DNA from: Candidatus Ornithospirochaeta stercorigallinarum
GTDB taxonomy: Bacteria > Spirochaetota > Spirochaetia > Sphaerochaetales > Sphaerochaetaceae
Assembly (NCBI GenBank): GCA_018711525.1
Contig: DVIF01000046.1
Coordinates: forward strand, 1-58,847
Direction of reading: 5' to 3'
DNA length: 58,847 nt
Shown here piece by piece: positions 1-58,847 of the stretch; the stretch's first letter is position 1; every line of letters starts with the position of its first letter. The notes below the pieces were generated by a model. The model did not search any database. It was not told where the DNA came from and worked only from the letters and a program-made list of their open reading frames with translations. The translations under genes were made by a program, and so were the position numbers.

Positions 1-78
1 GCAGCAGCCGATGATGCGGGTCATCATCTGAGTCTGCTCGTCTGTGGGGTAAAGTCTGTAACGGTACGCCTTCTGCAT
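1..78 (-). mobile_element. tnpB: TnpB (IS200/IS605-family RNA-guided nuclease), N-terminal fragment truncated by window edge
   Basis: Reverse complement of 1-78 translates to MQKAYRYRLYPTDEQTQMMTRIIGCC, matching the conserved TnpB start (KAYRYRLYPT..Q......GCC). Not in the ORF track because it runs off the window. Confidence 0.75.
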
Positions 79-126
79 ATGTGTATTATACCATGGAATT
101 GAGAATTCATATAGCTTTGCTATATG

Positions 127-188
127 AAAAACTGATAATCCCCGCATTCAGCCCCTATGCGAGCATAGGAGTTATCTGCGGTAGTTTT
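127..188. repeat. Multi-arm imperfect palindrome upstream of tnpB, candidate IS200/IS605 end structure
   Basis: AAAACT(127-132)/AGTTTT(183-188), CCGCA(142-146)/TGCGG(177-181) and CCTATGC(154-160)/GCATAGG(163-169) nest around one centre. A separate hairpin CATATAGC-TTT-GCTATATG lies at 108-126. Confidence 0.45.
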
Positions 189-272
189 ATATCTAAAAAA
201 TAATTCGAAAGCCACCCTTCGCTCACAGGGACATACTGCTCCTGAATGGTACCGGATTCCTCTATTACATGT

Positions 273-1007
273 TTAGTTAAGCTTAGTGTATTCTTCATCA
301 GAAACAGGCTCTAGCCATTCGTTTCTTGTGTTCTCTCCTGGGACCTCAACTGCAATGTGTGAAAACCAGCTGTCTTTAGCAGCTCCATGCCAGTGCTTCA
401 CTTCCCTTTTGATTGTGATGACATCTCCGGGATGAAGCTCTACAGCATTCTTCCCCACTTCCTGATACCATCCTCTGCCGGAAGTACAGAGAAGAATCTG
501 CCCTCCCCCTTTGTCAGAATGATGTATGTGCCAGTTGTTGCGGCATCCGGGCTCGAATGTTACATTCGCCATGAATACAGTCTCCTTGGGATCTGTAAGA
601 GGCTTGAGATATGACGCTCCGGTGAAATACTGAGCATAGGCATCGTTTGATTCCCCAAGGCCGAACATGCCGCCATCTTTTCCTTCATCATCCTTGTAGA
701 CTTCAAGAGCAACGCGGAATGCCGCCCATGCATTGGGCCATCCTGCATAGAATGCAACATGCGTGAGGATCTCGCCCATCTCTGCCTTCGTCACCCCATT
801 CTTCTTCGCAGTCTGCATATGATAGTTGAAGGAAGAATCAATAAGACCTTTCGATACAAGGACTGTCACTGTGAGTATCGACCTCATTTTGAGAGAAAGC
901 AGCCCTTCCCTCGACCATATTTCTCCGAAAAGAATATCATCATTGAGATGAGCGAACTCATCTGCAAATCCTGTTAGGGCATCTCGTCCCGCTGTCTGCT
1001 TAACCAT
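273..1007 (-). CDS. Carboxymuconolactone decarboxylase-like domain fused to C-terminal cupin domain
   Basis: N-terminal CMD-like segment (LLSLKMRSILTVTVLVSKG...HMQTAKKNGVTKAEMGEILTHVAFYAGWPNA); C-terminal cupin (NWHIHHSDKGGGQILLCTSGRGWYQ...LHPGDVITIKREVKHWHGAAKD). Confidence 0.85.
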   Translation of the reverse strand: MVKQTAGRDALTGFADEFAHLNDDILFGEIWSREGLLSLKMRSILTVTVLVSKGLIDSSFNYHMQTAKKNGVTKAEMGEILTHVAFYAGWPNAWAAFRVALEVYKDDEGKDGGMFGLGESNDAYAQYFTGASYLKPLTDPKETVFMANVTFEPGCRNNWHIHHSDKGGGQILLCTSGRGWYQEVGKNAVELHPGDVITIKREVKHWHGAAKDSWFSHIAVEVPGENTRNEWLEPVSDEEYTKLN

Positions 1008-1132
1008 ATATTGCCTCCATAGTTTTCAATCTGCGTTTATAATCTAAAACCACATGATTGTTATGTCTAATACTTCTTTTTCATAATTAAAAATGCTTTC
1101 AGGTAATTTATAATCATGATAGAATCCTTCGT

Positions 1133-2008
1133 ATGGAACTCAGAGTACTAAGATACTTCCTGACAATCGCAGAGGAAGAGAACATTACAAGGGCCGCGGA
1201 CATACTCCATGTTACGCAGCCGACACTCTCAAGACAGATAATGCAGCTTGAGGACGAACTGGGAACAAAACTCTTCAAGCGGAGCAAATACTGCATAAAG
1301 CTTACAGAGGATGGACTTTTCTTGAAGCGACGTGCAGAGGAGATTCTTTCCCTTGCTGAGAATACCGCAGAGGCTATTGGAAACAAGGACAAGGATATCG
1401 TGGGCGAAATCACAATCGGGTGCACAGAGACGCACAGCATGGACGCGCTTGCATCGAAGATGGCAGAGTTCCGAAAACTTCATAAAGGGGTGAGCTACAA
1501 CATCTACACGACCAATGCAGATGGAATCAAGGAGAACATCGAGAAAGGTGTATTTGAACTTGGACTTGTTACTGAGCCTGTTGATACCTCCCGCTTTGAG
1601 ACACTTCATCTTCAAGGCAAAGAGAGATGGGGTGCCCTCGTCAGGGAGGATGATCCTATTGCAAAGAAGGAGTTTGTCTATCCTGATGACGTGAAAAACA
1701 GGCCTCTCATTCTTCCTGTACGTTCGGAAGTAAGATACATCCTCGAAGGATGGTTCGGTGCATCCTTTCAGGATCTTGATATTACAGCAAGATATAATCT
1801 TGGCAGGAATGTGGCGGTCATGGTTCAGAATGGTCTTGGAACTGGAATCTGCTTTGACCTTTTCTCAAGCTATGATGGCCTTCGCTTTATTCCGATGATT
1901 CCCCCCTTGATGACAGGAAGTGCTGTGTGCTGGAAAAAGAATCAGCTCTTCTCGACTGTAACACGAAGCTTCATAGAGTTCCTTAAAAATGCAGATAGAG
2001 CATTTTAA
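1133..2008 (+). CDS. LysR-family transcriptional regulator
   Basis: N-terminal MELRVLRYFLTIAEEENITRAADILHVTQPTLSRQIMQLEDELGTKLF; divergent from the CMD-cupin gene. Confidence 0.95.
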   Translation: MELRVLRYFLTIAEEENITRAADILHVTQPTLSRQIMQLEDELGTKLFKRSKYCIKLTEDGLFLKRRAEEILSLAENTAEAIGNKDKDIVGEITIGCTETHSMDALASKMAEFRKLHKGVSYNIYTTNADGIKENIEKGVFELGLVTEPVDTSRFETLHLQGKERWGALVREDDPIAKKEFVYPDDVKNRPLILPVRSEVRYILEGWFGASFQDLDITARYNLGRNVAVMVQNGLGTGICFDLFSSYDGLRFIPMIPPLMTGSAVCWKKNQLFSTVTRSFIEFLKNADRAF

Positions 2009-2171
2009 AACCAAAGAATCCAGGAAGGAAAAGCTATCAGGAAGACACTAACACTATGACAAAAGGACTAGAAAAAGCTATGCAGCAATCAATTCAAACT
2101 TTTATGCAATATGAGACAGAATCCAGTTGAGGAAACCATGCGGTTGGTAGTAATATCTAAAGCAATTGGAC

Positions 2172-2213
2172 AAAGACGTCTATCTTTTTCGGATAGGCGT
2201 CTTTTTCTTTTTT
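2172..2213 (+). terminator. Intrinsic terminator/attenuator immediately upstream of pyrG SD
   Basis: AAAGACGTCTATC-TTTTTCG-GATAGGCGTCTTT stem followed by TTCTTTTTTT, then GGAGG at 2215. Confidence 0.75.
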
Positions 2214-2221
2214 TGGAGGGA

Positions 2222-3823
2222 ATGATGGATAGAAAGTACATCTTTGTTACTGGTGGTGTCGTATCTGGACTTGGTAAGGGAGTAAGTGCGGCAAGTCTTG
2301 GACTTCTATTGAAGCAGAGGGGTTTGAAAGTGGCGGCCCAGAAGCTCGATCCGTATCTCAATGTGGACCCAGGGACAATGAGCCCCTATCAGCATGGAGA
2401 GGTCTTTGTGACCGAAGATGGAGCAGAGACCGACCTTGACCTCGGACACTATGAGAGATTCATCGATGAGAATCTCAACAAAAGGTCGAACCTTACAAGC
2501 GGCAAGGTATTCTGGAACATCCTGACAAGGGAAAGACGCGGTGAGTATCTCGGCAAGACAGTTCAGATCATCCCCCACGTAACAGATGAGATCAAGGCTG
2601 CGATATATTCACTCGGAGAGATGACAGGTGCTGATGTGGTAATCACCGAAATCGGCGGCACGATCGGAGACATAGAAAGCCAACCCTTTCTTGAAGCTGC
2701 CCGCCAGCTCCGTGCGGAGGTAGGAGCAGTCAACTCGATGTTCATCCATGTCGTCCTTGTCCCCTACCTTGCATGCAGCGGGGAATTCAAGACGAAACCG
2801 AGCCAGCACTCGGTGCATGAACTCCAGGGGATGGGTATAATGCCGGACTGCATCATCGCCCGGTCCGACACAACCCTTGATGACGACATCATCTCCAAGA
2901 TCTCCCTATTCTGTAATGTCGAGAGGCGTGCTGTAATCGGCAACGAGAACATCTCCCCCATCTATGCCCTTCCACTTCTTCTTCATGAGCGTGGTTTTGA
3001 TGACTACGTCATCTCAAGACTCTCTTTAAAATGTAGTGAATGCAGTCTCGAATCATGGAGTAACGCAGTGGAGCGCATGAGGAGGGAAAAAGAAAGGAAA
3101 GTCAAAATCGCGATATGCGGCAAATATGTCAAGCTCCACGATGCCTACCTTTCAATAAACGAGGCCCTTTATCATGCGGCAAGCTTCAACAATGCAGAAC
3201 TTGAACTGTCGTTCATCGATGCAGAGGATGTGGAGAGAAAAGGAGCGGAGGAACTTCTAGAAGATGCTGACGGCATCCTTGTCCCAGGAGGCTTCGGGGA
3301 AAGAGGTGTCGAGGGTATGATCCAGGCATCACGATATGCCAGGGAGCATGACAAACCCTACTTTGGAATCTGTCTGGGGATGCAGGTTGCAGTAATCGAG
3401 GCGGCACGCTCCCTCTCTGCACTTGAGAGGGCAAACTCAAGGGAGTTCGATCCTGATGGGGATGAATGCGTAATAGATCTGATGGATGAGCAGCGGAACA
3501 TCACAGCCAAGGGGGGAACGATGAGACTTGGCTCATATCCATGCAGGATAGTACCTGGAACATTGCTTCATAAGCTCTATGGAGGGGATATGGTCAGCGA
3601 GAGGCACAGGCATCGCTATGAGGTATCTCCTCTATTCAGGGAAAAAATAGCTGAAAGCGGTATTCTCTTCAGTGGTGTAAGTCCCGATGGTAAACTTGTC
3701 GAGGCCATGGAGAATCCATCATGCACCTTTTTCATCGGCGTGCAGTCCCATCCCGAGTTCAAAAGCCGCCCGAACAGGGTCCATCCCCTCTTCGATGGAT
3801 TCATAAAAGCAGCTCTGCTATGA
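2222..3823 (+). CDS. pyrG: CTP synthase
   Basis: MMDRKYIFVTGGVVSGLGKGVSAASLGLLLKQRG N-terminus and GATase class I domain (FGICLGMQ). Start at 2222 chosen because GGAGG precedes it; the ORF track start at 2111 lies upstream of the terminator. Confidence 0.97.
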   Translation: MMDRKYIFVTGGVVSGLGKGVSAASLGLLLKQRGLKVAAQKLDPYLNVDPGTMSPYQHGEVFVTEDGAETDLDLGHYERFIDENLNKRSNLTSGKVFWNILTRERRGEYLGKTVQIIPHVTDEIKAAIYSLGEMTGADVVITEIGGTIGDIESQPFLEAARQLRAEVGAVNSMFIHVVLVPYLACSGEFKTKPSQHSVHELQGMGIMPDCIIARSDTTLDDDIISKISLFCNVERRAVIGNENISPIYALPLLLHERGFDDYVISRLSLKCSECSLESWSNAVERMRREKERKVKIAICGKYVKLHDAYLSINEALYHAASFNNAELELSFIDAEDVERKGAEELLEDADGILVPGGFGERGVEGMIQASRYAREHDKPYFGICLGMQVAVIEAARSLSALERANSREFDPDGDECVIDLMDEQRNITAKGGTMRLGSYPCRIVPGTLLHKLYGGDMVSERHRHRYEVSPLFREKIAESGILFSGVSPDGKLVEAMENPSCTFFIGVQSHPEFKSRPNRVHPLFDGFIKAALL

Positions 3824-3870
3824 CAGGAAAGAATGCAGATGTGCATTTGCCTGCACACCTGCATCATCTC

Positions 3871-5457
3871 TTATTCCCCGCTCTTACCGTAGTTTGAGAG
3901 CACTCGTGCGGAAGGATCTGAGACACGGCAGCCGGGCCAGCTGCTGTTAGGCATCCAGAATCCAGGTATCATCCTGTACTGTCCGGGATAAAAACTCTCG
4001 AAAATCTCCCTGTATAGAAGAGATTCAGGAGTAAACGGTCTTCCTTCTTCAGGATATCTGCTGTATTCCGCTTCAAGGTCCTTTCCTTCATAATACCTTT
4101 CAGCATAGGCCTTTAGCTCATCGACCATGCTATGCCCTACTGCATCGCTGAATGCGGCCTTCTCCCTCCAGAGGATATCATCAGGGAGCCAACCACCCTT
4201 CTCAAATGCCTTCCTTAAAAGGTACTTGCCATGTCCATAGCGGTTCATCTTCATCTCAGGGTCGATTGAAAGGACATAGGATGCGAAATCCAAATCACCG
4301 AATGGAACCCTTGCTTCGATGCTGTTGTCTGCAATACATCTGTCCGCCCTGAGCACATCATATGCATAAAGTTCATGGACGCGCTTCTGACTTTCTTTTT
4401 CAAAAGCTTCTGCATCCGGTGCGAAATCGGTGTATTTGTATCCGAAAAGCTCATCAGAGACCTCTCCTGTAAGAAGTACCCTTACATCGGTATGCTCATG
4501 TATGTATCTGCATAAGAGATACATCCCCATGCTTGCGCGGATGGTTGTGATATCATATGTCGCCAAGGCGTTTATGACCTCGGGCAGGGCTTTGATCACA
4601 TCTTCTGCACTCATGGTCACATTCGTATGGATGGCGTTAAGGAAAGAAGCCGTATGCTCTGCGTATTTCGAATCAATCGGGTCCTTCTCCATCCCGATTG
4701 AGAACGTACGTATCGGACGCTCAAGTATCCTGGTTGCGATAGAGCATACAAGCGAGCTGTCGAGGCCGCCTGAGAGTAGGAATGCAACCGGTGTATCGGC
4801 ATCAAGCCTTTTCTCAACCGCTTTTATCAGCTTCTTTCGTATGTTGCCCGTGATCTCCTCAAGACTGCCGTATGTATATCCCCTCACTTCCGATATATCC
4901 CTGTAGCAGATGAAACGACCGTTTTCATAGTAATGCCCCGGAGGGAAAGGGATCACATCACGGCAGAACGGTGTAAGAAGGCATGCCTCACTTGCAAAGG
5001 CGATCTTTTCATCCCTGTCGTAGCCGTAGAAGAGAGGCCTTATTCCTATTGGATCCCGTGCGGCGACCAGTCCTTTATCCTTATCGTATATGACTGTCGC
5101 ATACTCAGCATCAAGAATGGGGAACATCTTCTCCCCGTATTTCTCATAAAGATAGAGCACAGTCTCGCAATCAGAATCGGAACGGAAGGAATACCCCTCT
5201 TTCTCAAGAGCCCTGCGTATGCTCCTGAAACCGTATATCTCACCGTTTGTAACGCTGTACATCCCCTTGTATTCGAACGGCTGCATACCACGATTATCGA
5301 CTCCCATTATTGAAAGCCTCTGGAATGCCAGGACAAAGCCGTTTTCAAGTCTGAGGACATCCTCCGAATCCGGTCCCCTCCTCCTTGTCCGCTCTAAGAT
5401 CGCTCTAATTTGTGGAAGGCCGATTGCACTTCCACTATATGCAAATACCGTACACAT
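3871..5457 (-). CDS. asnB: Asparagine synthase (glutamine-hydrolysing)
   Basis: MCTVFAYSG N-terminal class II GATase, RRGPDS, and AsnB synthetase SGGLDSS motif. Confidence 0.93.
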   Translation of the reverse strand: MCTVFAYSGSAIGLPQIRAILERTRRRGPDSEDVLRLENGFVLAFQRLSIMGVDNRGMQPFEYKGMYSVTNGEIYGFRSIRRALEKEGYSFRSDSDCETVLYLYEKYGEKMFPILDAEYATVIYDKDKGLVAARDPIGIRPLFYGYDRDEKIAFASEACLLTPFCRDVIPFPPGHYYENGRFICYRDISEVRGYTYGSLEEITGNIRKKLIKAVEKRLDADTPVAFLLSGGLDSSLVCSIATRILERPIRTFSIGMEKDPIDSKYAEHTASFLNAIHTNVTMSAEDVIKALPEVINALATYDITTIRASMGMYLLCRYIHEHTDVRVLLTGEVSDELFGYKYTDFAPDAEAFEKESQKRVHELYAYDVLRADRCIADNSIEARVPFGDLDFASYVLSIDPEMKMNRYGHGKYLLRKAFEKGGWLPDDILWREKAAFSDAVGHSMVDELKAYAERYYEGKDLEAEYSRYPEEGRPFTPESLLYREIFESFYPGQYRMIPGFWMPNSSWPGCRVSDPSARVLSNYGKSGE

Positions 5458-5465
5458 ATAACACC

Positions 5466-6197
5466 TCAGACTGCAGCATATAGCTGACTGTAGGATTTTG
5501 ATTCATCTGCCTCAATGGCAATGAAATCCCCTTCAAGACATCGTTCGACAGGCAGAGAGAAGACAGATGCGAAATCAGAGACGATCGGCCGTATTATGCT
5601 CTCCATCTCAGACCTTCCTACTGCTCGTCTTATAAGCTTGTCAGAGAGATTCAGAGGCTCCTTGTCCGTCCTGAGGTAGATCGTCCCGGCGTACATTCCG
5701 TTTCCACAGAAATAACCTGTGATGCTCTTTCCCTCATAGCCGAGGCCAAGGACTATGATCGTCCCTCCTGCCAGATACTCGCCCAGGAAGGATCCTGCTC
5801 TTCCTCCGATTACAAGAATGCTCTTTTTATCCTCATACGCCTTCATATGGACACCTGCCCTGTATCCGGCATCGCCAAGCACATATACCCTGCCTCCACG
5901 CATGCCGTATGCAAGTGCGTCCCCTGCCGAACCTTTTATGGCAAGAAGTCCTGCATTCATCGTGTCCGCCGCGGCATCCTGGGCATTACCATCGACATAT
6001 ATCGTCGCACCATCAAGATAGGATGCAAGGGCATTGCCGGGAGTACCTTCGATATGAAGAACCCCCTCCTTGCTGCCGCAGCCTATATACCGCTCACCGA
6101 GGCATCCTTTCAAAGTAATCTCCTCCCCTTCATGCCTTCTTATCTCATCCAATCCATCTTTTCTGATATCAAACACCTTCATCTCATTCTCCTGCAT
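5466..6197 (-). CDS. Glutamate synthase GXGXG-domain subunit (GltB C-terminal domain as a separate protein)
   Basis: Repeated Gly-rich beta-helix (ERYIGCGSKEGVLHIEGTPGNALASYLDGATIYVDGNAQDAAADTMNAGLLAIKGSAGDALAYGMRGGRVYVLG). Confidence 0.88.
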   Translation of the reverse strand: MQENEMKVFDIRKDGLDEIRRHEGEEITLKGCLGERYIGCGSKEGVLHIEGTPGNALASYLDGATIYVDGNAQDAAADTMNAGLLAIKGSAGDALAYGMRGGRVYVLGDAGYRAGVHMKAYEDKKSILVIGGRAGSFLGEYLAGGTIIVLGLGYEGKSITGYFCGNGMYAGTIYLRTDKEPLNLSDKLIRRAVGRSEMESIIRPIVSDFASVFSLPVERCLEGDFIAIEADESKSYSQLYAAV

Positions 6198-7671
6198 ATC
6201 CTATTCCAAGTATCTCAAGCTCTTTCGAATTGAGGCCTACCCCTTTGAGAGCCATGCGGTTGCCTCTCAGGGCCTCTATGCTGTTTATCCCCATTCCACC
6301 CATGATCTCCTTTATCTCGCGTGTCCATGCATTCACAAGGTTTATAAGACGCTCTGCACCTTTTTCCGGGTCAAGTCTTCCTGTGAGCTCCGGGTCCTGG
6401 GTCGCAAGCCCCCATGCACATCTGCCTGTATGGCAGGAGGCGCATATATGGCAGCCAAGTGCGCAAAGGGCCGCAGTACCTATGGAAACGGCATCTGAGC
6501 CGAGCGCTATCGCCTTGACTACATCGGATGAGTTCCTTATTCCTCCTGACGCGATGATGCTCACCCTGTCCCTTATCCTCTCCTCCCTAAGCCTCTGATC
6601 GACGGTAGCGATTGCAAGCTCAATCGGTATGCCGACATTGTCGCGGATACGTTTCGGAGCCGCTCCCGTCCCTCCTCGGTAGCCGTCGATTGCTATTATG
6701 TCTGCACCGCTCCGGGCGATTCCCGAAGCAATAGGAGCGATATTATGGACAGCGGCGACTTTGACGATCACCGGCCTCTTATACTCTGTCGCTTCCTTTA
6801 TCGACATGACAAGCTGTGCCAGGTCCTCAATCGAGTAGATGTCATGATGCGGTGCAGGGCTTATCGCATCCAATCCCTCAGGGACCATCCTCGTCTTCGA
6901 AACATCCCCTATGATCTTTTTTCCTGTAAGGTGCCCTCCGATTCCCGGTTTCGCACCCTGTCCGATCTTTATCTCGATGGCAGATGCGGTGTTCAGATAT
7001 GTCGCATGCACTCCGAACCGGCCCGATGCAACCTGCACGATGGTATTCTCCTTATAGGGATAGAGACTTTCATGAAGGCCACCCTCCCCTGTGTTCCAGT
7101 ATGTGCCGAGCCTCTCGGAGGCAATGGCAAGCGCCCTATGCACGTTCAGGCTGATCGCACCGTAGCTCATTGCAGAGAAGAGTATCGGGGTCTTTAGTTC
7201 AAGGTGTGGTGGAAGATTATCCATGATCCGCCCTTCCTTCGTCCTCTCCACACACCCGGGCCTTGCTCCGATGAACACAGATGTCTCCATAGGCTCCCTC
7301 AATGGGTCGATCGAGGGATTTGTCACCTGGCTTGCATTGAGAAGCATCTTGTCGAAGTAGATGGGTACATTCTCCCCTGATGCACCCATCGAGGAGAGAA
7401 GGACTCCACCGGTATCGGCCTGTAGGAGTATCTCGTCTATATCGTCTTGCTTGAATACGGAATTACCCCTGTATCTGTTTTCATATTCAGTTATGTATAT
7501 CGCACCTCTGGGACAGAGGGAGACACAGCGCTGGCAGTCAGTGCATTTTTCATGATGGAAGACCAGGGCATTGTCTTTTCCGACTGTTATCGCACCGAAA
7601 GAGCACTCCTTTGCGCATCTGAGACACAAGATGCAGAGATCATCCTTTCTGATTCTATATCTTCTGAACAT
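6184..7671 (-). CDS. Glutamate synthase FMN-binding domain subunit with N-terminal 2x[4Fe-4S] ferredoxin domain
   Basis: CILCLRCAKECSFG / CTDCQRCVSLCPRG clusters; GltS central domain KIGQGAKPGIGGHLTGKKI, GYRGGTGAAP, CHICASCHTGRCAWGLATQ. Confidence 0.93.
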   Translation of the reverse strand: MFRRYRIRKDDLCILCLRCAKECSFGAITVGKDNALVFHHEKCTDCQRCVSLCPRGAIYITEYENRYRGNSVFKQDDIDEILLQADTGGVLLSSMGASGENVPIYFDKMLLNASQVTNPSIDPLREPMETSVFIGARPGCVERTKEGRIMDNLPPHLELKTPILFSAMSYGAISLNVHRALAIASERLGTYWNTGEGGLHESLYPYKENTIVQVASGRFGVHATYLNTASAIEIKIGQGAKPGIGGHLTGKKIIGDVSKTRMVPEGLDAISPAPHHDIYSIEDLAQLVMSIKEATEYKRPVIVKVAAVHNIAPIASGIARSGADIIAIDGYRGGTGAAPKRIRDNVGIPIELAIATVDQRLREERIRDRVSIIASGGIRNSSDVVKAIALGSDAVSIGTAALCALGCHICASCHTGRCAWGLATQDPELTGRLDPEKGAERLINLVNAWTREIKEIMGGMGINSIEALRGNRMALKGVGLNSKELEILGIGYAGE

Positions 7672-8761
7672 CTTTGCCCTCCTTATCCAGTGTCACTATC
7701 ACAGCCTCACCGCCACGCGGGGCCCAGATTCTTTCCGGATTCTCCTCTATGACGCGTATCGCCGCCTCCTCCGAGCTGAAATAAACAGTGTCCCCTTTTT
7801 CAGCTGCTACAAGGCTTCTGAGCTTAAGCCTGTCATTCAATGCCATCATCCCGCCGCTAAAGCCGACAAGTATCGAAAAGGGACCTGTGATGAGAAATGA
7901 TGAGAACATCTTCCTCAGGTATGTAAGCCTCTTTTTCTCCTCATCATCCTTGATGGATATGGTGGTCCAGAACGGTGCTGCAATGACTGAAGAGCATTCG
8001 AGGAGAGAGAGGCCCTGCTTTCTTGTAAGATAGTCGAGAATGTAAGTGATGACCTCGGTATCCGTAAGGAGATTGCATGAATAGCCGTACATCTCCACGG
8101 CCCTCCGGTTCGCATCATATGATGATATCTCACCGTTATGTACGACACTCAGCTCAAGCAGAGAGAACGGATGAGACCCCGCCCACCATCCGGGAGTGTT
8201 TGTCGGATAGCGTCCATGTGCCGTCCATGAGTATCCTTCATACTCATCTATGCGGTAGAAATCGGCGACATCCTCAGGATAGCCGACAGCTTTGAACACT
8301 CCCATGTCCTTTCCACATGAGACGACATAGGCCCCGTCTATCGAGTCGTTTATCCGGATCATCGCCCTCGAGGTGTATTCCTCCTCATCGAGCTGACTGT
8401 CATGCAGCACATGGGGAAGAGGTGTGATGAAATACCTCCAGATCAGCGGTGCATCCTTTATCCTTGCACTCTGCCGCACTGGAATCTTTGAAAGGTTTAT
8501 TATATCGAAGCGCCTATCGAGGAACCTCTCTGCATCCTCTCTCGCACTTTGCGAGTCATAGAATATGTGCAGGGCGAAATAATCCCTGTACTGGGGATAT
8601 ATTCCATAGGCGGCAAAGCCTCCGCCGAGACCGTTGGACCTGTTGTGCATCACACTGATGCTCTTCTTTATCGCATCCCCTGTAATCCTTCTTCCATCAC
8701 GGCAGAATATACCGCTGATCGCACATCCCGAACTGATTCTTATCTCCCCTTCCTTCCTCAT
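7655..8761 (-). CDS. Glutamate synthase glutamine amidotransferase (class II) subunit
   Basis: GATase II signatures (SSGCAISGIF near N-terminus, HGRYPTNTPGWWAGSHPFSLLELSVVHNGEISS). Overlaps the FMN subunit by 17 nt. Confidence 0.9.
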   Translation of the reverse strand: MRKEGEIRISSGCAISGIFCRDGRRITGDAIKKSISVMHNRSNGLGGGFAAYGIYPQYRDYFALHIFYDSQSAREDAERFLDRRFDIINLSKIPVRQSARIKDAPLIWRYFITPLPHVLHDSQLDEEEYTSRAMIRINDSIDGAYVVSCGKDMGVFKAVGYPEDVADFYRIDEYEGYSWTAHGRYPTNTPGWWAGSHPFSLLELSVVHNGEISSYDANRRAVEMYGYSCNLLTDTEVITYILDYLTRKQGLSLLECSSVIAAPFWTTISIKDDEEKKRLTYLRKMFSSFLITGPFSILVGFSGGMMALNDRLKLRSLVAAEKGDTVYFSSEEAAIRVIEENPERIWAPRGGEAVIVTLDKEGKDVQKI

Positions 8762-8770
8762 ACATCACCT

Positions 8771-8817
8771 CAGAAAAAGAAAAAAGGACGCACTAAGATC
8801 TCTCTTAGAACGTCCTT
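8771..8817 (-). terminator. Terminator/attenuator upstream of glutamate synthase operon with A1/G4 hexaloop
   Basis: Minus strand GGACG-TT-CTAAG[AGAGAT]CTTAG-TG-CGTCC-TTTTTTTCTTTTT, followed by GAGGTG and ATG at 8761. Confidence 0.75.
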
Positions 8818-8913
8818 GTTCCTGTGATACTTTTACGATACATCGATTATGCTTGTCAATCGCATGAATGAATAAAATCCGAATAAAAATACAAGCAAAT
8901 GAATACAACCCAC

Positions 8914-8943
8914 TTGACTTTCTATCTCGAGATTACATAATAT
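8914..8943 (+). promoter_or_regulatory. Candidate sigma-70 promoter of glnA
   Basis: TTGACT (8914-8919), then CATAAT (8936-8941, 16-nt spacer) or TAATAT (8938-8943, 18-nt spacer). Confidence 0.5.
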
Positions 8944-8960
8944 TCAACCAAGAACAGCAA

Positions 8961-8995
8961 GGGCGCTGCAGAGTACTATCTGCGGCGCTTTTTCT
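8961..8995 (+). terminator. Terminator/attenuator between glnA promoter and SD
   Basis: GCGCTGCAGA[GTACTA]TCTGCGGCGC-TTTTTCT, hexaloop; GGAGG SD at 9003 and ATG at 9014. Confidence 0.75.
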
Positions 8996-9013
8996 GTTTT
9001 CCGGAGGGGCTTT

Positions 9014-10300
9014 ATGGATTTAGAGGACATCAAGGAATTATTTGCGGAGTTTGAAATCAAATTCGTCAGACTTGCCTTCTGCGACATCTCAGGAAGAGAG
9101 AAGAACATCGCAATCATGGCCTCGGAACTTGAGCATGCCATCAAGCATGGCATCTCGTTCGATGCTTCCGCAATAAAGGGATTTCTCAACATAGACGATT
9201 CCGACCTGCTGCTCTTTCCAGACCTGGATACCTTCTCCGTCCTCCCTTGGAGGCCGTCGGAGAGGGCCGTTGCAAGGTTCTACTGCTTCATAACCTATCC
9301 TGACGGCAGGCCGTTCGAAGGGGACGGAAGATACCTACTGAGTCAGATTGAGAAGAAAAGCAGCCTCTCAGGCTATTCCTTCCTTGTCGGACCTGAGTGC
9401 GAGTTCTATCTCTTTGAGAATGATGAGAAAGGTTTTCCGACCCTCAATCCATTGGATGAGGCTGGTTATTTCGATATATCCCCGCTCGACAGAGGGGAGA
9501 ACGTCAGGAGGGAGATCTGTTTCGCACTTGAGGAGATGGGAATTAAACCTGAGCGCAGCCATCATGAGCATGGGCCGGGACAGAATGAGATCGATTTCCG
9601 CTGCTCATCCCCATTGAAGGCAGCGGACGATTTCATGACATTCAAGACAGCATGCAAGGCGATTGCCCAGCAGCACGGGCTCTTCGCATCATTTCTTCCG
9701 AAGCCTTTTGAGAATGAGAGCGGCAATGGATTGCATATAAACCTCTCCCTCTATGAAGAGGAGAAGAACCTCTTTGAAAAAGGAGACCCTAAGGCATTCT
9801 CATTCATGTCCGGCATAATGAGGAGGATGAGGGAGGTCACATCCTTTGCAAACCCAATAGTATCGTCTTATGAGCGTCTTGGACAGTTTGAAGCACCTTC
9901 AAGCATATCCTGGAGCCATCACAACAGGTCCACCCTTGTCAGAATCCCATATGCCCAAGGCAATGACTCTCGGATGGAAGTAAGGAGCCCCGACCCTGCT
10001 GCAAATCCATATCTGCTCATCTCCCTGCTCCTCTCAGCCGGTTTTGAAGGGGTTGCAGACAGCCTCAAGCCGGATAAGGAGGCGGAGGGGGATATGATTT
10101 CATCCAATGAATCTGAGCATCTTCCAGCAACCCTTGCCGAAGCCCTTGAAGAGACGGAAAGAAGCAGCTTCGTCTCCTCTGTCATACCTGAAAAGATTAT
10201 CAAGGGATATCTTGAAGAGAAAAAGAGGGAGGTGGAGGAGTATGAAAAGAGCGGCAGAAGACATGAATACCTCATCAAGCGGTACTTCAGGTTCGTATAG
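9014..10300 (+). CDS. glnA: Glutamine synthetase (type I-like)
   Basis: FVRLAFCDISGREKNIAI, GPECEFYLFE, HEHGPGQNEIDF, NGLHINLSL, VRIPYAQGNDSRMEVRSPDPAANPYL. Confidence 0.95.
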   Translation: MDLEDIKELFAEFEIKFVRLAFCDISGREKNIAIMASELEHAIKHGISFDASAIKGFLNIDDSDLLLFPDLDTFSVLPWRPSERAVARFYCFITYPDGRPFEGDGRYLLSQIEKKSSLSGYSFLVGPECEFYLFENDEKGFPTLNPLDEAGYFDISPLDRGENVRREICFALEEMGIKPERSHHEHGPGQNEIDFRCSSPLKAADDFMTFKTACKAIAQQHGLFASFLPKPFENESGNGLHINLSLYEEEKNLFEKGDPKAFSFMSGIMRRMREVTSFANPIVSSYERLGQFEAPSSISWSHHNRSTLVRIPYAQGNDSRMEVRSPDPAANPYLLISLLLSAGFEGVADSLKPDKEAEGDMISSNESEHLPATLAEALEETERSSFVSSVIPEKIIKGYLEEKKREVEEYEKSGRRHEYLIKRYFRFV

Positions 10301-10309
10301 GGTGTCATC

Positions 10310-10861
10310 ATGGAAATGGTACTCATAATCGCCGAACGTACCAGATGCGATGAGATAAAGCGGCTTTTCCCACCAGGAATGTGTGCGTTCGTCAGGGCTG
10401 AGAGTGAAACCGAGGCAAGGAGGAAAACCCTTGATTTCAACTTCTCCCTTGTCGTCGTGGACCTGATGCTCGGCATAAGTGCATCTAAAGACATCTCCAT
10501 ATTTGCATCCATGCAGGATGTAGATACGATCCTGCTCGTACCGGAGGATCTTCATACGCACTTTGCATCGCTGATGCTGAAATACGGAGTGTATGTCTCC
10601 GTATTCAGCAGAGAGAGCTTAAGAGCGGTATTCGGTGCAATCTGCGTTTCCAGGGAGAAGATACGCAAGGCTGAAGAGAAGAACAAAAAGCTCCTTCTAC
10701 GGCTGAAGAACGAAAAGCTGATCACAGAAGCGAAATGCCTGCTCTCTTCAAAAAAAGGGCTCAGCGAATCAGAAGCCCACAGCTACATAGAAAGAAAAGC
10801 GATGAACTGCCGTATAAGCCTTACAGATGCGGCAATGAGCATTATCAATCAATTATCATAG
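10310..10861 (+). CDS. ANTAR-domain RNA-binding antiterminator with N-terminal pseudo-receiver-like domain
   Basis: C-terminal three-helix ANTAR pattern: LLLRLKNEKLITEAKCLLSSKKGLSESEAHSYIERKAMNCRISLTDAAMSIINQ. Lies between the two glutamine synthetase genes. Confidence 0.85.
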   Translation: MEMVLIIAERTRCDEIKRLFPPGMCAFVRAESETEARRKTLDFNFSLVVVDLMLGISASKDISIFASMQDVDTILLVPEDLHTHFASLMLKYGVYVSVFSRESLRAVFGAICVSREKIRKAEEKNKKLLLRLKNEKLITEAKCLLSSKKGLSESEAHSYIERKAMNCRISLTDAAMSIINQLS

Positions 10862-10871
10862 GAGGAACAAT

Positions 10872-12944
10872 ATGAACGTACCGGAGATGTTTGGTTCCAT
10901 GGTCTTCAATGACCATGTAATGAGGGAAATGCTTCCGAAAAAGGTATATTTATCTCTAAGAAATACCATGAATGAAGGAAAAGCACTGGAAGATGATGTT
11001 GCAGACATAGTGGCATCTGCAATGAAGGAATGGGCTGTCGGAAAAGGAGCAACACACTTCACACACTGGTTCCAGCCTATGACGGGTATAACAGCGGAAA
11101 AGCATGACAGCTTCCTGACTGTCGACAAAGAAGGCTCTGTGATAATGGATTTCTCAGGAAAGGAACTCACAAAAGGAGAGCCTGATGCATCAAGCTTCCC
11201 ATCAGGGGGCTTGAGGGCGACATTCGAGGCCAGAGGTTACACCGCATGGGACCCGACCAGTTATGCATTCATAAAGGACGATACACTCTGCATCCCCACC
11301 GCCTTCTGCTCCTACACAGGACAGATACTCGATAAGAAGACCCCACTGCTGAGAAGCATGGATGCCATCAGTGCAGAAGCGGTAAGGGCTCTCGAACTCT
11401 TTGGAAAGCATGTCAAAAGAGTCCATGCGACAATCGGAGCTGAGCAGGAGTATTTCCTCATAGACAAGAGCGACTATGCGAAGCGAATCGACCTGAGGCT
11501 CACAGGAAGAACCCTCATCGGCGCCCCTGCAGCGAAAGGCCAGGAGATGGAGGACCATTACTTCGGTTCAATCAGACCAAGGGTGAAGGCGTTCATGGCG
11601 GACCTCGATGAAGAGCTATGGAAACTGGGAATCACAGCAAAGACCGAGCACAATGAGGTCGCACCATGCCAGCATGAGATGGCCCCTATATATGACAACG
11701 CAAACAAAGCCACCGATGCCAACCAGCTTACGATGGAGATGATGAAGAAGGTTGCAGAGCGTCATGGTTTCGCATGTCTTTTGCATGAGAAGCCGTTCGA
11801 GGGGATAAACGGATCTGGAAAGCACAACAACTGGGCGCTGAGCACAGATGAGGGGGAGAATCTTCTCGACCCTGGAAAGACACCAAAGGACAATGCACAG
11901 TTCCTTTTGTTCCTCACCGCGATAATAAAAGCAGTCGACGAATACCAGGACCTGCTCCGCATAAGTGTTGCAAGTGCTGGAAACGACCACAGGCTCGGTG
12001 CGAACGAGGCACCTCCTGCCATCGTCTCGATATTCATAGGGGATGAACTGGAGTCTGTGCTCAAGTCCATCATCGAAGATAAGCCTCTCAGTGCAAAAGC
12101 ATCCTCCCGTCTCGATATCGGAGCAAGCGTCCTTCCCAAGCTTGCCAGGGACAACTCCGACAGGAACAGGACGAGTCCGTTTGCATTCACAGGGAACAAG
12201 TTCGAGTTCCGCATGCCCGGATCCTCATTCAACATCGCATGCACGAATGTAATGCTGAACACCGCGGTCGCAGATGCTCTGAAGGATTTCTGTGATGAGC
12301 TTGAGAAAGCAGATGACTTCAATGCCTCGCTAAGCTTTCTGATAAAAAGAGAACTTGAAAAGCACAGAAGGATACTCTTCAATGGAAACGGCTACAGCAA
12401 AGAATGGGAGGAGGAAGCAGAAAGAAGGGGCCTTTCAAACTATAAGAGGACACCGGATGCACTCGTACATTACTGTGACAAGAAGAACGTCGAGCTTTTC
12501 AAACGGCATGGGATATATACGAAGGAGGAGATGGAATCCCGCCTTGAGATATCACTCGATGAGTACCAGAAGGCGATTCGTATCGAAGCTGTCACTATGA
12601 CCGAGCTATTAAGGCGGCAGATACTCCCATCCTGCCTCAGCTTCTCATCAGAGCTGGCTGAATCCGTCCAGAGGAAAGAGGCTATCGGAATACCTGCCTA
12701 TGCAGATAGAAGCCTATGCATGAGCGTCAGCACACTCTGCGAGGAGCTTAAGCAGAAAATTGATGAACTGGATGAATGTGTCGCTTCATCTCCAAAGGAT
12801 ACCCTTGAGGCATCCATCCATGCTGCAGATAAGATAATTCCAGCCATGGAAAGTGCGAGAAAGGTCAGCGACAGTCTGGAGACCATCACCGATAAGGCTC
12901 TCTGGCCCATCCCGACATATTCAGACATCCTTTTCTACGTATGA
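10872..12944 (+). CDS. glnN: Glutamine synthetase type III
   Basis: 690 aa; FGSMVFND, GATHFTHWFQPMTGITAEKHDSF, SSFPSGGLRATFEARGYTAWDPTS, HNEVAPCQHEMAP, NGSGKHNNWALST. Confidence 0.96.
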   Translation: MNVPEMFGSMVFNDHVMREMLPKKVYLSLRNTMNEGKALEDDVADIVASAMKEWAVGKGATHFTHWFQPMTGITAEKHDSFLTVDKEGSVIMDFSGKELTKGEPDASSFPSGGLRATFEARGYTAWDPTSYAFIKDDTLCIPTAFCSYTGQILDKKTPLLRSMDAISAEAVRALELFGKHVKRVHATIGAEQEYFLIDKSDYAKRIDLRLTGRTLIGAPAAKGQEMEDHYFGSIRPRVKAFMADLDEELWKLGITAKTEHNEVAPCQHEMAPIYDNANKATDANQLTMEMMKKVAERHGFACLLHEKPFEGINGSGKHNNWALSTDEGENLLDPGKTPKDNAQFLLFLTAIIKAVDEYQDLLRISVASAGNDHRLGANEAPPAIVSIFIGDELESVLKSIIEDKPLSAKASSRLDIGASVLPKLARDNSDRNRTSPFAFTGNKFEFRMPGSSFNIACTNVMLNTAVADALKDFCDELEKADDFNASLSFLIKRELEKHRRILFNGNGYSKEWEEEAERRGLSNYKRTPDALVHYCDKKNVELFKRHGIYTKEEMESRLEISLDEYQKAIRIEAVTMTELLRRQILPSCLSFSSELAESVQRKEAIGIPAYADRSLCMSVSTLCEELKQKIDELDECVASSPKDTLEASIHAADKIIPAMESARKVSDSLETITDKALWPIPTYSDILFYV

Positions 12945-12974
12945 ATATGAACTGAAGATTATAATCAGAGCTAA

Positions 12975-13017
12975 GGATTCCTCTTGCACAAAAAAAGAGG
13001 AATCTTTTTGTTTAAAA
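12975..13017 (+). terminator. Intrinsic terminator after glnN
   Basis: GATTCCTCTT-GCACAAAA-AAAGAGGAATC-TTTTTGTTT. Confidence 0.8.
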
Positions 13018-13045
13018 ACAACTGCTGCAGATGTATCATCATTTC

Positions 13046-13768
13046 ATGGGAAGGAATCTTATTCTTGGAGACATACACAGCCGCTATGAGAAGCTGATGA
13101 GCGTACTCTCCCTTGCCTCCTATGATCCGAAGGTGGACACGCTCTACGCCCTTGGTGATTTCACAGACAGGGGAAGGGATGCCTACATGACACTCTCTTT
13201 CCTGATGAAGCAGAAAAACCTGAAGGCGGTAATCGGCAACCATGACCTCTATCTTCAGAACTGGCTTTACACAGCCTCTCCTGATGAGCACTGGAAAAGA
13301 TACCTCGGTGGAAACAAGACCGTAAAAGACATTAAATACCGCAGAAAGGTATCAAATGCGGAATGCATCATGATAGCCGACTGGCTTAGATCTCTTCCAC
13401 TCGTGCTGCTCGAGGATAAATACATCATCACCCATGGAGGAATTCCGAAAGGAATGGATATAAACGACCTTGTCCGGATTTCAAGAAAAAAACGGGATGC
13501 AATAAGCCTGATGAAAGGTGATGAGAGAATCACATGGGACCGCGACTACTTCCTCTCTGCATTCGAAGGGGTCTACAGGGATGAGCTCTTTTCCCATCTC
13601 GAGCCGTTCGATACAGAGAAGACCATATTCGTAGGACACACCCCCATCCCCTCGGGAAAGCCTCTTTTCTCTGAAGGATACCACCTTATCGCCCTCGATA
13701 CAGGAGCAGGAAAAGGGGGGATGCTGACACTGATGGACATGGATAGCAAAGAGTACTGGCAGGCATAA
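13046..13768 (+). CDS. Metallophosphoesterase / serine-threonine protein phosphatase family
   Basis: GDIHSRYEKL, GDFTDRG, GNHDLYL, HGG, GHTP motifs of the PPP family. Start MGRNLILGDIH at 13046. Confidence 0.9.
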   Translation: MGRNLILGDIHSRYEKLMSVLSLASYDPKVDTLYALGDFTDRGRDAYMTLSFLMKQKNLKAVIGNHDLYLQNWLYTASPDEHWKRYLGGNKTVKDIKYRRKVSNAECIMIADWLRSLPLVLLEDKYIITHGGIPKGMDINDLVRISRKKRDAISLMKGDERITWDRDYFLSAFEGVYRDELFSHLEPFDTEKTIFVGHTPIPSGKPLFSEGYHLIALDTGAGKGGMLTLMDMDSKEYWQA

Positions 13769-13800
13769 AAAGGGGACCCGATGAGGTCCCCGGAAAAAAA
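13767..13800. terminator. Intrinsic terminator in convergent intergenic region
   Basis: GGGGACC-CGATGA-GGTCCCC flanked by A and T/A tracts. Confidence 0.6.
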
Positions 13801-13806
13801 TATTTC

Positions 13807-14943
13807 TCAGCCTATGATGGCCTTCTGGTATCTCAGGAGATTGTCCACAGTGAGCCTCAGATCGCTCTTGGCCCTTGGACGAGCCTCCTTGTATGGAACG
13901 GCGACACGGTTCGTCGAGAAGATTCCTGTCACTCCTTCCTTGTAGGCGTTCTCGATATCATCCCCGATATCCCCTACGATTGCGATGACCTTCACACCCT
14001 TCGCCTTGGCCTTCCTTGCAACTCCGATGACGACCTTTCCTCTCAGGCTCTGCCCGTCGATCTTACCCTCCCCTGTATAAACGAAGTCGGTTCCTTCGAG
14101 AAGATCATCGAAGTGCACCGTCTCTAGAACTGTCTCGATACCCATCTGGAGCTTTGACTTGAAATAAGCGGCCATGCCGCCACCCATTCCACCTGCAGCG
14201 CCTGAGCCGGGGATGGACTGGACATCTACACCGCAGTCCCTCTTCATGACCTCGGAGAGCACCCTCATCTTCTGGTCGAGGACCTTGACCATCTCCTCAT
14301 CCGCACCTTTCTGCGGGCCGTAGATCGCAGGAGCACCCTCCGGGCCATAGAACGGGTTGTCGATATCACACATGGTGACGATCTCAATCTTCTTGAGCTC
14401 CTCATCCATCGTGCTTGTATCTATCCTGACGACCTCATCCATGCTCTCTCCAAGAGGAGTGAACTTCTCACCCTTTGCATTATAGAAACTTATGCCGCAT
14501 GCCGATGCAAGGCCGCATGCTGCATCATTAGTCGCAGATCCGCCAAGACCGAGTATGATCTTCCTCACACCTTTTCTTGCAGCGTCGATCATCAGCTCAC
14601 CGACACCGTATGTCGTTGTCTTCGCAGGATTCTTCCTCTCTCCGACCATTGGAAGAGCTGCAGCTGCAGCCATTTCTATGACAGCCACATTGTCAGGAAG
14701 AATCCCGTAGTAGCCCTGTACCTTCTCTCCCGGATACGGCCCCGTCACTTCCTTATATACCTTCTTTCCTCCGACGGCATCAAGGAAAGCATCTACACTA
14801 CCCTCCCCGCCATCGGCTACAGGAATGCTCACAACCTCACAATCCGGATAATGCTCAAGTATCACGGACCTCATGATCTGACAAATATCACTTGATGACA
14901 TCGTACCCTTGAATGAATCTGGAATCAGAATCACCTTTCTCAT
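13807..14943 (-). CDS. garK: Glycerate 2-kinase (GarK/GlxK family)
   Basis: MRKVILIPDSFKGTMSS...PVADGGEGSVDAFLDAVGG, GLGGSATNDAACG, GAAGGMGGG, TGEGKIDGQSLRGKV. Confidence 0.93.
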   Translation of the reverse strand: MRKVILIPDSFKGTMSSSDICQIMRSVILEHYPDCEVVSIPVADGGEGSVDAFLDAVGGKKVYKEVTGPYPGEKVQGYYGILPDNVAVIEMAAAAALPMVGERKNPAKTTTYGVGELMIDAARKGVRKIILGLGGSATNDAACGLASACGISFYNAKGEKFTPLGESMDEVVRIDTSTMDEELKKIEIVTMCDIDNPFYGPEGAPAIYGPQKGADEEMVKVLDQKMRVLSEVMKRDCGVDVQSIPGSGAAGGMGGGMAAYFKSKLQMGIETVLETVHFDDLLEGTDFVYTGEGKIDGQSLRGKVVIGVARKAKAKGVKVIAIVGDIGDDIENAYKEGVTGIFSTNRVAVPYKEARPRAKSDLRLTVDNLLRYQKAIIG

Positions 14944-15072
14944 ATGTTATCCTCCTTTAGAAATATTAACTTGTGAAAGGAAAATCTCAAAACGAAAAAT
15001 ATAAAAAAGCAGGGGGAGATTTTCATTCTCCCCCCAGTTGGAAACAAAACAATGACTATCGGTCAAAATTCC

Positions 15073-15957
15073 TTACTTTACGATTGAAGTATCAGCAATC
15101 TTCTCATAGAAGCGAGCGAGGGCACTGTGGTCTTCCTTCTCGAATCCATAAGCCTTGAGGGACTGCATCATCTCCATGACCTCTCCTGTAAGAGGAACAG
15201 GTGCGTTTACTGCATGTGCTGCATTGAGAGCGTTTGTGAGGTCCTTGATATGAAGTTCAATCCTGAATCCAGGCTTGTAGTTGCCGGCGATCATCATAGG
15301 TGCCTTTGCATCCATGACTGTGGAGCCTGCAAGACCACCGCGGATAGCCTGATATACGAGCTCAGGATCAGCTCCGACCTTCTTACTGAATGTGAGGGCC
15401 TCAGCTACAGCTGCGATATTGCATGCTACAACGATCTGGTTTGCAAGCTTTGCGATGTTTCCAGCTCCAAGTGAACCTACATATGTAACGGAACCTGCCA
15501 TTGCCTTGAGAACAGGAAGGAACTTGTCAAAATCCTCCTTCTCTCCTCCTACCATGACGGAAAGTGTTCCATCGATCGCCTTCGGCTCTCCACCGGAGAC
15601 AGGAGCATCAAGCATCTTGCAACCTTTCTTTGCAAGCTCCTCACCGATTTTCTTGCTCTCAACCGGGTCGATTGAAGACATATCAATCAAAGTGAATCCT
15701 GGTTTTGCGGTCTCAGCAACACCGTTCTCTCCGAGTACAGCGGCTCTTACCTGTGGGCTGTTCTGAACCATGGTGATGATGACATCGACTTCCTTTGCCA
15801 TCTCAGCGCCGTTTGCAGCGCTCTTTGCTCCACATGATACGAGATCCTCGACAGCTGCCTTGTTGAAATCGCAGACAACAAGCTCGTGTCCTGCCTTGAT
15901 AAGGTTCTTCGCCATCGGGCGGCCCATAATTCCAAGTCCGATAAATCCAATTTTCAT
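15073..15957 (-). CDS. garR: 2-hydroxy-3-oxopropionate (tartronate semialdehyde) reductase
   Basis: MKIGFIGLGIMGRPMAKNLIKAGHEL, DAPVSGGEPKA, GAGNIAKLANQ. Start set at 15957; upstream part of the ORF overlaps the next gene. Confidence 0.92.
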   Translation of the reverse strand: MKIGFIGLGIMGRPMAKNLIKAGHELVVCDFNKAAVEDLVSCGAKSAANGAEMAKEVDVIITMVQNSPQVRAAVLGENGVAETAKPGFTLIDMSSIDPVESKKIGEELAKKGCKMLDAPVSGGEPKAIDGTLSVMVGGEKEDFDKFLPVLKAMAGSVTYVGSLGAGNIAKLANQIVVACNIAAVAEALTFSKKVGADPELVYQAIRGGLAGSTVMDAKAPMMIAGNYKPGFRIELHIKDLTNALNAAHAVNAPVPLTGEVMEMMQSLKAYGFEKEDHSALARFYEKIADTSIVK

Positions 15958-15958
15958 C

Positions 15959-16870
15959 TTACTTTTCCTCCGAAATTGTATATCCGTTTTCAATAAACAC
16001 TTTCTTAAGTCCTTCAAGCTGGGAAACTGTTGAAGGCTTGTTTGGAAGGAACGGCTTTCCAAGATCCCTTCCGAGAAGGTTTCCACAATCCTTCATTGCA
16101 ACAGGGAACGATGACTTATCCATCTGAAGCCTGATGGGATTGAGCCTGAACTGGGCCTCAAGAGCACCCTTCCAGTCTCCTGAGGTGAATTTATCATAGA
16201 TTGAGCATACAAGCTCAGGGATGAAGTTTGCAGTACAGCAGACAGCACCCACCGCACCTACGGCAAGACCTGCATAGATCGCCGTGTCCTTTCCACACAT
16301 GACCTTGAAGTTCACATCGCGGTTTCTTCTGATGAACTCCTCCGTCTGTGTGATATCCCCGGAGCTGTCCTTCATACCGATGATGTTCTCCTTCTCGTGG
16401 CAGAGGCGGTGCACAAGGTCCTGGCTGATGCCATAGCCCGTCCTTCCCGGGTTGTTGTAAAGCAGCATCGGAGTATCCCCAAGAGCATCGGCAATGGAAG
16501 CGAAATGGGTATAGAGCTCATCCTCGGACGGCTTGAGGAACATCGGCTGCAGGACAGAGACAGCGTTCACACCCATCTCTTTTCCCATGAGTGCAAGCTC
16601 AATGCATTTCTTCGTCCTTATTGCGCCAACTCCCATATACACAGGCACTCTTCCCTTCACCTGGTCGAGAATAATCTTGAGGATGGGCTCCTGCTCATCC
16701 TTATCCATCATATAGAATTCGCTGTTGGAACCGAAGGCAAGAATACCCTTGACTCCACGCTCGATCATGAAGTCGATATGTTCCCTGAGCCTAGGCTCGT
16801 CAACGTGCTCATTTTCGTCTATAGGTGTGGCAATCGGTGGTACGATGCCTTTGAAAAATGAAGTATCCAT
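15959..16870 (-). CDS. DapA/N-acetylneuraminate-lyase superfamily aldolase, candidate 5-keto-4-deoxy-glucarate aldolase or dehydratase
   Basis: GIVPPIATPIDENEHVD, GSNSEF, LLYNNPGRTGYGIS, IIGMKDSSGD (Schiff-base Lys). Located in the aldarate locus. Confidence 0.85.
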   Translation of the reverse strand: MDTSFFKGIVPPIATPIDENEHVDEPRLREHIDFMIERGVKGILAFGSNSEFYMMDKDEQEPILKIILDQVKGRVPVYMGVGAIRTKKCIELALMGKEMGVNAVSVLQPMFLKPSEDELYTHFASIADALGDTPMLLYNNPGRTGYGISQDLVHRLCHEKENIIGMKDSSGDITQTEEFIRRNRDVNFKVMCGKDTAIYAGLAVGAVGAVCCTANFIPELVCSIYDKFTSGDWKGALEAQFRLNPIRLQMDKSSFPVAMKDCGNLLGRDLGKPFLPNKPSTVSQLEGLKKVFIENGYTISEEK

Positions 16871-16895
16871 CCAACCCTCCTAAATTGTTGAATAT

Positions 16896-16924
16896 AGAAT
16901 ATAACACGATGCTATATTTGTCAA
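16896..16924 (-). promoter_or_regulatory. Promoter of the DapA-family/garR/garK genes with palindromic spacer
   Basis: Minus strand TTGACA (16919-16924), 17-nt spacer, TATTCT (16896-16901); the spacer and part of the -10 form the imperfect palindrome AATATAGCATCGTGTTATATT (16898-16918). Confidence 0.55.
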
Positions 16925-16977
16925 ACAATATTTGATGATTTTACAAAAACATAAAATTTCTATAATATCATTATATT

Positions 16978-18324
16978 TTATCTAACAAGACACGGCTTCT
17001 TAGAATCGTACTTCCAATCGGGAATCAGATACTGCATGTACTCGGCATCATCCCTGTCATGGCTCTTCAGACTCATATAAAGCCTGTTGGCCTCCTCCAG
17101 CCTCTTGCGGTCGATATGCACACCCAGCCCAGGAGAGGAAGGAAGAATAAGCTTTCCATTCCTGATCTCAGGTGTGTCGGAAAGAAGGTTCTGCCCATCC
17201 TGCCAGATCCAATGGGTATCAAGCGGAGCGATGTTCCCGACGGCTGCAGCTCCAACCTGTGCGAATGCGGCAAGAGTGATATCGAAATGGTTGTTTGAAT
17301 GAACACCCCATGTCAGCCCCCAGGGCTTGAGAAGCTGAGACATCCTGATCGTCCCGTCGAATCCCCAGAAATGAGGGTCTGCAAGGATTATGTCGCAGGA
17401 GGACTCGATTACCGTATGATAGAGCTGACGCCAGTTTGTGGCGATCATGTTCGTCGCAACAGGTAGGTTTGTCGCATTCTTGAACTCCCTCATGATCTCC
17501 CTGCCTGAAAATCCATCCTCAGGTCCGCAAGGGTCCTCGACATATGTGACAAGCCCCCTCATCTCATTACCAAGCTCAATTGCTTCTTTAAGCGACCATG
17601 CACCATTGGGGTCTATGTTGATTCTTGCCTCGGGGAAGGCCTTTCTGAGCGCCTTCAACGCTTCGACCTCCTCAGAGCCTTTGAGAACCCCGCCCTTGAG
17701 CTTGAAATTCGAAACCCCGTACTTCTCCCTTACGGCAGAGGCCTCCTCCACAATCCTCTCAGGTGTGAGTATCTCCTCCCGCCTGAGACGGAACCATGGG
17801 TCAGGGGAGCTGGACTCATCGATATATTCAAGTGGAGCACCCTCAGCCTTCGCCTTGTCAGAGACATAGAATAGATAGCCAAGTATCTCAATCTCATCCC
17901 TTTGCTTCCCTTCCCCTAAGAGCTCCGCCATGGGAAGGCCGAGGAACTGCCCGAAAAGATCGAGGAGCGCACACTCCAAAGCCCACTCGGTCTTTACAAC
18001 GAATTTCAGCTTGCTTATATCGAGAGTCTGGAGGTCATCCTCTCCTGTCCTGCTCTTGTCGTATATCGCATGGATATCCTGCAGGATATGCCTGTATGCG
18101 CCGATTTCACGTCCTTCTACGAGGGGAATGAGATCCTTGAGGAACGAGAATGCATAGTCCCCTCCATGTATCTCTCCTATTCCCTCATGCCCCTCGCTGT
18201 CTGTGAGGATCACGATATTCCTTGTGAAAACAGGGGCATGGGCTCCTGAAAGGGTCATCAGCATACTGTCGTATCCGGCGACAGGGACGACCTCCATCTT
18301 CTTTATAATAGGAGTTGCGGACAT
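16978..18324 (-). CDS. Glucarate dehydratase-related enolase-superfamily protein (GudX-like paralog)
   Basis: Paralog of the adjacent gene; [55 protein letters not shown] conserved. Confidence 0.88.
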   Translation of the reverse strand: MSATPIIKKMEVVPVAGYDSMLMTLSGAHAPVFTRNIVILTDSEGHEGIGEIHGGDYAFSFLKDLIPLVEGREIGAYRHILQDIHAIYDKSRTGEDDLQTLDISKLKFVVKTEWALECALLDLFGQFLGLPMAELLGEGKQRDEIEILGYLFYVSDKAKAEGAPLEYIDESSSPDPWFRLRREEILTPERIVEEASAVREKYGVSNFKLKGGVLKGSEEVEALKALRKAFPEARINIDPNGAWSLKEAIELGNEMRGLVTYVEDPCGPEDGFSGREIMREFKNATNLPVATNMIATNWRQLYHTVIESSCDIILADPHFWGFDGTIRMSQLLKPWGLTWGVHSNNHFDITLAAFAQVGAAAVGNIAPLDTHWIWQDGQNLLSDTPEIRNGKLILPSSPGLGVHIDRKRLEEANRLYMSLKSHDRDDAEYMQYLIPDWKYDSKKPCLVR

Positions 18325-18328
18325 ATCA

Positions 18329-19660
18329 TCACCTCACCATGCAAGGTCTCTTGTTATCGAACTTCCATCCCGGAATCAGGTACTGCATGCCCTTTGCATC
18401 ATCACGTGCGCCGAGGCAGTTCTTCTCAAAGACCTCCGCAGCCTTCTCGACCTGCGCCCTGTCGACTTCGATTCCAAGACCAGGCTTTGAAGGAAGGTCT
18501 ATGCATCCGTCCTTTATCTGAAGAGGTTCCTTTGTCAGGCGCTCCCTTCCCTCCTGCCAGATCCAGTGCGTGTCGATTCCGTTCATCTTTCCAGGAATTG
18601 CAGCTGCACACTGCACGACCATTGCAAGGGAGATATCGAAATGGTTGTTCGAATGGCATCCCCACATGAGACCGAAGTCATTGCAGAGCTGTCCGACCCT
18701 GACAGAACCCTCCATGGTCCAGAAATGAGGATCAGCAAGAGGGATGTCGACACTGTTGAGGGCGATGCAATGTGCCATCTGGCGCCAGTCGGTATCGATC
18801 ATGTTTGTTGCAGTAGGCATTCCAGAGCCCCTCTTGAACTCCGCCATGATCTCGCGGCCTGAGAATCCCTCCTCCGCTCCGCATGGATCCTCACAGTATG
18901 CAAGGACCTTCTTGAGCTCCGGCGCGATCTCAAGTGATTCCTTGAGGGACCAGCATCCGTTCGGATCGAGGTCGACACGTGCATCTGGGAAATCCCTCTT
19001 TATGAGCTTTACCGCCTCAAGCTCCTGCCATGGGGTGAAAACACCACCCTTGAGCTTGAAGTCTACGAATCCATATTTATCATGTGTAGCGTGTGCGAGC
19101 TTCAAAACCGCCTCAGGAGTCATCGCCTCCTCGTTTCTCAGGCGGTACCACTCACAATCGGAATCGGACTCGTCCATATATGGAAGATCGGTCTTCTTCC
19201 TGTCCCCTACATAGAAAAGATATGAAAGGAACTGTACCCTGTCGCGCTGGATTCCATCACCCATCAAAGCTGCAGCAGGAACACCGAGGAACTTTCCCAA
19301 GAGGTCGAGACATGGAGCCTCGATTGCTGTAACGACATGGACACCAGTCCTTAGATCGAATGTCTGAAGACCCCTCACATCATCTTTAATATTGGTATTA
19401 AGCCACGCCCTTACCTTGTTGAGAGTCTGCTTGTAGTCTGCAAGGGATGTTCCGATGACAAGATCCTTGACATCTTCAAGGGCCTTCGCAATCTTCTGTC
19501 CTCCGGGGACCTCGCCGACACCTTCGGCTCCCGTGCTGTCGGTTAGGATGACGACATTCCTGGTAAAATATGGTGCATGAGCACCTGAAAGGTTCAATTC
19601 CATAGAGTCATGGCCTGCTACCATGAACACTTCCATCTTCTCAATTGTAGGACTCATCAT
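18329..19660 (-). CDS. gudD: Glucarate dehydratase
   Basis: [92 protein letters not shown]. Confidence 0.95.
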
Positions 19661-19951
19661 TACGCTCCTTTTAAATGTACTAAAAAGAGTTTAGCACTGC
19701 TTTTTGCAGAAAACAAGAAAAAATATAAGAATTTTATAAAATTTCTTGATTTTTCAATCCAATTTATATTTTATTTCAATTTTAAATATTTTTAGAAACA
19801 GATTTTCATCTCTGGTTTTATCTGCAATCTGCTGGTTTTTCATCTGGAACCTGAGATATTATTGAACCATCATAAAACTGTAATGAAAACATACAAATGT
19901 TCATATTTACAATGTTTATCTTTAATATTTTCTTATGTTATAAACAAATGA

Positions 19952-19969
19952 AATTTAGTCTTCTAAATT
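19952..19969. repeat. Perfect inverted repeat in gudD/permease intergenic region
   Basis: AATTTAG-TCTT-CTAAATT. Confidence 0.5.
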
Positions 19970-20100
19970 ATACCACTAATCCGTCCTCACATTGATGTCA
20001 TTTCCAGACGAGTTTTGTAAACGTATGAATGTCATCATACATGTTTTTTAAGAAATCTAACGAATTTTCAACTCTTATTATATTTTTTTGTTGACAGATT

Positions 20101-20124
20101 ATAAAACAGGTCTTAAAGTTTTAT
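20101..20124. promoter_or_regulatory. Perfect inverted repeat (candidate operator) upstream of permease
   Basis: ATAAAAC-N10-GTTTTAT, lying just 3' of TTGACA at about 20093 and about 65 bp before the permease start. Confidence 0.45.
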
Positions 20125-20188
20125 TCGAACACTAAAACCTGACCCGACGGCTCAACCATTTGCCTTAGGGAACTAAAAGGAGATAAAA

Positions 20189-21460
20189 ATGGATCTTTAC
20201 ATCACATTGGCTGTTACAATCGGCATGATGGCCATGTTCATCTGGGGTAAGTACGCATACGGACTTATCACAATGACATGCTGTGTCATCCTTGCTGCAA
20301 CAGGCGTTCTTCCACTTTCAGGAGCCTTCTCTGGTTTCTGCAATCAGATTGTTGTTCTTATCGCACCGACACTTGCCCTGAGTGAAGCACTCAAGAGGAC
20401 AAGCCTCATCGGTTCATTCGGAACTCTTCTTGATAGAATGAAGGGAACCCATGGAACACTTCTCATCCTCGCATTCTATGCCGTAGGTATCATCATGGCG
20501 CAGTTCATTCCGACGACAGGATCGATTGCAATCCTCATCGTATTCCTTGCAACGCTTGGAAATACCGGTGATATCACGACAAAGAGAGTCATGATGCCGC
20601 TTCTCGGAGTAATGGTTGCCTGGAAGTTCAGAACCCCGATTGGACTCGGTGCTACGACATTCGCCATGGTAAACGGTTTCGCAGGTGACATCCTTGCTCC
20701 GGAGCATCAGCTCTCACTCCTCGATCCGTTCCTCTATGCAATCGTACCTTCAGTATGTCTTACAATTTATTGTATCTTCTGCTGGAAGCTCATGCCTAAG
20801 GACGACTCTGCAATCGATGAGAGCAAGCTCAAGAAGCAGGCTCAGGTAGAGCTTCTTCCTATGAACAAGCAGTACATAGTATACGGAGTATTCGTAGTTG
20901 TCGTAGCACTCATGCTCTTCAACATCCTCAACCTCCGCTATCTTGCACCGGCAATCGGAGTCATCATCCTTATCTTCACAGGATGCTTGAAGGTACCAGA
21001 GGCTGTTAAGCCAATGACAAGTGACATGATCTGGATGATCGCAGGTGTTCTTGCTGTAGCAGACGCACTTTCAAAGTCCGGAGCAAGTGAGCTCATCGGA
21101 TCGGCTCTCCAGTCAGGACTTGCACACGTAACGAATCCGTACATCATCTGTCTGATCTTCTCAGCAGTAACGGTTATCATGACAACCTTCCTTTCAAACA
21201 CTGCAACACAGGCTGTTCTCATTCCTATCGCAGCTTCAATCTGTGCAGCAGCAGGATGGGATCCAAGAGGACTATTGCTGATCATCGGAACATGCAACTA
21301 CTTCGCTATCGCATTCCCTTCCGGCTCCGGAGAAGCTGCGGTCACATTCGCTGCCGCCGGCTACAACCCTGTCAAGATCTTGAAGTTCACAGGCCCGTAC
21401 TGCCTCATTGCAATAGTCACATGCGGAATTATGGCCCAGATAATGTACCCACTCTATTGA
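20189..21460 (+). CDS. SLC13/DASS-type anion permease, candidate aldarate transporter
   Basis: Multi-TM hydrophobic protein with MAQFIPTTGSIAILIVFLATLG and TTFLSNTATQAVLIPIAASI (DASS-like SNT/TAT loops); followed by an aldarate-locus gene. Confidence 0.8.
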   Translation: MDLYITLAVTIGMMAMFIWGKYAYGLITMTCCVILAATGVLPLSGAFSGFCNQIVVLIAPTLALSEALKRTSLIGSFGTLLDRMKGTHGTLLILAFYAVGIIMAQFIPTTGSIAILIVFLATLGNTGDITTKRVMMPLLGVMVAWKFRTPIGLGATTFAMVNGFAGDILAPEHQLSLLDPFLYAIVPSVCLTIYCIFCWKLMPKDDSAIDESKLKKQAQVELLPMNKQYIVYGVFVVVVALMLFNILNLRYLAPAIGVIILIFTGCLKVPEAVKPMTSDMIWMIAGVLAVADALSKSGASELIGSALQSGLAHVTNPYIICLIFSAVTVIMTTFLSNTATQAVLIPIAASICAAAGWDPRGLLLIIGTCNYFAIAFPSGSGEAAVTFAAAGYNPVKILKFTGPYCLIAIVTCGIMAQIMYPLY

Positions 21461-21490
21461 TAATCGTTTTTTCATAAAAAGGAGAAGAAA

Positions 21491-22345
21491 ATGGAAAAGA
21501 AGATTTACTACGCACAGGTCGTGCATCCAAGATTCGGAGATGACAGGAAGCATCCATGGAAGTACACGGTTCCTGCATTCCGCTATGCTCCACACGTATG
21601 GCAAGTCGGTGGAAACGATGACGTATGCTGCTTCCTTCTTGATTCTGGTGAGGGCCTGATCCTCATCGATACAGGCTATACTGAGTCCGTATACCTCACG
21701 GTAGACAGGATCTGGAGAGCGGGATTCGATCCAGCTGATATCAAGAAGATCCTCCTTACACACTGGCACTGGGATCACTGCAACGGAGCATCGATGATCC
21801 AGCAGCTTACAGGTGGAAAGGCTGAGATCTGGCTGAGCAAGGAGGACGAGGTGCTCCATCAGAAGTGGAAGGACGACACAAGTGAGCTCGAGATGATCGA
21901 CTATGAGGTGACGAACTTCTATGACGACAATAAGCCTATCAAGCTCGGCCGCTTCACAATCGAGACCTTCCTCACTCCAGGACACACACCTGGTGTAACC
22001 TCCTTCCGCTTCACAGATACAGATGAAGAGACAGGAAAGACATACCGCATCGCACTCCATGGAGGACTTGGTGTACCTATGATGCGCCCTGACCTCAGAG
22101 AGAGATGGGATGTCACGGAAGAGATGTGCGAGCAGTTCGTCTCAGACTGTGAGAAGATGGCAGAGTGGCCTATCGACATCGCTCTTCAGAGCCATTTGAA
22201 CCAGGGAAACATCAAGCCGAACATCCCTGAGGATACAAACGACTACTCAGTCTGGATCGCCGATTATGCATGGAAGGACGTCCTGCTTAACCGCGCAGAT
22301 GCTGTAAAGGCATTCTATCCAGAGAAATACGGAAAGAAGAACTGA
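21491..22345 (+). CDS. MBL-fold metallohydrolase (lactonase-like)
   Basis: HWHWDH motif (ILLTHWHWDHCNGAS), TPGHTPGVTSF, DTGY. Confidence 0.9.
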   Translation: MEKKIYYAQVVHPRFGDDRKHPWKYTVPAFRYAPHVWQVGGNDDVCCFLLDSGEGLILIDTGYTESVYLTVDRIWRAGFDPADIKKILLTHWHWDHCNGASMIQQLTGGKAEIWLSKEDEVLHQKWKDDTSELEMIDYEVTNFYDDNKPIKLGRFTIETFLTPGHTPGVTSFRFTDTDEETGKTYRIALHGGLGVPMMRPDLRERWDVTEEMCEQFVSDCEKMAEWPIDIALQSHLNQGNIKPNIPEDTNDYSVWIADYAWKDVLLNRADAVKAFYPEKYGKKN

Positions 22346-22364
22346 CTTCTTCCTATTCAGATTC

Positions 22365-22400
22365 AAGGGATCGGACTTTTACAGTCCGGTCCTTTTGTTT
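22365..22400 (+). terminator. Intrinsic terminator between MBL gene and garD
   Basis: AAGGGATCGGACT-TTTAC-AGTCCGGTCCTT-TTGTTTT. Confidence 0.8.
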
Positions 22401-22406
22401 TATAAT
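22378..22406 (+). promoter_or_regulatory. Candidate garD promoter embedded in the preceding terminator
   Basis: TTTACA (22378-22383) in the terminator loop, exactly 17-nt spacer, TATAAT (22401-22406), 7 nt, then ATG at 22414; no SD. Confidence 0.6.
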
Positions 22407-22413
22407 TTCAACT

Positions 22414-23931
22414 ATGGACAACAACAGACTTACAATCAAGATAAATGAAAAAGACAATGTCGCCGTAGCTATCATGGACCTTGAGAAAGGGACTGATATC
22501 GGGAGTGGAATCGTAACAAGGGATTTCATTCCGCAGGCGCATAAGATCGCACTCAAGACGATTGAGAAGGATGAGGCAGTCATCCGCTACGGTGTCTGCC
22601 TCGGATATGCAAAAGAGAGGATTGAGAAAGGCAGCTGGATAAACGAGCACATGCTCAATCTCCCGAAGAGCCCGTCACTGGACGAGCTTGAATGGGGAAC
22701 GAACATTGTAGAAGACCTTCCCGACCCTCCAAGGAAGACATGGCTCGGATATAAGAACGAGAGCGGCCCTGCAGGGACAAGGAATCTTCTTGGCATTGTA
22801 ACGACAGTTCAGTGTGCCGCAGGAGTTCTCAAGGTCGCCGTCGAGGAGATAAGGAAAACCCTCCTTCCCAAGTATCCTAATGTAGAGGATGTGGTTGCAA
22901 TCACCCACCCCTACGGATGTGGTGTTGCAATCAACGCACCTATGGCTGTCATCCCTATCAGGGCGGTTACAAACCTGATCAGACACCCGAACTTCGGAGG
23001 GGAGGTCATGGTTGTCGGCCTTGGATGTGAGAAGCTCACATATGAGCGTGTCCTTCCTCCTGAGCAGATCAACGAGGAGAACGTCCTCACTCTGCAGGAT
23101 TATGCAGGACGTGATGCGATGATCGAGGCGATCATGAAGATGGCTGAGAGGAAGCTCGAGAAGCTCAACAGAAGGAAAAGGGAGGAACTCCCGCTTTCGG
23201 ATCTTCTGATCGGAATGCAGTGCGGAGGCTCTGATGCATTCTCCGGAATCACGGCAAACCCATCTGCCGGCTATGCTGCCGACATGCTCGTAAAAGGTGG
23301 TGCGACAGTCCTGTTCTCTGAAGTGACGGAGGTGCGTGACGGAGTTAATCTCCTTGCCCACCGCTGCATCTCCAAGGAGGTATGCGACAAGCTCGCATCC
23401 GAGATGAGATGGTATGACAACTACCTTGAAGAAGGTGGTGTCGACAGGGATGCCAACCCTACCCCGGGCAACAAGAAGGGTGGACTTGCGAACATCGTAG
23501 AAAAGGCCATGGGCTCGATTGCGAAAAGCGGAACAAGCCCTATCGTAGAGGTCCTCTCCCCTGCCGAAAAGCCAACGAAGAAGGGTCTTATATTCGCGGC
23601 AACCCCTGCAAGTGACATCGTATGCGGTCCAAGCCAGGTGGCAAGTGGAATAGGACTTCAGGTCTTCATGACAGGAAGGGGAACGCCATACGGACTTGAA
23701 GTAGCACCGGTTATAAAGGTGTGCAGCCGCAATGAGCTGAAGGACCACTGGTTCGACCTTATAGATATCTCCGCGGGAGATGTTGCAATCGGAAAAAAGA
23801 CGATAGCCGAGGTTGGAACCGAGATATTCAACTTCATTCTCGATGTCGCAAGCGGAATAAAGAAGCCGTTCAGCGACATATACGGTTTCCACAACGACAT
23901 GTGCATCTTCAATCCTGCTCCGATAACGTAA
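22414..23931 (+). CDS. garD: Galactarate/altronate dehydratase (GarD/UxaA family)
   Basis: SAF-like N-terminus plus GYKNESGPAGTRNLLGIVTTVQCAAGV, HPYGCGVAI, GMQCGGSDAFSGITANPSAGYAADMLV. Confidence 0.93.
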   Translation: MDNNRLTIKINEKDNVAVAIMDLEKGTDIGSGIVTRDFIPQAHKIALKTIEKDEAVIRYGVCLGYAKERIEKGSWINEHMLNLPKSPSLDELEWGTNIVEDLPDPPRKTWLGYKNESGPAGTRNLLGIVTTVQCAAGVLKVAVEEIRKTLLPKYPNVEDVVAITHPYGCGVAINAPMAVIPIRAVTNLIRHPNFGGEVMVVGLGCEKLTYERVLPPEQINEENVLTLQDYAGRDAMIEAIMKMAERKLEKLNRRKREELPLSDLLIGMQCGGSDAFSGITANPSAGYAADMLVKGGATVLFSEVTEVRDGVNLLAHRCISKEVCDKLASEMRWYDNYLEEGGVDRDANPTPGNKKGGLANIVEKAMGSIAKSGTSPIVEVLSPAEKPTKKGLIFAATPASDIVCGPSQVASGIGLQVFMTGRGTPYGLEVAPVIKVCSRNELKDHWFDLIDISAGDVAIGKKTIAEVGTEIFNFILDVASGIKKPFSDIYGFHNDMCIFNPAPIT

Positions 23932-23950
23932 GTGCGGAGCTTAGAAAAAC

Positions 23951-23975
23951 AGAAAGGGGCCTTAGCGCCCCTTTT
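23951..23975 (+). terminator. Intrinsic terminator after garD
   Basis: AAAGGGGC-CTTAGC-GCCCCTTTT. Confidence 0.75.
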
Positions 23976-23980
23976 CCCAT

Positions 23981-24007
23981 TGAAAAAGCCCTCAAACCAA
24001 TGAGGGC
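23981..24007 (-). terminator. Intrinsic terminator of the IclR gene
   Basis: Minus strand GCCCTCA-TTGGTT-TGAGGGC-TTTTTC. Confidence 0.75.
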
Positions 24008-24028
24008 GATGTTTGTCTTGAATTAGAC

Positions 24029-24811
24029 TTATACGGCGTAATAGCCAAGCATGCTTGAGATCCTGTTCGCCATCTCCTTGAGCTTCGGGATGGTCCCCTC
24101 TATCTCTTCGACCGACATATTGGGCTCAAGGGCGCTTGCAGAGATTGCGGCAACTATCTTGCCATCCCCGTTCATGATTGGAACAGCGGAGCAGTTGTCA
24201 CCGCTTATGTACTCGTTCCTGTCACGCCCTACTCCTTCCTCTCTTACCCTTGCAAGTTCCGCCATGAGTTCTTTTTTGTCTATTATCGTCTTAGGAGTGA
24301 ATGCCTTGAGCCCTCCTGCAGCTTCTATCATCTGGTCGACCTCAGCTTCACTCATCTGGGAGCAGAGAACCTTTCCAAGCCCTGTGCAGTGGAAAGGAAT
24401 CACCCTGCCGGGTGTGAAATAGGTACGTGGAAGGGACTGTCCGTCGATCCTGTCGATTATAAGGATCTCAGTGCCGTTCCTGACTCCCATGTTCACATTC
24501 GCCTTCTGATAGTTCGCCCAAAGCAGCTCAAGATAGGGCATCGTAAGCTTTCTTATCTCCATGGACTGCAGGGAGGTCCTGGAAAGCCCCAGGCACTTCA
24601 GAGAGAGGGAGAAGAGACCTGTCTTCGGATTCTTATCAAGATATCCAGCCTTCTGGATGCTGGAAAGAAGGCGGAATGCCATGTTGCTGTTCACATCCAG
24701 CTCATCACATACATCCTGTATCGAGATAGGACTCTGACGCTTACACGCAAGATCAAGGATCTTAAAGCATCTTTCAACAACTTTTATATTATATTTTTCG
24801 TTTTCGCTCAT
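24029..24811 (-). CDS. IclR-family transcriptional regulator
   Basis: N-terminal winged HTH (VVERCFKILDLACKRQSPISIQDVCDELDVNSNMAFRLLSSIQKAGYL) and IclR effector domain (VIPFHCTGLGKVLCSQM, RDRNEYISGDNCSAVPI). Confidence 0.93.
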   Translation of the reverse strand: MSENEKYNIKVVERCFKILDLACKRQSPISIQDVCDELDVNSNMAFRLLSSIQKAGYLDKNPKTGLFSLSLKCLGLSRTSLQSMEIRKLTMPYLELLWANYQKANVNMGVRNGTEILIIDRIDGQSLPRTYFTPGRVIPFHCTGLGKVLCSQMSEAEVDQMIEAAGGLKAFTPKTIIDKKELMAELARVREEGVGRDRNEYISGDNCSAVPIMNGDGKIVAAISASALEPNMSVEEIEGTIPKLKEMANRISSMLGYYAV

Positions 24812-25035
24812 GCCGTATTACCTTAAAAATATATTATCTTTATGAAATTATACGTCAAATATTCAAAAACATCAAAATTTTTTTGTTGATTTGAGTAAAA
24901 TTTATAATATGTTTTTCTTTGCAAATTTCCTATTATAAAAATAAAACCTTATCAATAATTATTTTCATTAATCTACTTTCTTATTTTCCCCTCTTTAGGT
25001 AATATCGATTAGAAACACAACATTCAGGGAAGGTT

Positions 25036-27552
25036 ATGACGGTAATAAAAAGAGACGGAAGTGTGGAATCCTACGACAGTTCCAAGATAGAGAATGCAAT
25101 AAGGAAGGCCTTCATCGCTAGTGAGGAGAAAGCAGGCGATGATGAAATCATGTCGCTTGTGAAAGCTGTGGAAGGCAAGATCGAAGGAAAAGGGAGTGCA
25201 GAAGTTGAATTCATCCAGGACAATGTCGAAGAGGCGTTGATGAAGGCGGGGTTCTTCCAGACAGCAAAGCGCTACATACTCTTCAGAAAGCAGAGGACTG
25301 TGCTCAGAGATGAGAGAAAGAGTCTGCTCGATGTACTCAATGAAGAGGGAATTGAAGAGGTCCTGATAAAAATCCAGAAGGAGTTTCCCACCCAGGAGTA
25401 CTCTCTCAAGATCCTTGAGAACAAATTCAGGTCGTTTTTCAAGGAAGGCATGAGTGAGAAGGAGAAGCTGGATGCAATCATCAAGGCATCGGTGGAGCTT
25501 ACGAAGCCCGAGGTTCCCAAATGGGAGATGATAGCCGCCAGGTTCCTCAGCTACCGCGTGAAGAAAGAGATGAGGGAAAGCCTTGAAAGGAGGAAGATCT
25601 CCTCATTCTCGGAAAAGGTCCGCTATCTTGCAGATAAGGGACTTTACGGCGAGTACATTGTGAAAGGATACACAAAGGAAGAGCTGGAAGAGGCGGCTGA
25701 ATTCATAGATGAAGAGAGGGAGGACCTTTTCACGTACTCCGGCCTTGAGCTTTTGATAAAAAGATATGTGATCAAAAGCCATCAGGGCGAGGTGCTTGAG
25801 ACGCCCGAGGAGATGTTTCTGGGAATAGCTCTGCATCTTGCCCTCAATGAGAAGGAGGACAGGCTGGGCTATGTCAGGAGATTCTACGACATGCTCTCTC
25901 TGATGCAGGTCACAATGGCGACCCCCACCCTCTCCAATGCAAGAAAGCCCTATCATCAGCTCTCATCATGCTTCATCGACACCGTTCCAGACAGTCTGAA
26001 CGGGATATACAGGAGCCTGGACAATTTCGCAAAGGTCTCCAAGTTCGGAGGCGGCATGGGGCTTTATTTCGGAAAAGTCAGGGCCAACGGCTCATCAATC
26101 AGGGGCTTTGAAGGAGCTGCGGGCGGAATAATAAGATGGATACGTCTCGTAAACGATACAGCCGTCGCCGTAGATCAGCTTGGAGTGAGAAGCGGAGCTG
26201 TCGCAGTATACCTTGACGTATGGCACAGAGACATCCCCGAATTCCTGAATCTCAGGACGAACAACGGAGATGACAGGATGAAGGCCCATGACGTATTCCC
26301 TGCAGTCTGCTACCCGGACTACTTCTGGCGTCTTGCCGAGGAGGACCTCGATTCCCCATGGTACATGATGTGCCCCCACGATATCCTTACAATCAAAGGA
26401 TATGCACTCGAGGACTACTGGGGTGCCGAGTGGGAGAAGAGATATCTGGATTGCGTCAACGACGCAAGGATAAAGAAAAGGGTCATGAGCGTCAAAGACA
26501 TCATCCGGCTCATACTCAAGAGTGCAGTAGAGACAGGAACTCCTTTCGCATTCAACCGTGATACTGTCAACAGAGCAAACCCGAACAAGCATAAAGGTAT
26601 GATCTACTGCTCAAACCTATGCACCGAGATCGCACAGAACATGTCTGAGATTGAAGAGGTTTCGATAAGGATGGAGAGTGAGGATGGAGACCCTGTCGTC
26701 GTGACAAAGACAAAGCCTGGGGATTTCGTCGTCTGCAACCTTGCATCCCTATCGCTTGGCAACATAGACGTGAACGACAAGTCTGAGCTAGAAAAGATAG
26801 TAAAGACGGCGGTAAGGGCGCTGGACAATGTCATCGACCTCAACTTCTACCCTCTTGAATATGCAAGATACACAAACAAACGCTATCGCTCGATCGGCCT
26901 TGGAGTCTCCGGCTATCACCACATGCTTGCCAGGAACAAGATCAGATGGGAGAGCGAGGAGCATCTAAAGTTCGTCGACAAGCTTTTCGAGGAGATAAAT
27001 TATGCTGCAATCACAGAATCGAACAGGCTCGCCATTGAAAAAGGCTCATACGAGTTCTTCCATGGCTCTGAGTGGGAGAGTGGAGAGTATTTCACATCTC
27101 GTGGCTACAGTGATGACAGATGGAACGCCCTGAGGGAAAGCGTCAGGAAAGGTGGGATGAGAAACGCATACCTCCTTGCTATCGCACCTACAAGCAGCAC
27201 CAGCATAATCGCAGGGACAAGTGCCGGAGTCGACCCTGTGATAAAGAGGTTCTTCTATGAGGAGAAGAAGGGGGAGATGCTTGCCCGTCTTGCACCATCC
27301 CTCGGCCCTGATACATGGTGGTATTATAAGAACGCACATGAGATCGACCAGAGCTGGTCTGTAAGAGCCTCAGGAATCAGGCAGCGCCATATCGACCAGG
27401 CGCAGTCGATGAACCTCTACATAACAAACGACTATACTATGAAACAGGTCCTCTCCCTATACCTTCTGGCATGGAAGAGCGGAGTGAAGACCATATACTA
27501 CATCAGGAGCAGATCCCTTGAAGTCGAGGAATGCGAATCCTGTTCATCTTAA
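25036..27552 (+). CDS. nrdA: Ribonucleoside-diphosphate reductase alpha subunit (class I)
   Basis: ATP-cone N-terminus (VIKRDGSVESYDSSKIENAIRKAF), SSCFIDTVPDSL, GGGMGLYFGKVRANGSSI, SNLCTEI, PTSSTSIIAG, C-terminal CESCSS. Confidence 0.95.
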   Translation: MTVIKRDGSVESYDSSKIENAIRKAFIASEEKAGDDEIMSLVKAVEGKIEGKGSAEVEFIQDNVEEALMKAGFFQTAKRYILFRKQRTVLRDERKSLLDVLNEEGIEEVLIKIQKEFPTQEYSLKILENKFRSFFKEGMSEKEKLDAIIKASVELTKPEVPKWEMIAARFLSYRVKKEMRESLERRKISSFSEKVRYLADKGLYGEYIVKGYTKEELEEAAEFIDEEREDLFTYSGLELLIKRYVIKSHQGEVLETPEEMFLGIALHLALNEKEDRLGYVRRFYDMLSLMQVTMATPTLSNARKPYHQLSSCFIDTVPDSLNGIYRSLDNFAKVSKFGGGMGLYFGKVRANGSSIRGFEGAAGGIIRWIRLVNDTAVAVDQLGVRSGAVAVYLDVWHRDIPEFLNLRTNNGDDRMKAHDVFPAVCYPDYFWRLAEEDLDSPWYMMCPHDILTIKGYALEDYWGAEWEKRYLDCVNDARIKKRVMSVKDIIRLILKSAVETGTPFAFNRDTVNRANPNKHKGMIYCSNLCTEIAQNMSEIEEVSIRMESEDGDPVVVTKTKPGDFVVCNLASLSLGNIDVNDKSELEKIVKTAVRALDNVIDLNFYPLEYARYTNKRYRSIGLGVSGYHHMLARNKIRWESEEHLKFVDKLFEEINYAAITESNRLAIEKGSYEFFHGSEWESGEYFTSRGYSDDRWNALRESVRKGGMRNAYLLAIAPTSSTSIIAGTSAGVDPVIKRFFYEEKKGEMLARLAPSLGPDTWWYYKNAHEIDQSWSVRASGIRQRHIDQAQSMNLYITNDYTMKQVLSLYLLAWKSGVKTIYYIRSRSLEVEECESCSS

Positions 27553-27567
27553 ATAAGGAGAGAGATA

Positions 27568-28611
27568 ATGAATGAATTGAAAACAAAACCGCTGTTCAAC
27601 CCCAATGGAGATACCGATGTGCTTAAAAGGCGCATGATCGGAGGAAACACTACGAATCTGAATGATTTCAACAACCTCAAATACACCTGGACAAGCGACT
27701 GGTACCGTCAGGCGATGAACAACTTCTGGATCCCTGAGGAGATCAACCTCAATCAGGATCTGAAGGACTATCATAAGCTTCTTCCTGCCGAGAGGACGGC
27801 ATATGACAAGATCCTCTCGTTCCTCGTATTCCTCGATTCGCTCCAGACAGCTAACCTTCCCAATGTCGGAGAATATGTCACTGCAAACGAGGTGAACCTC
27901 TGCCTCCATATCCAGACCTTCCAGGAATGCATACACTCCCAGAGCTATTCATACATGCTAGACACCATCTGCTCCCCTAACGAGAGGGACAGCATACTCT
28001 TCCAGTGGAAGGATGACGAGCACCTGCTGAGAAGAAACACATTCATCGGAAACTGCTACAACGATTTTCTCGAGCACAGGGACCTTTTCCACCTTATAAA
28101 GGTGATGTTCGCGAACTACATCCTCGAGGGAATCTACTTCTACTCGGGATTCATGTTCTTCTACAACCTCTCAAGAAACGGAAAGATGCCGGGCTCTGCG
28201 CAGGAGATAAGGTACATCAACCGCGACGAGAACACCCATCTCTGGCTCTTCAGGAACATCATCCTCGAATTAAAGAAGGAAGAGAGCGATATGTTCACTC
28301 CAGATAAAGTAGAGGTATACAGGGCAATGCTCAAAGAGGGTGTCAGACAGGAGATCGAATGGGGGCATTATGTGATCGGGGATGCAATCCCGGGTCTGAA
28401 CAAGAAGATGCTTACAGATTATATCACATACCTCGGGAACCTCAGGTGGACAAGCCTCGGATTCGAGACGCTCTATCCCGGATACGAGGAAGAACCCGAG
28501 GACATGGCATGGGTGAGCCAGTACTCGAATGCAAACATGGTGAAGACCGACTTCTTCGAAGCAAGAAGCACTGCATATGCAAAGGCCACCGCACTTGTGG
28601 ATGACCTATAG
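27568..28611 (+). CDS. nrdB: Ribonucleoside-diphosphate reductase beta subunit
   Basis: FLDSLQTANLPN, QECIHSQSYSYMLDTI (Glu/His ligands and Tyr position), DENTHLWLF. Confidence 0.95.
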   Translation: MNELKTKPLFNPNGDTDVLKRRMIGGNTTNLNDFNNLKYTWTSDWYRQAMNNFWIPEEINLNQDLKDYHKLLPAERTAYDKILSFLVFLDSLQTANLPNVGEYVTANEVNLCLHIQTFQECIHSQSYSYMLDTICSPNERDSILFQWKDDEHLLRRNTFIGNCYNDFLEHRDLFHLIKVMFANYILEGIYFYSGFMFFYNLSRNGKMPGSAQEIRYINRDENTHLWLFRNIILELKKEESDMFTPDKVEVYRAMLKEGVRQEIEWGHYVIGDAIPGLNKKMLTDYITYLGNLRWTSLGFETLYPGYEEEPEDMAWVSQYSNANMVKTDFFEARSTAYAKATALVDDL

Positions 28612-29868
28612 GACCTTCCTTCCTTTTATGAATTTAGCTGCAACAGGGCGTCCTGCGCATCTATATGCATAGAGCTCAAGCCGCTCTGCCAGGCTGATCT
28701 CATCGTAAAGGGTGGTATGGATGGAAGAAGAATCGAGGACTACGACATCCGCATCGTAGCCGGGGATGAACGATCCTGTGCTGCCGAAGAACCTGCCCCC
28801 ACCGAGAGAGGCCATGTAGAATGCCTCTCTGAATGTCAGAGGTCTTGATTTCTCATCGACAAGACGATGATAGAGCTTGCTTACTTCTATCGCATGGGTC
28901 GCCATCCTCAGTATCGAGAGGGAGGAGCCTCCTGCGACATCGGTAGCCAATGCCACATTGATCCTACGCTCCAGCATTTTCCTAATAGGTGCTATCCCGC
29001 TTGAGAGATTGCTGTTGCTCGAAGGGCTGTGCGCGACGAAGATGTTCCTATTCTCAAGCATATTCATCTCCTCGTCATCAGGCCATACGACATGGGCCAT
29101 TATCGTTTTCTCCTCCCCCCAGAGCCCCATCATGCGGTAGGCGTCGCTATAGTTCCTGCTCTCAGGGACAAGCTCCTTCACCCACTCTATCTCACTGAGG
29201 TTCTCATCCAGGTGGGACTGGACGGGAAGGCCCTTTTCCTTCGATATCCCTGCCAGCTCCTTTAAAAGGCCCGGGGAGCAGGATGGTATGAACCTCGGGG
29301 TTATTATCGGCCTGATGTTTTCAAACCTTTTCATCCCCTCTATGTAGGAAAGAGTACTCTCTATGGAGTCCCTGGTATCCTCACAGAGGTAATCAGGGCT
29401 GTTCATATCCATGTTCACCTTGCCCACATATCCAGAAAAACCTTTCTCCTCCAGCATCTGGGAGAGCATGAGCGAGGCATCCTTATGAATAGTGGCGAAG
29501 ATTGAAAAACGCGTCGTCTCGCTTTTAAGCAGGTCGGATGTGAAAATCGAATAAGCCTTCTTCGCATAATCAAGGTCTGCATACCTGCCCTCCTCCGGGA
29601 ATGTATGCCTCTCAAGCCACTGGAGAAGCTCCTCATCCATGAATAGCCCAGCGAACTGATACTGTGGTGCATGGAGATGCAGATCCGTCAGTCCCGGGAT
29701 CACAAGCATCCCCCCATAGTCATGAACGACCATCCCGTTAGGTCTGCTTCTCTGAATACCGGAAACCTTAGTGCCGTTTACAATCAGATAGGAATCCTTG
29801 AATTCCCTGATCTCCATATCTTCATCTGCATAGAGTATGTCTCCGAATATAGCAAATCTTTCTTCCAT
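28606..29868 (-). CDS. guaD: Guanine deaminase-like amidohydrolase
   Basis: PGLTDLHLHAPQYQFAG, RFIPSCSP, QSHLDENLSEIEWV, HVVWPDDEE, FVAHSPSSNSNLSSGIAPI, ATDVAGG. Confidence 0.82.
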   Translation of the reverse strand: MEERFAIFGDILYADEDMEIREFKDSYLIVNGTKVSGIQRSRPNGMVVHDYGGMLVIPGLTDLHLHAPQYQFAGLFMDEELLQWLERHTFPEEGRYADLDYAKKAYSIFTSDLLKSETTRFSIFATIHKDASLMLSQMLEEKGFSGYVGKVNMDMNSPDYLCEDTRDSIESTLSYIEGMKRFENIRPIITPRFIPSCSPGLLKELAGISKEKGLPVQSHLDENLSEIEWVKELVPESRNYSDAYRMMGLWGEEKTIMAHVVWPDDEEMNMLENRNIFVAHSPSSNSNLSSGIAPIRKMLERRINVALATDVAGGSSLSILRMATHAIEVSKLYHRLVDEKSRPLTFREAFYMASLGGGRFFGSTGSFIPGYDADVVVLDSSSIHTTLYDEISLAERLELYAYRCAGRPVAAKFIKGRKVL

Positions 29869-29975
29869 ATCTGTCCTCCAGACTGCCGGATGTACCTGTA
29901 CTGATCATATTCTACCATATTCCTGCTTTGATTTGGGAAAATGAACATTCTGTGTCCTTTTTGCTTTATATAGAC

Positions 29976-31346
29976 ATGACGATAGATGAAATGATTGAAA
30001 AGACACTGCACGAGAGCTTCCATATGAGCTACCTGCTTCCCGCACAGAGGGCTGTGATAACCAGGATCATGGAAAACAGCCTAAGAAAGGAGGAAAGCGA
30101 CAGCATCACGATAATGCCGACAGGTATGGGCAAGAGCCTCTGCTTCATGCTTCCTGCCATCATGCTCCATCCCAGATACACGATACTGACATATCCACTT
30201 CTTTCCCTTATGAACGACCAGGCGAAAAGACTTGCCGAGGCCCATATCCCATACGCCCTCATAAAGGGCGGGATGGAAGCAAAAGAGAGACAGAGGGAGA
30301 TCTTGAGGCTTAAAAGAAACGAGGCGTCCATACTCATCACGAATGCAGAGAGCCTTATCATCCTCATTAAACGCGGGCTTCTCGACTTCCTGGTAGGAAA
30401 CATCGAGCTTTTCGTCATAGACGAGGCCCACACCGCAGTGACATGGGCTGAGAGCTTCAGACCCGCACTGAAGGAGATAAGGGGTATCTCTGAATATCTA
30501 AGGCCGCACCAGAGGCTCTGTTTCAGCGCAACCTGCGACAGTGCGATACTTGCAGGTCTCAAGAAGGACATACTTGCAAACAACGATGCACTCGTACTAC
30601 GCCTTTCCTCGGACAGGCCCAACATATTCTATGCCGCCCTCAGAAGCCTCTCTAGGAAAAGAGACATAGGGAAAATACTCCAAAGCGAGGAAAGACGCCC
30701 TGCCCTTGTCTTCTGCAGCTACAGGTCTGAGACGGAGGAATACTATCAGTACTTCAAAGATGCCTTCCCTTCGTTTTACTATCATGCAGGACTTGAGAGG
30801 GAGAGGAAGGAGGAGATTGAAAAGCTTTTCCATGCAAGTGACAAGGCCATCCTCTTTGCGACAAACGCCTATGGAATGGGGGTGGATAAGAAAGACATAA
30901 GAACGGTGATCCACCTCCATGCACCGGAGGATGCCGCATCATTCCTGCAGGAATCGGGACGCGGTGGAAGGGATGGAGGGAAGATGCTGAGCATCGTCCT
31001 TTATTCCAGCAAAGACAAAGGAAGGCTCAAGGACATCTTCTCAGGGAGGGGATGCATCAGGCACGAACTCCTTTCTCTGATGGGGGAAAAGAGCGATCAG
31101 AGATGCTCAGCATGCTCCAACTGCACTTCTTTCAACATCACCCCCTCTGGGGAGAAGGAGATTCTCCTGCTCCTTTCCCGTCTACCTTTCCTTCTTACCA
31201 GGAAAAGTGCAGCCCGGGTGCTTTCCATCACGATGCTCAAAGGATGGAGGCAGGAGGAGATCATAAGCGCCATTGGAGCCTTTCTTGAGGAGAAAATGAT
31301 CAAAAGCTTTTTCAACCGCTTATACGTCCCAGTAAGGAGGAAATAA
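29976..31346 (+). CDS. RecQ-family ATP-dependent DNA helicase
   Basis: PTGMGKSLCFMLPAI (Walker A), FVIDEAHTA, FSATC, ATNAYGMGVDKKDIRTVIHLHAP, ESGRGGRDG, C-terminal Cys cluster. Start at 29976 preferred over TTG at 29928. Confidence 0.9.
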   Translation: MTIDEMIEKTLHESFHMSYLLPAQRAVITRIMENSLRKEESDSITIMPTGMGKSLCFMLPAIMLHPRYTILTYPLLSLMNDQAKRLAEAHIPYALIKGGMEAKERQREILRLKRNEASILITNAESLIILIKRGLLDFLVGNIELFVIDEAHTAVTWAESFRPALKEIRGISEYLRPHQRLCFSATCDSAILAGLKKDILANNDALVLRLSSDRPNIFYAALRSLSRKRDIGKILQSEERRPALVFCSYRSETEEYYQYFKDAFPSFYYHAGLERERKEEIEKLFHASDKAILFATNAYGMGVDKKDIRTVIHLHAPEDAASFLQESGRGGRDGGKMLSIVLYSSKDKGRLKDIFSGRGCIRHELLSLMGEKSDQRCSACSNCTSFNITPSGEKEILLLLSRLPFLLTRKSAARVLSITMLKGWRQEEIISAIGAFLEEKMIKSFFNRLYVPVRRK

Positions 31347-31395
31347 CTTTCCTTTTCATTTCCTTCTTGCTATCATGGAACAAAAGGAGGACAGG

Positions 31396-32646
31396 ATGCT
31401 GGAGAAACTACATGGAATCTACCCTGCATTATATGGGAAGAACTACGATGAGAAGGACATGGACAGACGCTTTGAGTCCCTCATCGATAAACATAAGGAA
31501 CTATTCAAAAGAGACGATGTGATGCTCTTTTCCGCCGCAGGAAGGTCGGAGATCGCAGGAAACCACACAGACCACAACCTCGGACTTGTGATCGGAGCGA
31601 CAATAAACCTGGATACAATCGCATGTGTATCAAAACGTGATGACAGCCGCGTCATCATCGCAAGCGAGGGCTTTCCCGTCGTAGACGTAGACATCTCTGA
31701 TCTTGAGATCAAAAGCGAGGAGAGAAATACAACGGAGGCATTGATCAGAGGAATCGCAAAGGCATTCAGAGAAAGGGGTATTGAGGTCGGAGGCTATCAG
31801 GCGAATACGACCACCAGGGTCCTTAAAGGCTCGGGTCTCTCAAGCTCTGCAGCCATCGAGGTCCTTGCTGCGGAGATCTTCAACAACATATACGGATCCG
31901 ACAAGCTCGATCCTGTCGAACTTGCAAAGATAGGTCAGTATGCGGAGAACGTATACTTCGGCAAGCCCAGCGGCCTTCTGGACCAGATCAGCTGTGCACA
32001 CGGCGGCATTGTCGGCATTGACTTCAAGGATCCGAAGAATCCTCTCATCACACCTCTTGATGTGGATTTCGAGGAGCACGGATACGCCCTCGTGATAACC
32101 GATACAAAAGGCAACCATGCAGACCTTACAGAGGAGTATGCATCAGTTCCCCCTGAGATGAGGATGGTGGCATCCTATTTCGGTAAGGACAACCTCAGAG
32201 AGGTCGAATATGCAGACTTCATAAACAATATAAAAGAGATAAGGGAAAAGCTCAAAAACGACAGGGCTATCCTGCGTGCATACCACTTCTTCAAGGAGAA
32301 CGAGAGGGTTGCTCTGATGCTTCAGGAGCTCAAAGATGAATCAATCGACACATTCCTCATGCTGGTGGAGGAATCGGGGAACTCCTCATTCAAATACCTT
32401 CAGAACGTATACCCTTCATCAAGCCCGTCAGAGCAGGGACTTTCGCTCGCTCTCGCATTAAGCGAGGATGTGCTGGAGGGAGAAGGCGCAAGCAGGGTCC
32501 ATGGCGGCGGCTTTGCAGGTACCATCCAGGCATATGTTCCTGAATATATGGTGGATAAATATATCAGGAGGATGGAGAGCGTGTTCGGAGAAGGATGCTC
32601 CACATGCATCGCAATCAGGAAGCTCCCTGTTGCAAGGATCCTTTAA
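31396..32646 (+). CDS. galK: Galactokinase
   Basis: SAAGRSEIAGNHTDHNLGLVIGA, GSGLSSSAAIEVL, GKPSGLLDQISCAHGG, RVHGGGFAGTIQAYV. AGGAGG at 31385 supports the ATG at 31396. Confidence 0.94.
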   Translation: MLEKLHGIYPALYGKNYDEKDMDRRFESLIDKHKELFKRDDVMLFSAAGRSEIAGNHTDHNLGLVIGATINLDTIACVSKRDDSRVIIASEGFPVVDVDISDLEIKSEERNTTEALIRGIAKAFRERGIEVGGYQANTTTRVLKGSGLSSSAAIEVLAAEIFNNIYGSDKLDPVELAKIGQYAENVYFGKPSGLLDQISCAHGGIVGIDFKDPKNPLITPLDVDFEEHGYALVITDTKGNHADLTEEYASVPPEMRMVASYFGKDNLREVEYADFINNIKEIREKLKNDRAILRAYHFFKENERVALMLQELKDESIDTFLMLVEESGNSSFKYLQNVYPSSSPSEQGLSLALALSEDVLEGEGASRVHGGGFAGTIQAYVPEYMVDKYIRRMESVFGEGCSTCIAIRKLPVARIL

Positions 32647-32652
32647 GCGCCA

Positions 32653-32680
32653 GCCACCTCTTCGGAGGTGGTTTTCATTT
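32653..32680 (+). terminator. Intrinsic terminator after galK
   Basis: CCACCTC-TTCG-GAGGTGG-TTTTCATTT. Confidence 0.85.
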
Positions 32681-32724
32681 ATCTTCCATTTATATAGTAT
32701 TTATTTTTTTAATCCGTAATCAGA

Positions 32725-32763
32725 ATAAAACCATCCTGAAAGGAGAAGTTCAGTCAGGATGGT
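32725..32763 (-). terminator. Intrinsic terminator of the sigma factor gene
   Basis: Minus strand ACCATCCTGA-N14-TCAGGATGGT-TTTATT. Confidence 0.7.
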
Positions 32764-32769
32764 GAAAGC

Positions 32770-33459
32770 CTATAGCGCTTTTCTTAATGAATCAAGGGAT
32801 TTCCTATATGATCTCGTTATCGACGAGTAGCTTCTGTTCATCTCCTTCGATAGGGACAGCCTGCTTTTCTTCTCAAAACCGAACGTACCTGAAATGCTCT
32901 TGAGAATGAAAGCATCATCCTCCTTCATCTCGTCAATCCGCTTCTCCATCATCTTGACCATCAGCCTGTCAAGCTCTGCAGAAGAAAAATCATCGCATTT
33001 GACGAACTCAAGGTAGGACCTCTCATCGAGTGCATCATCAAGGGAGAGGGAGGAGGATGCCTTTCTGAGTCTTTTGAGCATGCGGACTTTATCGATCCCA
33101 AGCCCCGAATACGAGGCCAGGAGATCATCACTGTCGCTCATAGCAGCCTTCTCAGCCTTATCCAGGGCGCTTAACTGCTCTATCCTGTGCTTGGGAAAGC
33201 GTATCAGGCGGGACTGCTCTGAAAGAAGCTTTCTCAGAGAGATGCGTATGCCCCTCTCGACAAAGGATGAGAACGCAGTACCCTTTGCACTGTCATAGGC
33301 ATCGACGGCATTCACGAGCCCTATCCTGGCCTCCTGCATGAAATCATCCAGCTCCAGGGCCGGGGATGACGAGCAATGGAGATATTCATTCGACAGTTTC
33401 CTCATAAGAGGCTCATAGGATACGAGCATCTTCTCTATTTCCGATTTAGAAAGTTTCAT
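32770..33459 (-). CDS. Sigma-70 family RNA polymerase sigma factor
   Basis: Region 2: LELDDFMQEARIGLVNAVDAYDSAKGTAFSSFVERGIRISLRKLLSEQSRLIRFP; region 4-like C-terminus LSLSKEMNRSYSSITRSYRKSLDSLRKAL. Start at 33459. Confidence 0.85.
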   Translation of the reverse strand: MKLSKSEIEKMLVSYEPLMRKLSNEYLHCSSSPALELDDFMQEARIGLVNAVDAYDSAKGTAFSSFVERGIRISLRKLLSEQSRLIRFPKHRIEQLSALDKAEKAAMSDSDDLLASYSGLGIDKVRMLKRLRKASSSLSLDDALDERSYLEFVKCDDFSSAELDRLMVKMMEKRIDEMKEDDAFILKSISGTFGFEKKSRLSLSKEMNRSYSSITRSYRKSLDSLRKAL

Positions 33460-33632
33460 TTGTTCCTCCGCTATTGGTATTATCAGGCAACACAGTGGAC
33501 ACAGTATGTCCAACTAAATATTTTTTCATTCCCCTCCCTTTTTTTCATCCATGCCTCATGGACGATTCTCCAAATAGCCGCCATAATGAGAAAAAAAAGA
33601 AAGCTGACCGATGGTGAGGCATAAGGGGCAAG

Positions 33633-34505
33633 ATGTACGATAAGGATATAGAGGCACTCTGCATTCTCTACGAAAAGAAGGATTACAAGGCGGCAGCACA
33701 TGCTCTCGGCATGAAGGAGACTACGCTCAAAAGCAGAGTCACCGCATTGGAGGAGAAATACGGGGTGAGGATACTCTCGGTGGAAAAGGATGATGCAATC
33801 TTCACGAATGCGGGAAAGAGCCTTGCCCAGGACGCCCTTTTCATGATCAGATACTCGAACTCCGCCATACAGAAGGCCCAGAGGATTGAAGCAGAGGAGA
33901 ACCTCTCCCTCAAGGTAGGCACTTCCTACATGGCTCCAGGAAGAGAGCTCGTAAGCGCACTTGAGAAAAGGAGGAAGGACCTTGGGAGCCTGATGTTCCA
34001 CCCTGTCCACTTCTTCTCCATGGAGGAGACGCTGAAGCATCTTGAGAGCCACGTCGACATCCTCGCATCTTTTTATGATGAGAGACTGCTGAAGAAGTAC
34101 TCGCTCTCGGCGCTTGAGATGAGGAAGGAGCGCCTGATGCTCGCAATAGCGGAAGATGATGAGCTGAAAGCCGTTCCGATGCTGGATATCGAGGACCTCT
34201 ACGGCAGACGGGTGTACATATATAAGAAAGGATACCTCAAGGCGTTCGACCAGCTGAGGGCCGACATCATGGAGTACCACAAGCAGATAGAGATCATCAC
34301 ATTCGACCGCTACAGTGCCGAGCTTGAAAAGGAGATCGAGGAAAAAAAGGCTTTCCTCGCGACATTCAAAAGCATAGCAGAGAGCATGCCATCCCTTTCA
34401 TTGAAGCCTGTGCTATGGAACTACAGTACGGCTTTCGGGATCCTGTCGAAAAAGGATGCAAGCGACAAGGTGAGGAAAGTCATCGAGATACTGAAGAAAG
34501 AATGA
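33633..34505 (+). CDS. LysR-like transcriptional regulator
   Basis: N-terminal HTH EALCILYEKKDYKAAAHALGMKETTLKSRVTALEEKYGVRIL followed by a periplasmic-binding-like domain. Confidence 0.75.
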   Translation: MYDKDIEALCILYEKKDYKAAAHALGMKETTLKSRVTALEEKYGVRILSVEKDDAIFTNAGKSLAQDALFMIRYSNSAIQKAQRIEAEENLSLKVGTSYMAPGRELVSALEKRRKDLGSLMFHPVHFFSMEETLKHLESHVDILASFYDERLLKKYSLSALEMRKERLMLAIAEDDELKAVPMLDIEDLYGRRVYIYKKGYLKAFDQLRADIMEYHKQIEIITFDRYSAELEKEIEEKKAFLATFKSIAESMPSLSLKPVLWNYSTAFGILSKKDASDKVRKVIEILKKE

Positions 34506-34553
34506 GAACGGTCATCTGGAAAAAATACGAAATAGTCTTTATCCTTAATATCC

Positions 34554-34943
34554 ATGGACATGGATCATTTAATAGACATACTTCTTGAAGACGAAGAGTA
34601 CCGCACTCTTTTCGAACGAATAGAAAAGAATGGGGAGTATGAGAAGAGCGAAGTGCTCACAATACTCCTCTCCATAAGCTACATGCAGAGCGGGAAAGGC
34701 AAGGAAGCCGAAGACCTGCTCAAGCCCATCTACCAGAGGAGGAAGGATGTTGCCGAAGTGAACTACTGGTACTCCTCCGCCCTCCTTGGCTGCGCCGTAG
34801 ACCTGGATTCGCTTATCCAGGCGAAAGGGATCATGCTGGATGCCCTCAGCCTCGGCCTTGAGGGGAATATGATGCAGGATGCACTGGAAAAACTAGAGCA
34901 GGCAGAGGAAAACATCACCTATCTTATGACAAAGAAGAACTAG
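34554..34943 (+). CDS. Small TPR-like hypothetical protein
   Basis: 129 aa, helical repeat pattern (ILLSISYMQSGKGKEAEDLLKPIYQRRKDVAEVNYWYSSALLG). Confidence 0.6.
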   Translation: MDMDHLIDILLEDEEYRTLFERIEKNGEYEKSEVLTILLSISYMQSGKGKEAEDLLKPIYQRRKDVAEVNYWYSSALLGCAVDLDSLIQAKGIMLDALSLGLEGNMMQDALEKLEQAEENITYLMTKKN

Positions 34944-35027
34944 ATGATGACAAAGTATGCTAAAACTATTATATTAATTGGGTTGAATCAGTTATTTAGA
35001 TAATATCGAAGATAAGGAAGGACAGAA

Positions 35028-36362
35028 ATGATTGTCAAACAGAGTACGAAGGCATTAGAGAACTCCCAGCTTGCTCTTACCATCACAGTCGACAGTGCAA
35101 GCATTGAAGAGGCATACCAGAACAGGCTTAAGAAGTATCAGGCGGAGCTTCAGATCCCTGGATTCAGAAAGGGTAAGACCCCTGTCAGCGTAATTGAGAA
35201 GAAGTATGGTGATTCAATCAGGGAAGAAAGCACTTTTGCCAGCCTGGAGGACGCACTTGAAGAGGCTTACAAATCCATGGATGACAAGGACAAGCCGCTT
35301 CCATACTCAACACCTGCCCTACAGGATGAGGAGGCTCTCCTCCCATTCAAGAAAGGCGAGGATGTAACATTCACGGTACACTACGACGTAAGACCTGAGG
35401 TAGTTGTTGAGAACTACAAGGGAAGAGAGATCGAAGTAGACGATGTCGAGGTCACAGAGGCAGATGTGGACAATGAGATACAGAAGCTCAGGGAGCAGAA
35501 CGCCATCGTGAAGACAAAGGATGGAGCCCTTGAGAAGGGAGATATCGCAACCATCGACTATGTCGAGCTCGATGAAGAGGGAAACGAGAAGAGCAACACT
35601 GAAAGAAAAGGTTTCACATTCACTCTCGGAACAGGATACAACTACTACATGATCGACGAGGACATCATCGGCATGAAGAAGGGGGATGAGAAGGTCATCG
35701 AAAAGACATACAAGGAAGATGAGACATCCCCTCTTGCAGGCAAGAGTGTGAAGCTCAGGGTGAAAGTTAATGAAGTCAAGCTAAGGGAGCTTCCAGAGGT
35801 CGATGACGATTTCGCACAGGATGTGAAGGAAGAGTACAAGACTGTTGCAGACCTTAGGAAGGCCACAAGGGAAAAGCTTGAGAAGGAAGTCGATGACGCA
35901 CTTAAGAACATCAAGGCAAGCAGCCTGATGGAGAAGCTTGTGGAGGAGACTAAGTTCCCACTTCCCGAGTCCATGATAAAAACACAGCTTGAGCAGGCAT
36001 GGAGGAACTTCATCCAGCAGTCAGGACTTGATGAGAAGACATTCAACAAGTTCATGGAGATGCAGAGCCAGAGCAAGGACCAGATCCTTGCAGAATGGAG
36101 ACCAAGTGCAGAGAAGGAGCTCAGGGAGCAGCTGATCCTCGATGCAATCAAGTCAAAAGAGGATTTCGCACTTGATGAGGAGGAATACAAGAAGGCATGC
36201 GATGAGCAGCTGAAGAACATTCCCGAGGAGAACAGGGACTTCTATAAGGAAATGATCAAGGACGACATGCAGTTCGCAAAGGTCGTTCCATTCCTCCTTG
36301 AGAACAACACATTCAAGGCAGGAAAAGAGAAGAAGAGCTATAAGGAATTCTTCAACAAATAA
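35028..36362 (+). CDS. tig: Trigger factor
   Basis: QAELQIPGFRKGKTPVSVIEKKYGDSI, FTVHYDVRPEV, central FKBP domain, C-terminal chaperone domain; followed by clpPX. Confidence 0.95.
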   Translation: MIVKQSTKALENSQLALTITVDSASIEEAYQNRLKKYQAELQIPGFRKGKTPVSVIEKKYGDSIREESTFASLEDALEEAYKSMDDKDKPLPYSTPALQDEEALLPFKKGEDVTFTVHYDVRPEVVVENYKGREIEVDDVEVTEADVDNEIQKLREQNAIVKTKDGALEKGDIATIDYVELDEEGNEKSNTERKGFTFTLGTGYNYYMIDEDIIGMKKGDEKVIEKTYKEDETSPLAGKSVKLRVKVNEVKLRELPEVDDDFAQDVKEEYKTVADLRKATREKLEKEVDDALKNIKASSLMEKLVEETKFPLPESMIKTQLEQAWRNFIQQSGLDEKTFNKFMEMQSQSKDQILAEWRPSAEKELREQLILDAIKSKEDFALDEEEYKKACDEQLKNIPEENRDFYKEMIKDDMQFAKVVPFLLENNTFKAGKEKKSYKEFFNK

Positions 36363-36390
36363 CATTTCCCTATGGAGCGGAAACATCATG

Positions 36391-36414
36391 AATCGGAGGA
36401 GTTTTCCTCCGATT
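36391..36414. repeat. Perfect 10-bp stem hairpin between tig and clpP
   Basis: AATCGGAGGA-GTTT-TCCTCCGATT. Confidence 0.6.
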
Positions 36415-36434
36415 TATAATATAAATGGAGTCTT

Positions 36435-37034
36435 ATGAGAGAAAAAATGCATAATCTTGTCCCCTATGTCGTAGAGCAGTCGGGAGCAGGAGAAAGACAA
36501 TACGATATCTTCTCGCGTCTTCTAAAAGACAGGATCATATTCCTCGACGGGGAGATCAACGACGCCAATGCAGACCTTGTCGTCGCACAGCTTCTCTTCC
36601 TCGAAGGGGAGAACCCTGAGAAGGAGATCAGCATGTATATCAACAGCCCGGGGGGAAGTGTCACTGCAGGCCTTGCAATATATGATACGATGCAGTACGT
36701 ATCATGCCCTGTCAGGACCCTCTGCATGGGTCAGGCGTGCTCCATGGCAAGCATAATACTGGCAGCAGGAAGCAAAGGGAAAAGAAGCATACTGCCGAAT
36801 GCAAGGGTCATGATCCATCAGCCGTATGGTGGCGCAGAGGGTCAGGCGACGGACATCATAGTTGCAAACAGGGAGCTGCAGAGAATAAAGGATGTGACCA
36901 CGAGAATCCTCAGCAGGCACACAGGTCGGGATACTGATGAGATCCTCAGGGATATCGAAAGAGACTACTACATGAGTGCCGATGAAGCTAGGGAATACGG
37001 CATCGTGGATTTTGTTGTGGAAGAAAGAAAGTAA
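36435..37034 (+). CDS. clpP: ATP-dependent Clp protease proteolytic subunit
   Basis: [74 protein letters not shown]. Confidence 0.97.
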
Positions 37035-38287
37035 TGGCTAGAGTTAAATACTGCTCCTTTTGCGGAAGGAGCGCTGAAGAAGCTGGACAGCTCATCACTG
37101 CAAGCGGTGTTGCAATCTGCCGCGACTGCGCATCCACATGCATGGATATGTTCAACAACCAGCAGAGAGGTGATGAGGGGTCTGCAGAGCTTACGAACAT
37201 CCCCACCCCGAGGGAGATAAAAGAATACCTCGACGACTACGTAATCGGACAGGACCAGGCGAAGAGGGTCCTTTCTGTTGCGGTATACAACCACTACAAG
37301 AGGGTCATGAACAAGGACAGGATCGAAAGGGACGGCGTTGAGCTCGAGAAATCCAACATCCTTCTAATCGGTCCTACAGGAACGGGTAAGACACTTCTTG
37401 CAAGGACACTCGCAAAGAAGCTCAGTGTCCCGTTCGCAATCGCAGATGCAACCACCCTTACAGAAGCAGGCTATGTTGGAGAAGATGTCGAGAACATACT
37501 TCTCAAACTCATAGATGCAGCCGACTACAATATCGAGAAGGCCCAGAAGGGAATCATATTCATAGATGAGATCGATAAGATCGCAAAGAAGAGCGAGAAC
37601 GTCTCCATCACACGTGATGTCTCAGGTGAGGGCGTACAGCAGGCCCTTCTGAAGATCATTGAAGGCACAGTAGCCTCCGTACCTCCCCAGGGCGGAAGAA
37701 AACATCCGAACCAGGAGATGATAAAGATCAACACACGTGACATCCTCTTCATATGCGGAGGGGCGTTCGTAGGACTTGACAAGGTCATCGAGAGAAGGAC
37801 CGCGACCTCCACTTTCGGTTTCGGAACCACTGTCGCAAAGAAAAGCAGCGAGGAGCTGAAGGACATCTATGCCCAGCTTCATCCGGATGATCTTGTGAAA
37901 TTCGGTCTCATACCTGAGTTCATTGGAAGACTGCCGATCCATGTGACACTCGATGATCTGAAGGTGGAGGACCTCAAGAGGATCATCACAGAGCCAAAGA
38001 ACTCCATCGTGAAGCAGTATCAGGCATCGTTCAGGCTCGATGGCATCGAACTTGAGTTCACCGATGATGCCATTTCTGCAATCGCAGAGAAGGCATTCCG
38101 GCAGAAGACGGGAGCAAGGGGGCTCAGAAGCATAGTAGAGAACCTTATGCTCGACATCTCATACGACATCCCTTCCATCGACGGAGTGGATAGGATTGTC
38201 GTGACCAGGGACAATGTTGAGAACAACACACGCCCTACTGTTTTGATAAATGGAAAAGAAGAAAAGCTTATTTCATCCAATACCTGA
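37034..38287 (+). CDS. clpX: ATP-dependent Clp protease ATP-binding subunit
   Basis: [15 protein letters not shown] zinc domain, [40 protein letters not shown]. Confidence 0.97.
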
Positions 38288-39239
38288 AGCTCTTATAAGG
38301 GCTGTTGAGGAGAGCAGCTGCATCGCCATCATCTCACACGTCAATCCTGATGGTGATGCAATCTTTTCCTCCCTAGCGCTTTCATGCATACTCGGAAAGC
38401 TAGGAAAGGAAGTGCACCTCTTCAATGACGGACCGTTTAGTAGGAAGGAGATAATGGGATATGCACACCTCTTCTCATCTTCTGTGGATCAAGAGGTGAA
38501 GGAGAAGCATCCTCTTGTCGTGATCCTCGACTGCTCTACAGAAGATAGGCCGGGAATGGTCTATCAGGAGCTGAAGGGCAGCAAGACCATAGTGATCGAC
38601 CATCATGCATCAGGGAGGGCATTCTATGACGAGGAGCTTTCATACATCGTCCCCCTCTCCCCTTCCACAACACTTCTTGTAGATGAGTTAAGAATCGCAC
38701 TTGGCGTGGAGCTAGAGAAGGAATTTGCAGAGTATCTTCTACTCGGATTCCTTACAGATACCGGCTTCTTCCATTTCATTTCAGACATCCAGGCCCCGGA
38801 TAGCTTCAAAAAGGTCTCATCATTCATCTCGACGGGACTCAATCCATATGAGCTGTATGACAGGATGCATGATGGAAGGAAGCTTGAAGATGTCAAGCTC
38901 GTCGCAAGAATCCTTGAAGAGTGTGAGCCTGCACTCGAAGGAAAGGTAATCATCGCATATGAGAAGAAAGACAGTTTGAGCTCAGAGCGTCCCGGGGACT
39001 CCGTATACCCTGCTCTTCTGGAATGCGAAGGCGTCAAGGTCGTCGTACTCATAAAAGAGAAGGAAAACGGCATTGAATTCGGATTCAGGGCGAAGAGGAA
39101 TGCAAATGTCGATGTCGGGGCGCTGGCATCAAGCCTCTCAGGAGGGGGACATGCACTTGCTGCAGGAGCTACTGTAGAGAACCTGAAAAGTGAGGATGCA
39201 AAGTCGTTCATTCTTGAAAAGCTCAGGCCACTTGTTTGA
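38250..39239 (+). CDS. DHH-family phosphoesterase (NrnA-like nanoRNase/pAp phosphatase)
   Basis: [54 protein letters not shown]-terminal [10 protein letters not shown]. Confidence 0.88.
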
Positions 39240-39334
39240 ATAATCCAATATAATACATTAATTTATTTCAATCATTCATATAATCATCCATCTCATCCAC
39301 ATCACTTGCATAAAAGAGGCAGGAGTGGATTCAG

Positions 39335-40348
39335 ATGGATGCTGTTTTTTCAGAGGATGAGGATAAGAGTCTTACATCACTCGTCCTATATTACAACTCA
39401 CTGTCAGCTTGCAGTAGAAAGAAAGAGATTGAGAAGACCCTTGTTAAGAAGACGGAGATGCTTATCTTCACAATACCGCTGAGCAAGGGTTTCCTCTCTG
39501 AGGAGGACATAACCGAATTCTATATCAAGCAGAAGCAGAATGCGCTTGAGATCATCTCCTGCTATGTGATAACAAGGCGGACATACCTGGAGTATCTGAC
39601 GGAGGTACTGAGGAAGAAGTCACGGGTCTTTGCGATGCAGAAGTACAGGAAGCACAAGGAGGAGATGCTCCTTGAACATGCAGAGACATGGAACGACCTC
39701 TATGACGGGTACTACCTTTCTGATTTCGAAGCCTCATACAGCACAGAGGACTTCTCTTTTTCAGGAGACTACGACAGGATGAGCCTTACGGAGATGACAG
39801 AGCACATTATAAAGGAGAGGATATTCGATAAAAGGGAAGCAAGCCCTATGGAGAGGGTGCTCAGGATGAGCTTCACAAGAGTCAAGGCACGAAAGGATTT
39901 CCTATGCCTGCTCTTATATGTGCCGAGCGATACGGTAAGGCATGAAAGCCTTGCAATCTCCAAGGCACTGGAGGTGAAGGAGGAGGCGATCATAAAGTTC
40001 TTCGAGCTGAAGGAAAGCTACATTGAGCAGCTGTTAGAAGAAAGGAGAAAGGAGATTGAGAAGATGGCCATACGTCATTACAAGTCGCTCATACGCCTGA
40101 ACTATGAATACTCCCTCCTCTCATCATCGGATGAGGAGAAAAAGAGGATCCTGAAAAGTGAAGAGGTGGTTCTCAAAGCATACACGAAGAGGATAGGACA
40201 GCTGAGGCATCTGAACAACGGACTGAGCCACGGTCAAATTGCGAAACTCCTCAACTACTCCCGTGCAAGCATATGCCAAGCGGTCAAGGCGGCAGTGAAA
40301 AACCTTGAAGAGGCGAAAGAGGCTGTCAGGATGATGAAAATAGTATGA
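39335..40348 (+). CDS. Uncharacterised protein with sigma-region-2-like N-terminus and C-terminal HTH
   Basis: MLIFTIPLSKGFLSEEDITEFYIKQKQNALEIISCYVITRRTYLEYLTEVLRKKSR resembles sigma region 2; LSHGQIAKLLNYSRASICQAVKAAVKNLEEA is HTH-like. Confidence 0.5.
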   Translation: MDAVFSEDEDKSLTSLVLYYNSLSACSRKKEIEKTLVKKTEMLIFTIPLSKGFLSEEDITEFYIKQKQNALEIISCYVITRRTYLEYLTEVLRKKSRVFAMQKYRKHKEEMLLEHAETWNDLYDGYYLSDFEASYSTEDFSFSGDYDRMSLTEMTEHIIKERIFDKREASPMERVLRMSFTRVKARKDFLCLLLYVPSDTVRHESLAISKALEVKEEAIIKFFELKESYIEQLLEERRKEIEKMAIRHYKSLIRLNYEYSLLSSSDEEKKRILKSEEVVLKAYTKRIGQLRHLNNGLSHGQIAKLLNYSRASICQAVKAAVKNLEEAKEAVRMMKIV

Positions 40349-40369
40349 CTATGGATTATCATAAGGGAT

Positions 40370-40744
40370 ATGAAGAAGATGCTGATCCTCCTGATGATCC
40401 TCATGCTTTCATCCTGTCGGAGCGTAGAGAGGAATGAAGAGATGAAAACCATGGAAAAGGATGACGGCCTTTCCATCTCCTTCATAGTGGACGGGAAGTA
40501 CTATGCCGAGCTGAAAAAGAATCAAGGTATGTATTTCCTCTCCATTCCAGAGCTTATAATCAGAGACCTCAGGCTCAACAGATATACCACTAAGCTAGGC
40601 AATCCTGTATTCTCCGCACCGGGCAGGGATATCAACATCAAGCTGTATGATGCCCTGCTCTTCTTCTCATATGACAGCTACCATGCATACATACCCTACC
40701 ATGAGACAGGCAAAAAGAGCGGGGACTATTACCATTTCATTTAG
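40370..40744 (+). CDS. Small putative lipoprotein
   Basis: MKKMLILLMILMLSSC lipobox-like signal peptide. Confidence 0.65.
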   Translation: MKKMLILLMILMLSSCRSVERNEEMKTMEKDDGLSISFIVDGKYYAELKKNQGMYFLSIPELIIRDLRLNRYTTKLGNPVFSAPGRDINIKLYDALLFFSYDSYHAYIPYHETGKKSGDYYHFI

Positions 40745-40764
40745 TTAAGTGTTATATTGATTCC

Positions 40765-41382
40765 ATGAAGTTATACCTTGCAAGCAACAACGAGCATAAG
40801 AGGAGGGAGTTCGAAGAGCTTCTTCCTGAATACGAGATAATCCTTCCAAAGGATGAGGGTTACGAGTTTAATCCCGTCGAGGATGGCAAATCCTTCATTG
40901 AAAACGCCCTTATAAAAGCCGAAGAGCTCTATAGAATAATCGGAAAGCCCTGTATCGCAGACGACTCGGGGCTCTGTGTAGATGCCTTCGGAGGAAAGCC
41001 CGGGATACACACCGCCAGATACGGGGAGGAAGGGGGAGGAAAACTTACGGACAAGGAGAAGTACACCCTCCTATTGAAGAACATGGAAGGACTGGAGAAT
41101 AGAAAAGCGAGATTCGTCTGTACGATGGTCCTCATAGTGGATGAGCACAACAAATACGTTGTGGAGAAATCCGTGGAGGGAAGGATCGTGAGAGAAGCGG
41201 AGGGAGAGGGAGGATTCGGCTACGACCCGGTGTTCTACAACGAAGAGGCAATGGCTGTGTCCGCTAATCTCACAGTAGAAGAGAAGAACACATATTCTCA
41301 CAGGGCGAAGGCGGCCAATGCCATAAAGAAGATACTAGAGATGGAAAAGGAGACGATATGGAAAGAAATGAACAGAAAATAA
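40765..41382 (+). CDS. rdgB: Non-canonical purine NTP pyrophosphatase (RdgB/HAM1)
   Basis: LASNNEHKRREFEELL, SFIENALIKAE, IADDSGLCVDAFGGKPGIHTARYGEEGG, GEGGFGYDPVFY, SHRAKA. Confidence 0.95.
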   Translation: MKLYLASNNEHKRREFEELLPEYEIILPKDEGYEFNPVEDGKSFIENALIKAEELYRIIGKPCIADDSGLCVDAFGGKPGIHTARYGEEGGGKLTDKEKYTLLLKNMEGLENRKARFVCTMVLIVDEHNKYVVEKSVEGRIVREAEGEGGFGYDPVFYNEEAMAVSANLTVEEKNTYSHRAKAANAIKKILEMEKETIWKEMNRK

Positions 41383-43130
41383 ACGACACATGGGATCTTT
41401 CAAGCCTCTCAGCCAGTGATGAGGCATTCCTCAAGGACCTGAAGAAGCTTGAAAAGAGAGTCAAGGAGATAAAAGCACTCAAGGGAACGATAGGAAAGGA
41501 TTCCGACAGCTTTCATAACGCCCTTTGTCTTCTCAGGGACATCCTGAGAGAGCTTGAGCGCCTATCAAGCTATGCATTTTTGAAATACAGTGTCGACAGC
41601 ACCAATGCGACTGTGATGAAAAACGCAGGCCTCTATGAAGAGGTCGAGAACAAGATAAGCGAGGCCCTTTCCTTCTTCGACCCGGAGCTGATGGCGATCG
41701 AGGATGAGAAGATAAATGCTTATCTGAAAGAGAGGAGGAACAGGGAGTTCGTCAGATATGTGAAAAAGAGCAGGAGATTCAAGGAGCACATACTCAGCGA
41801 GAAGGAGGAACGCCTGCTCAGCCTGTACTCTCCCGTCGGCTCCTCATTCCAGGACACATTCCAGGACATGAACAACATCGATCTCGATTTCGGAGAGGTA
41901 AACGGCGAGAAGCTCACTCATTCGAACTACACCAAATTCATACGGGATGAGAACGAGGACATCAGGAGGGAGGCATACACGAAACTCTATGCGGCATATG
42001 AGAGGAACAGGCACACCCTTGCAAGGATCTATTCAGGTTCTGTGAAGAACGACATATTCCGTGCAAGAGCCAGAGGATACAAGAGCTCACTGGATAAAGC
42101 GCTCTTTCCCGACAGGATTCCCCAAGCCGTCTACCTCAACCTGATAGAGGAGGTGCATAAAGCATTTCCCCTCCTCCACCGCTACTACCAGATGAAAGCG
42201 CGCTCCCAAGGCAAGGAGAAGATCATGCACTACGATGTATATCTGAGCATGGAGAAGGATGCAAAGGTCAACTACAGCTACGATGAGGCGGTATCAATAA
42301 TATCGGATACCGTCAAGGTCCTTGGAGAGGACTACAGGACAACTCTCGTAGACGGACTGACGAAGGAGCGCTGGGTGGACCGCTACAACAACAAAGGCAA
42401 GAGAAGCGGGGCCTTCAGTGCAGGTGGGTATACTGGAAAGCCTTACATAATGATGAATTATGAGGATGCGGTGCTTGACAGCGTCTACACACTGATCCAT
42501 GAAGGCGGCCACAGCATGCACACCTACTACTCGGTCAGGAACAACCCGTTCATGAGCTACAACTACACGATATTCGAGGCGGAAGTAGCATCTACCTTCA
42601 ACGAGTCCCTTCTGACCGATTACCTTATTAAAAACAGTGACGACAAGGTCAGGAAATACATTGTGTCAAAGCATCTCGACGACATCGTTGCCACACTCTT
42701 CAGGCAGACCATGTTCGCAGAATACGAGCTTATAGTGCATGAGGATGCACAAAAGGGAGTTCCTCTGACGATAGACTACCTGAGAAGCACATACAGAAAG
42801 CTTCTGGATGAGTACTTCGGAGAGGCTGTCGGAATGCTTGATGTAAGCGACCTTGAGGCTCTGAGGATCCCGCATTTCTATACGGCATTCTATACATACA
42901 AATACGCAACCGGCATAAGTGCGGCGCTCGCACTCTCTGAGAAGGTCCTTGGCGGAGGAGAGAAAGAGAGGGACGACTACCTGGCCTTCCTCAAATCAGG
43001 AGGCTCGGAATATCCTATCAACGCACTGAAAAAGGCAGGGGTCGACATGTCGCGTCCGGAGCCGGTCAGAAGCGCCACAAAACACTTTGAGGGCATGCTC
43101 GACCTCTTCGAGAGCCTCAATCAAAACTGA
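41358..43130 (+). CDS. pepF: Oligoendopeptidase F (M3 peptidase)
   Basis: HEGGHSMHTYYS (HExxH-like HEGGH), TFNESLLTDYL, 590 aa PepF architecture. Confidence 0.92.
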   Translation: MERNEQKINDTWDLSSLSASDEAFLKDLKKLEKRVKEIKALKGTIGKDSDSFHNALCLLRDILRELERLSSYAFLKYSVDSTNATVMKNAGLYEEVENKISEALSFFDPELMAIEDEKINAYLKERRNREFVRYVKKSRRFKEHILSEKEERLLSLYSPVGSSFQDTFQDMNNIDLDFGEVNGEKLTHSNYTKFIRDENEDIRREAYTKLYAAYERNRHTLARIYSGSVKNDIFRARARGYKSSLDKALFPDRIPQAVYLNLIEEVHKAFPLLHRYYQMKARSQGKEKIMHYDVYLSMEKDAKVNYSYDEAVSIISDTVKVLGEDYRTTLVDGLTKERWVDRYNNKGKRSGAFSAGGYTGKPYIMMNYEDAVLDSVYTLIHEGGHSMHTYYSVRNNPFMSYNYTIFEAEVASTFNESLLTDYLIKNSDDKVRKYIVSKHLDDIVATLFRQTMFAEYELIVHEDAQKGVPLTIDYLRSTYRKLLDEYFGEAVGMLDVSDLEALRIPHFYTAFYTYKYATGISAALALSEKVLGGGEKERDDYLAFLKSGGSEYPINALKKAGVDMSRPEPVRSATKHFEGMLDLFESLNQN

Positions 43131-43476
43131 TTGCGTGGATCCGTCCATCCTTGAAAGTGAAAGATAGATATCTGCCATCGCTGAGACAAAGTACTCCGAT
43201 GGCATCGTTCTTCTCCTCTGTAAAGACAAAATCATCGAGGGGAAGAATCTGCTGAAGGGGCTCAAGGGTCTGGGAGACAAGGAGGGAATCGGCAGAGGAA
43301 TACTTCTCATACCACTCAAGGTCCACCTCCTCCTTCAATGCCTTGTAGAGCACCGCATGGTCGCTTTCCTCCTGATAATCCATCACAATGCGCTCTCCCC
43401 TCTCATCATATGGGGCCACGGCACTTAAAGAGAGGGTGCTGAAAATCATAAGCAGGATGATAAAACTTCTCTTCAT
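43117..43476 (-). CDS. Small secreted/periplasmic hypothetical protein
   Basis: MKRSFIILLMIFSTLSLSAVA signal peptide; overlaps pepF 3' end convergently by 14 nt. Confidence 0.55.
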   Translation of the reverse strand: MKRSFIILLMIFSTLSLSAVAPYDERGERIVMDYQEESDHAVLYKALKEEVDLEWYEKYSSADSLLVSQTLEPLQQILPLDDFVFTEEKNDAIGVLCLSDGRYLSFTFKDGRIHAISFD

Positions 43477-43543
43477 CAGGAATGAGGATACGTCAAAAGA
43501 AGAAAAAAAGCAAAGATCTGTGTTTTTGTGCTATCTTTTCCAT

Positions 43544-44809
43544 ATGAGAAGAGAAGAAATACTTGCACTGTTATATGACGGCTTCACCCATTCGATAAAA
43601 GATCCGCTATGGGGCAACATCCCGATGAGCTCGGCATTCAAGGCACTTCTGGAGAACAAGGACGTGCAGAAGCTTGCACGCATAAAGCAGAACGGACCGA
43701 CCTATCACATATACCCCGGAAGCGTACACACACGTCTCGACCACTCCATCGGAGTCTACCACCTCTCGCGCATGATAATCCTCTCCCTTGCTACAAAGAA
43801 CGAGGAGCTGCCCCTCTCAAGGGTCGGCATCATGAGCTTTCTTGCTTCAGGCCTCCTTCACGACATAGGCCACTTCCCATATGCCCACTCACTCAAGGAG
43901 CTCGCGATAAGGGAGCATGAGGAGATTGCAGCGGACATGATCCTGAACAACAGCTCTCTTAATGAAGATGTGAAGAAAACAGGCGCAGACCCTTTAATAA
44001 GTGCTTCGATCATAGATAAGAATATTGAAACCGACGATGAAGAAACTGCTCTCTACAGGATGATCCTCTCAGGTCCTCTGGATCCGGACAAGCTCGACTA
44101 CCTTTCGCGTGATGCATATTTCTCAGGCGTCCCATACGGTACGCAGAACACGGACTATATAATCAAGAGCCTCGACTTAAGGGATGGCAACCTCGTACTC
44201 GAAGAGGAGGCCCTGGTCTCCATAGAGCATGTCCTTTTCTCAAAATACATGATGTACAGGACCGTCTACTGGCACAAAGGGGTCAGAAGCGCTACGGCGA
44301 TGATAAAGAAAGCCCTGCTTTCCGCCCTCCGCGACAAGGTCATCACATATGAGGACCTCTATCTGAAAGACGATATCGAGTTCTCCGTCCTCGCAGAAAG
44401 ATATAAGAGCTATGAACCGTTCATCCTGATCGAGAGGGTCGAGCACAACAATCTTCTGGAGAAGAAGGTGGAGCTTGCCCTGGATGCCTATCCAAGACTG
44501 AGAAAGATGGCAGAGGACCTGGATGAGAGGATGGAGGCCGAGAGGATGATCTTCTCAGCACTTAGAAGGAAATACAGCGCTCTCAAGGAGTATGAGACGA
44601 TAATAGACATCCCCGAACCTGTGAATTTCGAGAGCTCCATGCTCCTATTGAGGAAAAACGGTGAGGTGACCCCCATAAGGGAGGATGAGAGCGTCCTCAG
44701 CAGAGAGGTCGGCATGGTATTCTCATCTGTTTTGAGAAAGCTCTCGATATTTCTTCCTCATTATGTTAGCTTTTCCGATGTAGCTGATGTGCTCAAGGAG
44801 ATGTTCTGA
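43544..44809 (+). CDS. HD-superfamily phosphohydrolase
   Basis: SVHTRLDHSIGVYHLSRMI, ASGLLHDIGHFPYAHSLKE (HD motif), DKLDYLSRDAYFSG. Confidence 0.9.
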   Translation: MRREEILALLYDGFTHSIKDPLWGNIPMSSAFKALLENKDVQKLARIKQNGPTYHIYPGSVHTRLDHSIGVYHLSRMIILSLATKNEELPLSRVGIMSFLASGLLHDIGHFPYAHSLKELAIREHEEIAADMILNNSSLNEDVKKTGADPLISASIIDKNIETDDEETALYRMILSGPLDPDKLDYLSRDAYFSGVPYGTQNTDYIIKSLDLRDGNLVLEEEALVSIEHVLFSKYMMYRTVYWHKGVRSATAMIKKALLSALRDKVITYEDLYLKDDIEFSVLAERYKSYEPFILIERVEHNNLLEKKVELALDAYPRLRKMAEDLDERMEAERMIFSALRRKYSALKEYETIIDIPEPVNFESSMLLLRKNGEVTPIREDESVLSREVGMVFSSVLRKLSIFLPHYVSFSDVADVLKEMF

Positions 44810-45588
44810 TGGAAGGAAAGCTTAGCTACAGGAACCTGATAGAAGGAGAGATTCCACCATGGGTGATGAGATTCATCAAGGAGACGGGGAAAGGAATCAA
44901 CGAATTCGAGATGATAAAGGATGGGGATACGGTACTCATCTCCGCAAGCGGAGGGAAAGACTCGCTCGCGCTCTCACTCGCACTATCAATCAGAAGGAAA
45001 TGGCTTCCGATAGACTACACTCTCAAAGCCCTCATGATAAATTGGATAGAGCATCCGATCGACGATGAATACAAGCAGAAGCTCAAGGAGTACTACCAGG
45101 CCCTCGGGATAGAGTTCATGATCGTGGACGAGCATCAGTTTCCCTCCTCTTTCAAAGGTGAATTCAACTGCTATCTGTGCTCAAGGAACAGAAGGAGGAT
45201 ACTTTTCGATTACGCATTTAAAAACGACATACGTCTCATCGCCATGGGGCATCACCTCGACGACCTGGTGGAGACAAGTCTGATGAACCTCTCTTTCAGG
45301 GCAAGGCATGATACGATGAAGCCGGTACAGGAGTTCTTCGATGGAAAGCTATACGTCATACGTCCGATGATAAGGGTCCATGAGAACGTGACGCGAAGGC
45401 TTAAGGAGATGTACGACATTCCGGCTGTCAAGCCAGTCTGCCCGTACGACCAGACCAATGTGAGGGCACGCCTGAAGCCGATTGTCAGCGAACTCTGCCA
45501 CATAGACAAGCTTGCCAGGGAGCATATCTACTCCTCCTATGCCTTCCCAAGCCCCTTGAAAAGCGTCAAAGAGGAAAGGGATGATTGA
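44809..45588 (+). CDS. ttcA: TtcA-like PP-loop tRNA thiolation protein
   Basis: LISASGGKDSLALSLAL PP-loop, CYLCSRNRRR, GHHLDDLVETSLMNL, C-terminal CPYDQTNVRARLK. Confidence 0.85.
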   Translation: MEGKLSYRNLIEGEIPPWVMRFIKETGKGINEFEMIKDGDTVLISASGGKDSLALSLALSIRRKWLPIDYTLKALMINWIEHPIDDEYKQKLKEYYQALGIEFMIVDEHQFPSSFKGEFNCYLCSRNRRRILFDYAFKNDIRLIAMGHHLDDLVETSLMNLSFRARHDTMKPVQEFFDGKLYVIRPMIRVHENVTRRLKEMYDIPAVKPVCPYDQTNVRARLKPIVSELCHIDKLAREHIYSSYAFPSPLKSVKEERDD

Positions 45589-45705
45589 GGAGAAAAACAG
45601 CAATCCTTCTTCGTTTTTCATGATAAAGCATTGTACTGCGACCAGATATTCCAATCCTGACGATACATTGCCCGCAAAACAATAAAAAGAAAAATGTAAT
45701 AATTA

Positions 45706-45733
45706 TTGTGGAACAGTGTTCTAAATATATGAT
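45706..45733 (+). promoter_or_regulatory. Candidate promoter of the surface-protein gene
   Basis: TTGTGG-N16-TATGAT; GAACAGTGTTC palindrome in spacer. Confidence 0.35.
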
Positions 45734-45754
45734 AAACTACAGTAAGAGGTTCGT

Positions 45755-46702
45755 ATGAAGAGAATAATAACCGCCTTAATCTTATTGCTGTCCATATCCA
45801 GTCTTTTCGCCGTAAACCTGGACGTGACGGTGACAAGCGGCAATTTTGAACTATATGACGCCTACGGCCGAAGATGCGACGGGGTAGCAGTATCTGATCT
45901 AGAGGGTCTCATCGTTCTTACAAATGAAGAAGAAGTTACATTCTCTACCGATTACGGAGATATCATACTTGGTGGAAATTCGATATTCTCTGTTCTCTCC
46001 CTGGATGCTTCAGCCCCTACATTCTATCTGATAGACGGAAAGGCGGGCTTTGACCTGAGAGAGGACATCTACATCCAGGTCTACACTCCTGTGACACTTA
46101 CGGCTTTGAACGAGTCGGGTGTATATGAGATCATCACCACAGATGATGAAGAGGCGATCTACAACTACAGCGCAGACAGTTATGCAAGAAGTCTTGACGG
46201 ACTGAGCGGAATCAGCTACGAGATCTATCCTCAGACATATTCAAGTCTGACGAGGATGGTCGTGAACATCCCGCTTGACCAGGTCGATACACTTCCTCCT
46301 GAGCAGGAGACAAAAGAGATCAGCGTCGAGGATGTTGTTGAAGAAGTGGTTGAAGAGGTGATCAGACCAAAGGAGCCTACAATCATAAGCGTCGAGGGAA
46401 AGCTCAACATCCCTTCAAAGCCGAAACTGGTAGTAAGCGAGACATATCTTCCACCTGTCCCAGAGGCACCTGAGGTGGTTGTAAAGGGATACGAATACAG
46501 CATCCCATCCCCTGCAAGTCTCTCGATTACGAAGCATGAGCTTACAGGCTTTGCAGTTCCTTCCATCCCTTCGATTGAAGTAGAGAGGAAGGTCGAGGGA
46601 GTTCCTGCAAAACCTGATTTCACCAGTGTCACATATGAATCGAACCTCATTGCTCCTGCAGTAAGCGTTTTCGAAGTCGAAAAAAAAACATTGACAGAGT
46701 AG
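45755..46702 (+). CDS. N-terminal segment of a frameshifted exported protein (FecR-like beta domain plus Pro-rich linker)
   Basis: Signal peptide MKRIITALILLLSISSLFA; ends EVEKKTLTE* directly after an A9 tract (46680-46688). The -1 frame continues without stop into the next ORF. Confidence 0.7.
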   Translation: MKRIITALILLLSISSLFAVNLDVTVTSGNFELYDAYGRRCDGVAVSDLEGLIVLTNEEEVTFSTDYGDIILGGNSIFSVLSLDASAPTFYLIDGKAGFDLREDIYIQVYTPVTLTALNESGVYEIITTDDEEAIYNYSADSYARSLDGLSGISYEIYPQTYSSLTRMVVNIPLDQVDTLPPEQETKEISVEDVVEEVVEEVIRPKEPTIISVEGKLNIPSKPKLVVSETYLPPVPEAPEVVVKGYEYSIPSPASLSITKHELTGFAVPSIPSIEVERKVEGVPAKPDFTSVTYESNLIAPAVSVFEVEKKTLTE

Positions 46703-49083
46703 ACCTGCTTTTAAGGACAAGGGCTTATGCGGATAGCGTAAGCGATTCGTTCACACTTACCAGTACATTGATCCCGACATTCCATGTCGGGAATTTTCAC
46801 GCCGCATTCAACATCGATGCGGCCAAGATAATCTCCTACAGCCATGAGTCTCCCATCCTGCCCTTTCTCTCATCGTTCATAAACTCCCTGAACTACAGAG
46901 GAAGATTTCTTACTTTCGACCTCGACAGGTCCACACCCCTTGCAGGAGACAGAGCAGGACTCTTCGAGGGTGTCGTCCACCAGTGGGACGGCCTTGAAGA
47001 GAAGCTGAGCCTGAACTTCATGCTCGATACCGAATTCTTCGACTTCAGAAGCTATGCGGATGACCTTTCGTTCTCAAGCCAGGATGATGATGCCCTGATC
47101 CTCAGCGGCAATGTCCTTTCATTCACACTCTCAAGGGCATGGCCGGTGGAGATCGCATTCGAATTCTTCTCAGCTGTAAGCTATAACAAGAAGGAGAACT
47201 CCACATTCTACCCCATCCTCTTTGTGGATGCACCGCTGGTCAATGTCTCCGACATCTCGTTCGGGCTGAGATTCGGGATGCTTGGAAGGATGAAGAGCCT
47301 CAGCCTTGATGAGTTCATCAACTCCGAGAAGTCATATTTTCTCTCCATCCCCTTTTCCATAAAGGATGACGAGATGAGCCTGGGTGTATACTTCCAGCAT
47401 GACGGGGTCTACTACAATCTTTTCAACGAGAACTATAAGCCCGACACAGAAAGGGACAGCATCGCCGTCTTCTTCGATTCAGACCTCGCTTTCGACCGCT
47501 TCAAACTCAACATAAACACATTCATAAACCTCGACAAGAGCGACCTGAAGCTGATATTCGACAACTCCTATCTGGATGTCGCAGTCTCCTTCAAACTTGG
47601 AAACATAGACTTCCTCATGGGAGCAAGGAAGCAGAACCTCTTTGAATACGATGACTTCCTCTCCACATCCGATTTCTATCTCGGTATGGACCTCGAAACG
47701 GGAAGCATCGTCTCAGAGTTCCTCATAAGATACAAGAACGGACACCCTGAAATAGGTTTTTCCTCCTCTCTGGCTTTCATCGACGTGGACAACAACGTCT
47801 ACAGGGACTACATCCCGGAGAAAATGCTTAGCCTGCAGTTCGACCTCGGATTCGAGAACTACTTCGAGGCAGGACTTTATTTCAACATCAGCCCTATCCT
47901 TACATTCAAAAACGATGATCTCATCCTCTCTTTCAGGATCCCCATCTATCTTGAGCTTCTTGATGGAAGCATGAGGATGGTATCTTTGAAAGCAGACCCA
48001 TGGTTCGACATGTGGAGGAAGAACGACAGCATCGAGGATGTATATGACTCGGTCACAGACATCTTCTCCCTCATAGAAAGGATATCCATCGGCAAGAGCG
48101 AAGACTCCATATTCTATATTGACGCCTCCAGGGATGAGAGGAAGAGTGATGTATTCTTTGAGAACTACTCATCCTTTGATGCACTGAGCCTCAACATGGG
48201 GTTCAATTTCTACAACCTCGACTTCGGCATCTATGTCGATGATATGGAGAGTCCGAGGATAATCGACCCGTATTTCTCATTCTATCCCATAAATGATGCG
48301 AATTTCTCATTCAGTCTGAGCGCACCTACAGAGCTCATAATGAAGGACATGAGGAACTTCTCCCTCCGCTCCTTTTTAGGCTTCACATACACCCAGCCCT
48401 TTTTCAATGAGCGCCTTGCCTTCAGCTTCTTCCTCTATGGGGAGACATATGCCGAGTATGTTGATGGAACGCCGGTAAAGACCACTGTCATCTATGATTT
48501 CGAGAATATGGAGCTCTATGGCTATCTTCTGGGAGGAGAGCTCAGATGGGATGATGATGTCTTCTCATTCGGCATCAACGGGGGCATACACTCCGGCTCG
48601 CTCTACCCCAACTACTTCAATGCATTCTCATCCCTCAATCCCGATATGGACCGCAGTGACGACAAGATAGAAGGCTTGAGCTACTATGCTATTGCAGAGA
48701 CATCTCTGAGCCTTAGGAACTTCAGGTTCCTCATCCGCTACAGTCTGCCGAACATAGTAGCACTGATTGAAAACCCGTCTGCATACAAAGGGGACATGTT
48801 CACACTCGATCTGGAGTTCACACTCCATAACGGCATTGGAATGCATCTGGAACTTTCAAAGCTCGATTTCATCTCATCATTCTCCTCCCCTGACAACCTT
48901 GAGGCATACATGAACAATGAGAATACAATATACTCTGCATCGCTGACGAAGGATTTCGACAACATGAGCCTTGAAGTCGAACTGAGCACTGTGGCAATCT
49001 ATGAGGAGAGCGGGTATATAAACTCCTACAGGCTCAAGGAAGTCTCCCCGAGGCTCAAGATAAATTCCAGGATCGGATTCTGA
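46681..49083 (+). CDS. C-terminal beta-barrel segment of the same gene (reached by -1 shift at A9)
   Basis: From the A9 tract the -1 frame reads KKNIDRVDLLLRTRAYADSVSDSFTLTSTLIPTFHVGNFHAAF...; the track start 46768 is TTG with no SD; alternating beta pattern and C-terminal Phe (INSRIGF) as in outer-membrane barrels. Confidence 0.7.
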   Translation, partial: KKNIDRVDLLLRTRAYADSVSDSFTLTSTLIPTFHVGNFHAAFNIDAAKIISYSHESPILPFLSSFINSLNYRGRFLTFDLDRSTPLAGDRAGLFEGVVHQWDGLEEKLSLNFMLDTEFFDFRSYADDLSFSSQDDDALILSGNVLSFTLSRAWPVEIAFEFFSAVSYNKKENSTFYPILFVDAPLVNVSDISFGLRFGMLGRMKSLSLDEFINSEKSYFLSIPFSIKDDEMSLGVYFQHDGVYYNLFNENYKPDTERDSIAVFFDSDLAFDRFKLNINTFINLDKSDLKLIFDNSYLDVAVSFKLGNIDFLMGARKQNLFEYDDFLSTSDFYLGMDLETGSIVSEFLIRYKNGHPEIGFSSSLAFIDVDNNVYRDYIPEKMLSLQFDLGFENYFEAGLYFNISPILTFKNDDLILSFRIPIYLELLDGSMRMVSLKADPWFDMWRKNDSIEDVYDSVTDIFSLIERISIGKSEDSIFYIDASRDERKSDVFFENYSSFDALSLNMGFNFYNLDFGIYVDDMESPRIIDPYFSFYPINDANFSFSLSAPTELIMKDMRNFSLRSFLGFTYTQPFFNERLAFSFFLYGETYAEYVDGTPVKTTVIYDFENMELYGYLLGGELRWDDDVFSFGINGGIHSGSLYPNYFNAFSSLNPDMDRSDDKIEGLSYYAIAETSLSLRNFRFLIRYSLPNIVALIENPSAYKGDMFTLDLEFTLHNGIGMHLELSKLDFISSFSSPDNLEAYMNNENTIYSASLTKDFDNMSLEVELSTVAIYEESGYINSYRLKEVSPRLKINSRIGF

Positions 49084-49100
49084 GAAGGAGGTACAAGGCA

Positions 49101-50894
49101 ATGAAGAACATAAATCAGCTTTCCGCAAGAATCTCAGCACGCATCGCAGCAGGTGAGGTCATCGAGAAACCTGAGAGCATACTCAGGGAGGTGCTGGACA
49201 ACGCATTGGATGCTGGTGCCGATGAGATCGTCATTGAAATCGAGAACGGCGGAATCGACAGCATCAAAGTCACGGACAACGGAAGGGGAATCTCCGAAGA
49301 AGATCTTCATATCATCGCAACACGTCATGCCACAAGCAAGATAAGGACTGAGGATGACCTATATAAGATAAAGACACTCGGCTTCAGAGGAGAGGCCCTC
49401 TACTCCATCGCATCTGTTACGAAGCTCACCATAACCTCATTCGACCGGGAAAGAGAGGAAGGACACAGGATAGTCATCGACAACGGAGAGAGAGGAGATG
49501 TCGAGAAGGCTGCCATCAGCAAGGGGACGATTGTGCAGGCGGAGAACCTCTTCATGGACATCCCTGCCAGAAGGAACTTCCTCAAGCGCCCCAGCACCGA
49601 GGCTCAGAGCTGCAGGAACCTTGTGATCTCGAGGGCGCTTTCAAACCCATCCGTATCATTCAAGTTCTACAGCGACGGAGCGCTGAAACTCAATTTCGAT
49701 AAAGCCGAGAGTCTTAAGGAGAGGGTCATGATGCTCTACCGCCCGATGGGGATTGCCGATGCCGATGTAATGCACCTCAGAGGTACGGATGAAGAGTATT
49801 CGATAGACATCATCGCAACTACAAGCGCAAAATACAGAAGCGACAGGAAGGAAATCAGAATATACGTAAACAACCGTCCTGTAGAGGAGTTCAGCCTGAC
49901 GCAGGCTGTCACCTACGGCTACGGGGAGATGCTTCCCGGAGGTTCATTCCCGTATGCATGCGTCTTCATATGCGACAATCCAGAACTCGTGGACTTCAAC
50001 ATACACCCTGCAAAGAAAGAGGTGAAGCTTAGAAACATCAAGGAGATCCATCATGCGATAGTTCTCCTTCTAAAAAACGGCATTGAACGCATCATACCTG
50101 AGATAAAGAGCGAGGATACCACCCCATTCCTCTTCCCTGATAATACGGAGAGCAGGAAAGAGAGGGAGCCAAGGGTATTCAACCATATCTCAGATGCGAC
50201 AAGAACTGCGGAAAAAAAGAGCGGATACAATTTCATCAGCAGACCAAGCGATGATTCATGGATAGAGAAAGCAAAGGCGATAAGAGCAGAGAGGGAAGAG
50301 AAAAAGATAAAAGCAGAAGAAGAGAGAGCAGCCGCTTTAAACGATAGCGATGATGTTGTTGCGTTCAGATACGTAGGACAGGCATTCGGCCTCTTTCTCA
50401 TAGCTGAAGTCGGAGATGAGCTCTATTTCGTAGACCAGCATGCTGCACACGAGAGGATCCTTTACGATGAGCTTCTAAAAAGGGAGACCGTACAGCCGCT
50501 GCTGGTTCCAATCGAGCTCGAGATGGAGGATGATGTCTCCCTCTTCCTTGATAAAAACCACGGCATATATTCACGCCTTGGGATAATCCTCGAAAAAAAG
50601 GATGGCAGATGGCTGATCACATCCCTGCCTGCAATTGCACGGGACATAGAGAATGAGGTAGCAGCATTCATAAGCCTCAACACAGGGGATGAGAAGGAGC
50701 TGGAGAGCTCCATCTTCGCCATCCTTGCATGCAAGGCGGCGATAAAGGCCGGTGATAAGCTCGATAGATTCAGTGCAGAGGCAATACTTGAGAAGGTATT
50801 CAGAATGGAAGAGCCCGCGTGTCCGCATGGCAGGACTTTCCTTATCAAGCTTAGGGAGAAGGAGCTCAGGGAGATGGTGGGAAGGACGAAGTGA
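49101..50894 (+). CDS. mutL: DNA mismatch repair protein MutL
   Basis: ISARIAAGEVIEKPESILREVLDNALDAGADEI, VTDNGRGIS, RHATSKI, TLGFRGEALYSIASV, C-terminal ACKAAIKAGDKL, PHGRTF. Confidence 0.96.
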   Translation: MKNINQLSARISARIAAGEVIEKPESILREVLDNALDAGADEIVIEIENGGIDSIKVTDNGRGISEEDLHIIATRHATSKIRTEDDLYKIKTLGFRGEALYSIASVTKLTITSFDREREEGHRIVIDNGERGDVEKAAISKGTIVQAENLFMDIPARRNFLKRPSTEAQSCRNLVISRALSNPSVSFKFYSDGALKLNFDKAESLKERVMMLYRPMGIADADVMHLRGTDEEYSIDIIATTSAKYRSDRKEIRIYVNNRPVEEFSLTQAVTYGYGEMLPGGSFPYACVFICDNPELVDFNIHPAKKEVKLRNIKEIHHAIVLLLKNGIERIIPEIKSEDTTPFLFPDNTESRKEREPRVFNHISDATRTAEKKSGYNFISRPSDDSWIEKAKAIRAEREEKKIKAEEERAAALNDSDDVVAFRYVGQAFGLFLIAEVGDELYFVDQHAAHERILYDELLKRETVQPLLVPIELEMEDDVSLFLDKNHGIYSRLGIILEKKDGRWLITSLPAIARDIENEVAAFISLNTGDEKELESSIFAILACKAAIKAGDKLDRFSAEAILEKVFRMEEPACPHGRTFLIKLREKELREMVGRTK

Positions 50895-51401
50895 TCAGAG
50901 CACTTTCTCGTAGCTGTTGAAGTACTGGTCCTGGTATGTAAGGACATCACCGCTTTCGGCGGCACTTCCAAGAGCGACAGGTGTGCCATCAATCTCACCT
51001 TCCCCTTCCATCACTCCCGCTATGATTCCATCAGAGAGGAACGGAGAGAACTCTTCACGCAGGAACATCACGCTTCCATTTGCACTCATTCCAGATGAAC
51101 TGTAGAGAGTGAACACATACTCCCCCTGAGGGAATGAAGAGAGCTTTGTTATATCAAGTGGGATTTTAAACCTTCCATCCCCTGCAGCCTCGAGCTCCCC
51201 CTGCCATGTAAGAAGTCCGCCGGGGGATGAGATGGATATGAAATAGGATGACTCCTCATCACTTAGATCAACAGAGAAAAGAAGCCTTTCCCGACCATTT
51301 ACGCTCTCTAGGCGCAGTGTTGATGCTGTGAATTCAAAACTGCCCTTTTCACAGGAAAAGAGCAGGATTAGTAAAGCAGAAAAAAGAAGAAAGCGTCTCA
51401 T
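50895..51401 (-). CDS. Putative lipoprotein
   Basis: MRRFLLFSALLILLFSC lipobox; 168 aa. Confidence 0.65.
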   Translation of the reverse strand: MRRFLLFSALLILLFSCEKGSFEFTASTLRLESVNGRERLLFSVDLSDEESSYFISISSPGGLLTWQGELEAAGDGRFKIPLDITKLSSFPQGEYVFTLYSSSGMSANGSVMFLREEFSPFLSDGIIAGVMEGEGEIDGTPVALGSAAESGDVLTYQDQYFNSYEKVL

Positions 51402-52525
51402 TCCTTCTCTTTGAGCGCCTCACGCACAGGGTTGGCGTAACTGTTCAGGACAAATGTCCTTACATCATCATGCAGATGGGCAAAAAGGGAGAGGAAACGC
51501 TCGGTATCGAAATCCTTGTACTCATCCTTGAAACGGGACGAGGACTCGAGATAGTCGTATGCAAAATAGTTGGTATCCCAGAGTTTGTAGTTGAGGTGTA
51601 TCTGCCTGTCGATTTCCCGTGCGACATCCTCAGGACGCTCGAAATCCCCCTCAAGAGGCTTACCAAAGGAAACATGTATCTTCCCCTTATAACCCCTGAT
51701 ACCCTTCATCATCGAGATCGTATCCTCATACTTCCTCTTGTCGTAATGCCCCTCTCTTATCGTCTTCACCTCTTCCCTGCTCATGTTGATGTCATTAGGA
51801 TTATACTGATAAGAGATCGCGGTAGGAACGATCCTAAGCCTGTTTATAAGCTCATTGAAGCTTATTCCAGTCCCCTTCTTTGAAAGATAAAGCATCTTTA
51901 TGATGGCAGGATGCGTATCATCTATGCCGTCCTTGCTCCTTCCGCTCTTCTGCGCGACCCAGATGGAATAGTTGTCCTCGATTATGGTGTCGACGAAATA
52001 CTCACTGAGCCTTATCGTCTCAAGGTATTTCTCCCTCATCGGCAGATTCCTCTTTACGATTATACCACCGTTAAGGCGCAACAGGTCCCCTATGAACGGG
52101 TTTGCAATGAGATTGTCTCCGAATGCCATCTGGCACATCGGCTTCTTATTCAGGAAAAGGGCATAATCCATGAGCGTGCAGTCAAGCACGATGTCACGGT
52201 GCGTAGAGACATAGAGGTATGCCTTATCCGGATCTATGTTCTCCGCTCCGCTGGTGGTAAAGCCATCTGAGGTGTTCCTAAGCACCGCAGGAGAGAAGAT
52301 CCCCATGGTAAGAAGGCTTTGGAAATCGGTATAGCTGTGTACCTTGTCCTTCACACTGTTGATGTAATTGATGAGTATCTTCTTACCATCCTCCCCCTCT
52401 GGGACGAATGAATTGGCAAATGATGCGATCTTGTCCGTCTGGGAGAGAAAGCGTGCGAAAGCCTTCTCGAAGTCCTCTCCGAAGAAAGGTGTTATGTCTC
52501 CGTATTTCACATCTCTATCTTTCAT
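51398..52525 (-). CDS. Glycerol-phosphate acyltransferase family protein (PlsC/PlsB-like)
   Basis: STHRDIVLDCTLMDYAL (HxxxxD), LLRLNGGIIVKRNL, VSFGKPL. Confidence 0.78.
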   Translation of the reverse strand: MKDRDVKYGDITPFFGEDFEKAFARFLSQTDKIASFANSFVPEGEDGKKILINYINSVKDKVHSYTDFQSLLTMGIFSPAVLRNTSDGFTTSGAENIDPDKAYLYVSTHRDIVLDCTLMDYALFLNKKPMCQMAFGDNLIANPFIGDLLRLNGGIIVKRNLPMREKYLETIRLSEYFVDTIIEDNYSIWVAQKSGRSKDGIDDTHPAIIKMLYLSKKGTGISFNELINRLRIVPTAISYQYNPNDINMSREEVKTIREGHYDKRKYEDTISMMKGIRGYKGKIHVSFGKPLEGDFERPEDVAREIDRQIHLNYKLWDTNYFAYDYLESSSRFKDEYKDFDTERFLSLFAHLHDDVRTFVLNSYANPVREALKEKE

Positions 52526-53507
52526 TATCGTTACCTATAGTCTTGAGGAACTGAACACGCTCCCACGCATCCCCTCTTTCATAGTTGTCCTCGGCAAGCA
52601 GGGCGATGAAATCCCTGGTGCCCTCATAGCCCTTCTCTTCCATGAATGCAGAAAGCCCCTTGTTCATCTCACCGATTACTGAAAAACCGTTCTTGATCAC
52701 GGCCGAACACACCTCTGCCGCCTTTGCACCGGCAAGAAGCATCTTTATAAGTGTATCTGCAGAGTGGATTCCGGTATTGGCAGCTATATCGAGCTTCACC
52801 TCGGCGCTCATCAGAGCCGTCCATCTGAGGCTCATGCCGTACTCATCGGGACTGCTGAGAGGTTTGCATCCCCTGATCTCGAGGCTCTTGAGGTCGATAT
52901 CCGGGCGGAAAGGCCTATTGAAGAGCACAAGGCCGTCAAAGCCCACATCATCTATCTTCTTTATCACGCTGGAGAGGGAGGAATAGAACGAGCCGATCTT
53001 CAATGCGAGCTTTCCTTCTATTTTACCTCTTGCACTCTTTGCAAAATCGAAGAGGGCCTTATCAACAGCCTCCCCGCTTACATCTGCGTTGCTTGCAATC
53101 GGGAAATAGTTGAGCTCTATTGCATCCGCACCACAGGAAAGAAAGTTCTGGCTGTACTCGAGCCATGTGCTTATGCTCTTGCAGTTTATGGAGGCGATCA
53201 CAGGTATATCGAGGCTCTTCTTAGCCCCTTCCAAAAGGGTCATGTACCTGTCGATATAATAAGCCCTTGCCATCGCCTCGAAATACTCCTGGCTGTCGGA
53301 GTGTGCAAGATACTCCTCATTCTCAGCCGCATCAAGTCCGGCATCCTTCTCTATCTGTTCTTCAAATATTGATTTTAATACAACTGCTCCAGCTCCTGCA
53401 TCCTCCGCTCTCTTGAGGTCGTCAAGGTGGCTTGTCAGAGGACCGGAAGCCATGATAACAGGGCTCTTAAGCTTGAGGCCCATGTATTCAGTACTGATAT
53501 CAGGCAT
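52515..53507 (-). CDS. Dihydroorotate dehydrogenase-like protein
   Basis: MGLKLKSPVIMASGPLTSH, AGAGAVVLKSIFEEQI, VIASINCKS, CGADAIELNYFP, LALKIGSF, GIHSADTLIKMLLAGAKAAEVCSA. Confidence 0.83.
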   Translation of the reverse strand: MPDISTEYMGLKLKSPVIMASGPLTSHLDDLKRAEDAGAGAVVLKSIFEEQIEKDAGLDAAENEEYLAHSDSQEYFEAMARAYYIDRYMTLLEGAKKSLDIPVIASINCKSISTWLEYSQNFLSCGADAIELNYFPIASNADVSGEAVDKALFDFAKSARGKIEGKLALKIGSFYSSLSSVIKKIDDVGFDGLVLFNRPFRPDIDLKSLEIRGCKPLSSPDEYGMSLRWTALMSAEVKLDIAANTGIHSADTLIKMLLAGAKAAEVCSAVIKNGFSVIGEMNKGLSAFMEEKGYEGTRDFIALLAEDNYERGDAWERVQFLKTIGNDNER

Positions 53508-53577
53508 TGCGAAAATCTCCTTATCTACAAGATTATATCATGGCAGAGGAGAAATTTTTAGATAAAAAAACGCAAAC

Positions 53578-54030
53578 TTATATGATATAAGGAACCAAAA
53601 GATTCTTCGAGCGGTATACGATATAGGTCTCGACCTCCTGGACATCCTCGATCTTGGAAAGCTCATACTTGAAGAAATCAAGAAGGGAGAGCCCCTCCTC
53701 CTCATTGAGCTCTATCTGGACTATGAGGTCATATCGTCCCGTGACGACTGCGGCACTTATCACACCGCGCAGTGCGGAGAACTCCTCTGCCTTGCGCCCG
53801 AGGTCCAAAGTCTTCATCTTGACACCCATCATGATGATCTGAAGGCCGGGGAACATGGTCGGATCTATAAGACCGCTTATCTTCAATATCCCGTCCTCTA
53901 TCATCTTGTTGACCCTGCTGCGTACAGTGTTCTCGGTTATCATAAGATCATCGGCGATAGCGGAAAACGCTTTTCTTCCATCCAGAAGCTGCTTGATTAT
54001 CTGTTTGTTCGTATCGTCAATCTTCTTCAT
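53578..54030 (-). CDS. Lrp/AsnC-family transcriptional regulator
   Basis: IDDTNKQIIKQLLDGRKAFSAIADDLMITENTVRSRVNKMIEDGIL HTH plus RAM domain (VTGRYDLIVQIEL). Confidence 0.92.
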   Translation of the reverse strand: MKKIDDTNKQIIKQLLDGRKAFSAIADDLMITENTVRSRVNKMIEDGILKISGLIDPTMFPGLQIIMMGVKMKTLDLGRKAEEFSALRGVISAAVVTGRYDLIVQIELNEEEGLSLLDFFKYELSKIEDVQEVETYIVYRSKNLLVPYII

Positions 54031-54054
54031 AGTGCACCCCCATATAATACAGGA

Positions 54055-54078
54055 TTTGGCAAGCCGAAGCCTGCCAAA
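54055..54078 (-). repeat. Stem-loop with UUCG tetraloop between serC and Lrp gene
   Basis: Minus strand TTTGGCAGGC-TTCG-GCTTGCCAAA; no clear U-tract. Confidence 0.5.
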
Positions 54079-54092
54079 CCATTAAAGAAAGC

Positions 54093-55175
54093 CTAACCGT
54101 TCTTTCTTTCGAACTCGACCATGAAATCCCTGAGCGCTACAACATCCTCATACGGCAGTGCATTATAGAGGCTGGCTCTCAGACCGCCGACGCTCCTGTG
54201 TCCTTTGAGGCCAAGCATTCCTTCCTTTGTACTCTCCTCGACGAACTTCTTCTCAAGATCTTCGCTAGGAAGACGGAATACGATATTCATGCGGCTTCTG
54301 TATCTCTTATCGACAGGGGAGCGGTAGAATGAAGATGAAGAGTCGATCACATCATAGATCAGCGCACTCTTTTCTTTCGCCCTCTTGAGCATTCCCTCTG
54401 CTCCTCCGTTCTTCTCAACCCAGTCGAGAACGAGCTTCACAGCCCAGATTGAGAATACTGGTGGAGTATTGTAAAGTCCCTTGTTCTTTGCATGGAGGCC
54501 ATAGTCCATGTAAGCCGTAAGATTCTCATTCCTTCTATCAAGCATGCTGTGCTTCATGATTATAAGTGTCGCACCTGCAGGACCGAGGTTCTTCTGCACA
54601 CCACCGTAGATCATCGAGAACTTCGATACATCGACAGGACGTGAAAGGATATCCGATGACATGTCTGCAATCAGAGGGACATCCCCTGTGTCAGGGAATT
54701 CCTGCCACTCTATTCCTCCGATTGTCTCATTTGAACACAAATAGAGATATGCGGAGTCCTCACTCGGCTTGATGCTCTTCGGATCGGGAAGAGTCGTATA
54801 GTTGCCTTCCTTATCATCGAAGAATGCATTCACCTTACCTATCTTCGCAGCATCACTTGCCGCCTTGTTGGCCCAGGATCCTGTCTTCGCATAATCCGCA
54901 ACCTTTCCAGGAAGGAGGAAGTTCATCGGAATCATCGTGAACTGAAGTGTCGCACCACCTCCGAGGAAATACACATCATAGTCATCGGGGATGTTCAAAA
55001 GCCTCCTGAGAGTCGCAAGACACTCGTCGTACATGTTCTCGAACATTCCACCGCGATGGCTTGCCTCAATCATGGAAAGCCCTTCTCCGTTATAATCGAC
55101 GACCTGGTCCCTGAGCTGTTCAAGCACTTCGACAGGAAGTACTGACGGACCTGCAAAGAAATTCTTCTTCCTCAT
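54093..55175 (-). CDS. serC: Phosphoserine aminotransferase
   Basis: NFFAGPSVLPVEVLEQ, GLSMIEASHRG, YFLGGGATLQFTMIPMNF, CSNETIGGIEW, MIYGGVQKNLGPAG. Confidence 0.95.
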   Translation of the reverse strand: MRKKNFFAGPSVLPVEVLEQLRDQVVDYNGEGLSMIEASHRGGMFENMYDECLATLRRLLNIPDDYDVYFLGGGATLQFTMIPMNFLLPGKVADYAKTGSWANKAASDAAKIGKVNAFFDDKEGNYTTLPDPKSIKPSEDSAYLYLCSNETIGGIEWQEFPDTGDVPLIADMSSDILSRPVDVSKFSMIYGGVQKNLGPAGATLIIMKHSMLDRRNENLTAYMDYGLHAKNKGLYNTPPVFSIWAVKLVLDWVEKNGGAEGMLKRAKEKSALIYDVIDSSSSFYRSPVDKRYRSRMNIVFRLPSEDLEKKFVEESTKEGMLGLKGHRSVGGLRASLYNALPYEDVVALRDFMVEFERKNG

Positions 55176-56059
55176 TAGATTTTTCCCTCCTTCTTGAGAT
55201 TATCTATGGTCTCGACAACCTCTTCTCCTATCCTGAGAAGATTCTCGACACTGTTCGCACCCACATGAGGTGTAAGGGTTATGTTGTCGCACTCAAGGAG
55301 AGGATTGTCCCCTTCCATCGGCTCAACAGAATAGACATCCGTGCAGAAATGAGAGACCGCACCGCTCTTGAGGGCATCGGCCATATCGCGTTCGTTCACA
55401 CATTTTCCGCGTCCTGTGTTTATGATCACTGGAGACTTCTTCATATGTGAGATGAGAGCGGAATTCATCATTCCGTTCGTCTCCTCTGTAAGAGGAAGAT
55501 GCATGCTGATATAATCTGCATTCTCAACGGCCTCTTCAGGAGTTGCTACCATCTTAGCAAGGTCCGATGATGTGACGTATTTATCATAGGCGACTACATC
55601 CATGCCGAATGCACGTGCACGTTCTGCAACCTTCCTTGCGATATTACCCATTCCAAAGAGTGCAAGCCTCTTGCCGTAGAGCTCTGTCCTCTTCGTCTTC
55701 TTGTTCCACTCCCCTTTCTTCATCGTCGTATCGAAATAGACGATCTTGTTGGGAACGCTGATCATGAGGGCGAATGCAAGCTCTGCTACAGCAATGGCAC
55801 TGCTTTTCGGAGTATTTACAGCAATTATTCCTTTTTCCTTGCAGTATTCACGGTCGATGTTGTCCATTCCAACTCCACCGCGGATAATCAATTTAAGGTT
55901 CTTCGCACTGTCGATGTACTCTTTCGTACATTTCGTCTTACTTCTTACGAGAACAACATCGGCCTCACCAAGGCGGGATGTGTCTTCCGTCACTTCTCCG
56001 AAAACCTTGAGTTTATCGGGGAGACTCTTGTCAAACGCATCAGAAATTAGAATGAGCAT
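55175..56059 (-). CDS. serA: D-3-phosphoglycerate dehydrogenase (short form)
   Basis: LKLIIRGGVGMDNID, LALFGMGNIARKVAERA, VIINTGRGKCVNE, LTPHVGANS. Confidence 0.9.
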   Translation of the reverse strand: MLILISDAFDKSLPDKLKVFGEVTEDTSRLGEADVVLVRSKTKCTKEYIDSAKNLKLIIRGGVGMDNIDREYCKEKGIIAVNTPKSSAIAVAELAFALMISVPNKIVYFDTTMKKGEWNKKTKRTELYGKRLALFGMGNIARKVAERARAFGMDVVAYDKYVTSSDLAKMVATPEEAVENADYISMHLPLTEETNGMMNSALISHMKKSPVIINTGRGKCVNERDMADALKSGAVSHFCTDVYSVEPMEGDNPLLECDNITLTPHVGANSVENLLRIGEEVVETIDNLKKEGKI

Positions 56060-56151
56060 AATCTTTCTCCTATCTGAAAAGATTATCTCATGAGATTATG
56101 TATAAGTCAAATTTTATAGGTGAAATTTACAAAATCAGTAATTTTTACAAT

Positions 56152-56175
56152 AAAAAAGCACCCATTGCAGGGTGC
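56152..56175 (-). terminator. Intrinsic terminator of rpsU
   Basis: Minus strand GCACCC-TGCAAT-GGGTGC-TTTTTT. Confidence 0.85.
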
Positions 56176-56181
56176 CTGGAA

Positions 56182-56391
56182 TCAATAGCCTTTGCTCTGA
56201 TGCATCTTTCTTACTTTCTTCATCTGCTTGCGAGCAAGAGCCTTGTTCTTACGGTTCTTGATTGTGGAAGGCTTCTCGTAGTACTCTCTCTTCTTCCATT
56301 CGCGGATAATGCCCTCTTTCTCAACCATCCTCTTAAAGCGCTTGATTGATTTCTCCAATGGTTCATTATCATCGACTTTTACGTATGCCAT
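56182..56391 (-). CDS. rpsU: 30S ribosomal protein S21
   Basis: [42 protein letters not shown]; start at 56391 with an upstream AGGGAGGTGA-type SD. Confidence 0.96.
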
Positions 56392-56436
56392 ATCTACTCT
56401 CACCTCCCTGCATCCAAGGTCTGGATTAGCCTTGTC

Positions 56437-56466
56437 ATTATGAAGGAAAACAACGCCATTTGTCAA
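56437..56466 (-). promoter_or_regulatory. rpsU sigma-70 promoter
   Basis: Minus strand TTGACA (56461-56466), 18-nt spacer, CATAAT (56437-56442). Confidence 0.6.
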
Positions 56467-56558
56467 TATAAACACAATATTTTCAAAAACTAATGTATAG
56501 CGCTATAAGGGATTACAGAAAACGCATTAAGTAATCAGGAAAAAGCCACCTTCCTTAT

Positions 56559-58175
56559 CTACTTCCTGACAACCTCCTCCTTCCAGTCTCTGATGTTCCT
56601 CTCTTTAGAGGAGAAGTTTATCCCGAGAAGGTGTATCGTATTCCCTTTCTTCTCGTACTTCTCATAGTACCTCTTCTCCTTTATCTGCTTAAACGCCTTT
56701 TCTGCAGACTCATCAAGCTTGAGCTCTATTATATAGTAGAGGTCGTCCTTCACACTGATGTCCATCCGCCCTATGTTCGTCTTCTCCTCTACATCCACAC
56801 TATCAAAGCTGAGAGCCTTTAGCACAGCGACAAATGCTATCTGGTAGCCCCTTTCCTTCTCAAGCGACATGTCATACGGGAATCTGACATAGAATTTGTG
56901 GAACGTCTCGATAATCTTCGAAGTCTCTCCCGTTGAGAAACATCTTCTCAGCTCTCCGAAATCATCAGAGTAGATACCAAGTCCGTACGATGAACTAAGC
57001 AGTGCTGTCTCCATCGTATCCTTGACTTCGAGATTAGGATATCCAAGGACATACCTCCCTCCAGATATCCCCTTTATCGTCAGGTATCCGGCCTGTACGA
57101 GATATGAATACACGTCGAACGCTGTAACATCATCCATCTGAAGATTCTTCACCTCCAGGGATGCCATTGAATTCCTTCCTATCTCTATCATACTATCAGA
57201 GGAAAAGAACTCGGGGTGTCTTTTCACAACATCGTTCACAATCGTCTGGAAACCGGTATTGATCCAGAAGTTTCTGAACGAACATCCTCCGTTGAAGAAC
57301 ACTCCGACCGATACAGGGTTGTAGATAGTAGTCTTAAGGTCGTCGCTGAAGCAGTAGCCGTCGTAATAGTCCTTGATGCTTTTCCTGAATTCCTCCCTCT
57401 CCTCCTGCTCCACTATGTTGTTATCTTCATAATACTTCTGGATGTATGGTGCGAAATAATAATCAAGCTCTTCATCCGTATAGCCGCAGAGCGCTGCATA
57501 CTCGGGGGAGGAGGAGATGTCTATCAGGTTGTTCAGCTTTGAGAATATAGAGACGTGTTGGAACCTCGTTATCCCCGTTATAAAGCAGAACCTTATTGAA
57601 TCCAGAGAAGGTTTCAACACGCCATAGAAACTATCTATCCTGACTTTTATATCGTTGTAGATATCATTGTTCAGAGAATCCAGAAGAGGATAGTCGAACT
57701 CGTCTATGAGAACAACAACCTTCTTACCGTATTTCCAAGAAAGCCTGTCTATGAGGTATCTGAGCCAGGACGAAGGGGATGCTCCCTCCTTAGGGAAACC
57801 ATCCTCTATACCATACTCTCTAGCAACAGGCATAAGCACATCGTTTCTCAATGAATATAGGAACTCTCCCAGATCATATGTGGGAACAATATTCATGCTC
57901 AATTTTATTACAGGATATTCCTCAAAATCATATTTATCGTAGGTGTAGAGCCCTTTGAAAAGCTCCTTGTTCCCCTTGAATATCTGTTCAAGAGTGTCTA
58001 CCGTAAGGCTCTTTCCAAACCTGCGGGGACGGGAGAGGAAGAATATGTTGTCTACCGACTTATTCGATATCAGATTGTAAATATATTTCGTCTTGTCGAT
58101 ATAGAGATTGCCGTTCTCTATTATCTCCCTGAAATTCGGGTTTCCTGTCGATATCGGCTTAAGATTTCTTTCCAT
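56559..58175 (-). CDS. AAA-ATPase-like / PD-(D/E)XK nuclease superfamily protein
   Basis: NFREIIENGNLYIDKTKYIYNLI, FLSRPRRFGKSLTVDTLEQIF, VVVLIDEFDYPLL, C-terminal IGRMDISVKDDLYYIIELKLDESAEKAFKQIKEKRYYEKY. Confidence 0.92.
   Translation of the reverse strand: MERNLKPISTGNPNFREIIENGNLYIDKTKYIYNLISNKSVDNIFFLSRPRRFGKSLTVDTLEQIFKGNKELFKGLYTYDKYDFEEYPVIKLSMNIVPTYDLGEFLYSLRNDVLMPVAREYGIEDGFPKEGASPSSWLRYLIDRLSWKYGKKVVVLIDEFDYPLLDSLNNDIYNDIKVRIDSFYGVLKPSLDSIRFCFITGITRFQHVSIFSKLNNLIDISSSPEYAALCGYTDEELDYYFAPYIQKYYEDNNIVEQEEREEFRKSIKDYYDGYCFSDDLKTTIYNPVSVGVFFNGGCSFRNFWINTGFQTIVNDVVKRHPEFFSSDSMIEIGRNSMASLEVKNLQMDDVTAFDVYSYLVQAGYLTIKGISGGRYVLGYPNLEVKDTMETALLSSSYGLGIYSDDFGELRRCFSTGETSKIIETFHKFYVRFPYDMSLEKERGYQIAFVAVLKALSFDSVDVEEKTNIGRMDISVKDDLYYIIELKLDESAEKAFKQIKEKRYYEKYEKKGNTIHLLGINFSSKERNIRDWKEEVVRK
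56591..56813 (-). repeat. Copy 1 of a near-identical approx. 225-bp gene-3'-end repeat
   Basis: Nearly identical to 58256-58484 except scattered substitutions and a 6-bp indel. Confidence 0.9.
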
Positions 58176-58223
58176 AGCATTAATATAGCATATTATCGAA
58201 GGTTTTGAAAAAGATTGAAAATA

Positions 58224-58736
58224 TCAGTTTGTTATAATCTCTTCCTTCCACTCTGTGATGTTCCTCTCTTTAGATGAGAAGTTTATCCCGAGAAGGTGTA
58301 TCGTATTCCCTTTCTTCTCATACTTCTCATAGTACCTCTTCTCCTTTATCTGCTTAAACGCCTTTTCTGCAGACTCATCAAGCTTCAGCTCTATTATGTA
58401 GTAGAGGTCGTCCTTCACCTTCACACTGATGTCCATCCGCCCTATGTTCGTCTTCTCCTCTGCATCCACACTCTCAAAGCCGAGGAACATAAGTGCAGAA
58501 TAGAACGCTATCTGGTAGTTGTTCTCCTTCTCCATGAACATGTCATACGGTATGTTCATGTATGCGTCCCTGAACATCGCAATTATGCCTTTCGTATCTC
58601 CCGTCGCAAAGGCTTCGTATAGATACGGGAACCTTTTGCCGTCTATCTCGAGGCCATATGTCGAGAGCACCTTTGCATTCATCGTATCGCTGACCTCGCG
58701 GTTGGGATACGAGAGGAGGAGCTTGCCGTACTTCAT
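58224..58736 (-). pseudogene. 5'-truncated paralog of the AAA/PD-(D/E)XK gene
   Basis: KYGKLLLSYPNREVSDTM... through C-terminus aligns with the second half of the 56559-58175 product; no N-terminal ATPase part; upstream DNA is transposase. Confidence 0.75.
58256..58484 (-). repeat. Copy 2 of the near-identical 3'-end repeat
   Basis: See copy 1; carries an extra 6 bp (CTTCAC duplication giving VKVKDD). Confidence 0.9.
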
Positions 58737-58847
58737 CCCGGTATCCGTACCCAATTCTCTTGGCAACTTTAATCCTGTTGTTGAAACCTTCCAGCTTGCC
58801 TGTGGATATGGGATGAGATGCATGGACCACAAGCCCGTCAATCCTCT
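58737..58847 (-). mobile_element. ISL3-family transposase C-terminal fragment
   Basis: Minus strand translates RIDGLVVHASHPISTGKLEGFNNRIKVAKRIGYGYRDE, the conserved ISL3 transposase C-terminal motif; truncated by junction and window edge. Confidence 0.8.

Follow-up and report, generated by a model that had tools for sequence, protein, structure and literature searches.

The window, which is the whole stretch of 58,847 nucleotides analysed here (contig DVIF01000046.1, from Candidatus Ornithospirochaeta stercorigallinarum), includes only one run of at least nine A or T nucleotides, an A9 at 46680-46688. The run lies close to the end of an ORF on the forward strand (45755..46702, 315 aa), which has a Shine-Dalgarno-like AAGAGG (45744..45749) 5' of its ATG. 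The sequence confirmed that the 0-frame reads GTC GAA AAA AAA ACA TTG ACA GAG TAG, as recorded in the initial annotation. However, the distance from A9 to the TAG that closes this frame (46700..46702) is 11 nt rather than nine. An open -1 frame extends from 46639 to 49083 and, as had been described, leads into the ORF at 46768. An in-frame A_AAA_AAA heptamer is present within A9 as noted previously, and either one additional A or a -1 shift at A9 would read E-K-K-N-I-D-R-V-D... and generate a fusion of 1,109 aa, close to the 1,110 aa originally estimated. The third frame, which would be entered from an mRNA with A8, is closed immediately by a TGA (46692..46694). The ORF at 46768 had been considered to lack a good start. 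Among the 100 codons with which the -1 frame begins, only the TTG at 46768..46770 could serve as a start, and it is absent from relatives. A scan for promoters and terminators revealed nothing exceeding shuffled sequences.

The upstream ORF was said to encode a signal peptide, a FecR-like domain and a Pro-rich linker, and the sequence, the AF2 model and Foldseek agree on this. The signal peptide was called from reading the sequence. Residues about 23-180 (45821..46294) form a well predicted FecR-like fold in the AF2 model, and this fold was matched by Foldseek to 4m0h, 4m0n and 6ovk with a probability of 1.00 and a TM-score by target of 0.45-0.47. The resemblance is structural only, as the FecR models of Pfam and NCBIfam gave no family at E<=1 for the upstream part, and sequence searches of Pfam, NCBIfam and PDB found no family for either half. 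Unlike the FecR of cell-surface signalling, to which it is similar in fold, this domain has no visible inner-membrane anchor or anti-sigma N-terminus, and would be exported and tethered to a barrel. It is followed by a Pro-rich linker (46295..46681) that is predicted by AF2 to be disordered and, on comparison with relatives, is very variable in length but has a conserved (E/Q)KK end at A9.

The downstream part, 798 codons in the -1 frame past the slip point (46687..49083), is predicted to be a large antiparallel outer-membrane beta-barrel (AF2, pLDDT 84.5) with the C-terminus ...RIGF, in keeping with the barrel ending in Phe that had been proposed. The best Foldseek matches were to LptD, TonB-dependent receptors, AlgE and MOMP. 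All were generic, with low overall TM-scores, and though the fold resembles many outer-membrane barrels, Foldseek did not match it to a specific solved family. In the AF2 model the first beta-strand (46696-46734) begins three residues past the slip point, and A9 thus marks the boundary between linker and barrel.

Homologs were sought in 48 genomes of the genus and found in 40. One assembly per species was used, and the comparison is therefore blind to variation in run length within a species. One entry (L031) is the same assembly as that of the window (L001), and L010 and L011 are close to one another. An identical A9 and an identical -1 split are seen at the same place in 11 genomes (L001-L008, L010, L011 and L032), in which the barrels are between 100% and 34% identical; the count of As in sibling genomes, suggested as a check in the initial annotation, was exactly nine in all of them. 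The remaining homologs for which the upstream part could be read, other than the A9-bearing L009 described below, each consist of one uninterrupted ORF with the same architecture and no such run. In about 20 relatives both parts are found within one continuous ORF, and the finding that would have refuted a single gene, namely orthologs in which the two parts are independent genes with their own starts, was not encountered. Essentially no hidden slippery sites with a nearby -1 stop were found in the continuous orthologs. In the tree, all twelve A9 rows of the genus fall on one side of a branch with support of 100/100.

The twelfth of these rows, L009 (G032), has A9 at the same junction but in the in-frame phase, and the long form is the unslipped product. 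In G032, slippage would yield the short form and the roles of the slipped and unslipped products would be reversed.

A family-wide profile search of 139 genomes retrieved ten orthologs from a sister genus, and the four for which the flank was read adjoin mutL. The same -1 split is present in all ten. Five of them carry A9 in a different codon phase (CTA/ATA/GCA AAA AAA AAC) with a stop that is immediate or one codon further on. The other five (L158 and L171-L174) are without a run, and each has, where the two frames overlap, a single in-frame X_XXY_YYZ heptamer, C_CCT_TTC, located 33 nt 5' of the stop in four of them. C_CCT_TTC is a classical ribosomal -1 motif, and in Escherichia coli UUN A-site codons and all-pyrimidine heptamers are among the more shift-prone classes (PMC4066793). 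Downstream of it, simple folds were no better than those of shuffled sequences, though pseudoknots are outside this type of folding. Ribosomal shifting would be the natural reading for these orthologs even though no stimulator was found. When the tree is labelled as A9, C_CCT_TTC or continuous, four changes are needed in all, suggesting that the slippery signal was probably exchanged more than once in evolution. As branching within the sister genus is poorly resolved, the tree does not fix the direction of these changes.

In four of the C_CCT_TTC orthologs (L158, L171, L172 and L174), a segment about 30 nt past CCCTTTC, TGGTG...CCCTGGGTGAC.GTG, is strongly conserved at the nucleotide level where the frames overlap. 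This may reflect either dual coding or an unrecognized stimulator.

A gene interrupted by a run of As tends to be put down as an assembly error, a pseudogene or a phase-variable locus. A single A missing from the assembly had been raised as a possible cause here, and more generally the split could be an assembly error or a fresh indel in a gene that is truly continuous or dead. Homopolymers are error-prone, and the more distant relatives are continuous. However, the split gene is present in 21 genomes across both genera (16 at A9 and five at the other slippery sequence) with saturated synonymous divergence, and the frame is intact and constrained across 798 codons. Because the same A9 split recurs in 11 genomes of the genus that have diverged from each other and in five of the sister genus, an error or decay is excluded, and a genus-wide artefact or pseudogene is ruled out; we give this explanation practically no credence.

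Simple sequence repeat phase variation had also been put forward. In that case changes in the length of the run in the DNA would toggle the barrel and the assembled genomes would all represent the off state. A run of nine As is of sufficient length for slippage during replication, and the product is a surface protein, but the run is exactly nine in all 17 A9-bearing genomes of the two genera, never A8 or A10, and is out of frame in 16 of them, which disfavours this explanation. Moreover, a non-repetitive heptamer replaces the run in five orthologs with the -1 relation unchanged, and the off-frame barrel remains under purifying selection. Phase variation is accordingly very improbable.

The extent of this selection was assessed using the six closest species, whose synonymous divergence is at or close to saturation (pS 0.66-0.76). 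In the 26 codons of the -1 frame that separate A9 from the first possible start, dN/dS is about 0.26, and this stretch thus behaves as if translated in the barrel frame. Hence, as judged from substitution patterns, the barrel frame is under purifying selection upstream of any start codon. This bears on the possibility that there are two separate proteins, with translation of the barrel beginning at an internal start of its own or re-initiating past the TAG. The TTG at 46768 could be used in this way, but a protein begun there would have neither the first beta-strand nor a signal peptide. No internal start is conserved, and several species lack any start codon for 70 codons or more past A9. Among the relatives compared, the junction also has no conserved Shine-Dalgarno sequence and no conserved stem-loop or hairpin detectable by simple folding, which does not include pseudoknots. 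An internal start was rejected because none is conserved and the first strand would be lost, and separate translation of the barrel is hardly credible.

A9 together with the C that follows it (46689) is, at 10 nt, the longest invariant stretch of the gene in the 11 genomes, and the next longest is 5 nt. Of the 1,305 third positions, no more than 14 are invariant. Lys codons inside the run are AAA in 22 of 22 cases, though AAG makes up 60% of the Lys codons gene-wide. As the species are related, no formal probability was attached to the observed invariance. In the 17 A9 genes, the unslipped frame closes 1-8 codons past the run and the third frame 1-13 codons past it (within 6 in 16 of the 17); the background P(<=4) for closure of a frame is about 0.22.

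The retention of the split at A9 in 16 genomes and the use of another slippery sequence in five relatives make purposeful slipping very probable. The proposal in the initial annotation, that A9 divides one exported FecR/beta-barrel gene whose parts are rejoined by a one-base slip, is supported by the conserved split and by the predicted folds. We consider it likely that programmed frameshifting at A9 allows one gene to make two proteins, with slippage of RNA polymerase the most likely cause, but there are no RNA, protein or read data. Normal decoding of an A9 mRNA would stop four codons past the run and yield a FecR-domain protein that is secreted into the periplasm and has an unattached Pro-rich tail. 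With one A added by slippage of RNA polymerase on A9, the ribosome would enter the -1 frame on the resulting A10 mRNA (A13 would also be suitable) and produce the protein of 1,109 aa, whose FecR domain and linker are attached to an outer-membrane beta-barrel. An A8 mRNA would meet an immediate stop and again give the short form. As A10 would lead to the long form and A9 or A8 to the short one, slippage would set the ratio of soluble to outer-membrane-anchored FecR. In the part of the sister genus with C_CCU_UUC, ribosomes would most likely make the same -1 join at that site. It is inferred that both products are made and that slippage at A9 is by the polymerase and not by the ribosome, and their ratio and any function are likewise inferences. 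A need for the short form is deduced solely from conservation, and in many relatives the continuous protein is the only one made.

The same two products could be made by programmed -1 ribosomal frameshifting at the A_AAA_AAA inside A9. This heptamer is in frame in all cases and is common at the frameshift sites of IS1- and IS3-family elements (PMC4066793), and the C_CCT_TTC orthologs indicate that a ribosomal-type -1 signal can serve this gene. It cannot be formally excluded, since every A9 contains A_AAA_AAA in any phase. However, nine As are kept where seven would be enough for a ribosomal heptamer, and A_AAA_AAG does not occur in any of them even though AAG is the more frequent Lys codon. 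Both of the non-barrel frames, the third frame included, close quickly past A9. The absence of a conserved Shine-Dalgarno sequence or, as far as simple folding shows, of a stem-loop, and the finding of A9 in all three phases in dnaX (see below), also count against it. In addition, the genome of the window includes a tRNA-Lys(CUU) besides tRNA-Lys(UUU), a condition that a review ties to the use of polymerase slippage in Thermus (PMC5009743). On these grounds a ribosomal shift at A9 appears unlikely. Transcriptional slippage, one of the options originally listed, is favoured at A9 but is not proven.

Related cases are known. In Shigella mxiE, transcriptional slippage is likewise required to join two ORFs into a long protein (PMC1088944), but mxiE encodes a regulator and has a U run, whereas the gene described here encodes an envelope protein and is found in two genera with alternative signals. 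In Citrobacter rodentium tssM, an envelope protein is also made in a long and a short form through transcriptional frameshifting, which is reported to rescue one prematurely interrupted gene (PMC4256274), whereas the split in the barrel gene is long conserved and its signal replaceable. Searches of the literature on slippage or frameshifting together with spirochaetes, Treponema or outer-membrane proteins found nothing on this gene. Only open-licence papers were covered and an earlier description is possible. The A9 barrel gene is very probably a recoded envelope protein conserved across two genera, though the recoding itself is inferred in the absence of expression data. The comparative data point to a conserved two-product surface-protein gene, and recoding would then decide the location of a protein, periplasm or outer membrane. 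The orthologs, with A9 in two phases, A9 in frame, C_CCT_TTC or a continuous ORF, are a natural series in which the polymerase and the ribosome can be tested against each other.

Recoding with a swappable mechanism is already known from dnaX. In Thermus thermophilus, transcriptional slippage at an A9 in dnaX makes gamma (PMC1088944), while for tau and gamma E. coli uses ribosomal frameshifting at A_AAA_AAG (PMC1088944, PMC5009743). Like the barrel gene, dnaX has A9 in an interdomain linker and two products with a common N-terminal part, its orthologs use either polymerase slippage or a ribosomal shift, and the other frames are closed right after the site. The two differ in that the slipped mRNA would give the long product in the barrel gene (G032 excepted) and gives the short one in Thermus dnaX, and in that the isoforms of the barrel gene would differ in location, periplasm versus outer membrane.

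Other genes with A9 were checked via pattern matches in three genomes, considering only the matches listed (30 loci in two of the genomes). Among these, A9 is found deep in a long, convincing coding frame only twice in the genome of the window, in the barrel gene and in dnaX, and these are also the only coding A9s common to the three genomes. In the dnaX of the genus (L062-L091), A9 is present in the tau/gamma linker in 18 of 30 loci and in all three codon phases, and at the A9 loci both slipped frames are mostly closed within a few codons. By these features it is a Thermus-type slippage dnaX in spirochaetes. The copy in the genome of the window, which has A9, is G000:C77 (L056).

In the sister genus, the dnaX of eight of 12 genomes (L183-L186, L188, L189, L191 and L193) includes CCCTTTTGA, with an in-frame C_CCT_TTT followed by GA (CCC TTT TGA). 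As GA follows directly, a -1 shift would terminate at once, and C_CCT_TTT is a candidate ribosomal -1 site for gamma, unlike the A_AAA_AAG of E. coli. As A9 and CCCTTT-type signals are seen in both genes, the two signals of the barrel gene are, at the genus level, the two of dnaX. At the species level they do not match in G205, G246 and G248, where A9 in the barrel gene is paired with CCCTTTT in dnaX. From this parallel it seems that the same change of mechanism can occur in an unrelated gene. We lean towards the view that recoding sets the division between soluble periplasmic and barrel-anchored FecR and that, as in dnaX and with the same two devices, the recoding machine was swapped in evolution (polymerase slippage at A9 versus a ribosomal shift at C_CCU_UUC) with the two-product output preserved.

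A9 was found in three other long coding frames, L107 and L108 (both G017) and L122 (G035), each in one genome only. Two are of unnamed type and one is queA-like, and these are possibly incidental slippage sites.
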